From Erinaceus europaeus (lineage: Eukaryota; Chordata; Mammalia; Eulipotyphla; Erinaceidae): a stretch of 64,000 nt of DNA. The notes beneath the pieces were generated by a model. It saw only the letters and a list, made by a program, of their open reading frames with translations. It searched no databases and was not told the DNA's origin. Of the stretch, positions 1 through 64,000 are shown one piece after another; the first letter of the stretch is position 1; every line of letters begins with the position of its first letter. The position numbers and the translations under genes were made by a program. The stretch spans positions 68,174,302 to 68,238,301 of the forward strand of contig NC_080175.1 of NCBI RefSeq assembly GCF_950295315.1, given 5' to 3'.

Positions 1-745
1 CAACCTAACCAACGATTGCCACCTCAACATGCTTCACTTCAGACTGTGTCCAGAGACTTCACGTGTGGAATGACAACCCTTCAGCTTCATTACTCGGGTG
101 AGACCTTTCCTTTCATAGTATACTTTAATTCCATCTCAGGTGGTTCACTTTCTAACAGTCCCAAAACCTGGATATACACCAGTTTCTGTGAGAGAGAGCA
201 TATGTTCACACTTATCCTAAACTACTACAAAATATATACCTGAAAGCAGAAGTACACTAGAGTTTGCAGTGAGTACCCCCCTAACACTTCCTCTCCACTA
301 TTCCAACCTTTGGGTCCATGATTGCTCAACAATTTGTTTGGCTTCGTATGTTAACTGTCTTTTCAGTCACCAGGTTCCAGATGTCATCAGGATGTCGGCC
401 AGGCTTCCCTGGACTGAAGACCCCACCAATGTGTCCTGGAGCTCAGCTTCCCCAGAGACCCACCCTACTAGGGAAAGAGAGAGGCAGACTGGGAGTATGG
501 ACCGACCAGTCAACGCCCATGTTCAGCGGGGAAGCAATGACAGAAGCCAGACCTTCTACCTTCTGCAACCCACAACGACCCTGGGTCCATGCTCCCAGAG
601 GGATAGAGAATGGGAAAGCTATCAGGGGAGGGGGTGGGATATGGAGATTGGGTGGTGGGAATTGTGTGGAGTTGTACCCCTTCTACCCTATGGTTTTGTT
701 AATTAATCCTTTCTTAAATAAAAAAGAAAAAAAAAGAAAATAGTA
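1..745 (+). mobile_element. H1 retroposon, short form
   Basis: The window opens inside this copy. Positions 1-265 match the 5' part of the long copy at 4851-6790, and 266-720 match its last 420 bases, with about 1 kb of the middle absent. It ends with an A-rich tail after 'ttaattaatcctttcttaaa'. Two overlapping ORFs of 141-145 codons recur in other copies but have no recognisable domain, so I treat the family as non-coding. Confidence 0.75.
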
Positions 746-1164
746 AATGCATACATTAAAGAAAAAAATAAAAGCACGAGTAAAAAATAGATAAAAAGAT
801 GGCATGTCAAGGTTACATTCATTGTATATGTATTTTACAGAAAGAAACCCATGAACAATAGACTAATAATAAAATGTGGCTTGATTCCAAGGTCCTCTTT
901 CCCTATATTCAAAATAATAGAAAATTCAGGATCCTTGTGCAGGATTAATAGATTTGTGTTTATAATTTAAGACTTACGAAGATAATACTATTTAAAAGGA
1001 AAGAAAAATTACCAAGTGAGAATTAGACTACAAGGGTAATTGAATTAGTTACTGTCCTTCCTTTAGTTGTAGAAGGAAATGATATTGTACTGACTATTCT
1101 AATTAGACTTGCAGATGATTCAAGTCCCATGAAAATGGTTCTAAGACACACCCAGTTCTTAATG
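746..1164. other. AT-rich stretch, nothing recognised
   Basis: No long ORF, RNA gene or repeat could be recognised. Confidence 0.4.
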
Positions 1165-1420
1165 ATCCTAAGAGCTAGTATTTGCTGACTCTTTGATTCT
1201 CTACTTCCCTTTGTTCTAAGTATTTTGTGTGCACTGACTTTTTAAATGTTCGTGATACCTTCGGGTTGCCCCCACTTTATACCAAGGCACTGAAGGACAC
1301 AGATGAGAAGTGTCTTATGGAGAACATGCCCTGTAAGTAGGCAAAACTGGACTCAAACCCTGGCTGTCTAACTCCAGAGACCACAGGCCTAGTCACTGCA
1401 CTCTGCTTTAGTCTGGCTTG
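1165..1420 (-). repeat. MIR SINE (ancient)
   Basis: In reverse, the order of landmarks matches MIR: 'ttctaagtattttgtgtgc', the 'acagatgagaag' block, 'ctggactcaaaccctggct' (degenerate B box) and 'actccagagaccac'. It is strongly diverged, as expected of a repeat that predates the placental radiation. Confidence 0.75.
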
Positions 1421-2459
1421 GCTCTGGATTTCCCTTTATATCTGGACAAATGTCAGCCATGGCGTCTTGGAGGCCAGATTCACTTAATTTGTTTTCTTTC
1501 TGAGTCATATCTCTACAGTTTATTGTAATAGACTTCACAGATGAAGGATGATGAACAGAGGGCTTAATGAGTTCTCCCTACTTAACACTGCCAGAAAAAG
1601 GAAAAAGATAAAATTCCAAATATCCTTGAATTATGATAGAGTTAAAGGTCAATTTTTAATGTAGAATCAAAACTCAAATGGTAATCTTTTAAATACAGCC
1701 ACAGTATTTATCTGGACCATTTCTTTAAAACAGAGCAGATACAGTAAATCTTGAGTTTTTATTCCCCTCCTCAGGTCTTTGTTTTTTAGCTGCAGAACTC
1801 TTTGTTCAAACTCAAATTTACTGAGAAGTTTAATATTGAAAACCTATTAAATTAGAGCTATTTCCCTGACTACAGTGAGTTCTTTAATCTGATTTCACTC
1901 CTGAACATAGAATACTCCAGGCTGTAGAAATGTCTGGGGTTAGCCTATGGAAAGATGTATGGCTTCCTGAATAGCTGTGGACCTCCTAAGCTCCATCCTG
2001 AATGGCTGTGGAAAGGATTTGTGACTCTGACTTCTATAGAGGCTCAGCGTCAATCAGGCTGGGTGATACGGAAGCCTCTAGGCTTCTTGGAACCCTCAGA
2101 GAGGGTTCCTTGTTGCATACTTCCAAGACCTTAAAATCTGCACTGAAATGATCCTGTAGTGATAAAAATATCAAGAATGAATGAATGAAAAGAAAGGAAA
2201 AGGGTAACAGTGTAGACATTCAGAGAGCATATGTAACCAAAGTTGGCCAACTGCAGCCTCCTATGGCTCAATAAAAGTTATTTTTTTCTCAGTTGAAATA
2301 AACATTAATTCTTTTCAGTAACAATTCACTGTTACAGTAAGTGTTGAGTTTTCTAGAAAACTTTGAACTAAAACGGAGACTTAATTATATCCTTATTATT
2401 CACATGGTTTTAAATGGTGAGATAGCATCACTAATGTTTTATTTACTATTTCTGATAAT
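1421..2459. other. Unique-looking sequence
   Basis: No conserved ORF, splice-bounded exon or RNA gene was seen. The 61-codon minus ORF at 2034-2219 looks fortuitous. Confidence 0.4.
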
Positions 2460-2800
2460 TCATAGCTCTTTTTTTATTAGAGAGATGATTAATGGTTTAT
2501 AGTAAATACAGTTATTGGTACATTGCTTATTTTATTTTATTCTTTATTTTTTTACTGGGGGGATTTATGGTTTTTAGTAAATACAGTTGTAGCTACATGT
2601 GTAAAGCTTCTCAGTTTTCTGCAAAACACTCTCACCCCTAGCCTTGGTCCCCCTCTACCATCATGCACCAGGACCTGAAAGCCTTCCTCCGCTCCCAGAG
2701 TCCTTTACTTTTGTGCAATACACCAGACCCAGCACAAAGCAGAACAATAAAAGGTTTTAAATAGCAACAGGAGTTCCAATTCGATTCGACTGTGCTTTGC
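2460..2800 (-). mobile_element. L1 3' UTR fragments
   Basis: The reverse strand carries the L1 3' UTR signature seen at 34575-34775, such as 'aaaggactctggg' and 'catgcaccaggacctg' on the plus strand. A second, shorter copy of the terminal 60 bases ('gtttatagtaaatacag') lies at 2465-2523, so two tails appear stacked. Confidence 0.65.
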
Positions 2801-2974
2801 ATGGACTCATGCTTGCAGTGGGGTGCAGGAGGTCTGCCCATATTTTCAGGTGTGTCTCTACTGCCAGAAACAGCCAGTGTTTGAGGGCTTTAGTAGAAGA
2901 GGAACAGCAAAACTTTGAATGGTTGACTTCTTGCTTTTAAGGGTTTTCGGTGGGTAAAGCAGAATATGAATGCT

Positions 2975-3285
2975 ACTCATGTCAGTGGTTAGATGGATGA
3001 GAAAGCGTCCTGGAAGTAAGGAAGTGAAAGACACCTACCAGATGGTTTCACTCATATGTAAAATACAGAGAAATGAAACCCATGAAATTGCAAAATAAAT
3101 AAATAAGTAACCAAGTCATCTTTTAGACCTTGAGAAAACCATGGTGGTTATCTTTGGGAGAGTTGTGTGTTGGGGGGGGGTGGAGAAAGAGAACTTTGGT
3201 GGTGAGAGTAGTATGTGGAATATATTTGTATTATATTACAACCTTATAAATCATTATTAAATCATTAATAACATAAAAAAGACAT
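2975..3285 (+). mobile_element. Old L1 3' end with H2-like tail
   Basis: 'ggtttcactcatatgtaaaa' is a typical decayed end of L1 ORF2. It is followed by 'ttggtggtgagagtagtatg' and 'aaatcattattaaatcatta', which resemble the 3' end of the H2 copy at 32340-32510. Boundaries are approximate. Confidence 0.5.
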
Positions 3286-3397
3286 GTACAGCACCTACTA
3301 CAAAATATAATTTGAAAAAGTATTTCCTGTCCCTGTTGACCCTATGTATTTTATGCTCCTGGGAATGTCCAATTCAGCTAATTTACAGTCAACATTT

Positions 3398-3628
3398 AAA
3401 AAAATATATTTTATTTGTTTTGGATAGAGACAGAGAGAAGGGGGAGATGGAGAGGAAGGGCGGGAGAGGCAGGGAGAGGGAGGGGGAGAGGGAGAATGAG
3501 AGAAGAACCTGTAATACTGCTTCACCACTTGAAGCATCCCCTGTTGTAGGTGGTGACCATGGGCTTGAACCCAGGTCCTTGCACATGACAATGTATGCAT
3601 TCAGCCAGGTGTGCCAGCATTTCACCCC
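3398..3628 (-). mobile_element. SINE type a
   Basis: A-rich tail (T-rich on plus), purine-rich body, 'ttgaacccaggtccttgcac' (complement of the B box) and a 'ccaggtgtgccagca' head are present in order. Confidence 0.8.
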
Positions 3629-4149
3629 TTGTCAATGTTAGCACTTGGAAAAACTATCATTCCTCTTCCATTTGTATGCAGAGTAGCAGGAGCCTAGCAG
3701 GTGTTCTGGGACCCAGAATGATGACACATTTACCAGATGTTGACTCTCCTGTGACATTCTTTTGAGTGCTAATTGCTCTCGATTTTATGCTCATAAACCT
3801 CTACCCACATCCCAAACCCCTGTGCTTCTGATGATTATGAGAGTTAAGCATACTATATTATGCTTTGTTAGGGGAGTTAAACTTATTAAAGATGTTTTCT
3901 TGGCGCCTCTCATGTCAGAAGGAAACAAGGGAGAAATAGCCCCTCTTCCCAGGTCTCATTCCCATTTATCACAGTTGGAGATGAAATGCAGATGACTGTG
4001 ACCACAGTTATTATTTGTCAGTTTGCAGGTATGATATGGTTCTACATTTAGACCATTAGGAAGTTTCAGAAAAGACTATCAAAGAGAGAGTATACAGATT
4101 AAGATTTCACGTAGAAATGTAACTTAAAAATAATCAAGTAATTAATCAA
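3629..4149. other. Unique-looking sequence
   Basis: No repeat or gene was recognised. A 77-codon plus-strand ORF (3762-3995) has no recognisable motif. Confidence 0.4.
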
Positions 4150-4380
4150 GTTACTTATTCATTGGCTAGAGACAGACAGCAATTAAGAGTGAAGAGGGAG
4201 TTAAAACAGAAGAGAGAAAGACACCAGCAGCCAGCCCATCTTCATGGCTCGAGAAGCTCTCCCTCTGCAGGTGAGGACATCAAATATAGAACAAAATATT
4301 CCTCTTTGGTGGTGGGAATGGTGTTGATGAACACTCCTATTAACTTGTAGTCTCATAAATCACTATTTAATTAATATAAG
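4150..4380. mobile_element. Degraded SINE joined to an H2-like tail
   Basis: 4150-4285 keeps the type a purine-rich body and 'tccctctgcaggtgaggaca' on the minus strand but lacks the head. 4295-4380 resembles an H2 3' end on plus ('ctttggtggtgggaatggtg', 'cataaatcactatttaatta'). Confidence 0.5.
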
Positions 4381-4392
4381 AGGGGAAAAACT

Positions 4393-4544
4393 GACTGTCT
4401 CAAACATTTTAAAACACAGACCATATACTGTGTTTTAAAATGTTTGAGACAGTCTTAAGTGCTTAGATTGAAGGAGTTTATGCTTAGAAACTATGGTCTG
4501 TGTTTTAAAATGTATATGCTCCTTCAGTCTAAGCACTTAAGACT
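4393..4544. repeat. Compound foldback (three overlapping inverted repeats)
   Basis: 4393-4419 is the exact reverse complement of 4428-4454 (27 bp, 8-base loop). 4451-4476 pairs with 4519-4544 (26 bp, one mismatch). 4404-4425 pairs exactly with 4492-4513 (22 bp). The block has no polypurine tract and no recognised transposon ends. Confidence 0.9.
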
Positions 4545-4850
4545 TCAAACATGAAATCAGACTGAATTTTAACACTGGTCTCAAATTGTTAATGCATTTC
4601 TAAAAATGACTTTTTCTTTGAAATGTTAACTCTCCTAAAAGCTTAGACCAGGCAGAACAGAAGCAACTGGTGGTGTTACTTTATAAGGCACAGCTATATA
4701 TAAATAATGTCAAAGGACATAAATTATGGTGATGTCGTGTATGATACAGCAAATTCTAACAGTGGGATTAAACAAAGTTAACTCAATTGCCAAATAATGT
4801 GATTATAGAAATAACTATCTATTGCCTTATTAAACCCTAAAACAGCAGGA
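4545..4850. other. Unique-looking sequence
   Basis: Nothing recognised. Confidence 0.4.
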
Positions 4851-5445
4851 ACCTCCTGCTCCCTCTATAAAGCCTATATTTCCCTCAGTCCTGGAACCTC
4901 TAGGGTGGGGCTCACTTTCCTGCATGCTTCTCTCAGTTCATACCAACTGATACTGCATCTGCTGATCCCAACCTATTCAATGCAATGAGGACCACCTCAG
5001 CATGCTTCACTTCAGAATGTGTCCAGAGACATAAGGTGTAGAATGTCAACTCTTCAGCCTCATTATTTGGATGAGACCTTTCTTTTCTCATAGGATTCCT
5101 TAATTCCATTTCGGGTGGTCCACTTCCTAACAAAGCCCCAAAACCTACATATAGACCAGGTCCCATGAGATAGGGCAGATGTACACATGTATCCCTAAGT
5201 CAGGGCAAAATATATACCTTAAAGCAACAGTGCACAACAGTTTTACAGTGAGTCAGTAAATGAAGCAAGCAAGTAGAAAGGCCTAAAAAGACACCTTAAA
5301 GTACCTAATGAAATAGTTTCTACTTAGACCTAGATACCCTCCTCACCTACTTCCTATTACACTTCCCTCAGTCACTCCAAATCTAATCTTATCAAAGCAA
5401 GGACAATAAAAGCTGAATAAGGGCAAGAGACTGGCATACTTCAGT

Positions 5446-5720
5446 TTCTTCTTCTAGCGTTTGCCCTTCTTCCGTAGCCAGTCAACAGCATCAGGTTGAG
5501 CCGATGTAAAGTTTCGAGACCTCCTTTGAATCTGGAGAGGTGGCAGTCGTTGACTATGTGGGTCATAGTCTGTCTGTAACCGCAGGGGCAGTTCGGGTCG
5601 TCTCTGGCTCCCCAGCGATGGAACATAGCGGCGCACCGGCCATGGCCTGTTCAATAGCGATTGAGGAGGGCCCAATCATAACGTGCTAGGTCAAAGCCGG
5701 GTTGACGCTTGCAGGGGTCT
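5446..5720 (-). mobile_element. Vingi-like LINE, 5'-truncated 3' end
   Basis: A CpG-rich 275-bp insertion splits H1. It is flanked by an exact 12-bp TSD, 'gcatacttcagt' (5434-5445 and 5721-5732). On the minus strand the 3' end is 'gctagaagaagaa', a short GAA repeat rather than poly(A), so it was not primed like L1. The last ~40 bases match the 3' end of the 192-bp element at 28667-28858. The encoded knuckle protein end and the hedgehog setting suggest Vingi. Confidence 0.8.
5454..5718 (-). pseudogene. C-terminal end of a Vingi-type reverse transcriptase
   Basis: The minus strand reads a LINE protein C-terminus with the zinc-knuckle pattern CPCGYRQTMTHIVNDC (C-x-C-x8-H-x4-C), followed by a 'GGLETLH' block. 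In another frame comes 'DAVDWLRKKGKR' and a TAG stop (5454-5456) that lies within the 3' tail of the element, so the coding region runs almost to the 3' terminus. Two lesions are visible: an in-frame TGA before 'TGHGRC', explained by a CpG decay, and a single-base deletion before the DAVDW block. Endonuclease and RT domains are absent because of 5' truncation. The clade assignment is from memory of the motif and of hedgehog Vingi, not from a search. Confidence 0.7.
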
Positions 5721-6790
5721 GCATACTTCAGTAATGACTCTTTAGTCAATATCAGGCCACCCGATCAGCTGGGGCCCTAGTCAGGGAGTCCTGAGATGCC
5801 CAAACAGACATGATGGGCCTAGACCTCGAATAGATCCCTCTCTCCATTGTTACTGGTCATCTCCATCAGGAACAACACAATAGACCCCTTTGTGGGCCCC
5901 AATAGGACCTTGCCCTCAACATGGATCAACAACAGTAGAGAATGTTTCATCCTCTCAAGGGAGGCTGGACAACATATTCTCTCTATCATCTGAGGAAGAT
6001 GGGTCCTGAAATTGGGGCAGCCTGGAATGTTCCTACTCATAACCACAGAATGTGAGCTCGGATCTACAGGGATGCAGAGGTTATATAGGCTTCTAAGCTG
6101 AATACGGGCCCCAGATCAATTCAAATCAACACTATTTATACACCTTTCCCATATTTGGGAGCTACTCTCTTTCCTGATCCAAATTTCTAGCCCTTCTTCC
6201 AGCTCTGATGTCATCTCCCCAGACAAAAACTTGGGTCCACCTGCATATCAGATATCAGGCTCAGGAAAAAGCTAGTATAGTCATAGGCCCTTTGGAATAT
6301 AACTAAAATAAGCCTACTAGCTATCTTCAAAATGGAGACCCCAAATCTTCATCTGCAATATTCTTGGCTTTAGATTCATGACTAGTAAACAATTTGTTTG
6401 GCTTTATATGTTAACTTTTTTTTTTTTTCAGTCACCGGGTTCCAGATGCTACCACGATGTCAAATGGACTTTCCTGGGCAGACGACCCCACCAATATGTC
6501 CTAGAGCCCACTTCCCCAGAGCCCTGCCTCACTAGGGAAAGAGACAGACAGACTGGGAGTATGGATTGAACTGCCAAGACCCATGTTCAGTGGGGAAGCA
6601 AACCAGACCTTCCACTTTCTGCACCCCATAATGACCCTAGGTCCATATTCCCAGAGGATTAAAGAATAGGAAAGCTATCAGGGGTGGGGATGGGATACGG
6701 AGTTCTGGTGGTGGGGACTGTGTGGAGTTGTACTCCTCTTGTTCTATGGTTTTGACACTGTTTCCTTTTTATAAATAAAAATTAAAAAAA

Positions 6791-7724
6791 TTCCTCACAA
6801 GTGATTTTTATAATCTCTATAGTTTCCCTTTGCTCTGCTTTTTTTTTTTTTTTTACCTGTATATTAGAAGGATAGATATTATTCATTAGATTGCTCTGGC
6901 TCAAAACTTGGAAGCCATTGTTAAGTCTTATTTCCTCTTATTCCCTGACATTTAGTAAGTCTCAAAAGCTAATTATGTCTGTCTAATATAAAACATCTCA
7001 TATTAACTCCTTTCTTTGCACTGTCAGTGCTACCACCCTGGTCAAATTTCTGATCACAGAAAATGTGGATTACAGGAAAGAGAAAAAAAAAAAGACAATT
7101 TCATTGTCTCCTATATCTTTTCATGATAGTCAATCTCCCAGACTGTGGACTGTGTTCCTCTATTTCACATCCATTGCCTCATATGTTTTGTCTAGTATAA
7201 ATCTTTACCTTCAGCTCTGCTGGTTTCACTAAGTTACCCTACTTTTGAACTTTGTGTTTTCCACCCAGAAACACCTATTCTATCCATTTTTCCTCGATTC
7301 AATTGAGTACTTTCTTTCCAGATGCACCTAATTTAAGTCTGCGCTGTCCATTAAGGGTTTCCCAAGTATTTCTAGTAACTATTTACAGACTCATAAAGAA
7401 CATGTACATTGTCATTCATTCCAGAATGGACTTTTCCACATTTTATGGGAGGGTGTCTTTCTCCCCTCCCCAAGTTTTCATCCTCTCGAAGATCACAACT
7501 TGCAGCTTTATTCCTACCTCAAACACATAGCAGGTGCTTGGTTAACATATGAATTGAATGTGAAACAGAATTTTGCAAATTCTAGAATTTTAATGGTCCA
7601 AATGAGAAAAGAACTTAAAAAAATCAAAAGCTTATGATTCAAAGCTTCTGAAGCACAATTTATTATTCTGTGTCTAAAATTAGAAAACACAGTCATGATA
7701 GTTTTTGCCTAAATTTCATTTTTC
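6791..7724. other. Unique-looking sequence
   Basis: No exon, RNA gene or confident repeat was seen. Confidence 0.4.
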
Positions 7725-7911
7725 TTTACTTTTTTTTTTTTGGGGGGGGAGAGAGTAAATAGGTGAGAGACAGAAGGAGATAGAGAGAAAAAGAGAGACA
7801 TCTGTGGCTCCTGAAGTTTTCCCTCTGTAGATGGGGAACAAGGGCTTGAACCTGGATCCTCATGCATGTCAGAAATATGTGTGCTCTACCATGTGTGCCA
7901 CCACCAACCAT
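7725..7911 (-). mobile_element. SINE type a
   Basis: A T-run, purine-rich body, 'ccctctgtagatggggaaca', 'gcttgaacctggatcctcat' and a 'gtgtgccaccaccaacca' head are present. Confidence 0.75.
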
Positions 7912-9435
7912 TCCTTAAGTCTTTAGAAAGTTCCCATTACAAATTTTCAAGGGGGTAAGTGAGTTAAACCAGTCTGTAACAGATAACTCAATGGTGTAGA
8001 TTCTCAAATGAACAGGGCAGCTTGCCTGGATGGGCAAAAAAAAAAAAATTAGTTTCATATTCAGGTTGTACTTTTGCTGCAGCTTACTCTCTAAGAAATA
8101 TAGACTCTTAGTCACAAAAGGCGATTATATTAATGGAAAGTGTCTGGCTGAGTCAAACAGCTGGCAGAGCCAGCAAAGTATTTGCAAAAACATGAAATAT
8201 TGATTGGAGATCAGCAGACTCATCTATATATGAGGCATAGCTTTATTTGTCATGAAGTAAAACATCCATGAAATAAAATCTGAGCTCCCTGGAAGTAGAT
8301 TGCCAAACACTGATACCTCCATCACTGCCTTTCTGCTGGACACCCACCCAGAACCATGGCCAGCAGGCTGTGAATATACTTTTCAAGGCAGTATATACAT
8401 ACATACATACATACTTTTTTTTTTTTTAAGAAAGAACATATGTAAGAAACTTTTTGAAATATGCAAATGTGTTAATATCTGATCATCAATTTCCTCTAAG
8501 TTTCATCTTCTCTCTTTTTTGGTAGATGTATCATTCCTCTGCCCTTTGTCCATAACAAAATGTTCTGACATTTTGTATTAGGCAAAATCTCATTTCTAAA
8601 GGTCCCGATTGTTGGGTGCGAGATGGGACCATGTCAGTTTTATATGGTGTCTTTTTATTGATCAGTTTCAGAGTTTAGCTTCTCTAGTCCTTGCGTAATG
8701 CCAACACTTTGTCATTACTTCTTTCCCAATCATCTTCTGAGTTTTATCTTGTACTCCTTTTAATGCCAATGCTTCCAGCTTGGAAGTTCTCCACAAATTC
8801 ACATCAGCAAGAAAATAGCAAAAGGCAGCAACTTTGCAGCTAAGTTGTCACCACTGCTCCCCATAAATAATGATATAGCTTCTACTTTTAAAAACAGAAA
8901 TAGTGTATTTTGATTTTTGCATTTCATGTGTGAGGAAGTTATATGTATAATAAATCGCATTTCCCTTTGACCTTCACTGTAATTTCAGAGTTACAGATTC
9001 AAGTGGAAAAACTGATTTCCATTCTGAAGACTCCTAATTTTCACTTCTGGCTGCTGGTCTCCGTCTTTAAAACCAAATTTTGTATATTTAAGTTTCTTCT
9101 CACAACTCATATGTAAACTTTGAATAACATATAACCTCACAGGATTTTTATGTCCAACTAATTTCCACTTTACTTGGGCTTCTTATTGAGTACAATGTTT
9201 TATGTTTCATCAGCTGTACTGTGTTTTTTCTGGGAAAATGTCTTGATTTCCTTCTCATCAAAGTAGATTTGAGAATACACAGACATTAAGGGTCCTACTA
9301 GATCTCAGGAGAGTTATTGGGCTCACAATCATTGATTGAACCTAAATATTGGTATTATTTCCCCTAAATGGCTGTATTTTTGGACTCTATAAGGTTAGAA
9401 AGGGAACTAATTGAAGACCTCATGCAACTCCTCTT
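7912..9435. other. Unique-looking sequence
   Basis: A short (ATAC)n run sits at 8395-8413. No exon or confident repeat was seen. Confidence 0.4.
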
Positions 9436-9439
9436 CCTC

Positions 9440-9640
9440 TGGCTTTTTAAAAAATCTTTATTTGTTGAATAGAGACAGTCAGAAATTGAGAGGGAAGGGG
9501 GTGATAGAGAGGGACAGAGGGACAGACACCTGCAGCACTTGTGAAGCTTTCCCCCTGCAGGTGGGGACCGGGGGCTCAAACCTGGGTCCTTGCACACTGT
9601 AACATGTGTGCTCAACCAAGTGCGCCATCACCTGGCCCCT
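9440..9640 (-). mobile_element. SINE type a
   Basis: Complete from 'aaaatctttatttgttgaat' through 'cctgcaggtggggaccgggg' to 'gtgcgccatcacctggcccc'. Confidence 0.85.
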
Positions 9641-9687
9641 ACCTCTGGCTTTTTGGAGAGTTCTCTCAACCCCTACCTTTTTTTTTT

Positions 9688-9900
9688 AACTTTTATTATC
9701 TTTATTTATTTATTAGATAGAGACAGTCAGAAATCAAGAGGGAAGGGGGGAATAGAGAGGAAGAGAGACAGAGAGACACCTGCAGCCCTGCTTCACCACT
9801 CGTAAAGCTTTCTCCCTGCAGGTGGGGACCGGGTACTTGAACCTAGATCCTTGCACACTGTGACATGTGCACTCAACCAGGTGCACCCCCACCAAGCCCC
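9688..9900 (-). mobile_element. SINE type a
   Basis: A second near-complete copy runs from 'tatctttatttatttattag' to 'gtgcacccccaccaagcccc'. It lies about 50 bp from the previous copy in the same orientation. Confidence 0.85.
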
Positions 9901-10207
9901 TTCAACCCCTCCCTTCTTTAAAAGTGTGACTTAATTTATTCAAGTCAGTCAACCCATAGAATTTCCTTGACTTCTGTGTTGCTTCAATTATAAAAATATA
10001 ATGCAGTTTGGACCAATAAGAAAGTGCCAGATCCAGGAATTGTGTGGAAGAGGCCCAAGTTGCATCAAGAGTGTGTGTAGAAGATCTGTTAGGCCAATGA
10101 TCATTCTGCTGTCCCACTCCAGATCCGAGCACCTGAGGCGCGGTAAAGATAGTGGAACACCAGGTAGAGTGTAGGAACGGATCTGGCAGTGGAGAAGAGA
10201 AGAGGGA
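9901..10207. other. Unique-looking sequence
   Basis: Nothing recognised. Confidence 0.4.
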
Positions 10208-10766
10208 ATGAGTTATTGGATCAGGTTTTACTTAACAGCCATCCCACCAAATGACCATGGAGGGACATAAATCAATGTAATTCATGCCCCTCCAAGCCCC
10301 TTTAAGACTTAGATATGCTGAACTTAGTGTGAAATGTGATTCTCAGTACTTGAAACCAAAAATTTCTGATAGAGGAACTGAGATAGCAACTCAGTATACC
10401 TACAAATAATAAGGAATCTTTATGATTAGGAATCCTTAAGAAAGATAAGCTCTCAGGGAGGACTATTTTTCACAAGTAAGAAGCATAACAGTGGTAGTTC
10501 CTAATACGCACACTGAATCATATGTACATCTGAAATTAGTGCAATGCTATTTGTCAGCTGTACCGTAATTAAAAAAAAAAAACATATCATGGGGTTGAGT
10601 GGTAGAGCAGTCAATGGAACTCACATATTTCCATGAGTGAGGACCTGGGTTCAAGTCCTCTTCTCCCATGAATGGAGGAGTAGTACTTCAAGTTTTTCTC
10701 CTGATCTCTCTTTCTCCTGACCCCCTGTATCCCCTTCTCCCACCCAGTCAAGAAATGAAAATAAAA
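10208..10766 (+). repeat. Left arm of a 559-bp inverted duplication
   Basis: The reverse complement of 12208-12766 matches base for base apart from roughly 20 substitutions counted by eye. The arm comprises an old L1-type tail ('catatgtacatctgaaatta', 'ctgtaccgtaatt', A12) followed by the body of a SINE. Both arms stop at the same points inside and outside, so this is a duplicated genomic segment rather than two independent insertions. Confidence 0.9.
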
Positions 10767-10845
10767 AAGAAAATGACTGCCAGTGGTGGTGTAGTTAGGC
10801 AGGCAATGAGCCCTGGTAATAATCCTTGTGGAAAAAAAATCACTG
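10590..10845 (+). mobile_element. SINE with right module
   Basis: The head 'ggggttgagtggtagagcag', B box 'gggttcaagtcc' and pyrimidine-rich body extend to about 10766. A right module ('agccctggtaataatcc' and an A-run) follows outside the duplicated arm. Confidence 0.65.
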
Positions 10846-11202
10846 TTGGAGGATTATATATTAATTTTTATAGGATTTTTAAAAATAAAGATAGCTAAAG
10901 TAAATATATTTGGTTTGTGACATTACTATGATGTTTGCTATGCTAATGCTATTATGGTGGTATTAGATATTAAATATATTAAGTATTAGATAGTGAAAAT
11001 AATAAATGTTCAGCATGATTTTTTATCTATATGATGATAACTATTTTTTTGTGTGGAATAGGTGCTACATCTCAAAAAAAATAGCTGTGTTATTTTCTAT
11101 AACTTTTGAAGTTCAGACTAAAGTAACAAACCTGAAATGAAAATGAGAGAAATAAGCACTATAACTGAAAAGGTTAAAATATCATTATTTTAAAATTGAT
11201 TT
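10846..11202. other. AT-rich stretch, nothing recognised
   Basis: Part of the spacer between the inverted arms. Confidence 0.4.
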
Positions 11203-11665
11203 TAGTGAGTACCCCCCTAACACTTCCTCTCCACTATTCCAACCTTTGGGTCCATGACTGCTCAACAATTTGTTTGGCTTTGTATGTTAACTCTCTTTTC
11301 AGCCACCAGGTTCCAGATGCTATCAGGATGCTGGCCAGGCTTCCCTGGACTGAAGACCCCACCAATGTGTCCTGGAGCTCTGCTTTCCCAGAGACCCACC
11401 CTACTAGGGAAAGAGAGAGGCAGACTGGGAGTATGGACTGACAAGTCAACGTCCATGTTCAGCGGGGAAGCAATAACAGAAGCCAGACCTTCTACCTTCT
11501 GCAACCCACAACGACCCTGGGCCCATGCTCCCAGAGGGATAAAGAATGGGAAAGCTATCAGGGGAGGGGGTGAGATATGTAGATTGGGTGGTGGGAATTG
11601 TGTGGAGTTGTACCCCTCCTACCCTATGGTTTTGTTAATTAATCCTTTCTTAAATAATAAAAAAA
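11203..11665 (+). mobile_element. H1 retroposon, 5'-truncated short form
   Basis: Very similar to 270-725, from 'gtgagtacccccctaacact' to 'aatcctttcttaaataataa' and an A-run. The high similarity between the two copies suggests a young subfamily. Confidence 0.8.
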
Positions 11666-11669
11666 AAGG

Positions 11670-11815
11670 GTGGGGGCAGATAGCATAATGGTTATGTAGA
11701 GACTCTCTTGACTGAGGCTCCAACTTCTCAGGTTAAGTTTCCCCCACCACCATAAACCAGAGCTGAGCAGTGCTCAGGTAAAAAAACAAAAACAATATAA
11801 AACAAACAAACAAAA
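11670..11815 (+). mobile_element. SINE type d
   Basis: 'cagatagcataatggttatg' head, 'ctgaggctccaacttctcag', and 'accaccataaaccagagctg' before an A/C-rich tail. Confidence 0.75.
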
Positions 11816-12105
11816 AAAAAATGCAAAATAAATAAACTGAAAAATCTAATATTATAAACAAGAGTTCTGTACAGTATTAGTAATATGCAATGTTCAACTA
11901 TAAGCAAAATTTTAAACAAAATTCATAACCATATTAAGATACACAGTGTAATGAAAATAATGGTTTAATTTATAGCACTAACAAAATGATGTAATATTAG
12001 AAATACAATAAGATCTACAGCATTGTTTAATTACTTGACAAATAGTTATAGAATCTTTTTACTGAAGTTCACATTCATGTATGTTCTTGAAAGGAAGCTG
12101 GAATA

Positions 12106-12151
12106 AGGGGTCCAGTGGTGGTACACCTGGTTGAGCACATGTGCTACAAGA
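12106..12151 (+). mobile_element. Tailless 5' SINE head with TSD
   Basis: The 46-bp insert is only the first ~42 nt of a type a SINE ('tggtacacctggttgagcac' and 'atgtgctacaa'). It is flanked by an exact 11-bp TSD, 'aagctggaata' (12095-12105 and 12152-12162). There is no A-tail. This fits the published class of tailless retropseudogenes attributed to L1. Confidence 0.8.
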
Positions 12152-12207
12152 AAGCTGGAATATAATGAACGTTATGATATTACTGACTATTTAGCTTACA
12201 TAATAAA

Positions 12208-12766
12208 TTTTATTTTCATTTCTTTACTGGGTGGTGGAAGGGGATACAGGGGGTCAGGAGAAAGAGAGATCAGGAGAAAAACTTGAAGTACTACTCCTCC
12301 ATTCATGGGAGAAGAGGACTTGAAGCCAGGTTCTCACTCATAGAAATGTGTGAGTTCCACTGACTACTCTACCACTCAACCCCATGATATGTTTTTTTTT
12401 TTTAATTAAGGTACAGCTGACAAATAGCATTGCACTAATTTCAGATGTACATATGATTCAGTGTGCGTATTAGGAACTACCACTGTTATGCTTCTTACTT
12501 GTGAAAAATAGTCCTCCCTGAGAGCTTATCTTTCTTAAGGATTCCTAATCATAAAGATTCCTTATTATTTGTAGGTATATTGAATTGCTATCTCAGTTCC
12601 TCTATCAGAAATTTTTGGTTTCAAGTACTGAGAATCACATTTCACACTAAGTTCAGCATATCTAAGTCTTAAAGGGGCTTGGAGGGGCATGAATTATATT
12701 GATTTATGTCCCTCAAGGATCATTTGGTGGGATGGCTGTTAAGTAAAGTCTGATCCAATAACTCAT
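12208..12766 (-). repeat. Right arm of the inverted duplication
   Basis: Reverse-complement partner of 10208-10766, 1,441 bp away. It carries its own SINE copy on the minus strand (about 12214-12390) ending 'ctaccactcaaccccatgat'. Substitutions are spread along the arm. Confidence 0.9.
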
Positions 12767-13320
12767 CAATAAAATGCTAAACTATCAAATATACCAAACA
12801 TCATTTATGTAATAAATGTCTATCATACAGTGCAGTACATTCTTCAATAGTGTGATACTAGGGTGTCAGAGACTGAAGAGGATTAAAAAAAACTCTACTG
12901 ACTATAAGGACATTGACAAAATAAACTTACTGCCTTGTTTGGGTGATAGTATAGAACTTTTCCTCCCTCTGGACATTCTAACACTAGACACATAGAGAAA
13001 GATTTGAATATATAACACCTAAGTCGTGCAGGAAGTCTCAACTCTTTATATAAAGGTCATTGTGGAAAAAGCAAAATAACTCTCTGTCTGAAGGATGCAC
13101 AACCCACCCAGACTGCAAAGGATTATTCTCCCAGATAAAGACATTAGAGTAAAGAGAATAAAACAAAAACAAAAGTCCTCACAAAGATCTACTCTGCACT
13201 GAGCAAGGGATAGTATGTGGTCATGGAAAAGTACTTGGTCTTTTGTCCTCAGTTTTTGGCACAGAGTTCCTGTTACCCTGGGATCTTCCTTAGTGACAAA
13301 AGATAACAGAGATGTCTTTT
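12767..13320. other. Unique-looking sequence
   Basis: Nothing recognised. Confidence 0.4.
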
Positions 13321-13321
13321 G

Positions 13322-13574
13322 TGAGGGCTAAGTGGTGGTACACACAGTTTAGTGTACGGGTTCAGTGATAGGCGCAAAAGACCCAGATTTGAGCCCTAGT
13401 CCCCACCTCAGGGGAGACGCTTCGCGAGTGGCGGAGTAGGGATGCAGATATCTTTCTCTTTCCCTATCTCCTTCCTCCTCTCAATTTCTCTCTGTCCTAA
13501 TTAAAAAAAAAAAAAAATGACCACCAGTACTGGTGAGAGGAAGAGCAGTGCTGCTGCAGGTGTCTCTCATTTCT

Positions 13575-13608
<34 letters not shown>

Positions 13609-13725
13609 CCTCCCTCCCTCTCTCTCTCTTTCTCTTACCTCACACTTTTATTTTTTAAAATGTGGCTACCAGGAATGGTGGAGCCATGCAGGCATGAAAT
13701 CACAGTGATAACCCAGTGGCAAATA
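13322..13725 (+). mobile_element. SINE, type a-like, with expanded pyrimidine tract
   Basis: The head 'ggctaagtggtggtacacac', 'tagtccccacctcaggggag' and 'tttctctctgtcctaatt' are followed by an A-run. A second partial body contains a (TC)n run at 13571-13633, then a right-module-like 'gataacccagtggcaa'. Two SINEs may be merged. Confidence 0.65.
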
Positions 13726-13944
13726 AATATATGACCAAGGGAGTTATTAATCCAAGAGCCAGGATGTTTAGTTACCCTGGCCGGGCTTAGGGAGTGACTT
13801 GGGTTGGAATGGAGATAGTAGAGGCCATTTAAAGGACTGGAGGTATTTTGCTTTTTGACTTGATTATTTTGGAATAACTAGTTAATCAGTGCATTTGTTT
13901 TTATGACTTTTTTCATGTAGGATATTTTCAAATAAAATATTATT

Positions 13945-14083
13945 TTTAACTTTTATATTTATTTGTTTACCAGATCCATGCTCAATTCTGGCTTATGATA
14001 ATGCTGGGGATTGAACCTGGGACCTTGGAGCCTTAGGCATGAGCCTTCCTTTATGCATAATGGCTATACTATCTCCCCCACAC
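13945..14083 (-). mobile_element. SINE type d
   Basis: 'ctggcttatgataatgctgg', 'ttgaacctgggaccttggag' and 'cataatggctatactatctc' give the type d head on the minus strand. Confidence 0.75.
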
Positions 14084-14654
14084 ACTATAAATTGTTACTA
14101 AAGGTAGAGTAAAGGCAAAGTGCTAAACAAATGGGTTGAATGGGGCTCTATTTTAGGTGTAAAATGTGATTATCAGTGGGTCAGACATCAATAATGTTTT
14201 TCCTGAGAAGGTACAGGCTAGCTGTGAACCAACTACTACAGTAGAAATAAATAGGACTCGGAGATTGAATATGTAAAGCTAAATTTACAAGAAATGTTAA
14301 CACTATAAAACATAAACTTCCAATTTTGCACCAAATTGATGTGTAGAATTTAAAAGTGAGAAAGCTAAGACATTGCTTTATGTGACTGGGTGGGGTGGGC
14401 GTTCACTCTATATAGAAATTTCAATGCTCAGTCGCATGATTTATGAGCTAGCAGTTCCTAATGTTTAGTTCTACTATTACAGAGCGACCAGATTAGTGAG
14501 TTTTGAGTGTTTCAGGGAAAATAAAATCTTACCATATGAGGATTTACCTTACAACGTGCTTGTTAAAATGAGCTCTATTTGTCTTGAAATATTAGTCAGA
14601 TTTTTCTTTCCTCCTAACCAACCAACCAACCAAAGTGAAAACAAAGTCAAAAAC
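14084..14654. other. Unique-looking sequence
   Basis: Only a short (AACC)n run near 14617 stands out. Confidence 0.4.
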
Positions 14655-14656
14655 GA

Positions 14657-14700
<44 letters not shown>

Positions 14701-14702
14701 AG
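14655..14702. repeat. (GAAA)n microsatellite
   Basis: About 12 uninterrupted GAAA units. Confidence 0.95.
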
Positions 14703-15128
14703 ACAAGTGCAGTGCCTGTTGAGAAGTGTTTATTTGAGTAGATGCAGCAGAAACAGAATTTCCCACTGGGAATCCCAATATTTTAATACTGTAATAGCAG
14801 TGATGTCAGCTCATTATATAACAAACTGTTTCTAACAAGAGTTCTATGGTACAAAGTGAAAGATGATTTATCATCTTTATAACCACACTGGCTGTAACAT
14901 TTTCATAATAATATTAGGAATATAGGCTTTTTAATTCTAGAGCCTATTCCATTTGAGGAGACCAGTTACAAAGAACAGCCTGATCTTGAAAACTCTTGAT
15001 CTTGATAAAATTTTAATAGCTTAAAGAAGAAAGAATAGACTAAGAAATGTTAATGTTTTAGAGAGTAAAAGAATGTATTATCCTTATTGGTAAATCATGA
15101 CTGAACAAGAACAAGGTTATAAATTTCA
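14703..15128. other. Unique-looking sequence
   Basis: Nothing recognised. Confidence 0.4.
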
Positions 15129-15144
15129 GTGAAAAGCAATTTTT

Positions 15145-15419
15145 TAAAATATTTTATTTTATTTATTCCCTTTTGTTGCCCTTGTTGTTTTATTGTTGTA
15201 GTTATTATTGTCGTCGTTGTTGGATAGGACAGAGAGAAACGGAGAGAGGAGTGGAAGACAGAGAGGGGGAGAGAAAGATAGACACCTGCAGACCTGCTTC
15301 ACCGCCTGTGAAGCGACTCCCCTGCAGGTGGGGAGCCGGGGTTCGAACCGGGATCCTTATGCCGGTCCTTGTGCTTTGCGCCACCTGCGCTTAACCCGCT
15401 GCGCTACAGCCCGACTCCC
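15145..15419 (-). mobile_element. SINE type b with TSD
   Basis: A complete young copy, with 'gttgcccttgttgttttatt', a GTC/GTT linker, 'ggagccggggttcgaaccgg' (B box) and 'gcgcttaacccgctgcgcta' (A box complement). The TSD 'gtgaaaagcaattttt' flanks it (15129-15144 and 15420-15435). CpGs are well kept, so the insertion is recent. Confidence 0.9.
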
Positions 15420-15587
15420 TGTGAAAAGCAATTTTTAAAGCCTCATTTTAAAACAATCTATAATTCTTCTGAACGCAAATATTTACTCTTGGGAGTTAAA
15501 CTGCACTGGAAAGATAAGAGATGGCTCTCTTCACCCACATCTTGAAGTAACTGCTCTCTTACTGAGAAAACTTTCCCTTTTTCTTTC

Positions 15588-15650
15588 GCTACCAGGTTAT
15601 CCCTGGACCTTGGTGCTTCAAAGTTCCACCATTCCTGTTGGCCATTTATT
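15588..15650 (-). mobile_element. SINE right-module fragment
   Basis: 'ccaggttatccctggacctt' and 'accattcctgttggcc' match the reverse of the right module seen at 22680-22760. Confidence 0.55.
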
Positions 15651-15654
15651 TATT

Positions 15655-16035
15655 TATTTTTATTGATTTAATAATGATGAACAAGACCGTAGGATAAGAG
15701 GGATACAATTCCACACAATTCCCACCACCAGAGTTCCCATCCCCTCCATTGGAAGCTTTTCTTTATCTCTCTGGGAGTATGGGCCCAAGATCAATATGGG
15801 GTGTAGGAGGTAGAAGATCTGGCTTCTGTAATTGCTTCTCCTCTGGACATGGGTGTTGGCAGGTTGATTCATACACCCAGCCTATTTCTATCTCTCCCTA
15901 TGGTGCAAGGGTTTAGAGAGGTAGGGTTCCAGGGCACATGGGTCAGGTCATCCCTCCAGTGAAGTCAGGTTGGCGTCATACTAGCATCTGAAATTCGGTG
16001 AAACTCCGTGCCTCCTTTGTTCTTTTCAGCCTCTA
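15655..16035 (-). mobile_element. H1-family fragment, diverged
   Basis: Reverse complement of the H1 3' half: 'ccacacaattcccaccacca', 'tctggcttctgtaattgctt' and 'gacatgggtgttggcagg' keep H1 order with many substitutions. Sequence up to 16199 shows nothing further. Confidence 0.7.
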
Positions 16036-16199
16036 ATTGCCAGCCTAAGGGTGGGTTATATCTTGGTTCCACTTTGACCTCTCCTGAATACTTCTTTCAC
16101 CACTGGCCTGCAAATCCTGCCCTCAGCCCAAATGCCCAGGTTTAAAGCAGCTTCCTTGAAGAGCATATGCCAGGTGTTGTCTTCAAAATGCTATCTTGG

Positions 16200-16425
16200 C
16201 TGCTCTATTTATTTATTTTTTGATAGAGGTGAGCAGCAGATAATGAGAGAGAGTGAGGAAGAAAGAGACAGAGAGATGGAGACACACATGCAGCCCTACC
16301 CCACTGATCATGAAGCTTTCCCTCTGCAGGTGGGGGCCGGGGGCTAGAACCCAGGTTATCATGGATGATAGCTTGTATACTCTTCTGGGTGAGCCACCAA
16401 ATGCCCCCCTGGAAAACTTTCTATT
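16200..16425 (-). mobile_element. SINE type a, diverged
   Basis: 'tccctctgcaggtgggggcc' and the head complement 'gagccaccaaatgccccc' are recognisable. Confidence 0.7.
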
Positions 16426-17755
16426 AAACATTTCTAAGCACATATCCATTACTGAATATTTATTTATTTAGCAAGTAAGTCTTGATATTTTCATCAAGAG
16501 GAGACAGGATATGCTTATTGTATTTCTTTATTCTTATTAAAATATAACCATCAAGAATAAGAACAATACAGAATTGAAGTATTTCATCAGAATCTATGAA
16601 TAAAACTCCAAAGCAAGTCTGTAAATGAAAACATAATAATTCTGGGACTAGTGAATTACTGTATGTTTTATATACGCTGACTACTCTGCATGAATCAAAC
16701 TAGGTTATTCCTTAAATAAGAAAAATGTATAGCTATGCTACTAGAAATGCAGTAATTTCTCCCATGAAACAATACAATGTGTTTCTATTATATTATAATT
16801 TTATGATTTGGTGGGTTCTAACATATCCCCCAAATAGTAAAAGATGCACAGTAAATTCTTAAGCACACACTAGCCTGGTTGTCTCTCAAGGTGATCTGAA
16901 TTTTAATTCTCCCTTACAGTCTTGCAGAATAAGAACAATATTATCTTAGTGTCTGTCACTAAGGTGGAGTGTACTTTTTTTTTCCTTATAAAATCACCAA
17001 TTTAGCTGATTCATTCACAAAAAAATGCCTATATACATTTCAAAATGACTCTATTTTGCTTCCTGTTTTTCATATGGAAATTCCTGACAAGGTTGACTAT
17101 GTTGTCTGGCTAGAGACTCAGTCCCCTGCTTGGTGGTCTCTATCTTCCCTGCCCATCACCACCATCTGGGCCAACGATTCCTGGGCATGCAGCACTGTCA
17201 CGTGACTAAAGAGCAAGAGACTCAATACTGTCTAAGTCTAATGAAGGTGACCTGGAGTTGGGCAGAGTTTCTGAGTTGGAGGCTTGTCTGTCAGCCCCTG
17301 CTGGGAGAATTCAGTGGGTTGGTCTCCAAGTTTTAATGATAATAGTTACTTCTCCAGCAAAACTTTGATAGGTTGACTCCTCTCCCAACATCTTCAAGCT
17401 ACAGATTTTATGTCCTTCAACACATTGATTGTTTATTTCTATAGAATTTGGAAATCAGTGTTTATGACAATTTGAAGAAATACAATTTCTCATTACAATG
17501 AGAATTGTTATACCTCATTGTGTTCCATCTTCCATGAGGCACTAATATTTCCCCGGAATGTTATACTTTTTGGTGTGTGTGGTTACAAATGTGTTGCATA
17601 TTAAGAGCACACAGCTGTAGTGGTTCATGCCAAGAAGAGGGAGTTGGGTGTAGAAGATGATACATACAATACTGAGTATTTCTGAGGACAGACTGATTGC
17701 ATATGGAGCAGTGTTGTCAGTTATTTTGCTAGTTTGAATTTCTTTAAATTTTTTT
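16426..17755. other. Unique-looking sequence
   Basis: No exon, RNA gene or repeat was recognised. The GC-richer part at 17100-17330 has no long conserved frame. Confidence 0.4.
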
Positions 17756-17756
17756 T

Positions 17757-17833
17757 TATTTTCATTTTTTATTAGCACCAGGTTATTGCTGGGGCTTGGT
17801 GCCTGTACTATGAATCCATTACTCCCTGAGGGT
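17757..17833 (-). mobile_element. SINE right-module fragment
   Basis: 'accaggttattgctggggct' and 'actatgaatccattactccc' on plus are the complement of the right module. Confidence 0.6.
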
Positions 17834-17921
17834 CTTTTATTTTTTCTCTTTCTTTGTTTCTGTCTCATTCTTCTTTTCTTTCTTTCCTTTTCTTTCTCTT
17901 TCTTTCTCTTCTCTCTTGCCT

Positions 17922-18217
17922 CCAGGGTTTTTGCTGAGCTTCAGTGCCACCACTACGAATCCACTGCTTCTGGTCACCATTTCCCCCCATTTTATAGCAT
18001 AGGACAGAGAGAAATTGAGAGGGAGAGGGATATAGAGAAGGGGAGGGAGAGAGAGAGAGAGAGAGAGAGAGGAATATATACACCAACAGTCCTGCTCACT
18101 ACTTGTAAAATGACCCCCCTATAGATGGGGAGCCGGGGGCTTGAACCAGGATCCTTGCATGGGTCCTTGTGCTTTGTACTATGTGTGCTTAACGTGGTGC
18201 ACCACAGCCCAACCCCC
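17922..18217 (-). mobile_element. SINE type b with right module
   Basis: Right module 17922-17985, body with a (GA)n expansion at 18047-18072, 'gggagccgggggcttgaacc', and a 'gtgcaccacagcccaa' head. A pyrimidine-rich run (17835-17915) precedes it. Confidence 0.75.
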
Positions 18218-18259
18218 TTCTTTCTTTTTTTACTTCTTTCTCTCTCCTCCTCTCTTTTC

Positions 18260-18448
18260 CTTTCTATTTTATTTGATAGAACAAAGAAAAACTGAAAGGG
18301 GAGAAGGAGAGGGAGGGGGAGGGAGGGGAGGGGAAGGGAGGGGGAGAGACCTGCAGACTTGCTTCATCACTCATGAAGCTTCCCCCCTGCAGATGGAGAT
18401 GTTTGTGTACTGTAATGTGTGTGCTCAACCAGGTGCACCATCACCCTT
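18260..18448 (-). mobile_element. SINE type a
   Basis: 'tttatttgatagaacaaaga', a purine-rich body, 'cccccctgcagatggag' and 'gtgctcaaccaggtgcacca'. Part of the B box region is deleted. Confidence 0.7.
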
Positions 18449-19249
18449 TGCTATTTTGAATTTCTTATACTCCCTGCTGGAATGTAAGGCAGTTCAGCCT
18501 GTATTCATCAGAACGAAGCTCTCAGATTTGACAATGAACCCCTGCAACTCAGTGATGGTAAGAACAGATTTTGAGAAAATTATTTGTTGGGAGTATTTCA
18601 GCAGGTCACCTTCAGCATGGTCATCCAAGGATCCAAGCTTCTTTTATCTTGTGGTTTCTTTAAGTGTACAGTCCTTTCTACTTGGTGACTAATGAGAATT
18701 ATGCATGGAGTGGTTTTATGGGCAGTCATGGATATGGTACACACTGTTTCTGTCCACATTCCGTTGGCCACTCGTTAGACACAAAGTCCCACCAGACATA
18801 AGAGAATATGGAAATATAGCTGAGTGGTATGTCTGGAGAGAAAACCAAAGAGACTTGTGAATAGCTAGGCTGTCTCTATTCTAGACATAGTGAGGACATT
18901 CATTTCCAAATGGCTCCCTTGCCTGTCTTTCTTTCTCCATCATTCTTTAACTAGAGTCGGTCTTCCATTCTGCAATCAGTGCTCAGGCTTTAATTAAAAA
19001 TATTCTCTAGAAAGGAGGAGAAGCATAATGGCCCTGAAGTATAAGTTAATGAAGTCCGATCTTTCTTAGTAGCATTTATGTCAGAGAGAGGAAATCTCAG
19101 AGAGTGACTCTAGATAGGGCCACCTTGTGGTTGGTAACCCTATCTAACCCTGAGTTCAGATGCACCACACATAGGAAACCCTTCAGGTCCCATTCAAGCC
19201 ACCGGGCATGGGACTAGCATCCCCAGATCCTGCAAGAGGACTCTTTATT
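18449..19249. other. Unique-looking sequence
   Basis: Nothing recognised. Confidence 0.4.
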
Positions 19250-19640
19250 ATTTTTTTAAATTTTTATTAGTGACTTAATAGTGATTTATAAGATTATAAG
19301 ATAATAGGGGTATAATAGGTGTCTAATCTCCCCCCCCCCAAAGTTCTGTTCTCCCCCTCACCCACAATGGTAACCACCCTAGTTTTCCCAAGATAATAGT
19401 TATGGGATATATATATATATATATATTTTTTTTTTCAAGTTGATGTGTTTCAATTCTCTATATTCCATTTAAGAGTTAAATCATCCCCTAGTTGTCCTGC
19501 TTTCCCCCTTTTCTCTCTGAAATAAATAAAACAGTGCCCAATTTCTTCAGGTGTTCCTCAGAATCTCTTCCTTCTCAGTGATGGTGCAAAAGAAAGGCTC
19601 CAGGTCCCAGTGGAAGTGGGGTTCAGAGCTTTGCAGGAGG
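19250..19640 (-). mobile_element. H2 (old H1 relative) 3' end
   Basis: 'tttttattagtgacttaata' and 'gataataggggtataatagg' are the reverse of the H2 3' end at 32400-32510. A (TA)n run at 19411-19427 interrupts it. Confidence 0.6.
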
Positions 19641-19874
19641 ATTCTTTTTTCACATATTCATACTTGGACCCTGCACATGCTTAAACTCTATGAATTTTAA
19701 AATTAGACCAGTGGAAGAAGAAATTTCTGTGAAAAAGGGAAGGAACTTGGTAGCTTTAATTAGTAGTTGGAGATAGAATAAATTTATTGAAATGACATTA
19801 AGTTCCTTGGGATGGAATGGAATATAGTTTTTGCCATTACACCATCTCTGGATAGCATAAAAATTATAATTAAA

Positions 19875-19998
19875 AAAATTTTTAAACCACAGTTTTGCTT
19901 AGCTCTAGCTCATGGTGATGTGAGGGGACTGAACCTGGGACTTGGGAGCCTCAGGAATGAGTTTCTTTGTATAACCACTAAGCTATTTGCTGGGCCCA
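19875..19998 (-). mobile_element. SINE type d
   Basis: 'gctcatggtgatgtgagggg', 'ctgaacctgggacttgggag' and 'ataaccactaagctatttgc' match the reverse of type d. Confidence 0.7.
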
Positions 19999-20229
19999 GA
20001 CCAAAAGTGAATGGTTACAGGTGAGAGAAAGACAGGGAGAGAGAGTTTTATGTCTGCACACATGTGATTATCTAGCTAAACCTGATGCCTACTAGTTGAA
20101 ATTATTGATTACTTTATTATTTTGCAAAGGAATTCTCTTAAATACTATCTGCAAGACTGACAAAATGAGGAGTTTGTTATCTGAGAAGTGGCAACCAAGC
20201 AAACCAGCTATTCTCATAGACCTTAGAGC

Positions 20230-20595
20230 ACTCTATGTGACTTTTTTTTTGCCTCCATTGTTATCACTGCTGCCCCCACAAATCTATTGCTTCTGTGCCC
20301 ATTTTTTTAAATTTTATATTTATTTATTTTCCCTTTTGTTGCCCTTTTTTATTGTTGTTGTAGTTATTATTGTTGTTGTTATTGATGTCGTCCTTGTTTG
20401 ATAGGACACAGAAAGAAATGGAGAGAAGAGGGAAAGACAGAGAGGGGGAGAGAAAGACACCTGCAGGCTTGCTTCACAGCCTATGGCGTGACTACCCGGC
20501 AGGTGGCAACCAGGGGCTCAAACCAGGATCCTTATGCCGGTCCTTGCACTTTGTGCCACGAGCACTTAATCCACTGCGCTACCACCCGACTACCC
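20230..20595 (-). mobile_element. SINE type b with right module
   Basis: Right module 20230-20300, linker 'gttgttgtagttattattgt', body, and head complement 'cactgcgctaccacccgact'. Confidence 0.8.
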
Positions 20596-20605
20596 TGTGG
20601 CCATT

Positions 20606-20835
20606 TAAAAAAAATTTTTTTTGGAAAGGAAAGAGAAAAATTGAGAGAAGAGGGGGAGACAGAGAGGGAGAAAGACAACTGCAGACTTGCTTCACCACTG
20701 TGAAGTGAGCCCCCTGCAGGTGGGGACCGGGGCAGGGGTGGGGTGTTGGGGAGGGTTGTACAAACCGGGATCCTTGAGTGGGTCCTTAGTCTTTGTACTA
20801 TGTGCACTCAACCTGGTGGGCCATGGCCTGGCCCC
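20606..20835 (-). mobile_element. SINE type a/b
   Basis: Contains 'ccccctgcaggtggggaccg' and the head complement 'gtgggccatggcctggcccc'. A G-rich expansion of about 30 bases sits before the B box. Confidence 0.75.
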
Positions 20836-20959
20836 ATGACTCACTTTTCAGCTGTGAACTTTGGCTGCTGACATCTGACCTTACCAGAATCCTGCACTGT
20901 GTGTGAGGTATTCAGAAGCTAAAGACATTTGGCCTACCATCTTCCTATGCTTTTTCAAA

Positions 20960-21122
20960 TAAATCGAATCTATGTATCTGTCTGTCTGTCTGTCTATCTA
21001 CATATCTATCTTTAGAGATAAAGACAGAGATCACAGCACCAAAGTTTCCTTTAATGAACGTGGATCACACACATGGCAGAGTAACTCACTGTCTACGTGA
21101 GTGAACCATCTTACCAACCCTC
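20960..21122 (-). mobile_element. SINE type d-like with (GTCT)n
   Basis: A GTCT/ATCT run (20976-21012) precedes 'gatcacagcaccaaagtttc' and a tRNA-like end. Confidence 0.55.
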
Positions 21123-21589
21123 TTCTTATGCTTGTGGCCCTACTAAGACTGCACACATAGTAACAGTGGCTTCACCATGGTCTAACAATGGCATTGATCA
21201 TTTACAACAGAGATAAGTAGCGTCTCCAGTGCGATAGTCTCATTTACCCAAAGAACTGGCTTTAGAGAGCAAAGAAACTAACTGGTCCCAAGGATATTTA
21301 AAATTCTAGACTGCCTCCCCTTTTCCTTCCAGAAGCTGTGTCTCTCCAGGTTCGCACACAGCACTGTCATACTCCAGCAATTAGTAATTATAAAATACTA
21401 GAAACAATCATTAGTAACTTGTAATTATCTTCTCTTCCAGAGGATAAGATCCTTTAGCATGAATTGTCTTGCCAGAAGATCATAATTCATTTTGATAACA
21501 GGTTTGATGGAGTTACAAGAGACAAGAATCTGGCTCATTAATGTTATTATTGTTTTAAAACTCTTAGTGGCAACAGTGTTTCCTAAGTA
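21123..21589. other. Unique-looking sequence
   Basis: Nothing recognised. Confidence 0.4.
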
Positions 21590-21710
21590 CTAATTAATCT
21601 TCATGGCTTCTTTGTGAAGTAGGTTAAATATAACTAAACTCATTCTACCAGTGGAGGAATTAACAAACTAGTGGTCTGCTCAATGAATTTCTCTCTTCAT
21701 TACCAGTGGA
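21590..21710 (-). repeat. Possible MIR fragment
   Basis: 'taatcttcatggcttctttg', 'tgaagtaggtta' and 'agtggaggaattaac' resemble the MIR core in reverse. The match is weak. Confidence 0.4.
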
Positions 21711-22129
21711 TCTGAGAGTCAAAATGGAAAATGCTGGATTTTGGATCATTTCCCACTACATGAGGTAAATGTGACTCCTGTGTACCATGAGTTGCCTCTT
21801 TAAAATGACATTAGAACAGCTACACCAAAATAATAAATAATTTATACCAATTTGCAAACAAATGCCAGTCCAAAAGTATTTCTGCCTACTTCCAAAATGC
21901 TCAAACATTCACATCAAAGGTCATTTGGCATGCAGGCACTGTGCTGTTTTTCCCCTCTGCTTTTTCCCTTGCCCCTTGCTGTCAAATTCTCACTGTACCT
22001 TAGAAATCTCCTATTCTGTGGTCAGATTTATTCAATATCTTTCTTCTGAACAACTTGAGTGACTGTGGTGAAAATTAAGGACTTGCCATGACGTAAATAA
22101 AATGCTTTTGTTATGCCTATGCTCCTACC

Positions 22130-22330
22130 ATTGGGAAACAAGGGCGTTCATGGCAAGGACATAGGTTCAAATCCAAGGTGATTTGCCACTGAGTTGCTGT
22201 GCATCTTTGGGAAAGCTGTTTGTTTTTCTCTGAGTGTTGTTCTCTTGTTTTAAATGTGAACCACTTACTTGTTCTATGAATTATGGGACTATTGAAAAAG
22301 ACTGCATAATAATGCCTATTTTGCTTAACA
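22130..22330 (+). repeat. MIR SINE (ancient)
   Basis: 'ataggttcaaatccaaggt' (B box), 'tgccactgagttgctgtgc', 'atctttgggaaagctgtttg' and 'tgttctcttgttttaaatg' follow MIR order. Confidence 0.75.
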
Positions 22331-22430
22331 TGGAGAGTTTTTGTGGAGTGGGTTTTAGTAAGAGAAAACCCTTGTCTTAGTTTAGAATAATACTCCATAC
22401 ATATTAGATTATTAAAAAAATTACTGAGGG

Positions 22431-22775
22431 GGCCAGGCAGTAGCACAGCGGGTTAAGTGCACATGATGCAAAGCTCAAGGACCAGCGTAAGGATCCAGGT
22501 AGGAGCCCCTGGTTTCCCACCTGCAGGGGGGGTCACCTCACAAGCAGTGAAGCAGGTCTGCAGGTGTCTGTCTTTCCCTCCTCCTCTCTGTCTGCCCCTC
22601 CTCTCTCCATTTCTCTCTGCCCTATCCAGCAGCAACAGCAATAAGAACAACAATAACAACAACAGCAAGAAACAAGGGCAGCAAAAAGGGAAAAACGGCC
22701 TCCAGGAGCAGTGGGTTTGTAGTCCAGACACTGAGCCCTATCAGTAACCCTGGAAGCAAGAAAAAATAATAATAA
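22431..22775 (+). mobile_element. SINE type b with right module
   Basis: Head 'cacagcgggttaagtgcac', body, linker 'aacaacaataacaacaacag', right module 'ggcctccaggagcagtgggt' to 'aaccctggaagcaag', then an A-rich tail. Confidence 0.85.
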
Positions 22776-22789
22776 AATATTGAATAGAG

Positions 22790-23070
22790 TGAGTTGGGTG
22801 GTAACACAGCAGGTTAAGTGCACGTGGCACAAAGCGCAAGGACCAGTGTAAGGATCCCAGTTTAAGCCTCTGGCTCCCCACCTGCAGGGAAGTCATTTCA
22901 CAAGCAATGAAGCAGGTCTGCAGGTGTCTATCTTTCTTCCCTCCCCTCTATCTTCCCCTCCTCTCTTTATTTCTCTCTGTTCTATCCAACAATGATGACA
23001 ACAATAATAACTACAACAATAAAACAACAAGGGCAACAAAAGGCAATAAATAAATATTTTTAAAAAAGGA
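22790..23070 (+). mobile_element. SINE type b
   Basis: Head 'aacacagcaggttaagtgca', 'ggctccccacctgcaggg' and 'caacaagggcaacaaaaggc', ending without the right module. Confidence 0.85.
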
Positions 23071-23264
23071 ATAACAAAAAAATACTGACTAGATAATAGA
23101 AACAAGTGACTTCCAAATACAAAAAATGGAAAAGGTGATAATACCTATGCCATGAATATGTCCTATCCACATTTTGGATACATTCTTGGAGCAGTGATCC
23201 AAAAACCAAAGAAGAAAGGAAGTTAAAAGTGTGATATACTCTCAGGCAGAAGTTGGAAAACAAG

Positions 23265-23495
23265 ATCAGGAGAGAAAACACAAGTAGAACCTGAACTGGA
23301 ATTGCCGTATTTATTGCCCCAAAGTAAAAGACTCTGGGGTGGGTGGGTGGGGGGAGAGTAAAGGTCCAAAAAGGATGCCAGAGGACCTAGTGGGGTTATG
23401 TGGAAAACTGAGCAATGTTATGCAGGTACAAACTATTGTATTTGCTGTCAAATGTAAAACACTAATTCCCCAACAAAGAAATTAAAAATAAATAA
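23265..23495 (+). mobile_element. L1 3' UTR
   Basis: 'ccccaaagtaaaagactctg', 'aaaggatgccagaggaccta' and 'ccccaacaaagaaatt' with an A-rich tail match 34575-34775. Confidence 0.75.
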
Positions 23496-23830
23496 ATGAC
23501 AGGAAAAGTGTGATATAGATAGAGGAAGGGAAGTAGAAATAGCAAGAACTGGACCAAAAAAATCCATCTTCAGGAACATACCAACATCACGTGGTTTACT
23601 GATGAAAAGATGTGAAGACAGGTAGCATTTTGCTAGGGGTTATTTCTACACTGTTAAAAAATGTAGTTTCAGATATGCATGCCCCTCAGCCGTCATCTGA
23701 AAGTTATTTTAACTTACTAAATAGACATTGGCTTATAATAAGAATTCATTTCAGCCATGATTTAAAGAGATAAAGGAAGAAAGATAGGGAACTATTACAG
23801 TAATATGGGGGGGGGGTTAATGTGGAAAAA
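23496..23830. other. Unique-looking sequence
   Basis: A run of nine G's lies near 23808. Nothing else was recognised. Confidence 0.4.
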
Positions 23831-23934
23831 ATGCACAGCCAGAGAGAGAGAGAGTGCATCAGTAGTGCACAGCACTTGCATGGGAAAAGTCCCAAGTTTT
23901 GCTTGTCTTGCCTTCTCCTGGACTTCATTGTGCA

Positions 23935-24925
23935 CCAGGCTGACTTTTTCAGTAGAAAGAGCAAGACAGAAAGGCAGAGAGAAAAGGAGGGAAAGAAACC
24001 ACAGACAGCACTGTTCCTACTCATGACCACAGGATGTGAGCTCAGATCTACAGGGATGTAGAGGTCACATAGGCTGCTAAGCTGAATATGGGCCCCAGAC
24101 CAAATCAATGGGGTCTATAGTCAACAATATTTATACACTTTTCCCATATTTGGGAGCTACTCTCTTCTCTGATCCAGATTTCTAGCCCTTTTTCCAGCCA
24201 TGACATTATCTCCCCAGACAATAACTTAGGTCCACCTGCATATCAGATGTCAGGCTCAGAAAAAAACTAGTATAGTTATGGGCCCTTTGGAACATAATTA
24301 AAATAGGCCTACTAGCTATCTTCAAAACGGAGACCCCATCTGCAATATTCCAGCCTTTAGGTTCATGATTAGTCAACATTTTGTTTGGCTTTATGTGTCA
24401 ACTCTTTTTTCAGTCACCAGCTTCCAGATGCTACTATGATGCCAACTGGACCTCATGGGGCAGACAAACCCTCACGGGGCAGACACCAATGTGTCCTAGA
24501 GCCCTGCTTGCCCAGAGCCCTGCCCCACTAGAGAAAGAGAGCGACAGACTGGGAGTATGGAGCGACCTGCCAACGCCCATGTTCAGTGGGGAAGCAATTA
24601 CAGAAGTCAGACCTTCCACTTCGGCATCCCATAATGACCCTGGGTCCATACTCCCAGAGGGATAAAGAATAGGAAAGCTATCAGGGGAAGGGATGGATAC
24701 AGAATTCTGGTGGTGGGAAGTGTGTGAAGTTGTTCCTTTCTTGTCCTGTGGTTTTGCTGGTGTTCCCTTTTTGTAAATAAAAATTAAAAAAAAAAAAAAA
24801 GAAAAAAGAAAAAGAAACCACAGCACCAAAGCTTCCTTCAGTACAGTGACTGGACAGCACGCAATCCAATTGATTGATTTTGCTGCCCCAGGATATGGCT
24901 TGATCCCCAGCACCACCAGTATCCA
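23935..24925 (-). mobile_element. SINE type d-like, split by H1
   Basis: 23935-24004 and 24811-24925 join into one degraded tRNA-like SINE ('accacagcaccaaagcttcc', 'cttgatccccagcaccacca') once the H1 copy is removed. Confidence 0.6.
24005..24810 (+). mobile_element. H1 retroposon with TSD
   Basis: Matches the last ~800 bp of the long H1 copy. It is 5'-truncated and ends in an A-rich tail of about 28 bases. The exact 13-bp TSD 'aaagaaaccacag' (23992-24004 and 24811-24823) shows that H1 moves by target-primed reverse transcription with poly(A), like L1-driven elements. Confidence 0.85.
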
Positions 24926-25039
24926 GAACAATAAAATTAAGTGAAATAAAAAAGTCAGTGGAGGAACAGCAACTTCTTAGTATGTCTCTGAGACAACTAG
25001 AAATTCAATAAATGAACACAGTAGTCTCATCAAACTCCA

Positions 25040-25100
25040 GAAAAGGAATAATATATATATACATTTATATGTGTGTGTATATATATATATATACATATAG
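25040..25100. repeat. (TA)n/(TG)n microsatellite
   Basis: Imperfect alternating TA and TG runs. Confidence 0.85.
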
Positions 25101-25137
25101 ATTCATTTCAGTGGCAAAAAAATCTTGTTTCTAGATT

Positions 25138-25347
25138 TAAAAAAAATTCATTTTACTTTATTTATTTAGGATAGAGACAGAGAGAAATTTAGAGGGGAGG
25201 GGGAGAAGGGGAGAGAAAGAGAGATCTTCAGCACTGTTTGACTGCTCAGGAAGCCTCACCCCTGCAGGTAGGTACCATGAGCTTGACCCTGGGTCCTTGC
25301 CCAGTGAAATGTACACACTCTACTGGGTATGCCATGTTCCAGCACAT
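25138..25347 (-). mobile_element. SINE type a
   Basis: 'tttatttatttaggatagag', 'acccctgcaggtaggtacca' and 'ctgggtatgccatgttccag'. Confidence 0.75.
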
Positions 25348-25572
25348 TTGATACTAGATTTTATTCTATCTTGTTAAATATATATTAATATGTATAGCAA
25401 AGGAAATCCTGTAGGGCTAGTCTTACGTACGACCATAAAATACTTCCCATTTCAAGTCATTAGTTAAACACAACAACATACCAGGAGAATGAACAATAAA
25501 CACACCATAGACAACCCCTTATTTGGATGGAAATGAAGCGTCAGCCGGTAACTTGAAGATAGCACATTTTAC

Positions 25573-25804
25573 CTGTGTAGATGTAGTCCACATAGGCAGG
25601 ATGAGTCTTTGTGAAGACCTCTTTTACTTTCTCTATCTTATCGGGTCTGATCTTCGCTGCAAACGGCGTGTACATCACAGAGAAGGACTCTGCTCTGGTG
25701 ATGGCTTCTTCAACCATAGCCTGAGAGGAAACAATCTCTGTGGCATCAGGAACGACATATGACTCCTTAACAAAATGTGAAACTATCATCACCTTTAAGG
25801 GTGC
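25573..25804 (-). CDS. Internal coding exon of an unidentified gene
   Basis: On the minus strand a 232-nt open frame begins after an acceptor 'tatatattttcag' and ends at a donor 'cag|gtaaaa'. It starts in phase 0 and reads APLKVMIVSHFVKESYVVPD, continuing to '...KTHPAYVDYIYT' with one base left over for the next codon. The 77 complete codons contain no stop. Residues are mixed and soluble-looking, with no signal peptide, membrane segment or low-complexity bias, unlike the repeat ORFs around it. Several CpGs occur inside it. I do not recognise the protein. No second exon was found, which is usual for mammalian introns of this size. It could instead be a preserved piece of a dead gene, but both splice sites are intact. 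If real, much of this window is intron of a minus-strand gene. Confidence 0.65.
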
Positions 25805-25874
25805 CTGAAAATATATACACTGTGCTGCAAAGATAACCTATTTCGGTTTTGAATATTCATTAGCATGAAATTTT

Positions 25875-26025
25875 TAAAAAGATTTTATTTATTTATTAAT
25901 GAGAAACATAGAAGGAGAGAGAAAGAACCAGGCATCACCCTGGTACATGTGCTGCTGGGGACTGAACTCAGGACCTCATGCTTGAGAGTCCTATGCTTTA
26001 TCCACTGTGCCACCTCCCAGACCAC
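25875..26025 (-). mobile_element. SINE type c with TSD
   Basis: 'gattttatttatttattaat', 'tggtacatgtgctgctgggg' and 'tgctttatccactgtgccac' give a complete copy. The exact 14-bp TSD 'tagcatgaaatttt' lies at 25861-25874 and 26026-26039. Confidence 0.9.
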
Positions 26026-26039
26026 TAGCATGAAATTTT

Positions 26040-26470
26040 AATTAGTTCTGGAGATGTCACTGCACATGAGGCAAACCAATTAGAGGAAGAAAGCTTGCAA
26101 ATAGATACTTTGTACTTGAATTTGCTTTTTGATCAAAAGAAAATCTGTATTTTCTGAGGCATCTGTTTTTACTTGATACATAAATAGGAAATTCTTGAGT
26201 CTGATAGAATTACCTTTGTCATGAAGAGACAGTGATGAATGATTTGTACTTACAAAACTAATTGAAATATCTAGATTTAAGTATCTTCTATAGATAACAT
26301 GACAAACTAGATGAACTATTTTTTTCTTGTCTTTTTCCAATACCTGGGAAAGTCTTTTGGAAAAAAGGGAAAATGTTCTTGTCATCCTCCTAGCCAAATG
26401 TTTTTCTCTTTCCTCCAGATCACAGAGCCATCTGAGACGGCTTCAGCTATTTAAGAATTCCCTTTGTTCA
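26040..26470. other. Unique-looking sequence
   Basis: No splice-bounded exon was found on either strand despite the nearby exon. Confidence 0.4.
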
Positions 26471-26471
26471 A

Positions 26472-26775
26472 GGGGGCCAGGTGGTAGCGCACTGGGTTAA
26501 GCACACTGGGTTAAGCGCACATAATATGAAGCATCAGGACCTGCTCAAGGATCCCCATTCGAGACCCCAGCTCCCCACCTGCAGCGGGGCTGTTTCACAA
26601 GTAGTGAAGCAGGTCTGCAGGCGTCTCTCTTCACTTCTCTATCTCCCCTTCCTCTCTCAATTTCTCTCTGTACTATCCAATAATAATAATAAAAAAGTCT
26701 CCAGGAGAAGTGGATTCATAGTGCTTGCACTGAGATCCAGCGATAACCCTGGAGCCAGAAAAAAAAATTCCTTTG
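26472..26775 (+). mobile_element. SINE type b with right module
   Basis: The head carries a small duplication ('cactgggttaagc' twice), then body, short AAT linker, 'gtctccaggagaagtggatt', 'gataaccctggagccag' and A's. Confidence 0.85.
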
Positions 26776-27019
26776 CTCGTGGGTCAGTCTTGATAAAAGC
26801 CTGCCATGATTCTGAGCTTTCTGTTTTAATGAGGTCTCTTAGTATTCGTAATAGACCAAGAAAGGAAGTTACATGAAGTTTTAAAAGGAATTCATTCCTT
26901 CCCTACAATTTTCTTTTTAATGAGGCTTGAACAGCAAATAAAGATTAGTAATGTCTATACATATTCTTTGAAAACTACTAAAACAAATTGTAAAAAAATC
27001 CCTATTTATTTGTAAAACT

Positions 27020-27146
27020 AGATATTTTTCTTTTATTAGACCATTGCTCAGCTCTGGTTTATAGTGATATTGAGGATTGAATCTGTGACCCTGTAGTCTC
27101 AGGCATGAGATTTTTTGCATAACTACTATGCTCTCTCCCTCACCTT
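27020..27146 (-). mobile_element. SINE type d
   Basis: 'cagctctggtttatagtgat', 'attgaatctgtgaccctgta' and 'cataactactatgctctctc'. Confidence 0.7.
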
Positions 27147-27688
27147 TAAGACAAGATATTTTCCCCCTTGACACCAGAAAGTACCAGCAAGTAAGAAGGA
27201 AAGACATTAACTTTCTAAGAAGGGGAATCCCCACTTAACAAAGCACATTGTGTATTATTATTGGCATAAGATTTTGTAAATGATTTCTACTGATGTCAAC
27301 AGCGATAACAATTGACTGAACTGAAAAGTATAGTTTAACCCATTCATTGTCTGTCCCTTCCCCTGACTTCAAATCCCTCCCCTGATCATCTATATGGGAA
27401 GGAACAACTATGCACGATTTGGATTCTTGTTTCTTTAAGATTGGGGTTAGGAAATAATGTAAAGTATCTACTTCACATCTTCAATCTGACATGAGGCAAA
27501 TTTTGAAATGAAACTCAACACATTTCTGAATGAGGGAACTTGCAAGATTCACAATATTGTCTTTTTCATGTTCAAGGAACTTGGAAGAAAAATCAAGAAT
27601 TTTACTGCAATGCCAAGGCCAGAGTCTATGTGCTGAGACCCAGAGGCTCACATTGCAAGCTCACACAGTAACGTGGCAGCAGCTCTAC

Positions 27689-27689
<1 letters not shown>
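27147..27689. other. Unique-looking sequence
   Basis: Nothing recognised. Confidence 0.4.

Positions 27690-27735
<46 letters not shown>
27690..27735. repeat. (CA)n microsatellite
   Basis: About 23 uninterrupted CA units. Confidence 0.95.
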
Positions 27736-27737
<2 letters not shown>

Positions 27738-28064
27738 GATAGAACCTCTAACAAGGTACTTAGGATACAGCCTCTGAAGAAAATGAAGATTCCTTCCAGT
27801 GAGTAGTGAAAAGATTTTCTCCAGCTTAGAACCGACTCTGGGATGGCTTGTTCAGAACAACCAAGTAAATGTTCACATGTAGAATGATATGCGAGTGAGG
27901 AGGTTATTCTCCACTTCAGCATCAAGTCCATGATCTAATTTCACTGTCTTTTGAAAAAAATATTCCCCCACTTTCTGGTGTGGGGAGATTAATTTAATGG
28001 TTAACCCAATGGGTACAACTTCTCATATTCCCTTCTATTTCACATGAAAAGAGAGCTTCACATG

Positions 28065-28252
28065 AAAGAGAGTATGTTTATGTGGGAGGAGAGGGAAGGG
28101 GGAGGGGAAGAGAGAGAGAGAGAGAGAGAGAGGTAGCTCTGCTTTACCACTTGTGAAGCTTTCCCCACTGCAGGTAGGGACCAGGGCCTTGAACCCAGGT
28201 CCTTGTAGAATGTAATATGTGCACTTTACCAGATGTGCCACCACCTGGCCCC
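28065..28252 (-). mobile_element. SINE type a with (GA)n expansion
   Basis: A GA run (28109-28132) lies in the body. 'tgaagctttccccactgcag' and 'gtgccaccacctggcccc' follow. Confidence 0.8.
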
Positions 28253-28666
28253 TCTCCTGGTACAGTCACATGGGTTTCCCTCTGAGTGTCTGTATCCTAA
28301 TTTCCTCTTTTTATAAGGATACTCATCATACTGGATTAAAGGTCATCTATACATCACATTTGAACTTAATGACTTCTTTATCTTATTTGCAAAAATAGTC
28401 ACAGTCTGAAGCAATGATGTTAGAATGTCAGTATGTGAAAGACTGACTGGCGGTTGAGGGAAGGTGGTGGCACAATTTAACCCAGAATAGTTCCAGACAC
28501 CCAGGTAGTTTTTTTTTTTTTAAATTATCTTGTTTGTTTTTTGTTTTGTTTGTTCTTTGCCTCCAGGGTTATATTGCTGGGGCTCAGTGCCTGCACTACA
28601 AATTCACTGCTCCTGGAGGCTATTTTTCCCCCTTTTGTTGCCTTTGTTGTTTATCATTGTTGTTGT

Positions 28667-28736
28667 GGGATGCATTGGATCGACCTTCTCGTGGTGCATC
28701 CCGTGAGTACCCATTCATTGGGGAAACTGACGATCC
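28667..28736 (+). ncRNA. HDV-like self-cleaving ribozyme at the element's 5' end
   Basis: The first 70 nt fold into the nested double pseudoknot of HDV-like ribozymes. P1 pairs 28667-28674 (GGGATGCA) with 28695-28702 (TGCATCCC). P2 pairs 28677-28682 (GGATCG) with 28731-28736 (CGATCC). P3 pairs 28683-28685 (ACC) with 28693-28695 (GGT), so P1's last pair and P3 share one base. L3 is TTCTCGT, close to the family's UCCUCGC-type loop. P4 pairs 28710-28713 (CCCA) with 28719-28722 (TGGG). J4/2 ends CTGA, matching the CNRA active-site motif directly before P2, which would make C28727 the catalytic cytosine. P1.1 is weak. Predicted cleavage falls just before G28667, exactly at the TSD boundary. LINEs such as R2, RTE and L1Tc use this ribozyme family to cut out their 5' end. 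Confidence 0.85.
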
Positions 28737-28858
28737 TTCCTAGCCGACTGAATCCACATGGATCCCAGTCACTTTCAAAGCCAGCAACAAGCAGCTCCTG
28801 ACAGCTTTCAATCTGACCTGTTGACTGGCTACGTAAGAAGGGCAAATGCTAGAAGAAG
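28667..28858 (+). mobile_element. Vingi-derived non-autonomous retroelement (192 bp)
   Basis: A short element inserted in the GTT linker of a SINE. It is flanked by an 11-bp duplication 'attgttgttgt' (28656-28666 and 28859-28869; the site is itself repetitive). Its last ~40 bases ('gttgactggctacgtaagaa' onward, ending 'gctagaagaag') match the 3' end of the longer Vingi piece at 5446-5720. Its 5' 70 nt form an HDV-like ribozyme. It therefore has both LINE ends and almost none of the coding middle. Internally deleted Vingi families are reported for the European hedgehog, so this is probably one of them. Confidence 0.8.
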
Positions 28859-29091
28859 ATTGTTGTTGTTGTTATTGCTGTTGTTGTTGGGTAGGACAGA
28901 GAGAAATCCAGAGAGGAGGGGAAGACATAGAGGGGGAAAGAAAGACACCTGCAGGTGGGGAACCGGGGGCTTCACCGCTTGTAAAGCGACTCCCTGCAGG
29001 TGGGGAACCAGGGGCTCGATCCAGGATCCTTGCTCTGGTCCTTGCGCTTTGCACCATGTGCGCTTAACCTGCTGCATTACCGCTCAGCTCC

Positions 29092-29278
29092 CTTAAATTA
29101 TCTTTATTTATTTGATAGAGGCATTCAGAAACCGAGAGGAAGGAGGAGGTAGATAGGGAGAGAGACAGAGAGACTCCTGCAGCACTGCTTCACTACATGC
29201 AAAGTAGGTGGGGACTGGGGAGCTTAAACCCAGTTCCTTGCTCATTGTAACGTGTACTCAACTAGGTGTGTCACCCAG
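29092..29278 (-). mobile_element. SINE type a
   Basis: 'attatctttatttatttgat', body, and 'ctcaactaggtgtgtcaccc'. The 'ccctgcag' block is partly deleted. It directly abuts the head of the previous SINE. Confidence 0.75.
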
Positions 29279-29932
29279 ATAGGTTTTTTGTTTTGTTTTT
29301 TATCATGTTTCTGAATAACTTAGGGAGGAGAATTTTGATTTAAATTGTAGTTCAAAAAAAAAATCAGTGAAGGCCTTTAATTCTTGTTTGCTTCCAGCAA
29401 ATCATGAATAGTATCTTGTAAGGCCAGGATGGGAGAAAATACACTCTTCTTCCCATTTCTGTTCCAGTGGCTGGCAGCTTAAGGGACTGCTGGCAGGGAA
29501 GCTTCCAGAAGCCATCTCACAGTAGGGAAGCAGCAAGTTGTGCCCAAGAGCCTGTACCAGCTTTTATTTTTGGCCACTGGCAGAAGTGTGGTTTCTGTGT
29601 GGAGCTTGATCTGCTCCCCAAACACTCTTCACTGTTGGATTGATGCCCAAGGCATCACATTACATTTAGGGGGATGTGCTGACAAGGGTCTCTCTCTCTC
29701 CTCACCCCAGAACCAACAGATATGATGTTCCTTGTGTGTCTTCTGCCCTCCTTGCTGAAGATGGGCAAGAGTGAGTGAGCAGAATACATACGTAATAGTA
29801 ATAGCAGAGCTGACTTCTCCACGAAGATGTTTTCTCAAAGGAAAGTATAGCTCCAAGAAGAAAAAAATGTAACAGAGTAGAAATGAGATTACAGATTACT
29901 CTTGTACCTGATTCTGATACATCATTCTTATG

Positions 29933-29986
<54 letters not shown>

Positions 29987-30063
29987 TGTGTGCGTCTTGT
30001 GTGAGTACGGTTGTCAGAAAAGTCATGATGCATTTTTTTTTGTATAGGAAAACAAAAAAAAAT
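29279..30063. other. Unique-looking sequence with (TG)n(AG)n
   Basis: A compound TG/AG microsatellite lies at 29931-29990. The GC-richer 29440-29860 part shows no splice-bounded exon. Confidence 0.45.
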
Positions 30064-30073
30064 ACATCATGGA

Positions 30074-30355
30074 TTTTTTAACATTTATTTATTTATTTTC
30101 CCTTTTGTTGCCCTTATTTTTTATTGTTGTTGTAGTTATTATTTGATGTCATTGCTATTGGATAGGACAGAGAGAAATGGAGAGAGGAGGGGAAGACAGA
30201 GAGGAGGAGATAAAGATAGACATCTGCAGACCTGCTTCACCGCCTATGAAGTGACTCCCTACAGGTGGGGAGCAGGGACTCGAACCGGGATCCTTACACA
30301 GGTCCTTGTGCTTTGCGTCTCATGTGCTTAACCCGCTGCGCTACCGCCTGACTCC
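30074..30355 (-). mobile_element. SINE type b with TSD
   Basis: Complete, from 'catttatttatttattttcc' to 'gcgctaccgcctgactccc'. 'acatcatgga' flanks both ends (30064-30073 and about 30357-30366). Confidence 0.85.
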
Positions 30356-30506
30356 CACATCATGGAGTTTTTGACAGCCCAGTATATTTGCAATTCTTTC
30401 AGAGATAATCATGACATTTTGATCCTATTTCCAACTGCTCTTATAAAGTAATGGGATATAATAGTGTATATACCTATACACTATAGTCACATATTGTGCG
30501 CATGTG

Positions 30507-30537
<31 letters not shown>

Positions 30538-30556
30538 ACAGACACACATACACACT
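30507..30556. repeat. (CA)n microsatellite
   Basis: About 20 CA units with two GACA interruptions. Confidence 0.95.
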
Positions 30557-31394
30557 CTTTGTTATCTTAGATATCTAAAGGGCACAAAGCACAGTGATGT
30601 CAGGTCTATTATAGTAGATTCTTAACCATTGAATTCTCATAGAAGTACAAAGCCCAAACTAACTTAGTTATAATAATAATTAACTATTGCTATTTAAACT
30701 CTTTCTAAGACTAGCCAATTAGACTTCGACGGACTAAGCGTGGCAATCTAGTAGAAAGACCCAAAGAAGGATGATCCCATAAACTTATACCAGTTTGGAT
30801 ACCACATATGACACTCAACATTTTAACAACTAGGAGAAAGTCTAAGCTCCTCAGATAAATAAAAGAGCAACAAAAGACTTCACTTAATGATGACCTTTTC
30901 AGTCAATAGAAGACATCTCATCATCTGGGGCCCAATCCTTGGATTCCTCCACAGATATCATGGGCCTAAACCTCAATTAGATTCTTCTCTCCACCATCAC
31001 TGGTCACCTTTATCAAGAACATCATCATAAATCCTCTCCTGGGCCACTCCAGGAACTTGTCCTCCCTCTAAAGTAGCAATGGCAGGGACTGCCCCACTTT
31101 CTGAAGGGAGGCTGAGTCACCCTACTTTGTCATTTGAGGAAGACAGATCCTGAAATGAGTGCAGCCTAAAACATTCCCAGTTGTGACCATGAACTATGAG
31201 CTCAGACTGACAGGTACTCAGAGATTATACAAACTCCTATGCTAAATATGTATATATATGCCTTGGTTCAAGTTGATGGGATAAATAGTTAATTTTATTC
31301 ATATATTTTCTTCCAGATTGGGAGCTATTCTCTGACATAATCCAGCTTTCTAGACCTCTTCTTATCTTTCACACTATCTTTCCAGACAATATTG

Positions 31395-31615
31395 TTTTAA
31401 AATTTTTTATTATCTTTATTTATTTATTGGAGAGAGACAGTCAGAAATTGAGAGGGAAGGGAGGGATAGAGAGGGTGAGAGACAGAGAGACACCAGCAGT
31501 CTTGCTTCACCACTTGCGAAGCTTTCCTCCTGTAGGTGGGGACCAGGGGTTCGAACCTGTGTCCTTGTGCATTGTAATGTGTACGCTCAACCAGGTGTGC
31601 CACCACCTGGCCCCC
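31395..31615 (-). mobile_element. SINE type a with TSD
   Basis: Complete copy inside H2. The TSD 'ccagacaatatt' / 'ccagataatatt' (31383-31394 and 31616-31627) has one mismatch. Confidence 0.9.
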
Positions 31616-31743
31616 CAGATAATATTTTTTGTCCACCTCCATGTTAGCTATCAAACTCAAGCAATACTACAAAAGTCATGGGTCCATAGGAACATACCAA
31701 AAAAATAGACTCCCTAGCTTCTTTTCACCCTAAGATTCCTATT

Positions 31744-31819
31744 TTCCCATCTAAGTACTAACCAGGCCCAATCCTTAGCTTATGAGATCAAGCGTGTTCA
31801 GGGTGGTATGGCCATAGAC
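31744..31819 (-). pseudogene. 5S rRNA retropseudogene with TSD
   Basis: The minus strand begins like 5S rRNA ('gtctatggccataccaccct', 'gaac') and ends 'gcctggttagtacttagatg' 'gg'. An internal segment of the 5S gene is deleted. An exact 11-bp TSD, 'agattcctatt' (31733-31743 and 31820-31830), flanks it. The A-tail is only two bases. Not a working gene: it is truncated and the internal promoter region is incomplete. Confidence 0.85.
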
Positions 31820-32579
31820 AGATTCCTATTCTCATCTACTCTATTTCTACTTTTTGGTTCCTGTTCATTAATCATTTTGCCCTGCTTTATATTTTGCCAC
31901 CTTTCAGCCATCACCAAGTTGCAAATGCTATCATGATTTCATCCTGACTTACCTGGACAGATGATCTCACCAATGTGTTCTGGAATCTCTCCTCTCCCCA
32001 GAGCCTTACCCCTCCAGGGAAAGACAGAAATAGGCTGGGGTATGGATCGACCTGCCAAAGTTCATGCCCAGTAGAGAAGCAATTACAGAAGCCAGAACTC
32101 CCATAAAAAATTTTGGTCCATACTCACAGAGGGGGAGAAATGACAGAGAAAGATGACTTAAAGGCTCTGAACTTCAACAATATCAGGACCCACAGAGGAG
32201 GAAAAAAGGAAGACTATTTGAAAATAGTAATATGTGTAGGTGTGTGACACAGAAAGGAAGAAAAGGCAGGACCATGGAAAAGAATGGGCAAATATATAAA
32301 AATATAGAGAAATATTTATAGGAATAATAGTTAACCCATATCTGCAAACTTGGGAGAACTACTGTAGCTTCCAGTGGAGGGAAGGGGGATGCAGAACTCT
32401 GGTGGTGAGAATGGTGCATAATTATACCCCTATTATCCTATACTTTTGTAAATCAATATTTACTGTATTACTTATTTATTACTGTAAATGAGTAATAAAA
32501 TTTTTAAAAATTGAAAAAAAGTAATTTTTTAAGATCTGTATAATCTTTCCTCCCTTGCAACTCTTATAGCCAAAGAAGC

Positions 32580-32686
32580 TACTGCCCCCCAACCCCCACG
32601 GAAGTGCTGGGAATTGAACCTGGGACCTTCATTGCCTCAATAATGAAAGTCTTTTGAATAACCATTATGTTATCTCTCCAGCCCAT
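32580..32686 (-). mobile_element. SINE type d
   Basis: 'gggaattgaacctgggacct' and 'taaccattatgttatctctc'. Confidence 0.7.
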
Positions 32687-33241
32687 TCTTTTTTAAAGCT
32701 TAAGATTTTGTAGTACACAGATATTAGAATATAAATTCTAATTCTTTCAATTGGTCAAGGATGTTTCCTTGCTTTTGAAAACAGAGAAAGAGATTCACTG
32801 AGTAACTAGAGCTTGAACACACCAAGCTACTGGAAATGGAGGCATATTCCAAAGGACAGTTTTAAATATGCCAAATGTGTTCTATCATTGAGTAATTTGT
32901 TGGGGGGGTTTCTGCATGTGTGCAGAAAATGAGATTGTTACTCCCAGGTCCTGGAATTAAGTGCACATTGCTGATATCCTTTCTCTAGTGTTAGACTTAA
33001 ACTTTAAAATTAGGTGTTTACATTTGGGGTCCTAATAACTGTCTATTGTTATTCTTACTCTTATCAAAGTTTCAAAGCTTGTAGCTACATATATCTCAAG
33101 GGTGTGTGGGAAGATCATTTTCTCTACAAACAAAAATTTATAATAATTTACCCTGTACCTTAGTTAAGCAGGAAAAAAAAAAGCAACTTGCAACCTCAGG
33201 AACCAATTTGTCTAGGAGAATTGTTGTTTTCAGTCTATCTT
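32687..33241. other. Unique-looking sequence
   Basis: Nothing recognised. Confidence 0.4.
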
Positions 33242-33430
33242 TTTTTAAAGTATTTTAATTTAATTTAATTTTTATTTTTGAGAGAGATGCAGAGAGAGAA
33301 AGACACAGACAGAAACGCCAGAGCACTGTTCAGCTCTGGTTTATGGTGGTGCAGGGCACTGAACCTGGAATTTCGGAGCCTCAGGCATGAGAGTGTCTTT
33401 GCATAACCATTATGCTATCTACCCTGGCCC
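33242..33430 (-). mobile_element. SINE type d, longer form
   Basis: T-rich tail complement, a 'gagagagatgcagagagaga' body, 'tcagctctggtttatggtgg' and 'cataaccattatgctatcta'. Confidence 0.75.
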
Positions 33431-33443
33431 AAGTTTATCTTCT

Positions 33444-33650
33444 TTATAAAATTTTTTTGTTATATTTATTTACTTATTGGATAGAGATATCCAGCCAAAT
33501 CTCTCTGTATAGAGATACAGAGAGACACCTGCAACTCTGCTTCACCACTCACAAAGCTGTCACCCTACAGGTAGGGACCAGGGCTTATACCTGGTCCTCG
33601 CACAATGTAACGTGTGTGCTCAACCAGGTATGTCACCATCCAGCTTCTTT
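33444..33650 (-). mobile_element. SINE type a
   Basis: 'ttatttacttattggataga', 'caccctacaggtagggacca' and 'gctcaaccaggtatgtcacc'. Confidence 0.75.
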
Positions 33651-33654
33651 AGTG

Positions 33655-33945
33655 TATCTAAATCTCCTATCTAGTTCTCTTTCTTCTTTCTTAATTTTCT
33701 TTAATCTATCCTCAATCTTGCTAATTCTGTTTTCTGACTCAGTTGTTCTGCTCTCACTTCTCTCAACTTCATTCCTTAGTTCAGCCATTTTATTACCATT
33801 GTCCAGAATAATTGTATAACAAAAAAAGGCTAAGAGAAACAGGATGGAAGAAATACTTCACATAAAGGAAAGTCAAGGCAAAGAGAATAGAGGAGAAAAG
33901 ATGACCAAAAACATAACCAAACTCATTTCCCTCTAATAAACTCCA
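33655..33945 (-). pseudogene. L1 ORF1 fragment
   Basis: 'tcctcaatcttgctaattct' is shared with the coiled-coil part of ORF1 at 40240-40265, and the surrounding frame matches 40200-40420. The A-rich remainder to 33945 is probably upstream L1 sequence. Confidence 0.6.
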
Positions 33946-33969
33946 AAGGGTTGGTTCCTCCTGATAGAA

Positions 33970-34080
33970 TTTTTTTTTTCATGAGGGTTATCACTGGGAA
34001 ACGACTCCACCAATCCTGGTGGCCATTTATTTATTGACAGAGGGTGACAGAGAAATATGGTGGGGAGAAATATATATGTG

Positions 34081-34142
<62 letters not shown>

Positions 34143-34285
34143 AGAGAGAGAGAGAGAGAGAGAGGCTTTCATACTACACATCCAGTATTCATGAATCTTT
34201 GTCTCTGCAGAAGGGAACTGGGTGCTCAAACTCAGTTCCTTGAGCATAGTAATGTGAGCTATATCAAATGAAGTACCATCAGACC
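33970..34285 (-). mobile_element. SINE with (TA)n(GA)n expansion
   Basis: A degraded right module (33970-34030) precedes a body in which TA (34086-34112) and GA runs (34113-34137, 34144-34163) have expanded, then a worn head. Confidence 0.6.
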
Positions 34286-34574
34286 TCTCTCCTGGTAGGT
34301 TTCTAAGAGCACTCAAGGTGACCAGTAAAATCTAGGAGAAGAAATATACTTCAAATATTTGGATAGGCTGTAACTTCATAATTATGTGTTCAAGGACAGT
34401 AGCACAGTAACTGAAAACTCGATTTTTTTAAATCACCCAACCTTCACAGTTCTAGGCTGACTTTTTCAGACAGAGAAAGAAAGAGAGACCAAGACCACAA
34501 TACTGAAACTTCCTCCAGTGCCATGGGAGCTGGGAAAATTTTTATATTTCTAATGACAAAAATGTGATAAATAC

Positions 34575-34775
34575 ATACAGATTTGGTGTACAGAGTAAAA
34601 GACTCTGGGGTGAGTGGGGGGAGAGTACAGGTCCTGGAAAAGGATGACAGAAGACCTAGTGGGGCTTGTATTGTTCTGTAGAAAACTGAGAAATATCATG
34701 CATGTACAAACTATTATATTTACTGTGAAATGAAAAACATTAATCCCCCAATAAAGAAATTTTAAAAAATACTTA
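34575..34775 (+). mobile_element. L1 3' UTR
   Basis: 'agtaaaagactctggggtga', 'gtacaggtcctggaaaagga' and 'tccccaataaagaaatt', then A's. Confidence 0.75.
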
Positions 34776-35029
34776 CAGATTATTACTAAATGACCCCTTG
34801 ATTGTTCCTAATACAGGTCTGATCATAATCACGGTAAACTGTTTTACCTCTGAGATTAGATGTGGAAGGTACATTCAGATTGTCAGAATTTTCTAGCCTA
34901 ATTCACCTAAGCATGGAGGGGCTTACATATTTTTTTCTAGAGGTGAGTAGACTACTTATCAATTACATGTTTATATTTAATTTAGAATTATGGTCTCAAA
35001 TATCACCTTTCCCTTTCTTTTTTTTATTT

Positions 35030-35577
35030 TTTATTTTATTTTATTTTTATTTAAGAAAGGATTAATTAACAAAACCATAGGGTAGGAGGGATACAACTCC
35101 ACACAATTCCCACCGCCCAATCTCCATATCCCACCCCTCCCCCGATAGCTTTCCCATTCTCTATCCCTCTGGGAGCATGGACCCAGGGTCATTGTGGGTT
35201 GCAGAAGGTAGAAGGTCTGGCTTCTGTCATTGCTTCCCCGCTGAACATGGGCGTTGACTGGTCGGCCCATACTCCCAGTCTGCCTCTCTCTTTCCCTAGT
35301 AGGGTGGGTCTCTGGGGAAGCTGAGCTCCAGGACATATTGGTGGGGTCTTCAATCCAGGGAAGTCTGGCCGGCATCCTGATGACACCTGGAACCTGGTGA
35401 CTGAAAAGAGAGTTAACATACAAAGCCAAACAAATTGTTGGGCAATCATGGACCCAAAGCTTGGAAAAGTGGAGAGGAAGTATTAGGGAGGTACTCACTG
35501 CAAACTCTAGTGTACTTCTGCTTTCTTACTTTGGTGCCATACTCCAAACTCAGTCAATTTCTGCTTTGCATTTCTAC
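35030..35577 (-). mobile_element. H1 copy transduced by L1
   Basis: Very close to 270-725 and 11203-11665, ending 'aatcctttcttaaataaaaa'. Its first ~50 bases (35525-35577) look like L1 3' UTR ('ggcaccaaagtaa') joined to H1. No TSD lies between it and L1. Confidence 0.8.
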
Positions 35578-35775
35578 TTTTTTTTTTTTTTACATGCATA
35601 ACATTCCCCAGATTCCCATTTAACAATACAACCCCCACTATTTCATTCATCATTTTTCATGGACCTGTATTCTCCCCACCCACCCACCCACTCCAGAGTC
35701 TTTTACTTTGGTGTAATACTCCAATTCCATTTGAGGTTCGACTTGTGTTTTCTTTTCTAATCTTGTTTTTCAACT
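35578..35775 (-). other. L1 3' UTR and internal poly(A)
   Basis: Minus strand: 'ccaaagtaaaagactctgga', a GGGT-rich block, 'gttatgcatgt', then an A12-14 run. No strong AATAAA precedes this run, which fits read-through. Confidence 0.7.
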
Positions 35776-38700
35776 TCAGCCTGAGAGTGAGATCATCCCG
35801 TATTCATCCTTGCGTTTCTGACTTATTTCACTCAACATGATTTTTTCAAGGTCCATCCAAGATCGGCTGAAAACGGTGAAGTCACCATTTTTTACAGCTG
35901 AGTAGTATTCCATTGTGTATATATACCACAACTTGCTCAGCCACTCATCTGTTGTTGGACACCTGGGTTGCTTCCAGGTTTTGGCTGCTATTACAAATTG
36001 TGCTGCCAAGAACATATGTGTACACAGATCATTTTGGATGGATGTGTTGGGTTCCTTAGGATATATCTCCAGGAGGGGAATTGCAGGGTCATAGGGTAGG
36101 TCCATTTCTAGCCTTCTGAGAGTTCTCCGGACTGTTCTCCACAGAGATTGGACCAATTGACATTCCCACCAGCAGTGCAGGAGGGTTCCTTTGACCCCAC
36201 ACCCTCTCCAGCATTTGCTGCTGTTATCTTTTCTGATGTGTGACATTCTCACAGGAGTGAAGTGATATCTCATTGTTGTCTTGATTTGCATTTCTCTGAC
36301 AATCAGAGACTTGGAGCATTTTTTCATGTGTTTCTCAGCCTTTTGGATCTCTTCTGTGGTGAATATTCTGTCCAAGTCCTTCCCCCATTTTTGGATGGGG
36401 TTATTTGTTGTCTTGTTGTTGAGTCTGGCAAGCTCTTTATATATGTTGGTTATTAAACTCTTATCTGATGTATGGCATGTAAAGATCTTCTCCCATTCTG
36501 TGAGGGGTCTCTTGATTTGGGTAGTGGTTTCTTTTGCTGGGAAGAAGCTTTTTAATTTGATGTAGTCCCATAGGTTTATACTTGCCTTAGTCTTCCTTGT
36601 AATTGGATTCGTTTCATTGAAAATGTCTTTAAAATTTATGCGGAAAAGAGTTCTGCCAATATTTTCCTCTAAGTATCTGATAGTTTCTGGTCTAACATCC
36701 AAGTCCTTGATCCACTTGGAATTTACTTTTGTATTTGGTGAAATACAGTGCTTCAGTTTCATTCTTTTGCATGTTTCAACCCATTGTTTCCAACACCATT
36801 TGTTGAAGAGACTCGGCTTCCCCCATATAATAGTCTGGGCCCCTTTGTCAAAGATTAGATGTCCATACGTGTGGGGCCTCATTTCTGGGCTCTCAATTCT
36901 ATTCCACTGGTCAGTGTGTCTGTACATGTTACAGTACCAAGCAGTTTTGATGACAATGGCCCTATAATACAGTTTGAGATCTGGCAGTGTGATGCCTCCG
37001 GTTCTGTTCTTTTTTCTCAAGATTGTTTTGGCAATTCTAGGTCTTTTCTGGTTCCAGATAAACATTTGTAGCATTTGTTCTATTCTCCTAAAAAATGTGG
37101 TTGGGATCTTGATGGGGATAGCATTAAATTTGTAGATGGCTCTGGGTAATATATTCATTCTGATGATGTTAATTCTTCCAACCCATGAACATGGAATATC
37201 TTTCCACTTCTTTGTGTCTTTTTCAATTTCTTTGAGTAGTGACTCATAATTTTCAGTATACAAGTCTTTCACTTCTTTGGTTAGGTTTATTCCTAGATAT
37301 TTTATTGTTTTTGTTGCTATAGAAAAAGGAACTGATTTCTGGATTTCAATTTCTTCTAACTTAGTGTTTGCATAGAGGAATGCCACTGACTTTTGAATGT
37401 TAATTTTATAGCCTGACACATTACTGTATTGCCTGATGATTTCCAAAAGCTTCTTGCTGGATTCCTTAGGTTTTTCCATGTATACTATCATGTCATCTGC
37501 AAATAAGGAGAGTTTGACTTCTCTTCCAATCTGTATGCCTTTAATTCCTTGCTCCTGCCTGATTGCTATGGCAAGAGCTTCCAACACTATGTTGAATACT
37601 AATGGTGATAGTGGACATCCCTGTCTAGTACCTGATCTGAGGGGAAATGCTTCCAGTTTTTCACCATTGAGTATGATGTTGGCTGTAGGTTTGCTATATA
37701 TAGACTCCACTATCTTCAGGAATTTTCCATCTATTCCTATTTTTTGTAGTGTTTTGATCATAAAGGGATGTTGTATTTTGTCAAAGGCTTTCTCTGCATC
37801 TATTGATATGACCATGTGGTTTTTGGTCTTGCTTTTGTTGATGTGGTGGATCACATTGATTGATTTACGTATATTAAACCAACCTTGCATGCCTGGGATA
37901 AACCCCACTTGGTCATGATGAACAATTTTTTTGATATACTGCTGTATCCGGTTGGCTAGAATTTTGTTCAATATTTTCACATCTATGTTCATCAGAGATA
38001 TTGGTCTGTAGTTTTCTTTTTTGGTTGTGTCCCTGTCTGCTTTTGGTATCAGGGTGATGTTGGCTTCATAGAAGCTGGCAGGGAGTATTCCAGTGTCTTC
38101 AATCTTCTGGAAGACTTTTAAAAGTAGAGGTATTAGTTCTTCTTTGAAAGTTTTGTAGAATTCATTTGTAAAACCATCTGGTCCAGGACTTTTATTTTTG
38201 GGAAGATTTTTGATAACTGTTTCAATTTCATTAGCTGTGATGGGCCTGTTCATGTTATCCACATCCTCTTTACTTAGTTTTGGAAGTTGGTAGGTATCTA
38301 GGAAATCATTCATTTCTTCCAGGTTCTCTAGCTTGGTGGCATATAGTTGTTCATAGAAGCCTCGCATGATATGTTGAATTTCTGCAGTGTCTGTTGTGAT
38401 TTCTCCTCTTTCATTTACTATCCGATTTATTTGGGTCTTCTCCCTTTTTTGTTTTGTGAGTCTGGCTAAAGGTTTGTCGATTTTGTTTACTCTTTCGAAG
38501 AACCAACATTTACTTTCATTGATCTTTTGTATGGTTTTCCTATTCTCAATGTTATTTATTTCTGCCCTAACTTTAGTAATTTCTGTCCTTCTGGTTGCTT
38601 TAGGATTCCTTTGTTGTTCTTCTTCTAGGTCTTTGAGATGTGCAATCAGGCTGTTTATTTGTGCCTTTTCTTGTTTCCTAATGTGTGCTTGTATAGCTAT

Positions 38701-39594
38701 GAACTTTCCTCTTAGGACTGCTTTAGCTGTGTCCCAAATATTTTGATAGCTTGTGTCTTCATTTTCATTGAACTCTCGAAACATTTTGATTTCTTCCTTG
38801 ATTTCCTCTTTGACCCAGAAATTGTTAAGAAGTGTACTGTTGAGCTTCCACATTTTGGCACCATTACTAATCTTTTGTTGATTGTTAAGTGTTAGTTTAA
38901 TTCCACTGTGGTCTGAGAAGATGCTTGGGATGATTTCAATGCTCTTGAATTGGCTGATGCTGTCTTTGTGGCCTAACATATGGTCTATCCTTGAGAATGA
39001 TCCATGTGGATTTGAGTAAAATGTGTATTCCAGTTTCTTGGGATGAAAGACTCTGAAAATGTCCAATAGTTCTAGTTTATCTATCTCTTCATTTAGCTCC
39101 CTTATGTCTTTACTGATTTTCTGCCTGGATGATCTGTCTAGTTGAGATAGTGGGGTGTTGAAGTCCCCTACTATGATTGTGTTACTGTTAATATATTGCT
39201 GTAGCTCTTTCAGTAGAAGTTTGATGTATTTAGATGGCTTCTTATTGGGTGCATAGATGTTAATAATTGTTAAGTCCTTTTGATTGACTGATCCTCTGAG
39301 CATTAAGTAGTGTCCATTCCTATCTTTTTTAATCTTATCTATTTTAAAGTCTATCATGTCAGATATGAGAATAGCTGTTCCTGCCCTTTTTTGTGGGCCA
39401 TTGGCTTGAATGATAGTTTTCCATCCTTTCACTTTAAGTCTGTGTTTGTCTTGTTGAGTTAGGTGAGTTTCCTGTAGACAACATATTGTTGGGTTGTGTT
39501 TTCTGATCCATCTTCCTACTCTGTGTCTTTTAATAGGTGAATTCAGGCCATTGACATTTATTGATATCAAAGATTGAAGATATTTTAATGCCAT
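35776..39594 (-). CDS. L1 ORF2 protein (endonuclease / reverse transcriptase), intact
   Basis: An uninterrupted 1,272-codon frame, close to the ~1,275 residues of human ORF2p. The N-terminal APE-type endonuclease (about 1-235) keeps E42 in LQET, D144/N146 in GDFNTPL, D204 in SRIDHML and D228/H229 in SDHSG. The reverse transcriptase core has NKSPGPDGF near 467-475, the [10 protein letters not shown] block near 597-606 and catalytic FADD at 698-701. The C-terminal cysteine motif [18 protein letters not shown] is complete. The protein nicks DNA and copies RNA on the exposed end (target-primed reverse transcription), acting mainly on its own RNA and on SINE-type riders. ORF1 lies 60 bp upstream in the usual bicistronic order. 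With no lost key residue, the enzyme may still work, although ORF1 of this copy is broken. Confidence 0.95.
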
Positions 39595-39654
39595 TCTATA
39601 ATGTAGAGTTTTAGAGTGTTTTGATATATGTCCTATTTGTGGTGGTCTGGTTGT

Positions 39655-40628
39655 TTATAGGAGACCTTTCAGAACTTCTTTCAGGGCAGGCTTGGTGATG
39701 GTTGCTTCCTTCAACTGTTGCTTGTCTGAGAAGGTTTTGATGCTTCCATCTAGTCTGAATGACAGTCTAGCAGGATATAGTATTCTTGGCTGAAAGCCTT
39801 TCTCATTGAGCACTCGATAGATATCTTGCCATTCTCTTCTGGCCTGTAGTGTTTGTATGGAGAAGTCTGCTGCTAATCTTATGGGTTTTCCTTTGTAGGT
39901 GACTCTTTGTTTTTCTCTTGCAGCCTTGAGGATCCTTTCTTTATCCTTATTCATTTCCAATCTAAGTCTGACATGTCTTGGTGTCTTTAGGTCTGGGTTA
40001 ATTCTGTTTGGGACCCTCTGGGCTTCTTGAATCTTTATGTCTTTGGTGTTGTCTAGACTAGAGAAATTTTCAGCTATTATGGCCTGGAGAACGCTTTCTT
40101 CCTCCCCTTCTCTTTCTTCCTCTGGTAAGCCAATAAGCGTATATTGTTTCTTTTGAAGTCATCCCATAGGACTCTGTTGTTGTTTTCAGTATCTCTTAAT
40201 CTCTTTTTGAGATCTCTTACTTCTTTTTTAGTTGTCTCTAATTCATCCTCAATCTTGCTAATTCTGTCTTCAGCCTCATTGATTCTATTCTCTCTGCCCT
40301 CTACTGCTTTCTGGAGTTCATCTATTTTGTTGCCCTGCTCTGATACTGTTTTAGCTTGTTCAGCTAGTTGCCTTCTTAGCTCAGCGATTTCAGCTTTCAG
40401 CTCTCTAATAACCATGAGATAATTAGAATTTTCTTCCATATTCTCATTTGTTGTTCCTGCATTTCTGATTATAATTTTTTCAAATTCTTTACTCACTCCT
40501 GTTATTATTTCCTTAGCTAATGTTTGGATGTTGGACTCATTGTTTTGTGCTTCACCCTCTGGAGGACTTTTAGCTGGACTCTTCTCCTGGTTCGAGTCTC
40601 CAATATTTTTTCTTGTTGTTTTAACCAT
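39655..40628 (-). pseudogene. L1 ORF1 with a single frameshift
   Basis: The frame opens at 40628 (MVKTTRKNIGDS) and runs through an acidic N-terminus and a long coiled coil (heptads from about residue 60 to 150, 'RISKIEDELETTKKEVRDLK'). It loses frame near 40135-40142. From there a second frame continues without a stop through the RNA-binding and C-terminal domains ('IKIQEAQRVPNRINPDLKTP', 'ERILKAAREKQ', 'FQPRILYPARLSF') to 39655. A single missing base explains the break. ORF1p is the RNA-binding trimer that coats L1 RNA, and this copy could not make it at full length. The partner copy at 50647-51561 is unshifted here and supports the call. Confidence 0.9.
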
Positions 40629-41281
40629 TTTATATAAGTTAACATTTTTTTCAATCCCTGAGTTGGAGTCCAGTGGTGTAAAAGCCTTTTTTTTTCCTTT
40701 TCCCCTGTAGGCTATGGGAGCCTGAGGGCTTTTAAACTATCAATAGGCTTCTTAGCTTAATCACTGACTCCTGACCAAGAGATAAAGCAGGGTGTGGCAG
40801 AGATAATCCAGTGGTTATGCAAAGAGACTTTCACAGCCCCTCAGCTATGCCACCGAGGTATAGGTCTTCTCCTGAGTTTCCTGGTTAGATCTCTGTCCCC
40901 TGGTGTCCCTCCCTGTTGCTGCTCCAGATTCTGAGGGTAGTAGCAATGGAGACTCAGAGTTGCACTTGGTGAGTCTCTGGGGAGTCCTTTCCTCCCTTCA
41001 GCTGTCCCCTTGTTGGTGGAGCAGACTGGAGGTGTTGTCTCCACTGACAAACTGTCGAACTGTTAGCAGTCACTTAATCTCTCCTTAGGCCCCTCTCTCC
41101 TCTGTCACCAGCCACGCGTGTTTGTACTCACGGGTGATTTACTGGGTTTCTGTGGTCATTCTAGTCCTGTCTTGTTTCGGTCCGGGTGTTCTCCTTTGGT
41201 ATTCCTAGTTGATCCGGGAGAGGAGAGGAGAGGAGAGAAAGCGATCTGCTGCTCGTAGCTCCGCCTCCGGAAGTCGAATCC
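40629..41281 (-). promoter_or_regulatory. L1 5' UTR (promoter type 1)
   Basis: About 650 bp between the TSD and ORF1. It starts GGATTCGACTTCCGGAGG on minus, is CpG-rich in its first 150 bp and carries an AGGAG-type repeat (41216-41238). By position it is the internal promoter. It bears no resemblance to the 5' UTR of the L1 at 49-53 kb. Confidence 0.7.
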
Positions 41282-41399
41282 CACCTTTCCCTTTCTGTCT
41301 TTCTTTTTTTGCCACCAGTGCTTGCACTTCTCTATTATTACCAGTGATATTTTTTTATGTTTTGTTGACATATGGTGAGAGATATTCATAAATATATAA

Positions 41400-41570
41400 A
41401 ATTATATATAAGTATAAGAAATATATAATAGAGACAGAGAGGAGACACATCTGTATCACTGCTCCAAAACTTATGAACACCCCCCCCATACCCTCGAACA
41501 AGTGGGGACTGGGGGACTTGAACAAATAGTAACATGTATACTCTTTTGGGTGGTCCACTACCCAGCCACT
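41400..41570 (-). mobile_element. SINE type a, diverged
   Basis: 'tagagacagagaggagacac', 'agtggggactgggggacttg' and 'ggtccactacccagcc' remain. 41297-41399 has a worn right-module-like start. Confidence 0.65.
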
Positions 41571-41879
41571 CTAGACTTCCTTGTAGTGAAATGTGTACCT
41601 GTATAAGTGTGGGCAGATGGAATACTGGCAGGAGGCTGCTCACTTTTCCCAGTTGAGCCCACATGTCTTTGCTCAAGTGATACTGTTTTCTTTCCCTAGC
41701 AACTCCTTGAAAAGGAAGAACTCTAGAGTACAGAGGAGCATGGCACTGTGTTACCAAGATAATGACAGTTCTCCTGCTATTGACTGGAGAAGAATTAATT
41801 AGGGATATCTGATTTCTTTTTTTCTTTATTCCCTCCATCCCTCATTCTCTTCTTTTCCCTTTTTATTTCTATTTCTTTT
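41571..41879. other. Unique-looking sequence
   Basis: Nothing recognised. Confidence 0.4.
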
Positions 41880-41921
41880 TGTCTTCCTTTCATATTTTCA
41901 GATAGAGATAGAGCAGTAGAA

Positions 41922-41954
<33 letters not shown>

Positions 41955-42045
41955 ATGAATCAGTGTGTGAGAGAGATCACAACACCAAAGCTTCCTTCAA
42001 TCTAATGGTTGAATCTGGGTCTAGTTGGACTAGTGTGAGAGAGAA
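41880..42045 (-). mobile_element. SINE type d-like with GA expansion
   Basis: 'agagatagagcagtagaaag', GA runs, and 'caacaccaaagcttccttca'. Confidence 0.6.
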
Positions 42046-42333
42046 ATCAAATTTTATTTTTTAAGGTACTATAATTTAGGGCACCTGTATGCTGGATGGG
42101 GGAGAAAGCCTACATTTTCTGTGTGTGGGGTCCTAAGTTGGGTCTCCTCTACTACATAAGAGTACTGAGGAGAGTACAAAGAACTTAAACAGGTGGACCT
42201 CTACAAATGGGAGAGGGTGCTTTGGTGTCTCTGTGTCTGTCTCTAAACACAGACGGTTGGGGAAGTGAGTCAGTGGCATAACTCATGCGTGAAGATTTGG
42301 GCTCATTCTTGAAAACATAATATTTAAACATTT
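42046..42333. mobile_element. Probable degraded SINE (+)
   Basis: 'tagggcacctgtatgctgga' and 'tcctaagttgggtctcctct' hint at a worn tRNA-like head. Weak. Confidence 0.3.
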
Positions 42334-42550
42334 ATTTTATTTTTAAATGTTTTGTTCATTGATTGGATAGACACACAGAGAGAAATCAAGAGGGAATGAG
42401 AAGACAGAGATGTAGACAGAAAGAGAGATACTTGCAGCATCACTTTATAGCATGTTAAGCTTCCCCCTGCAAGTGGGGACTGGGGACTTGAATCCAGTCC
42501 TTATAAAAGGCAATGTGCATATTCAACTTGGTGCATCACTGTTCAGTCCT
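42334..42550 (-). mobile_element. SINE type a
   Basis: 'ttgttcattgattggataga', 'tccccctgcaagtggggact' and 'caacttggtgcatcactgtt'. Confidence 0.75.
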
Positions 42551-42581
42551 GAAATAAATTTCTAAAAGTTAGAAATAATTG

Positions 42582-42650
42582 TGGCCCAGGATATAGTACA
42601 GTAGATAAAGCACTGGATTCTCAAACATGAGGTCCTGATTTCATTATTAT
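42582..42650 (+). mobile_element. SINE type c, 3'-shortened
   Basis: 'gtacagtagataaagcactg' and 'ctcaaacatgaggtcctgat' match the type c head, followed by ATT repeats. Confidence 0.65.
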
Positions 42651-43317
42651 TATTTTAATTTTTTAAGTTATTGAATTTTGGAGTTGGTAGCACTGTAGCA
42701 TATTAACCCAATAAGCAATGATAAAGACTGAAATCTCTCACAATTTCATTTTATATTCTGTCTATCCATTTATATATCTATTTATATATCTATCCATTTA
42801 TATATACATTTATTTATTTATATTCTATCTATCCATTCATATACCTATATGTATGGCATTTTAAAAGATAGAAAAGCCTTTCCTTTAGAGAGTGATAATT
42901 TTACATACTTTATTTCCTTTAATCTGAGTAAAACCTAGAATCTAGGATGGTTGAATAAATATTATGACTTTATAGTTTTTATTGTCAGAGTGAACATTAT
43001 TTAATTTAAAGGAAGGAATGCGATAGCTGCAAACTATAAATGATTGATAGTTGCAAACTATAAGTGATTGAGCTGGGACTTTTAGTCTTTATTAGACTAA
43101 TGAGGAAATAGAAAAAATAAATTTTGTGGACATGTTTTCAAAGACAATTTATTTAACTATATCTGGGTTTAACTGGAGAGATTTCAATTTTTTTGAAGTT
43201 TAGAATTAACTAAAAGTTCTTCCTTAATATCATACTTTGAGACTTTTCTATTCTACTTACTGTATTAGTTTAAGCAATAGTGAGGATTGAGACTTTCATT
43301 TATTTAATTTTTTCCCT
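42651..43317. other. AT-rich stretch
   Basis: An imperfect (TATC/TTTA)n run at 42758-42850. Nothing else recognised. Confidence 0.4.
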
Positions 43318-43412
43318 AAAAGTTATGGAATATTTTACAAATTTATGTGTCATTCTTGCTCAGGGTCCATGCTAATCTCTGCAACCTTCCAATGTTATTA
43401 TTGGTACTGAGA
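43318..43412 (-). pseudogene. U6 snRNA pseudogene, old
   Basis: In reverse, 'ttatggaatattttacaaat', 'gtgtcattcttgctcagggt', 'ccatgctaatctctgcaacc' and 'ttccaatgttattattgg' follow the U6 order with many changes. The 5' end of U6 is worn away. Much older than the copy at 53178-53283. Confidence 0.8.
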
Positions 43413-43911
43413 TTTTTATGATGATTTAACTAAGATGATATGTCAGAATAAAATATATAACAGTTCATTGTTTGCCCCTGCCTTGATGATCACCACTTTC
43501 ATGTTGAAATATCACCCTGAAGTTATGGGAGTTCTTTCATTAAACAACTGTCACCATAATTTCTGTATTTTTCTATTATAAAGGTCTATTTGGCAGCTTT
43601 GATATTACATCTATCAGCTCAGTGGTATACATGTTATAAATACCCTGCCTCAGCTTCACTCAAGATATTAAAATTTTTATTTGTATTCTCAGGAAATAAA
43701 GATTGTATGGTCAGTTTACATGTGTCAAAAAAAGCAAGCAAATCTGAAAAATAAAATTCCCTACTTTATAACACATTCTATTTAAAAAGTCATAAGAATA
43801 TTATATTTACATTTACTTTAGTAGTATATGTGATGGCTATAGAAATTTAGAATATATGTATTTATGTGCATATATTATGCTTTTTTGTAATTTACTGTTA
43901 CTTTCTTTTTT
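43413..43911. other. AT-rich unique-looking sequence
   Basis: Nothing recognised. Confidence 0.4.
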
Positions 43912-44210
43912 AATTAATGATTTAATACTGATTTATAAAGTGATAAGATAATAGGTGTATAATTCCCTACGGTTCCCACCAGCAGAGTTCTGTGTCTCAT
44001 CTTTTTCATTGGAAACTACAGTAGTTATCCTAGGGTCACCGATTTGGGCTGATTCTCTCTATATATATTTCCCATTTTTTCATCAGTCCAGTCACAGTCT
44101 GACCCTTACTTCCTTTTTAGTTCACCCCTACACTTATTACTACTTCCAACTGTCTTTCTTTTCCCCCCTCTTCTCTCTCAGAGATGTGAAAACATGTCTG
44201 GCTTCCTCTA
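43912..44210 (-). mobile_element. H2 3' end
   Basis: 'aataggtgtataattcccta', 'ttcccaccagcagagttctg' and 'cattggaaactacagtagtt' match the reverse of 32340-32500. Confidence 0.65.
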
Positions 44211-44212
44211 GT

Positions 44213-44468
44213 GTTTTTAACACTTTATTTATTGTTTTGTTTTAATGAGAGAGAGAGATACAGGGAGAAAGAGGAAGAGAGGGAGGGAGGGAGGCAGAAA
44301 GAGAGAGAGAGAGGGAGAGGGAGAGAGAGAGAGACTGACACTAGAGAACTCAGCTGTAGCTTACAGTGGTGTTGGGGACTGAACCTGAGAGTCCAGGTTT
44401 ACTTATGTATGTAAATAAGTCATGTTTGTTAAGCCTAGAATTTGAGCCACTGTACCACTTTCCAGGCT
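44213..44468 (-). mobile_element. SINE type d, longer form
   Basis: GA-rich body with GGGA units, 'tgttggggactgaacctgag', and an insertion-bearing head ending 'ccactgtaccactttccagg'. Confidence 0.65.
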
Positions 44469-44501
44469 GCTCAGTTACCCTACTTTAAAGTCACTCAATT
44501 T

Positions 44502-44650
44502 GGGTGGGGGTAGATAGCATAATGGTTATTGCAATAAGATTCTCACGCTTGAGTCATGGGTTCAAACTCCCCACTCCCGCACCACCATAAGCCAGAGCTG
44601 ATTAGTACTCTGGAAAAAAATGTATCTCTATCATTAAACAAACAAAATAT
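44502..44650 (+). mobile_element. SINE type d
   Basis: 'gtagatagcataatggttat', 'catgggttcaaactccc' and 'accaccataagccagagctg'. Confidence 0.8.
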
Positions 44651-44674
44651 CTTTAAAAAAGAAATATTCACTTA

Positions 44675-44800
44675 ATTTTATAACCAAGGAAACTGATGTT
44701 TGGTAATATTTTGTGACTAATCTGAGGTCACATAATTAGAAATGGAAACAAAACAAGAACCCACGTTTCACTCACTTATAATGAATGCCTTTTCATTTTT
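44675..44800 (-). repeat. MIR fragment
   Basis: 'aaccaaggaaactgatgttt', 'ctaatctgaggtcacataat' and 'acaagaacccacgttt' follow MIR order in reverse. Confidence 0.7.
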
Positions 44801-45734
44801 CTAACCAGTTAGTAGATTCCTAAAAGTATAAGAGCAAGTGTGTACTTTCTTTTTTCTCTTCCATGATTCTGTTATTCCTCTGACTGAAAACAAGAATTTG
44901 ACTCAGTACTCTAATGCTAATAGACGGACATAGCTATCACATCAAGCCCAAATCAGATCACAATAATATTAACACAAAATGGAATATTCAATCTTCCCAC
45001 CTTCTGACCACAAATAAGACTGTTTTATCCACTATTTATGTCTCATTAGACTGAATACTCACTAGATCATGTTTGTATCATTAGATAGAGGGTTTGGTAT
45101 CAAATAGCATGCCTGTTTCAAAGAGTAACATTTATAAAAATGAGAAAAAAAGACCTCTGCTTGATAGGAGAATTTAATAGTAAACTGGAGCTGTCTAACA
45201 TAATGGCAAAGCATATGTCATGTATAAAAAGAATTTAGACTGTGTTCTTGTCCTAAAGGTCCTAAATAATTTTCTGCATATGCCTTAGAGAAACACCAGC
45301 TTATAGAAACAGGAGCTACAAACGTGGGTTTCAGCAGCCTCCAGACTCTTCAGGATGTCTCAGGGCTTTTATTCTAGTTGACTTAAAATGAATCATCAAA
45401 AGATGTTACAGGAATAAATAGCTACATTACCTGTAATTATTTCATAAGCACCACTGGGTATTACTAATGAGTTTTAGCCACTGTGTTCAATCGTAAATGT
45501 CAACACAGTTTGGGACTTCTTTTATTTTTTTTTTCTAATCGTTCTACATTTTATCATACATTTCTATAACTTTATTTGGTTATATAAAAATAGCTATTTC
45601 AAAAAAATAAACAAAATAGCTATTTCTTTTCTTAACTGTTACATTGTCTTCTCACTGTATTTCTTTTTTTTTTGAGGGAGATTATTTTTCATTTTTTTTA
45701 AATCAAGGTATTGCTGATTTATGGTATTATATAT
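44801..45734. other. Unique-looking sequence
   Basis: Nothing recognised. Confidence 0.4.
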
Positions 45735-46425
45735 ACTTCAAATGCACATCATTGAAAATCATAATAGGATATTGTATCCTGTCAACTGCTTTTTCTATGT
45801 ATATTGCTGAAAAGGTATATAATGTATATAGTATTTATTAATTTGTATATCTTGAACTAACCTTGTACCCCTGGAATGAATTCCATTTGATCATGGTATA
45901 TGATGTTTATAATATATTACTGAATTCAGTTTGCTAGAATTTTGTTTGAAATTTTTGCATCTATATTAATTCTAGATATTGGTCATAACATTTTTTAAAT
46001 ATCTAGTTTCAGAATCTGGCTACTGTTGGTTTCACAGACAGTGTTTGGAAGCTTTCAATCCTTTTTGACTTTATGAAAGAATTTGAGGTAATAACACTGA
46101 ACGTTTTAGTGAAGTCATCAGTTGCTGAGCTTTTGCTTCTTGAGAAACTTGACTACTATTTCAATTTCTTTATTTGTGATGGCTCTGTTCAGGTTTTCAG
46201 TTTCATTCTGAATAAGTCATAGAATACTGTATGATTTCAGGATTTTGCTCATTTCTCCTAGGCTGTGAAATGTGTTGCCCTATAATTGTTCCTAGTACTT
46301 TATCATGATTTCTATAGTGTCTGTCATAACATATTCTTTTATTTCTGATTTTATTTACCTGTGTCTTCTCTCTCATTCATTTTAGAAATCTGACCAAAGG
46401 TTGTTTATTTGTTGATTGTATTTCT
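45735..46425 (-). pseudogene. Old L1 ORF2 fragment (RT region)
   Basis: 'ttgctagaattttgtttgaa', 'attctagatattggtcataa' and 'caatttctttatttgtgatg' parallel 37950-38450 of the young L1, with many substitutions and frame breaks. Confidence 0.75.
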
Positions 46426-46789
46426 TGGTTGGTGATTTAGATGGTGGTATGACACACTGTAGTATAACATAGAGTCTGGCACACAGGTCACTGAATGCAG
46501 TGTTGTAACAAGAAACACATGCCCTGGTTACCAAGATTTTACTCCTTTCTCCACCAAGCAGTTCTTTTATTTCTTAGGCTACTCTGCAAGATAACTTGGA
46601 ATAAGTGAATAAGGAATGCTCTTAGAGAAGTAAATATTGGAGAAAAAAATTGAAAGATTCTGGGGATGCTTCATTTGTTGACAAGATTTTGATTGCAGGG
46701 ACTGTCACCACAAAGCAGGCTGATTGCATTTTCTCAATGTAAGCCTTGGTACTTCATTGATAAATCTATGGTACTCATTTATTAACTGA
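46426..46789. other. Unique-looking sequence
   Basis: Nothing recognised. Confidence 0.4.
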
Positions 46790-46990
46790 ACAGTGTTCAT
46801 TATGCATTGGCTAGGTGCTGTAGATAAATCATTCTGCTTATTTGTGATGATGACACCAGAAAAGTCATCATCTCATTTTACAGGTAAGGATAACTCAGTT
46901 TTATGTTCTACGATATGTAGTAATTTACGTGATACTTTATGATGGAGGTGGGATTCATATCAGTGGATCTTGGTCAGAATCTTCTGCTCT
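46790..46990 (-). repeat. MIR SINE (ancient)
   Basis: 'tcattatgcattggctaggt', 'catctcattttacaggtaag' and 'ggtgggattcatatcagtgg' follow MIR order in reverse. Confidence 0.75.
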
Positions 46991-48284
46991 GAGCTGTTTA
47001 CTTGATAATAACTCATAAATGAAGTCTATAGCCTTGTTAAGCACTGACAAAATTCCACATATATGATGGACACTTGCATAAATCTTTAATAGACAGAGTG
47101 GAAGCTTCACTAGAGTCTCTCAACAAAGGACCTACTCATCTTGGAAGCTAGCAGCTCCATGGCCCTGGTGGCTGCAAACCAAGGAGGTTGGGCAATCTTC
47201 CTGGAATTCAGTAAAAGGGGCTACTGTGCCATGAAGAAAAGTGCCTTTATGATGCCAGAACCCATTACAAAAACGTTCTTTCGTGTTCTTCTACTTCCCC
47301 ATAATTTCTTTCTTTTCTTAAGTTTCAGCTTTGCCTAGCAACCGGACCTATGTTTTTTCCTATTTCTCTCATCATCCTGTAATTAATATCTTCTAGGCCA
47401 TGCCCTCTCCCAGAAAGCTTTATTTCAAAAAGTGATGGCTTGTAGGAGGACATTTTTTCTCTATGCCCATATATAAATGCATACATAGCACATATGTATA
47501 AATCTGAATAACACACTCACACTGTGACAACAAATTGCAATGTCTAGTGGTATTTTATACTGTGAAAATAAAAGTGCAGTTTTCATGAGACTTGTCTCTC
47601 TACTGTTATCTAGGTCTAGTCTCTAGTTTGAACACTGATTTGTGTCTAACATATAAATGCTATAACAGGCCACCCTCACCTGTTGAAGAATGAATAAAAT
47701 GAAGACTTGTCATGCTAATGATGATGTTTCCTACATTTACTGCTTTGGACAAATTAGCCCTCCAAGGGTTTCTGGAGGTTTTTCTCCATCATAAGTGATT
47801 AACTTCTAGTTTAGATTTTCCTATGTAAAACAATGCCTGTGCTTTCTTGGCTAAAGATAGACTAGCTTAACAGTTACTTCATGGTCCTGAGAAAAAGTAA
47901 ATCATGCCATACAAAGGTTGGTATTAAAAATTCTAAGATCTTATTACTTGGAACAGAGAAGTCTGTGAGAAAGGTCATTATTCAGTAAGGACTACTGTAC
48001 AACTAGAGTGAACAGTCTTCAAACACTGAGCAAAATAAAACCATATGGATTCAAAAAAAGGGAAGTTATTTTAATTAGTGTGCAAAATCATCAAAGAGGT
48101 GTCTGAATATAAATAAAAACATTAAAAGCTTTGGGGTATACAGATTATTTTATACCACGTGAACACAGTTTAATATTTTTAATAATTTCACAGAATAGTT
48201 ATTTCACATCCTTAACTGTTAAAAAGTTTCAAATTGACTTAAGTTTTCAAACTGAATTAAGTCTCCAAAAGCCATGCCATCTAA
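46991..48284. other. Unique-looking sequence
   Basis: No exon with splice sites was found. The 65-codon ORF at 47141-47338 lacks flanking signals. Confidence 0.4.
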
Positions 48285-48600
48285 AATGAGAGAAGATGGG
48301 GGCTTAGTGGGGGTGCACCCAGTTGACTGCACACATTACTATGAACAAGAACTTGGTTCAAGCCCCCTGTCTCTATCTGCAGGGGGTAAGTTTCATGAGC
48401 AGTGTAGCAATGATAAAGGTCTCTCTCTGCCTCCCTCTCTCTTTATTTCCCCCTCCCCTCTCAATTTCTTGTCTCTATCAAATAAGAGAGAGAGAGAAAA
48501 AAAAAAAAGGCTGCCAGTGGATTTTTTGTGCAGACACCCAGCCCAAGTAATAACCCTGGTCGCCTGTTATTGTAATTGGTGGCAATTAAAAAAAATAAAT
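48285..48600 (+). mobile_element. SINE with right module
   Basis: 'ttggttcaagccccctgtct', 'ctgcagggggtaagtttcat', GA run, 'ggctgccagtggattttttg' and 'gtaataaccctggtcgcc'. Confidence 0.7.
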
Positions 48601-49318
48601 GAAAGGAAAAATGATTAAAAACAATTCAAAGCTGACTTTTTTCCCTTCCTTTAAGAACCATCAGAAACTCAGATTTTTAGGAGGGGAAAGAAGGAAAAAC
48701 TACGTAAAGGGTGGAGAATTTTTCCTTCATGTATTGAGAGAATTGTAAAACCAAACCAGAAGTGTTAAGCACAATATTAAACATAGATATTTCATATAGC
48801 TGTATATATATATATATATGTCTACAACTACATATTTATGAGGATGCAAAAACAGTAAGTGTTTTTCAAGAGTGGCTTAGGGTTAATTTTCTTGCTTTAT
48901 ATGATACTGCTATTTTCTCATTTTTGTTTATAACATTACATATTCCAGGTATTTTAGTGTTACATTTTAATGTTTATTACACTATGTTCCAACTACTGCC
49001 AAGTCTGGATTACAACCACCATGACCTAGTTGACCCTTTTTCCCATAGCGCCTATGTGTCAACAGGTTTTCTGCAAAGCTTTCTTTCCCCACTAAAATGA
49101 TAAAAAAAAAAAAAATAACCCAGAATCACAAGATAAAATGCAAAATGAGAACTATCTCTCTAATTCAGAGAGCTGATATAAGGCTACTACAGCAGACCAG
49201 GTTTGGGAGTCTAAGTAGTAACACCGCTCTTTTGTAAGGAGCTTGACTTATCAATTTGTAGATAGCAGGCTGGTGTACAAGTCACCACCATCCCCCTGCA
49301 AGGCATACTGAGGCCCAT
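48601..49318. other. Unique-looking sequence
   Basis: A (TA)n run lies near 48785-48800. Nothing else recognised. Confidence 0.4.
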
Positions 49319-49463
49319 CCCCCCCTTTTAAATATAAAATGGAAATATTGACAAGGCCATAGGATAAGAGGGGTACTGAGCTCCCTTTGATAGCTCAGCT
49401 GGTAGAGCAGAGGACTGTAGATGGAGGATAAGAGGGGTTCTATTTCACACAATTCCCACCACA
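49319..49463 (-). mobile_element. H1 3' end, 5'-truncated, interrupted
   Basis: In reverse it reads 'gtggtgggaattgtgtg', then 'cccctcttatcctatggcct' and 'tgtcaatatttcc'. A 51-bp tRNA-Tyr insertion with TSD (49374-49424) splits it. Confidence 0.7.
49374..49424 (+). pseudogene. Tailless 5' half of tRNA-Tyr(GTA) with TSD
   Basis: 49384-49420 matches the first 37 nt of mammalian tRNA-Tyr ('cctttgatagctcagctggt' ... 'ggactgtag'), with two changes from the usual gene as I recall it. It ends just past the anticodon and lacks the 3' half, CCA and any A-tail. Ten unexplained bases ('tactgagctc') precede it. An exact 13-bp TSD, 'aggataagagggg' (49361-49373 and 49425-49437), flanks the insert. It is too short to fold as tRNA. 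Confidence 0.85.
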
Positions 49464-49480
49464 GCCTCTTTTTTTTTTTT

Positions 49481-50586
49481 AATCTTTCAAAGAACCAACA
49501 TTTGGCTTCACTGATCTTTTGTATGGTTCTTTTATTTTCGATGTTGTTTATTTCTGCTCTAACTTTAGTGATTTCTGTCCTTCTGGATGCTTTAGGGTTT
49601 CTTTGTTCCTCTTCCTCTAAGTCCTTGAGGTGTGCAGTAAGGTCGTTCATTTGAGCTTCTTCTTGGTGTTTAATATGTGACTGTATGGCTATAAGTTTCC
49701 CTCTCAGTACTGCTTTAGCTGTGTCCCAAATATTTTGATAGGTTGTGTCTTCATTTTCATTAGTTTCCAGGAATATTTGAATTTCCTGCTTGAGTGAGTC
49801 TCTGACCCAGTGGTTCTTAAGGAGCATGTTGTTTAGTTTCCAAATTCTGTGACTTTTAATAATTTTCTGTTTGTTGTTAAATGTTAGTTTTACTCCACTG
49901 TGATCTGAGAAGATACTTGGGATGATTTCAATGCTCTTGAATTTATTGATGCTGTCTTTGTGGCCTAACATGTGGTCTATCCTTGAGTATGTGTTATGTG
50001 GATTTGAAAAGAAGGTGTATTCCAGTTTTTTGGGGTGGAGGAGTCTGAAAATGTCCAAGAGGTCTAGTCTGTCGATCTCTTCATTCAATTCTCTTGTATC
50101 TTTATTGGTTCTCTGCTTTGTTGATCTGTCTAAGTGTGAGAGTGGGGTATTGAAGTCTCCCACTATTATTGTATTACTATTGATGTATTTTTGAAATTCT
50201 TTCAGTAGGTGCTTAATGTATTTAGATGGTCCCTCATTGGGTGCATAGATGTTAATAATTGTTAAGTCTTCTTGGCTGATTGATCCTCTAATCATTATGT
50301 AATGTCCTTGCCTATCTTTTATTACTTTATTTAATTTAAAATCTATCGTATCTGAGATGAGAATGGCTGTTCCTGCCCTTTTTTGTGGTCCATTAGCCTG
50401 TATGATAGTTTTCCATCCTTTCACTTTAAGTCTGTGTTTATCTTGTTGTGACAGATGGGATTCTTGTAAGCAGCATATGGTTGGGTTATGTTTTCTGATC
50501 CATCCCCCCACCCTGTGCCTTTTGATGGGTGAGTTTAAGCCATTGACATTTATTGATATTATGGATTTAATGTATTGTAGTGCCAT
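49481..50586 (-). pseudogene. L1 ORF2, N-terminal part only
   Basis: The frame starts [20 protein letters not shown] and carries a complete endonuclease domain (LQES at the E position, [19 protein letters not shown]). It ends at CWFFERL, about residue 368, just before the reverse transcriptase domain. The frame then runs through the poly(A) and flanking H1 to a stop at 49282, giving a 434-codon ORF whose last ~65 residues are not L1. RT and the cysteine motif are missing. Confidence 0.9.
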
Positions 50587-50646
50587 TGTTCAAAAAAAAT
50601 TTTTGTTTGCTATGATATATTGCCAGTATTATAGTGATGTTCTTGT

Positions 50647-51561
50647 TTATAAGAGGTCTTTTAGAACCTCTTTCAGGGCCGGCTTGGTGATGGTTGCCTC
50701 CTTTAACTATTGTTTATCTAAGAAGGTTTTGATCCCTCCATCTAGTTTGAATGAAAGTCTAGCAGGATATATTATCCTTGGTTGAAACCCTTTTTCATTC
50801 AGGGCTTGATAGATATCTTGCCATTCCCTTCTGGCTTTTAGAGTTTGGGTGGAGAAGTCTGCAGATAATCTTATGGGTTTTCCCTTGTATGTGACTTTTT
50901 GTTTCTCTCTTGCAGCCTTTAGGATCCTTTCTTTATCCTTACTTCATCTCATTGTGACTATGATGTGTCTTGGTGTCTTCAGGTCTGGGTTGATTCTGTT
51001 TGGTACTCTCTGGGCCTCTTGAATCTTGATGTCCTTTCTGTTATTCAGGTCTGGGAAGTTTTCTTCTAGTATTTCCTCTAGAACGTTTGCTTCCCCTTCC
51101 TCTCTTTCTTCCTCTGGCAGGCCAATTATACGAATGTTACTTCTTTTGAGATCATCCCATATGTCTCTGTTGTTGTTTTCAGTGTCTCTCAATCTCTTTT
51201 TAAGCTCTTTCACCTCTTTCTTCGTTTTCTCTAGCTCATCCTCTGTCTGACTAATTCTGTTTTCAGCTTCTGTTAGTCTGCTTTCCCTTGCCTCAGCTTC
51301 TTTCTTCATTACAGCTATTTCAGCTTTCAGTTCTCTAATTGCCTCAAGATAAACAGTATTTTCTTTGGGGGTCTCAACTGTTGTTTCCCTAATACTGTCA
51401 TTCCTTTCCTCCAATGTTGTTTTCATTTCTGTGATTGATAAGTTTATTATTGCTTGCATACTTTTCTTATCTATGGCTACTTCTGGCTGATTTGTAGTTT
51501 CTTCTGGGCTCTTGTCTTCATTCATTGGAGTAGCAGTTTTATTTGTTTTTGATCTACCCAT
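50647..51561 (-). pseudogene. L1 ORF1 with two nonsense codons
   Basis: A 304-codon frame (MGRSKTNKTATP...). The coiled coil spans about residues 65-145, then 'IWDDLKRSNIRIIGLPEEER' opens the RNA-binding domain. TGA at 50944-50946 cuts the frame after 205 residues, and TAG at 50707-50709 follows 'FLDKQ'. Otherwise it stays in frame to TAA at 50647. About 60 bp separate it from ORF2, as in the 35-41 kb L1. Confidence 0.9.
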
Positions 51562-53168
51562 TTTTTTGATTTATGTGTTTCTTTTTTTTTTATGCTCTGT
51601 TGTTCCTCAGTTGTTGTGTCTTGAGTACAAGTAACACTGTACTAAATACCTTTATGACAATTGCACTCACCAACCTCAGGAATTACAGTAGCAACTGAAG
51701 CAAGTATTGAAGTAGTTTGATCGTTACCAGTTAGCCTAACAATTTTTCCAGTCTGTGAAAAAATAGTAACCAAATCCCAGTGAAGAAAGAGAAAAGAAAG
51801 AAAGGATAGCAAGAATAGACAGTTATGCAAACCTACTATCCACTGTATATCCTAGGGGTAACAAGAGGGGAAAGGGAACTAGAGCAGAGATACACACATA
51901 GAGAGTCCACTCTGAGTCAGATTTCTTCCCCCAAATAATTCACAAATTCAGAAAGGCAAAGAAGGAAGAAGTGTATGACAAGATTAAAAAAAAGAGAGAG
52001 AGAGACAAGAGAGAGAAAAGGGAAAATATAAGAAAAAGAGCTGTAATTAAAGAGCAGTGAAAGGAAATTCCCAAATGTATGTCAGTGAATTCAAAAAAGC
52101 ACACTGTTTGTTGGTGTGGGGGCTGGGGGCTGTGACTTTGGAAGCTGTAGGATTAAGGAAGAAGGGATGACAAGAATGAAAAAAAGGAAAAAAAAGAAAG
52201 AGAGAGACAAAAAGAAAAAGATAAGAAAAAGAACAGTCATAAAAGGGCAGTGAAAGGAAAGGGTTTTTTTAAATGTATTTATTTTTAATTATTTAATTAG
52301 CTATGTGGGGTGAGGTGGGGGGGTTTGGCTACTTAGAAAGAAAAAAGGCCAGAGGTTTCAGAAGGGTATAGACTTAGAATTAATGATACTCCCTGGTGGG
52401 ACAGGAATTTGGTAAAGAAAAGGACTGGTTATGGGGGGGGGGGCCGGGAAGGAGGTATGCTTGAAAATTAAAAGGAAGAAAAAAAAATTTTTTTCCCTTT
52501 TTTTTTTTTTCCCCTTTTTTCCCTACTCTAATTCTTAACCCAAATTAAGTTATAGTCACCTCCTTGGTGTCGCCGCTAGGGCCCCTTATTGGCTGACCTG
52601 CTAAAGGCAGAAAATCCTACCGTTTCCAGAAGATGTGGTCAGAGCTCAGCCACTAGCAGCTTCTCAGTCTGCCATCTTCAGGAAACCCCCCCCCCCGACG
52701 CTTTTTTAAAGGATTTCTCAAAGATGAAAACTAGCTCCAAGGCCTTTTGATCCAATCAGAGCTGTACTCAAGGACGTCCTCGGATCCGCCCTCAGGGTCG
52801 CGGTGGTCCCCAGAGACTCCCAAGAGAAAGCCCCCGAGCTACAATGCTCCCTCCCGGTCCTCTGCCGGCCGCCCAGCAGCGCTCTGCAACTGGTGGAGGA
52901 GCCGCCTTCCTGGGCCGAGGACAATGCCCGGGGCACCCGCCTTGCCTGCTGCAGCCTGGGAAGTCTGGAGCAGCCTGCCCGCTAGTCCGCGCCACCTCTA
53001 CTCTAATTCTTAACCCAAATTAAATTATAGTCACCTCCTTGGTGTCACCGCTAGGACCCCTTATTGACTGGCCTGCTAAAGGCAGAAAATCCTACCGTTT
53101 CCAGAAGATGTGATCAGAGCTCAAGCCACTAGCAGCTTCTCAGTCCGCCATCTTCCGGGAACCCCCCC
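51562..53168 (-). promoter_or_regulatory. L1 5' UTR with duplicated start unit (promoter type 2)
   Basis: On minus the element starts with a G-run and 'ttcccggaagatggcggact', which contains a YY1-type AAGATGGCGG like human L1. A unit of about 175 bp at 52998-53168 is repeated at 52521-52697 ('agaagctgctagtggct', 'aaacggtaggattttctgcc', 'caccaaggaggtgactataa'). A 300-bp CpG-rich spacer lies between. The layout recalls promoter monomers of rodent L1. The rest of the UTR to 51562 is purine-rich on plus. Confidence 0.75.
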
Positions 53169-53177
53169 TTTTTTTTT

Positions 53178-53226
53178 AAACTATGGAGCGCTCCATGAAT
53201 TAGCGTGTCATCCTAGTGCAGGGGCC

Positions 53227-53267
<41 letters not shown>

Positions 53268-53283
53268 TTGCTGAAGCAAGCAC
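53178..53283 (-). pseudogene. RNU6: U6 snRNA retrocopy, fused to L1
   Basis: Near full-length U6 in reverse: 'gtgcttgcttcagcaacaca' start, 'attggaacgatacagagaag', 'attagcatggcccctgcac' and a changed 3' stem. Several substitutions from the functional gene. It has no U6-type upstream promoter on its 5' side, so it is a retrocopy. Its 3' end meets A9 and the L1 G-run directly. Confidence 0.9.
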
Positions 53284-53342
53284 GCCTCTTGTTTTTAATG
53301 TGATCTGGAAGCCCAACTTTATTTCAACCAGATTCAAAGGCT

Positions 53343-53570
53343 CCTTTCTCTTCTCTTCCCTTCTCTTCCCTTCTCTTCTCTTCTCTTCTCTTCTCTTCTC
53401 TTCTCTTCTCTTCTCTTCTCTTCTCTTCTCTTCTCTTCCCTTCCCTTCCCCTCCCCTCCCCTCCTCTTCCCTTTCCCTTTCCCTTTCCCTTTCCCTTTCT
53501 CCTTTCCTTTCCTTCCCTTCCCTTTTCTTCTCTTTCCTCTCCTCTCCTCTTTTCTTCTTTTCTTTCACTT
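53343..53570. repeat. (TTCTC)n pyrimidine microsatellite
   Basis: About 230 bp of pure pyrimidine on plus: TTCTC units grading into CCCTT and CCCTTT units. Confidence 0.95.
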
Positions 53571-53799
53571 TCTCAGTAAGAGTTAGGGCTTCAAAAGCAC
53601 ACAGCTTTCCAAGAACCCAGATTCTGATAGAAATTCACACTGTAATGAAGTAATTAAATATTCAAGTTTTTAATGACAACTTTTGCTCTTGGCATATATT
53701 TGGGGGACTGAGGTAGGACAGTGTGGAGAGAAGGGATGGGTCAGGGAAAAACAACCTTGCTATTGTGTATACAAACCAAAACTTTCTTAGCCTTTTTCA

Positions 53800-54130
53800 C
53801 CTCATCTTGCATGGAGCTCGAAGGAATCATGTTAAATGAGATAAGCCAGAAAGAGAAGGATGAATACAGAATGATCTCACTCAGAGGAAGAGGAAACACA
53901 AAGGAAAGCTTGGACTAGTTTGGGGTATTGCACCAAAGCAAAGGACTCTGGTGTGAAGGAGACCTGAAAAAGAATTGAAGGGGTAGTTGAGGTCCTGGTG
54001 CATGATGGGAGAAAAGAGCCTAAGGGTGAGAGTATTTTGAGGACATCTATCATGATGAGATGAGAATTTTTACTTGTGTGTCAATTACTGTACTGTAAGC
54101 TACTACCCCCCCTGCAATTAAAAAAAAAAG
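53800..54130 (+). mobile_element. L1 3' end (ORF2 end and 3' UTR)
   Basis: The frame reads 'GIMLNEISQKEKDEYRMISL', the ORF2 C-terminus, followed by 'ggtattgcaccaaagcaaag' and an A10 tail. 5'-truncated. Confidence 0.85.
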
Positions 54131-55170
54131 CAACCTTGTCTACTTTGAGTAGAGTTGGTTCAAATACTGTCACCAATATGTATTTAATAGTACTGAGATA
54201 TACACATGAATTTAACATATGTGTGATTCTGGTTCTTCTTCAAATCTCACTCATTCCCCTGCACCCTCCCGCTTTTTTCCCTTCTTCTTGGGTCTCTGTA
54301 GATCATCTATAGAAGTACTGCATAAAACTATGTAAATAGGAAACAATGTCATGGTCACACTCTCCTTCCTGTGAACACTCAGCCTTAGACCAAATACATA
54401 CCTCAATTACATCTTTCATTTCAAAGTGAACCTATCCTACTGGCACACTCCCTTAAATAGCATTAAAGCAAAAACACAGCACAGGCAGCATTTAACAACA
54501 TGGGTAGCCATGGAAACATATGATTCAAGAATATATAAACAGGAATGAATAATTAGAGGAGAGATTCATTTCTACATTTGTCTTTTCTCCAAGACCCAGA
54601 ACACAAAGCTCTCTTTTCCCTGTCATCTCGATTCGGACAGTTCCTCTTTAGGCTGCATTCTAACTAAAAAATATGCAAAATTATCCAATAAGGTCTTTAA
54701 TTTTGCCAAGCTTAATAGACACATTTCTTTGCAGGCAAGTGACAAAAATACAGCAGTGTCCATTGTTGCCCAGACAAGATACTGGGGCCCCAAAAGATCT
54801 TGCTTTGGGGATGGGAGTTAAACTGTATTTGCAATATGATGAGAAAGAGAGAGTGATGTTCACTTTCAGAAATGGGAAACATGGGTAGCCTCTCTGGAGG
54901 TCCTCTGCAGAGTAGGGAGGCTGAAGGGATACTGGGTCTTCTGAGGTGGACCAAAGGCATTGTTAGGTAAGTAGCATTGTGTGAGTAAGGCCATATGACA
55001 CCCCACATTTGCAACAAGGGAAGCCTTAGATAAACTCCACAGCAGGCTAAGTGGGTCCTTAGCTAAGCAAGATGGCGATGGTTTTAAAATCATATAACCC
55101 TAGGTTTTCCTTAGAATCACCTAACTTGGGGAGCACTGCACAGATAGTGTTCCAGACTTCTCCCCAACTC
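54131..55170. other. Unique-looking sequence
   Basis: No exon, RNA gene or confident repeat was seen. Confidence 0.4.
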
Positions 55171-55176
55171 AAAGAA

Positions 55177-55269
55177 ACACACACACACACACACACACAC
55201 TACACCACACCACACCACACCACACCACACCACACCACACCACACCACACCACACCACACCACACCACA
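55177..55269. repeat. (CA)n(ACACC)n minisatellite
   Basis: CA repeat to 55200, then about 13 clean units of CACAC/ACACC to 55269. Confidence 0.95.
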
Positions 55270-55279
55270 CATATCTTAG

Positions 55280-55405
55280 GTACCCCTCCACAACTGTGTA
55301 CCAGGTCTCCCAATTCTGCCCTGCCTTTCATCTACAGAGTCCTTTGTTTTGGTTAAATACACCAAATCCACTCCAACTTTTTCTTTGTGTTTTCCTTTTT
55401 TTGTC
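55280..55405 (-). mobile_element. L1 3' UTR fragment
   Basis: 'acagagtcctttgttttggt' and 'aatacaccaaatccactcca' match the reverse of the L1 3' UTR copies. Confidence 0.6.
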
Positions 55406-55409
55406 CTTG

Positions 55410-55545
55410 TTTAGACTTATTTAGCTTTATTTTTATGAGCAAGAAAGAGAAAAAAGAAAAGAGAGAGACACAAGTACTGCTTGGTTCTGATAGATAGAAG
55501 CTGGGACTGCAAACATACAAATCTTGTATTGTATTGCTGAACTAT
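55410..55545 (-). mobile_element. SINE type d-like
   Basis: 'tttatttttatgagcaagaa', GA-rich body, and a worn 'gattctgatagatagaag'-like head region. Confidence 0.5.
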
Positions 55546-55762
55546 TTTTTTTCAACCACATTTACTGGCTCATATAAATATTTAAAAACAAATCCATCTG
55601 TATTCCCTTTATGTGTCCTTGACAACATTTATTACAGTTTTTAGTAAACAAACTACTGTAAATATCCATAAAGGGGAAATGAATTTCACAACATGAAAGA
55701 GAGGTCAGTAAATGACCAAATATACCAATCTTTGAGAAGATATATTTTTTCTTTTTTTAAGA

Positions 55763-56542
55763 TTAAGCCACTGATTTGCAACTTTAATTAAAATAAGTTT
55801 TGTCAGGGTAGTGAAAATGTTCTCAACAAGTTCTGACAGTACTTGGAAGTTTTACATAAAAAGTTTCAACTAAAAAATAATACACTTAGACACAAGTTTT
55901 ACATTTAAGAATTCTACCAAGTTCAACAAATAAAGAATGGTGGCATTTCAATTTACATCAGTTCTCTGGTGCAGAATAAAATTTCCATGTACGATATTCC
56001 CACTGCATAGACGACTTCTAGTGGGCATTGGCGTACAGTCTGTTTTTGATGAAGATGACGTGGGACAGATGTTGCCTGATGCCAGGATAGTGCTGAATGT
56101 GACAAAACCAGCAAGACATATTAAGATATTTCTCCTTTTCTTGAACTGTCAGATCAACTATAAAGTAGTGCAGCCCATAGTACAGTAAGACATCTGCTAA
56201 GGTAAAGTTATATCCTGTAAGGTAGACTTTACCCTCAAGGTAAGAATTAAGATTCTTCAAGAGAGTGCGGACTTCCTCTTTACCACAGGGCCCATCTACT
56301 CGAGTTACCCTATATTCCAGCCACTGTTGAACAATTGCCTTTTCCTCTGTAGTATACCCAAGTAAATACTCTTTGTTGGCTTGCTTGACCAGGTGAGCTG
56401 CTATAGTCGTCAATCCTGTTAGACTTAGACCATTGTTTGTTTGAAGGACAGGAACCTGCTGCTTGCCCTGTACACTGTATTTGTGTCCCCCTTGCAAAAC
56501 CAGCCATTTCTCCAGAAGCGTCAGCTCCCCGGCTGCCGCCAT
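55763..56542 (-). pseudogene. EEF1E1: EEF1E1 retrocopy with intact reading frame
   Basis: An intronless copy of EEF1E1 (AIMP3/p18), the small scaffold subunit of the multi-tRNA-synthetase complex. CDS is 56018-56542, 174 codons, the length of the human protein. I chose the start at MAAAGELTLLEKW; an upstream in-frame Met (56557) is not part of the family. Hallmarks include VPVLQTNNG, SLTGLTTIAAHLVKQANKEY (the GST-N-like linker), EEKAIVQQWLEYRV, KVYLTGYNFTLADVLLYYGL (GST-C fold) and KYLNMSCWFCHIQHYPGIRQ. About 255 bp of 3' UTR follow, with ATTAAA near 55785 and an A-rich tail at 55747-55762. The parent gene is spliced, so this is reverse-transcribed mRNA. No clear TSD was found. No stop or frameshift has arisen, so it is either young or retained; the sequence alone cannot show expression. 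Confidence 0.85.
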
Positions 56543-56589
56543 CTCCCAGCTGAGCACCTGCTGAGCTATTTTACTGAATGGGCATCTAC

Positions 56590-56735
56590 CATTTAATTTT
56601 AATTTTTTTTTTTTGTCATTGGGACCTCACTGCCCTGGACAGAGGCTTTCAGAATTAGATAGAAAATGAAGAAGAGACATCAAAGCACTGAAGCTTCCTC
56701 TAGTGCAATGGGTTCTGGCTCAAATGTGTTGCACA
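56590..56735 (-). mobile_element. SINE type d-like
   Basis: T-run, 'agaagagacatcaaagcact', 'gaagcttcctctagtgcaat' and a worn head. Confidence 0.55.
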
Positions 56736-57179
56736 CAAATCTCTGTTCTCTCTGATAACTACCAGTTTTCAGTCTATGAGTAAATTCAGTTATTATGTTT
56801 TGCAAACTCCTTTGTTTTAGTTATTTATATTCAACAGGTGAGTGAGTACAGCCGATAATTACTTGTCACTTTTGTACTTATTTCACCTCCAGTTCCACCT
56901 ATTTTGTCCTAAAAGCCACCATGTTTTTTACTGACAAGTTAGTATTACATGGAGTGCATAATCTACATCTCTTTAATCCAGTCACTTGCCAACGGGTTTT
57001 GTTATTAAGAACTGTGCTATGAACACAGAGGTGTAGATATGTCTTCGATTTAGTTCCTCCCCCCACCCCAAAAGCATCAGGAAAGTAATTAGGAGCGGTG
57101 CTCCAGGATTGTAAGGTAGTTCCTTCTTTTAGCTAATTTTTTTGGTGTATGGTGTCAACAGGTGGTTCAGTTTTGTTAT

Positions 57180-57536
57180 CTTACATGCCACTGTTTGTCT
57201 TTTTTGGGGGTGGGTGAGGGAGGACACTGGAATGAATACAGGGCCTCTCACATGCTCAATAACACTACTGAGTGGTTTCCCTTGGTCATTTTTTTATTCT
57301 TTATTCTACAGGGAGAAAGAAGGAAAGAAAGAAAAAGGAGAGCTATGGAGAGAGGATAGATTCCACAGCACTGTTCCACTACGCATGGAGTTTACTGGTG
57401 TTATTTAAATGATATCTGGGCTCAAAACCAGGGCCTCATGCAGAAGGTGTCAAAAGACCTATCTCCTTGCCTCTATCTATGGACTCTTTATGGGGAGGTG
57501 AGAATTCTACCACTGAACCACCAGTGCCTTGCTTGG
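57180..57536 (-). mobile_element. SINE fragments (two, merged)
   Basis: Type d-like pieces: 'tgaatacagggcctctcaca', 'gattccacagcactgttcca' and 'attctaccactgaaccacca'. Confidence 0.5.
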
Positions 57537-57782
57537 ACTCTTTACTGGATTTCATTGGTTTGTATGCCTTCTTTTGTTTCTATACCATAATGTTTTAATT
57601 AATTTTGCTTTATAGCACATTTTGATATCAGAGAGCACAATCACTCCACTTTATTTCCTTCCTCTCTGAACTATTTTGGCTATTCATAATCTATGATTCT
57701 ACGCAAATTTTAGAATTTTATTCTATTTTCCTAAAGAATGACAGTGAGATTTTTGATAGGCATTTCATGGAATTAACCCCTC

Positions 57783-58047
57783 CCCCCCACTGGAGTTCAG
57801 TGCCTGCGCTATGAATCTATCACTCCAGGAAGACTTTTTTTTCTTTTTTTCCCTATTTTTTTAAGGTAGGATAGAGAGATATTGAGAGAAGAGGAGGATA
57901 TCAGGAGGGAGAGAGAAAGGGAGACATCTGCACACCTGCTACAAAACTCATGAAGCTTTTCCCCTGAGGTGGGGAGCAAGGGGCTCGAACCTGAGTCCTT
58001 TCACATGGTAATGTTTGTTTTTAACCTGATGCACCCCAACATGGCCC
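57783..58047 (-). mobile_element. SINE type b with right module
   Basis: 'tggagttcagtgcctgcgct' (right module), body, 'gggagcaaggggctcgaacc' and 'gatgcaccccaacatggccc'. Confidence 0.75.
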
Positions 58048-58154
58048 CAGAATCTGTGTATTTATTTAGGTGAGATGATCATGTTAGCAATATTCTTCTA
58101 ATCCATGACCACAGAGCATCCTTCCATTCCTTTTATTTATTTTCTAACTTCACT

Positions 58155-58372
58155 TTTTTTATATAATTTTACTTATTTATTATCAGATAGAGACAAAGAG
58201 AAATTAAGAGGAGAGGAGGAGCTAGAGAGGCAGAGAGCCAGAGAGACACCTGCAGACTTGCTTCACTGCTTGTGAAGTTTCCCGTCTGCAGGTGGGGACC
58301 AGGAGCTTGAACCTGGATCCTTGTGCACTGTAATGTGTGTGTTTAACCAGGTGTCCCACTGCCTGGCCCCTC
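58155..58372 (-). mobile_element. SINE type a
   Basis: 'ttacttatttattatcagat', 'gtctgcaggtggggaccagg' and 'gtcccactgcctggcccc'. Confidence 0.8.
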
Positions 58373-58479
58373 TTTTTTACTTCTTCATCTTATTATTATA
58401 TACTGACTTTAAAATATTATTAGTTATTTAATATTGATTTGTCTGAGAACTCTGTGTCAGAGTTGAGATAGCACTAGAA

Positions 58480-59690
58480 AAGCAGGATTACTGGGTCCAT
58501 GCTCCCAGAGGGATAAAGAATAGAAATTCCTCTCTCCATTGTTACCAGTCATCTCTAACAGGAATGACACAATAGACTCCTCTGTGGGTCCCCATAGGAC
58601 CTTGCCCTCAACATGGATCAACAATGGTAGAGAATGTGCCATCCTCTGAAGGGAGGCTGGACTGAACATACTCTATTTTCCACCTGAGGAAGATGGGTTC
58701 TGAAATTGGGGCAGCTTGGAACGTTCCTACTCATGACCACAGAATGTGAGCTCAGATCTACAGGGATGCAGAGGTCACATAGGCTCCTAAGCTGAATATG
58801 GGCCCCAGATCACATCAAATCAGTGGGGTTTACAGTCAACACTATTTATACACCTTTCCCATATTTGGGAGCTACTCTCTTCCTTGATCCAGCTTTCTGG
58901 TCCTTTTCCCAGCCATGACATCATCTCCCCAGACAATAACTTGGATCCACCTGCATATCAGATGTCAGGCTCAGAAAAACAAACAAACAAACAAACAGAC
59001 AAACAAACAAAAAACCTAGTATAGTCCTGGGCCCTTTGGAATATAACTAAAATAGGCCTACTGTCTTCAAAATGCAGACTCCAAATCTTCTTCTGAACTA
59101 TTCTAGCATTTAGGTTCATGATTAGTCAACAATTTGTTTGATTTATATGTTAACTCTTTTTTCAGCCACCAGGTTCCAGATACTAGCATGATGCCAACTG
59201 GATTTCCCTGGGCAGATGACCCCACCAATGTGTCCGAGAGCCCCGCTTCCCCAGAGCCCTGCCCCCCTAGGGAAAGAGAGAGGCAGGTTGGGAGTATGGC
59301 TCAGCCTGCCAATGCCCATGTTCAGTGGGGAAGCAATTACAGAAACCAGACTTTCCATCTTCTGCACCCCATAACGTTCCTTGGTCCATGCTCCCAGAGA
59401 GATAAAGAATAGGAAAGCTATCAGGGGAGGGGATGGGATACAGAGTTCTAGTGGTGGGAACTGTGTGGAGTTGTACCCCTCTTATCCTATGGTTTTTGTC
59501 AGTGTTTCCTTTTTATAAATAAAAATTATATTTAAAAAAAACTAAAAAGAAAAAGAATAGGAATGCTTCCAATGGAGGGGATGGGATACAAAACTCTGGT
59601 GATGGGAACTGTGTGGAACTGTACCTCTCTTATCCTACAGTCTTGTCAATCACTTATTAAATAAATAAATAAAAAAGAAAATCAGGACTA
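58480..59690 (+). mobile_element. H1 copy, outer of a nested pair
   Basis: 58480-58526 ('ctgggtccatgctcccagag' ... 'aagaatag') and 59552-59690 ('aggaatgcttccaatgg' to an AAAT tail) are consecutive parts of one H1 3' end, separated by another H1 copy. Confidence 0.75.
58527..59550 (+). mobile_element. H1 retroposon, inner nested copy
   Basis: Matches about 5835-6785 of the long copy, with an (AAAC)n run at 58976-59013 and an A-rich tail near 59520-59550. 'aaagaatag' at both junctions (58518-58526 and about 59552-59560) is the TSD, though the A-rich tail blurs its end. Confidence 0.75.
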
Positions 59691-60584
59691 GGGCAGAAAT
59701 TTGAAGAAGTTATACAAATGTAATTAGTCTTTTTATTTTTTAAATATGTTATAAGTCTCAGAAATTTAAATAATTTAAGACTTCAGTTGCTCTCAGGGAT
59801 CCCTTTTAGAAAATTATATAAACTCTCTGTGAGATAGAGCCAGATAGACAAATAACTACAAATATAGGCTATTAAGAGAAATATTCATATGCTGTTGCTA
59901 TTTTGTTCCTTTCTGTGGAATTTTTTTTTTACCATGGAAGCAGAGTCTTCAAAGAGACCATGCTAGAGCTTCTCTAGAAAACATAAGATGTTTTGTTAAA
60001 GATAATAGAAATACTCTAGTTCCTTAATCTTATTTTGCCTGTAATTTCATATTGAAGATTTTATTTTTTATCTGAAGGGTAAGACGGCACAACTTTTACC
60101 ATGGAAATGATCAGTTCTGAGGTAATTTACAACATCAGAAAAAGCAAAGTTTAAGAGAGAAAAGGTCTTTATCATTAGTATAAGGCTTCAACTACAGCTC
60201 AGTGTTAAGTCATGCTATTCTTTGGTTAGTATAAGAAAATCTATTAGCTTGCTTCTGCTTTGATTGTCACACTTGAAAAAAGAGGCTAATAGTTAAGAGC
60301 TTGGAACTTGCAAGACGAAATTTATGAGCATACAAGCCAAGGAAACAAAAGATGCAGAAAATCTGCAACATTCTCTATTCATTCTAACAAATCCCACGCT
60401 CAGCTAAAGCACAAAAATCATCCATAATTGTGAATATGAAGCACACATACAAATACCCATGAAATTCACTGAATATTTAAACTATAAACAAATATTTTGA
60501 AATAGTCTCAATTTGAATTATTTGAGTTCCACATCAAGCCAATATTTAATTTGGTTGACTGACTGACTGAACACATATGAACTA
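59691..60584. other. AT-rich unique-looking sequence
   Basis: A faint MIR-like 'aatagttaagagcttggaac' lies at 60288-60307. Nothing else. Confidence 0.4.
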
Positions 60585-60864
60585 AGTTTTTTTTTTTTTA
60601 ATATTCATTTATTTATTCCCTTTTGTTGCCCTTGTTGTTTTGTGTTGTAGTTCTTATTGTTGTTATTGTTGGATAGGACAGACAGAAATGGAGAAAAGAG
60701 GGGAATATAGAGAGGGGGAGAGAAAGATAGATACCTGTGACCTACTTCACTGCTTGTGAAGTGACTCCCCTGCAGGTGGGGAGTCGGGGGCTTGAAACGG
60801 GATCCTTACACTGGTCCTTGCGCTTTGTGCCACGTCTTAACCCACTGCGCTACTGTCCGACTCC
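60585..60864 (-). mobile_element. SINE type b
   Basis: T-run, 'cccttttgttgcccttgttg', 'ctcccctgcaggtggggagt' and 'ccactgcgctactgtccgac'. Confidence 0.85.
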
Positions 60865-60900
60865 CTTTTTTTTTTAGTTTACATAAAGAGTAGTATGTAG

Positions 60901-61110
60901 GGGGATGGGTGGTGGCACACCTGGTTGAACGTACATCAGTGAGCAAGGACCCAGGTTCGAGTCCCTGGTTCCCACCTGCAAGGGGGAAAGCTTCACGAAT
61001 GGTGAAGCAGTGCTATAGGTGTCTATCTCTCTCCTTCTCTATCACCCCCTTCCCTGTCAATTTCTGGCTGCGTCTATCCAATAAATAAATAAAAATTAAA
61101 CAAAACCAAA
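60901..61110 (+). mobile_element. SINE type a with TSD
   Basis: Complete from 'gggtggtggcacacctggtt' to 'tatccaataaataaataaaa'. The TSD 'agtagtatgtag' is at 60889-60900 and 61115-61126. Confidence 0.9.
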
Positions 61111-61126
61111 AGAAAGTAGTATGTAG

Positions 61127-61460
61127 GGGGCTGGGTGGTGGCGTAGTGGGTTAAGGGCACATGGCACAAAGTACAAGGACCAGTGTAAAGATTCAGTTTG
61201 AGTCCCCGGCACCCCACCTGCAGGGGGGTCGCTCCACTGTCAGTAAAGCAGCTCTGCAGGTGTCTATTTTTCTCTCTCCTCTCTGTCTTCCCCTCCTCTC
61301 TCGATTTCTTTCTGTCCTATCCACCAACAACGAAAGCAATAAGAACAATAATAACAACAATAAATAATAAGGGCAACAAAAGGGACAAAAAGCCTCCCGG
61401 AGCAGTGGATTCACAGTGCAGGCACCGAGTCCCAGGGATAGCCCTATGGGAGGGGGGGAA
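61127..61460 (+). mobile_element. SINE type b with right module, serial insertion
   Basis: It starts immediately after the second copy of the previous TSD and is followed by a third near-copy, 'agtagcatgta' (61462-61472). It ends in a G-rich stretch instead of an A-tail, so the tail is altered or lost. Confidence 0.85.
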
Positions 61461-62159
61461 GAGTAGCATGTAATGGTATTTAAATGCCAGATCTTTTTTT
61501 TTTTTTTTTAATAGAATTTGACCTAAAATAGGTGTTCCTCAAAAACAGGATGATGTATGCTTTGTTTACTGACGTTCTTGTAACACAAAGCTTACTGTGC
61601 CTAATGCCTTGTTGGTATAAGTACTCAATTTGTTGAAAGAGTATGAATAAGTGCAACTTAAGAGTAAAGAATGACATCCATTAGTTTATGAGGACTTTGG
61701 AGTTACTGGAGTGGGAAGGACTCAAGAATAACTACAATGAAGTTTAGGACAGCGCTAGTGCTGCTAACTTCCAGGTGCTAGTTCTTGATTTGCATTCTAC
61801 AAACAGTGAATGTCTTCTGTTAGTCCAGCATCAAAGAGAATCTGGCTGCTGTGATAGTGAGCATCGTAAAGAGGAGTATCACAATGGTCCCTAACTGATA
61901 GGGAATTTCCAAGTTTTAGCCCCTAGATATGCTTATAATCTGACTGTGATGTATTTGTAAATAGGCCTCAATACAGGAAAGAAAGACTCAAAATATAATA
62001 AAGGGCTAAGAATATGTAGAAGGTCAGAGACAGTGCAGGTGGTTAGGACAGAAATGGTGAGCAAGTGATAACAGAGAGGATGAAGGTCAGACTGAAATTT
62101 TACTGAGAAGGCCCCAACTCAGAGCAGAGGGACAAGAAAGTAAGATGTCTGATAGAGAA
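61461..62159. other. Unique-looking sequence
   Basis: A 14-base T-run lies near 61496. No gene recognised. Confidence 0.4.
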
Positions 62160-62610
62160 AAAGCAAATGTGCCAACCTGTATCTATAGTAACCAAGGTTA
62201 CTGTCATATTTTGTCTTTAATTGCTTATCATGTCAGCTTCTGTAACCCTGGCTAGCTTTTTCCTCCTAAAAGGTACCCCCTACCCCAGTGATCGGGTGAA
62301 CTTTCTCAGTTGCAGGAAAGATAACAGTAACTAAGGCAACCAGACCCTGAGCTGTGGGTACAAGTCGGACCCCTTAACCTTGCAGCCTCTGCTTCTGTAA
62401 TGATGCTTTTTGCTCTCAAGCCTGCACCCTCTATATCAGCTTGTACTGGCCCTTTGTTCAGGGCCAGAGTTATCAGAATGATCTGAGCTCCTGGCCCACA
62501 CGTAAGTAAAAGGCTCCTTTCTTACTCCATCCACCTGGGCTTCAGTCATCTTGATTATTAATAGAGTTTGTTAACATAACCTTTCGGGGGTCTGTCATCC
62601 CCTGGCCATT
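62160..62610 (+). mobile_element. Probable solo LTR of a class I-like endogenous retrovirus
   Basis: The layout reads as U3-R-U5: 'ctctatatcagcttg' at TATA position, a pyrimidine-rich region after 'aagtaaaaggctcctttctt', and an end 'tttcgggggtctgtca' that resembles ERV1 LTR ends. No internal gag/pol/env sequence adjoins it. Edges are uncertain and I could not define the short TSD. Confidence 0.45.
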
Positions 62611-62814
62611 AGAGCAGGGCTTCTAAGACCCACAGACTGTGCACCATCTTTGTCAAACTCAAGTCTGGGGAAAAAAATCTTCTGCTTCTAACAGCAATCT
62701 GCAACTAATTTTATTTTATTTTACTTTATTTTACTTTTCAATAAGTACACCAAAGAATTGTTTCTCTTTGGTGTGCCCACTTTGGAAACCATTGAGGTCA
62801 TTGATAACTTTAAG

Positions 62815-62921
62815 GTGGTCCATCCATCCACCCATCCAATTTAGTGGGGGCAAGGGTTGAACCTGGGTCCTGCACATGGCAAAGCAGCAGACTATCCCAG
62901 TGAGATATCTCCCCAGCCCAG
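62815..62921 (-). mobile_element. SINE type d-like
   Basis: 'agggttgaacctgggtcctg' and 'agtgagatatctccccagcc'. A CCAT repeat precedes it. Confidence 0.55.
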
Positions 62922-63199
62922 TGGCAAACATTTAAATGCCAGGTACAGCTTGCATTGGATAGGAGAGCTTGGGGTCGGTACAGATGGAGCATCTGTGAAG
63001 GTTGCACAACTTCAGCATTTCCTGCTTCACTAGAGAAAGATGCTCCGCATGGCAGGCGCTTGTACAGGCCCATGCTGATGTCAGCAGCCCACCCAACAAT
63101 CCCTGAAGAGGTCTTTCAACTGTAGTGAAAGCATTCGTTCCATTTTCTCAGAGCCAAGAATCTGAATCAGTGCCTTTTCAGGAGCTCTTTGTCACAATG

Positions 63200-63352
63200 C
63201 AGGAGCACACTGTGGGACGCTTCCCTAGCAAGGAGTTTTATTGCCAACCCACGAGCAGTGAAGCACTGCTGCAGGTCTCTCTCTCTAGCTCCTCCTTTCT
63301 ACCTCAAATTCTCTCTGCCTTTATCCAATAAATAAATAAGACATAAAAAAAA
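63200..63352 (+). mobile_element. SINE type a, head lost
   Basis: 'acgagcagtgaagcactgct', 'gcaggtctctctctctagct' and 'tatccaataaataaataaga' with an A10 run. Confidence 0.7.
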
Positions 63353-63739
63353 AACACAAAAAGCAAGCCTCCTTTTGAACAGTATTTGAAGTCAACTTGT
63401 ATAATCACTGCAGAGCCACCAACACGAGGCTAGTCTTTTGCTTGAGATATTGAATTTCTGACTGGAAACATGGTTGGAAAATTACAAGGGTGTTTTGTTT
63501 AGTCTTGTCTTTTTTTTTTCTTTTTTTTCCCCAAGATGCTACTTAAAATGAGGAAGCTAGAATCAAGAAACAACAGGATTATATGTTTCCATACTGGAGG
63601 TGAAACTGAGAAAATCTGGAGAGATTCTAGGCACAAATATCTCTAGTCACTCAGCAAATGGCTTACGTCTAATAAAGGTTACTTTCTGGCCAGCTGGTTT
63701 TAAAATGGAAACAAAGTGCTGACACATAGCCTTGATGAT
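63353..63739. other. Unique-looking sequence
   Basis: Nothing recognised. Confidence 0.4.
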
Positions 63740-63945
63740 ACAGACTTAAATAATATTTATTTACTGGATAGAAACAGAGAGAAAATAAGGGGAAAGACAG
63801 AGAGAGAGAGAGAGAGAGAGATCGGCAGCACTGCTTCACCACTTGTAAAGCTTTCCCCCTGCAAGTGGGGACAGGGGACCTGAACACAGGTACTTATACA
63901 CTGTAATGTATGTGCTCAATCAGGTGTGCCACCACCTCGTGCCCC
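63740..63945 (-). mobile_element. SINE type a
   Basis: 'tatttatttactggatagaa', GA run, 'ttccccctgcaagtggggac' and 'gtgccaccacctcgtgcccc'. Confidence 0.8.
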
Positions 63946-64000
63946 TAATTTTTTTAACTGAAGTTTAGTAAATAAAGTTCAAATAACTGGATTAATTTAG

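Follow-up and report, generated by a model that had tools for sequence, protein, structure and literature searches.

According to PMC4035085, trypanosomatid LINEs of the ingi/L1Tc clade and their short relatives begin with an HDV-like ribozyme some 77 nt long; several of these elements cleave in vitro and others that were tested did not. The Drosophila R2 element has a 5′ ribozyme which makes the 5′ end of the element, and one class of R2 SIDEs consists of the 5′ ribozyme and the R2 3′ end (PMC3414825). The CPEB3 ribozyme is located in a Cpeb3 intron (PMC10919898). 5′ HDV-like ribozymes are already known in insect and trypanosome LINEs, and a mammal is an unexpected host. Mammalian LINEs are usually viewed as driven by their own promoters. 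Here we describe a candidate ribozyme of this class at the start of a short LINE derivative from the hedgehog, within a 64-kb stretch of DNA (the window, meaning the whole stretch analysed), which was searched together with 300 kb of neighbouring sequence (364 kb in all).

Fold of the candidate ribozyme

The plus strand at positions 28667–28736 of the window can form a full HDV-like double pseudoknot, the parts of which follow each other in the order P1, J1/2 (ATT), P2, P3, L3, P3′, P1′, J1.1/4 (GTGAGTA), P4, L4 (TTCAT), P4′, J4/2 (GAAA and then the CNRA motif) and P2′; the remaining letters are given with the coordinates in Table 1. The initial annotation had placed these parts by hand, and its P2, P3, L3, P4 and CTGA were all recovered at the same positions. 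The helix that it had drawn as P1 (GGGATGCA/TGCATCCC) is also present, but its length of 8 bp is one pair too many: since the eighth pair and P3 (ACC/GGT) both need T28695, P1 is read as 7 bp. A program-made list of inverted repeats contains 28667–28674/28695–28702 and 28677–28682/28731–28736, plus one short palindrome.

Table 1 Features of the element and of the candidate ribozyme (window coordinates)
Feature	Position	Strand	Remarks
5′-truncated copy of the same LINE	5448–5721	–	TSD ACTGAAGTATGC; defines the 3′ end of the element
Upstream TSD of the window copy, ATTGTTGTTGT	28656–28666	+	Weak; within a TTG repeat
192-bp internally deleted LINE derivative	28667–28858	+	BLAST against L003:2954–6019
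HDV-like self-cleaving ribozyme (predicted)	28667–28736	+	Predicted cut directly 5′ of G28667; descriptor and Rfam match
P1 5′ strand, GGGATGC	28667–28673	+	Pairs with 28696–28702, 7 bp
J1/2	28674–28676	+	
P2 5′ strand, GGATCG	28677–28682	+	6 bp with 28731–28736
P3 5′ strand, ACC	28683–28685	+	3 bp with 28693–28695
L3, TTCTCGT	28686–28692	+	Aligned to the corresponding loop of the Rfam HDV consensus
P3 3′ strand, GGT	28693–28695	+	
P1 3′ strand, GCATCCC	28696–28702	+	Directly 3′ of P3
J1.1/4	28703–28709	+	
P4 5′ strand, CCCA	28710–28713	+	4 bp with 28719–28722
P4 3′ strand, TGGG	28719–28722	+	
J4/2	28723–28730	+	Contains CTGA
CNRA (CTGA)	28727–28730	+	C28727 is the candidate catalytic cytosine
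P2 3′ strand, CGATCC	28731–28736	+	Right after CTGA
Beginning of the LINE ORF, MDPSHFQSQQQ...	28758–28807	+	ATG at element base 92; frame ended by the internal deletion
LINE 3′ end	28808–28858	+	Ends CTAGAAGAAG
Downstream TSD of the window copy, ATTGTTGTTGT	28859–28869	+	

A P1 of about 7 bp is given for HDV-like ribozymes in PMC3774820. In the window copy and in a second copy of the element (L024), P1 runs for 7 bp from the G at the predicted cleavage site and P3 stands directly before its 3′ strand, which is not the case in two further copies (L003 and L020). The P2 pseudoknot, for which at least 5 bp are expected, has 6 bp (GGATCG/CGATCC), and the putative catalytic cytosine lies within J4/2 in the CNRA context that is the rule for HDV-like ribozymes. 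In these ribozymes L3 and J1.1/4 are linked by a P1.1 helix of one or two pairs; by inspection, only about one Watson-Crick pair is found there. The predicted 70-base fold lies inside the limits stated in the literature. Plain folding, a method that does not cover pseudoknots, retains P1 and P4 and pairs C28727 elsewhere, with 12 of 200 shuffles folding equally well or better.

The element, its parent LINE and their 5′ ends

The element which begins with this fold corresponds to bases 1–149 and 3015–3066 of its parent LINE, and the two BLAST matches share 8 bases where they meet. Its LINE-derived 3′ end, roughly 50 bases long and tipped with AGAAG repeats, matches a second copy on the minus strand (about 5448–5499) when the window is compared with itself by BLAST. 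The neighbouring sequence contains a full-length copy of the parent (L003:2954–6019, 3,066 bp), at a distance of about 58 kb; the frame of this copy is split into several pieces, and it is therefore dead. It has the same 5′ end as the window copy, with 95.8% identity over the ribozyme and a damaged P1. The initial annotation's placement of an HDV-like fold exactly where a LINE-derived element begins is supported. The copy L024, about 98 kb distant, has a join identical to that of the window copy and is 97.9% identical to it over the 192 bases. A different join, from parent base 128 to 3006 onward, is found in L020:3459–3645 and L013:5682–5811 (minus strand), which indicates that there are at least two deletion forms of the LINE.

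Among the pieces of the full-length copy are an endonuclease (PF14529, E 2e-9) and a reverse transcriptase (RVT_1, PF00078, E 9e-19), both above the cut-offs; the two C-terminal pieces had no Pfam match at E 0.01, RNase H included, in this single, decayed copy whose frames are broken. The Vingi clade, a sister group of ingi, is defined by an AP-type endonuclease and a reverse transcriptase and by having no RNase H domain, and the first two are present here. We take the LINE to be of the Vingi type, probably Vingi-1 with its internally deleted hedgehog families. Such families, together with Vingi-1, were reportedly described from the European hedgehog by Kojima et al. in 2011, and that report is not known to describe a ribozyme. 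A search for relatives of the reverse transcriptase among proteins gave 203 at E 0.001; among the matches listed, the best ten are 50–57% identical and none carries a clade name. In viral contigs, four pattern matches to the reverse transcriptase were obtained, none of which was confirmed, and the 25-base core of the ribozyme had no match there. No paper linking Vingi with a ribozyme of its own was found in the literature searched, a set which the original papers on Vingi and on HDV-like ribozymes lie outside; the word "ribozyme" is absent from PMC5753468, and "vingi" from PMC4035085. It is likely that a ribozyme in hedgehog Vingi has no earlier report.

Ten copies of the LINE and its derivatives were counted in the 364 kb (BLAST at E 1e-5), with the copy spanning the L027/L028 border taken as one and an 18-base tail scrap (L027:317–334, E 0.038) left out. 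Within L027 (216–334, minus strand), a 5′-truncated copy adjoins a second scrap of the 3′ tail of the same LINE. The initial annotation had held that 5′ ends away from this G would speak against its reading; three of the ten copies begin at base 1 (window, L024 and L003) and one at base 3 (L020), the others starting at base 60 (L013) or, for five of them, deep inside (1698 to 2972). This is the pattern to be expected of intact and 5′-truncated copies. The target-site duplication of L024 (TGAGTTTT) abuts G1 exactly, that of L003 (AGTGCTAATC, 10 bp) is followed by one extra A before GGG, and none was found for L020 or L013. Where found, the duplications are 8–12 bp long, and the copies lie at unrelated sites; in the four that reach base 1 or nearly so, the sequence upstream of it is unrelated by eye. 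These positions place the predicted cut on the element boundary, to the base in two insertions and within one base in the third. The statement that the predicted cut falls on the first base after the duplication is thereby borne out: the duplication of the window copy is weak, given the TTG repeat around it, and L024 provides independent support.

The window element is flanked by the two halves of an apparent SINE-like repeat (28540–28666 and 28859–29100), which we presume to be a SINE, and is inserted in its TTG repeat. Elsewhere in the window, the minus strand carries an element at 35776–40736, presumably L1-like. One of its frames runs for 1,292 codons without a stop, and upstream of this lies an ORF that is open in two frames which overlap. 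Two U6 snRNA matches on the same strand (53177–53283, 99.4 bits, and 43319–43419, 54.6 bits) are above the Rfam gathering score and of full model length. An open frame of 202 codons at 56018–56626, also on the minus strand, is probably a processed pseudogene, and the gene it resembles is, we assume, EEF1E1.

Conservation of the fold and its chance expectation

Four copies carry the ribozyme region. The folds of the window copy and L024 are intact and identical (70/70), P1 is damaged in the other two (the full-length L003 and L020), and none of the copies in the 364 kb combines full length with an intact ribozyme. P2, P3 and P4 pair in all four rows, one P2 pair being G-U. CTGA is unchanged in every row, the loss of its cytosine from other copies being a further observation that the initial annotation would have counted against the ribozyme. 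No pair is altered on both sides, a result of little weight either way with four copies and only three distinct sequences.

The damaged P1 in half of these copies speaks for an alternative in which the conserved 5′ end is an internal promoter or a translation leader, and the pseudoknot incidental or no longer catalytic. A precedent is the promoter function of Pr77, a 77-nt sequence at the 5′ end of the trypanosomatid elements which PMC8190864 and PMC4748587 describe as a transcription activator. The complete fold with CNRA, however, is unexpected by chance under the strict descriptor (below), and we consider this explanation unlikely. Regarding a pol III promoter in particular, no A-box/B-box pair in the correct order and spacing stands out within the element: B-box near-matches with one mismatch occur at element bases 12 and 107, and the A-box is matched with two mismatches only, at 53 and 160. 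The pol III reading has little support.

That a single short repeat resembles such a ribozyme by chance is very improbable, although two results lean towards it. The first comes from a loose descriptor, in which one G-U per helix was permitted, P2 could be as short as 5 bp and P4 was not needed. Its only match in the window is the 28667 site, and it gave 28 rows in 200 one-strand shuffled windows (more than one row per site being possible), which means that the bare pattern alone is not decisive. The second is the weakness of the Rfam E-values. The HDV model (RF00094, HDV_ribozyme) matched 28665–28734 with 25.7 bits (E 0.19 for 801 bases), and three matches of unrelated families ranked ahead of it by E-value (CrcZ, 0.02; htlv_FSE, 0.054 and 0.17). 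L024 was matched with 26.4 bits (E 5.3 in a 30-kb search), and L003 and L020 had no HDV match at E up to 10 in that search. In the Rfam check suggested in the initial annotation, the model does place a match on this stretch, its sole HDV-type match in the window, but the score falls short of the gathering cut-off, and no HDV-like match in the window reaches it. Both copies stand at about half the gathering score of 50 that marks membership of RF00094; since this family takes its name from the ribozyme of hepatitis delta virus, the low score concerns RF00094 membership and bears less on the wider HDV-like class. Rfam by itself is not decisive.

Against chance stands the strict descriptor, the limits of which were fixed after the site had been seen (Watson-Crick pairs only, P2 of 6–7 bp, P4 and CNRA required). 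It matched the 64-kb window once, at 28667, with no match on the opposite strand, and of 11,898 dinucleotide-shuffled windows, one strand each, none contained a match. A Watson-Crick descriptor without P4, run over both strands of the 364 kb, picked out two places; one is the window copy and the other L024:1129, and both are base 1 of the element. The complete fold with CNRA is far from chance.

The least probable of the explanations, namely that a domesticated host element cuts host transcripts at this locus, could draw on the window copy satisfying the whole descriptor and on an action of element ribozymes on host mRNA having been raised for Leishmania SIDERs in PMC4035085, but the 97.9% identity with a copy some 98 kb off is that expected of a young repeat.

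Proposed origin of the 5′ ends and comparison with known systems

The analysis confirms that the fold can form, that independent insertions carry it at their first base, and that the region is common to full-length and short copies. Positions 28667–28736 are very probably an HDV-like self-cleaving ribozyme with which a Vingi-type LINE begins, retained by its short internally deleted derivatives, and the interpretation of the initial annotation is, as a whole, partly supported. In the mechanism we propose, transcription would enter a copy from its surroundings, such as a host intron, and the nascent RNA would fold into the double pseudoknot and cut itself directly before G28667, so that the template for retrotransposition would begin exactly at base 1 of the element. 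The protein of full LINE copies may then copy this RNA, in trans, via its 3′ end by target-primed reverse transcription, and the resulting insertions would start at the ribozyme G.

The broader proposal has perhaps an even chance of being correct: a mammalian LINE that was active recently, together with its SINE-like derivatives, would make their 5′ ends from host co-transcripts by means of an HDV-like ribozyme, with no need for a promoter of their own, as the first such system in a mammal, either inherited with the ingi/Vingi lineage or acquired by horizontal transfer. If true, this would mean that the lifestyle of R2 and ingi also occurs in mammals, with the 5′ end of a LINE set by self-cleavage, and would explain the continued mobility of short deleted derivatives which have only a ribozyme end and a 3′ end. 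It would also provide a compact cassette for retrotransposition assays and a plausible route for HDV-like ribozymes into mammalian introns, and it would make it testable where CPEB3 and other HDV-like ribozymes of mammals come from.

The Vingi-1 families of the hedgehog reportedly show the combination found here, with endonuclease and reverse transcriptase and with short internally deleted forms. The CPEB3 ribozyme is likewise HDV-like and mammalian, but is single-copy, is not known to lie in any retrotransposon and sits in an intron of its host gene, whereas the present candidate is at the 5′ end of a LINE. The ingi/L1Tc clade (Pr77; L1Tc, NARTco and SIDER) also has a 5′ ribozyme on a LINE and on its short derivatives, in protist hosts as opposed to a mammal; the likeness drawn here is one of arrangement. 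R2 inserts in the 28S gene and is cut from rRNA co-transcripts, in contrast to the hedgehog copies with their unrelated sites and 8–12 bp duplications. The R2 SIDEs, with a ribozyme end joined to a LINE 3′ end, have the same layout as the window element.
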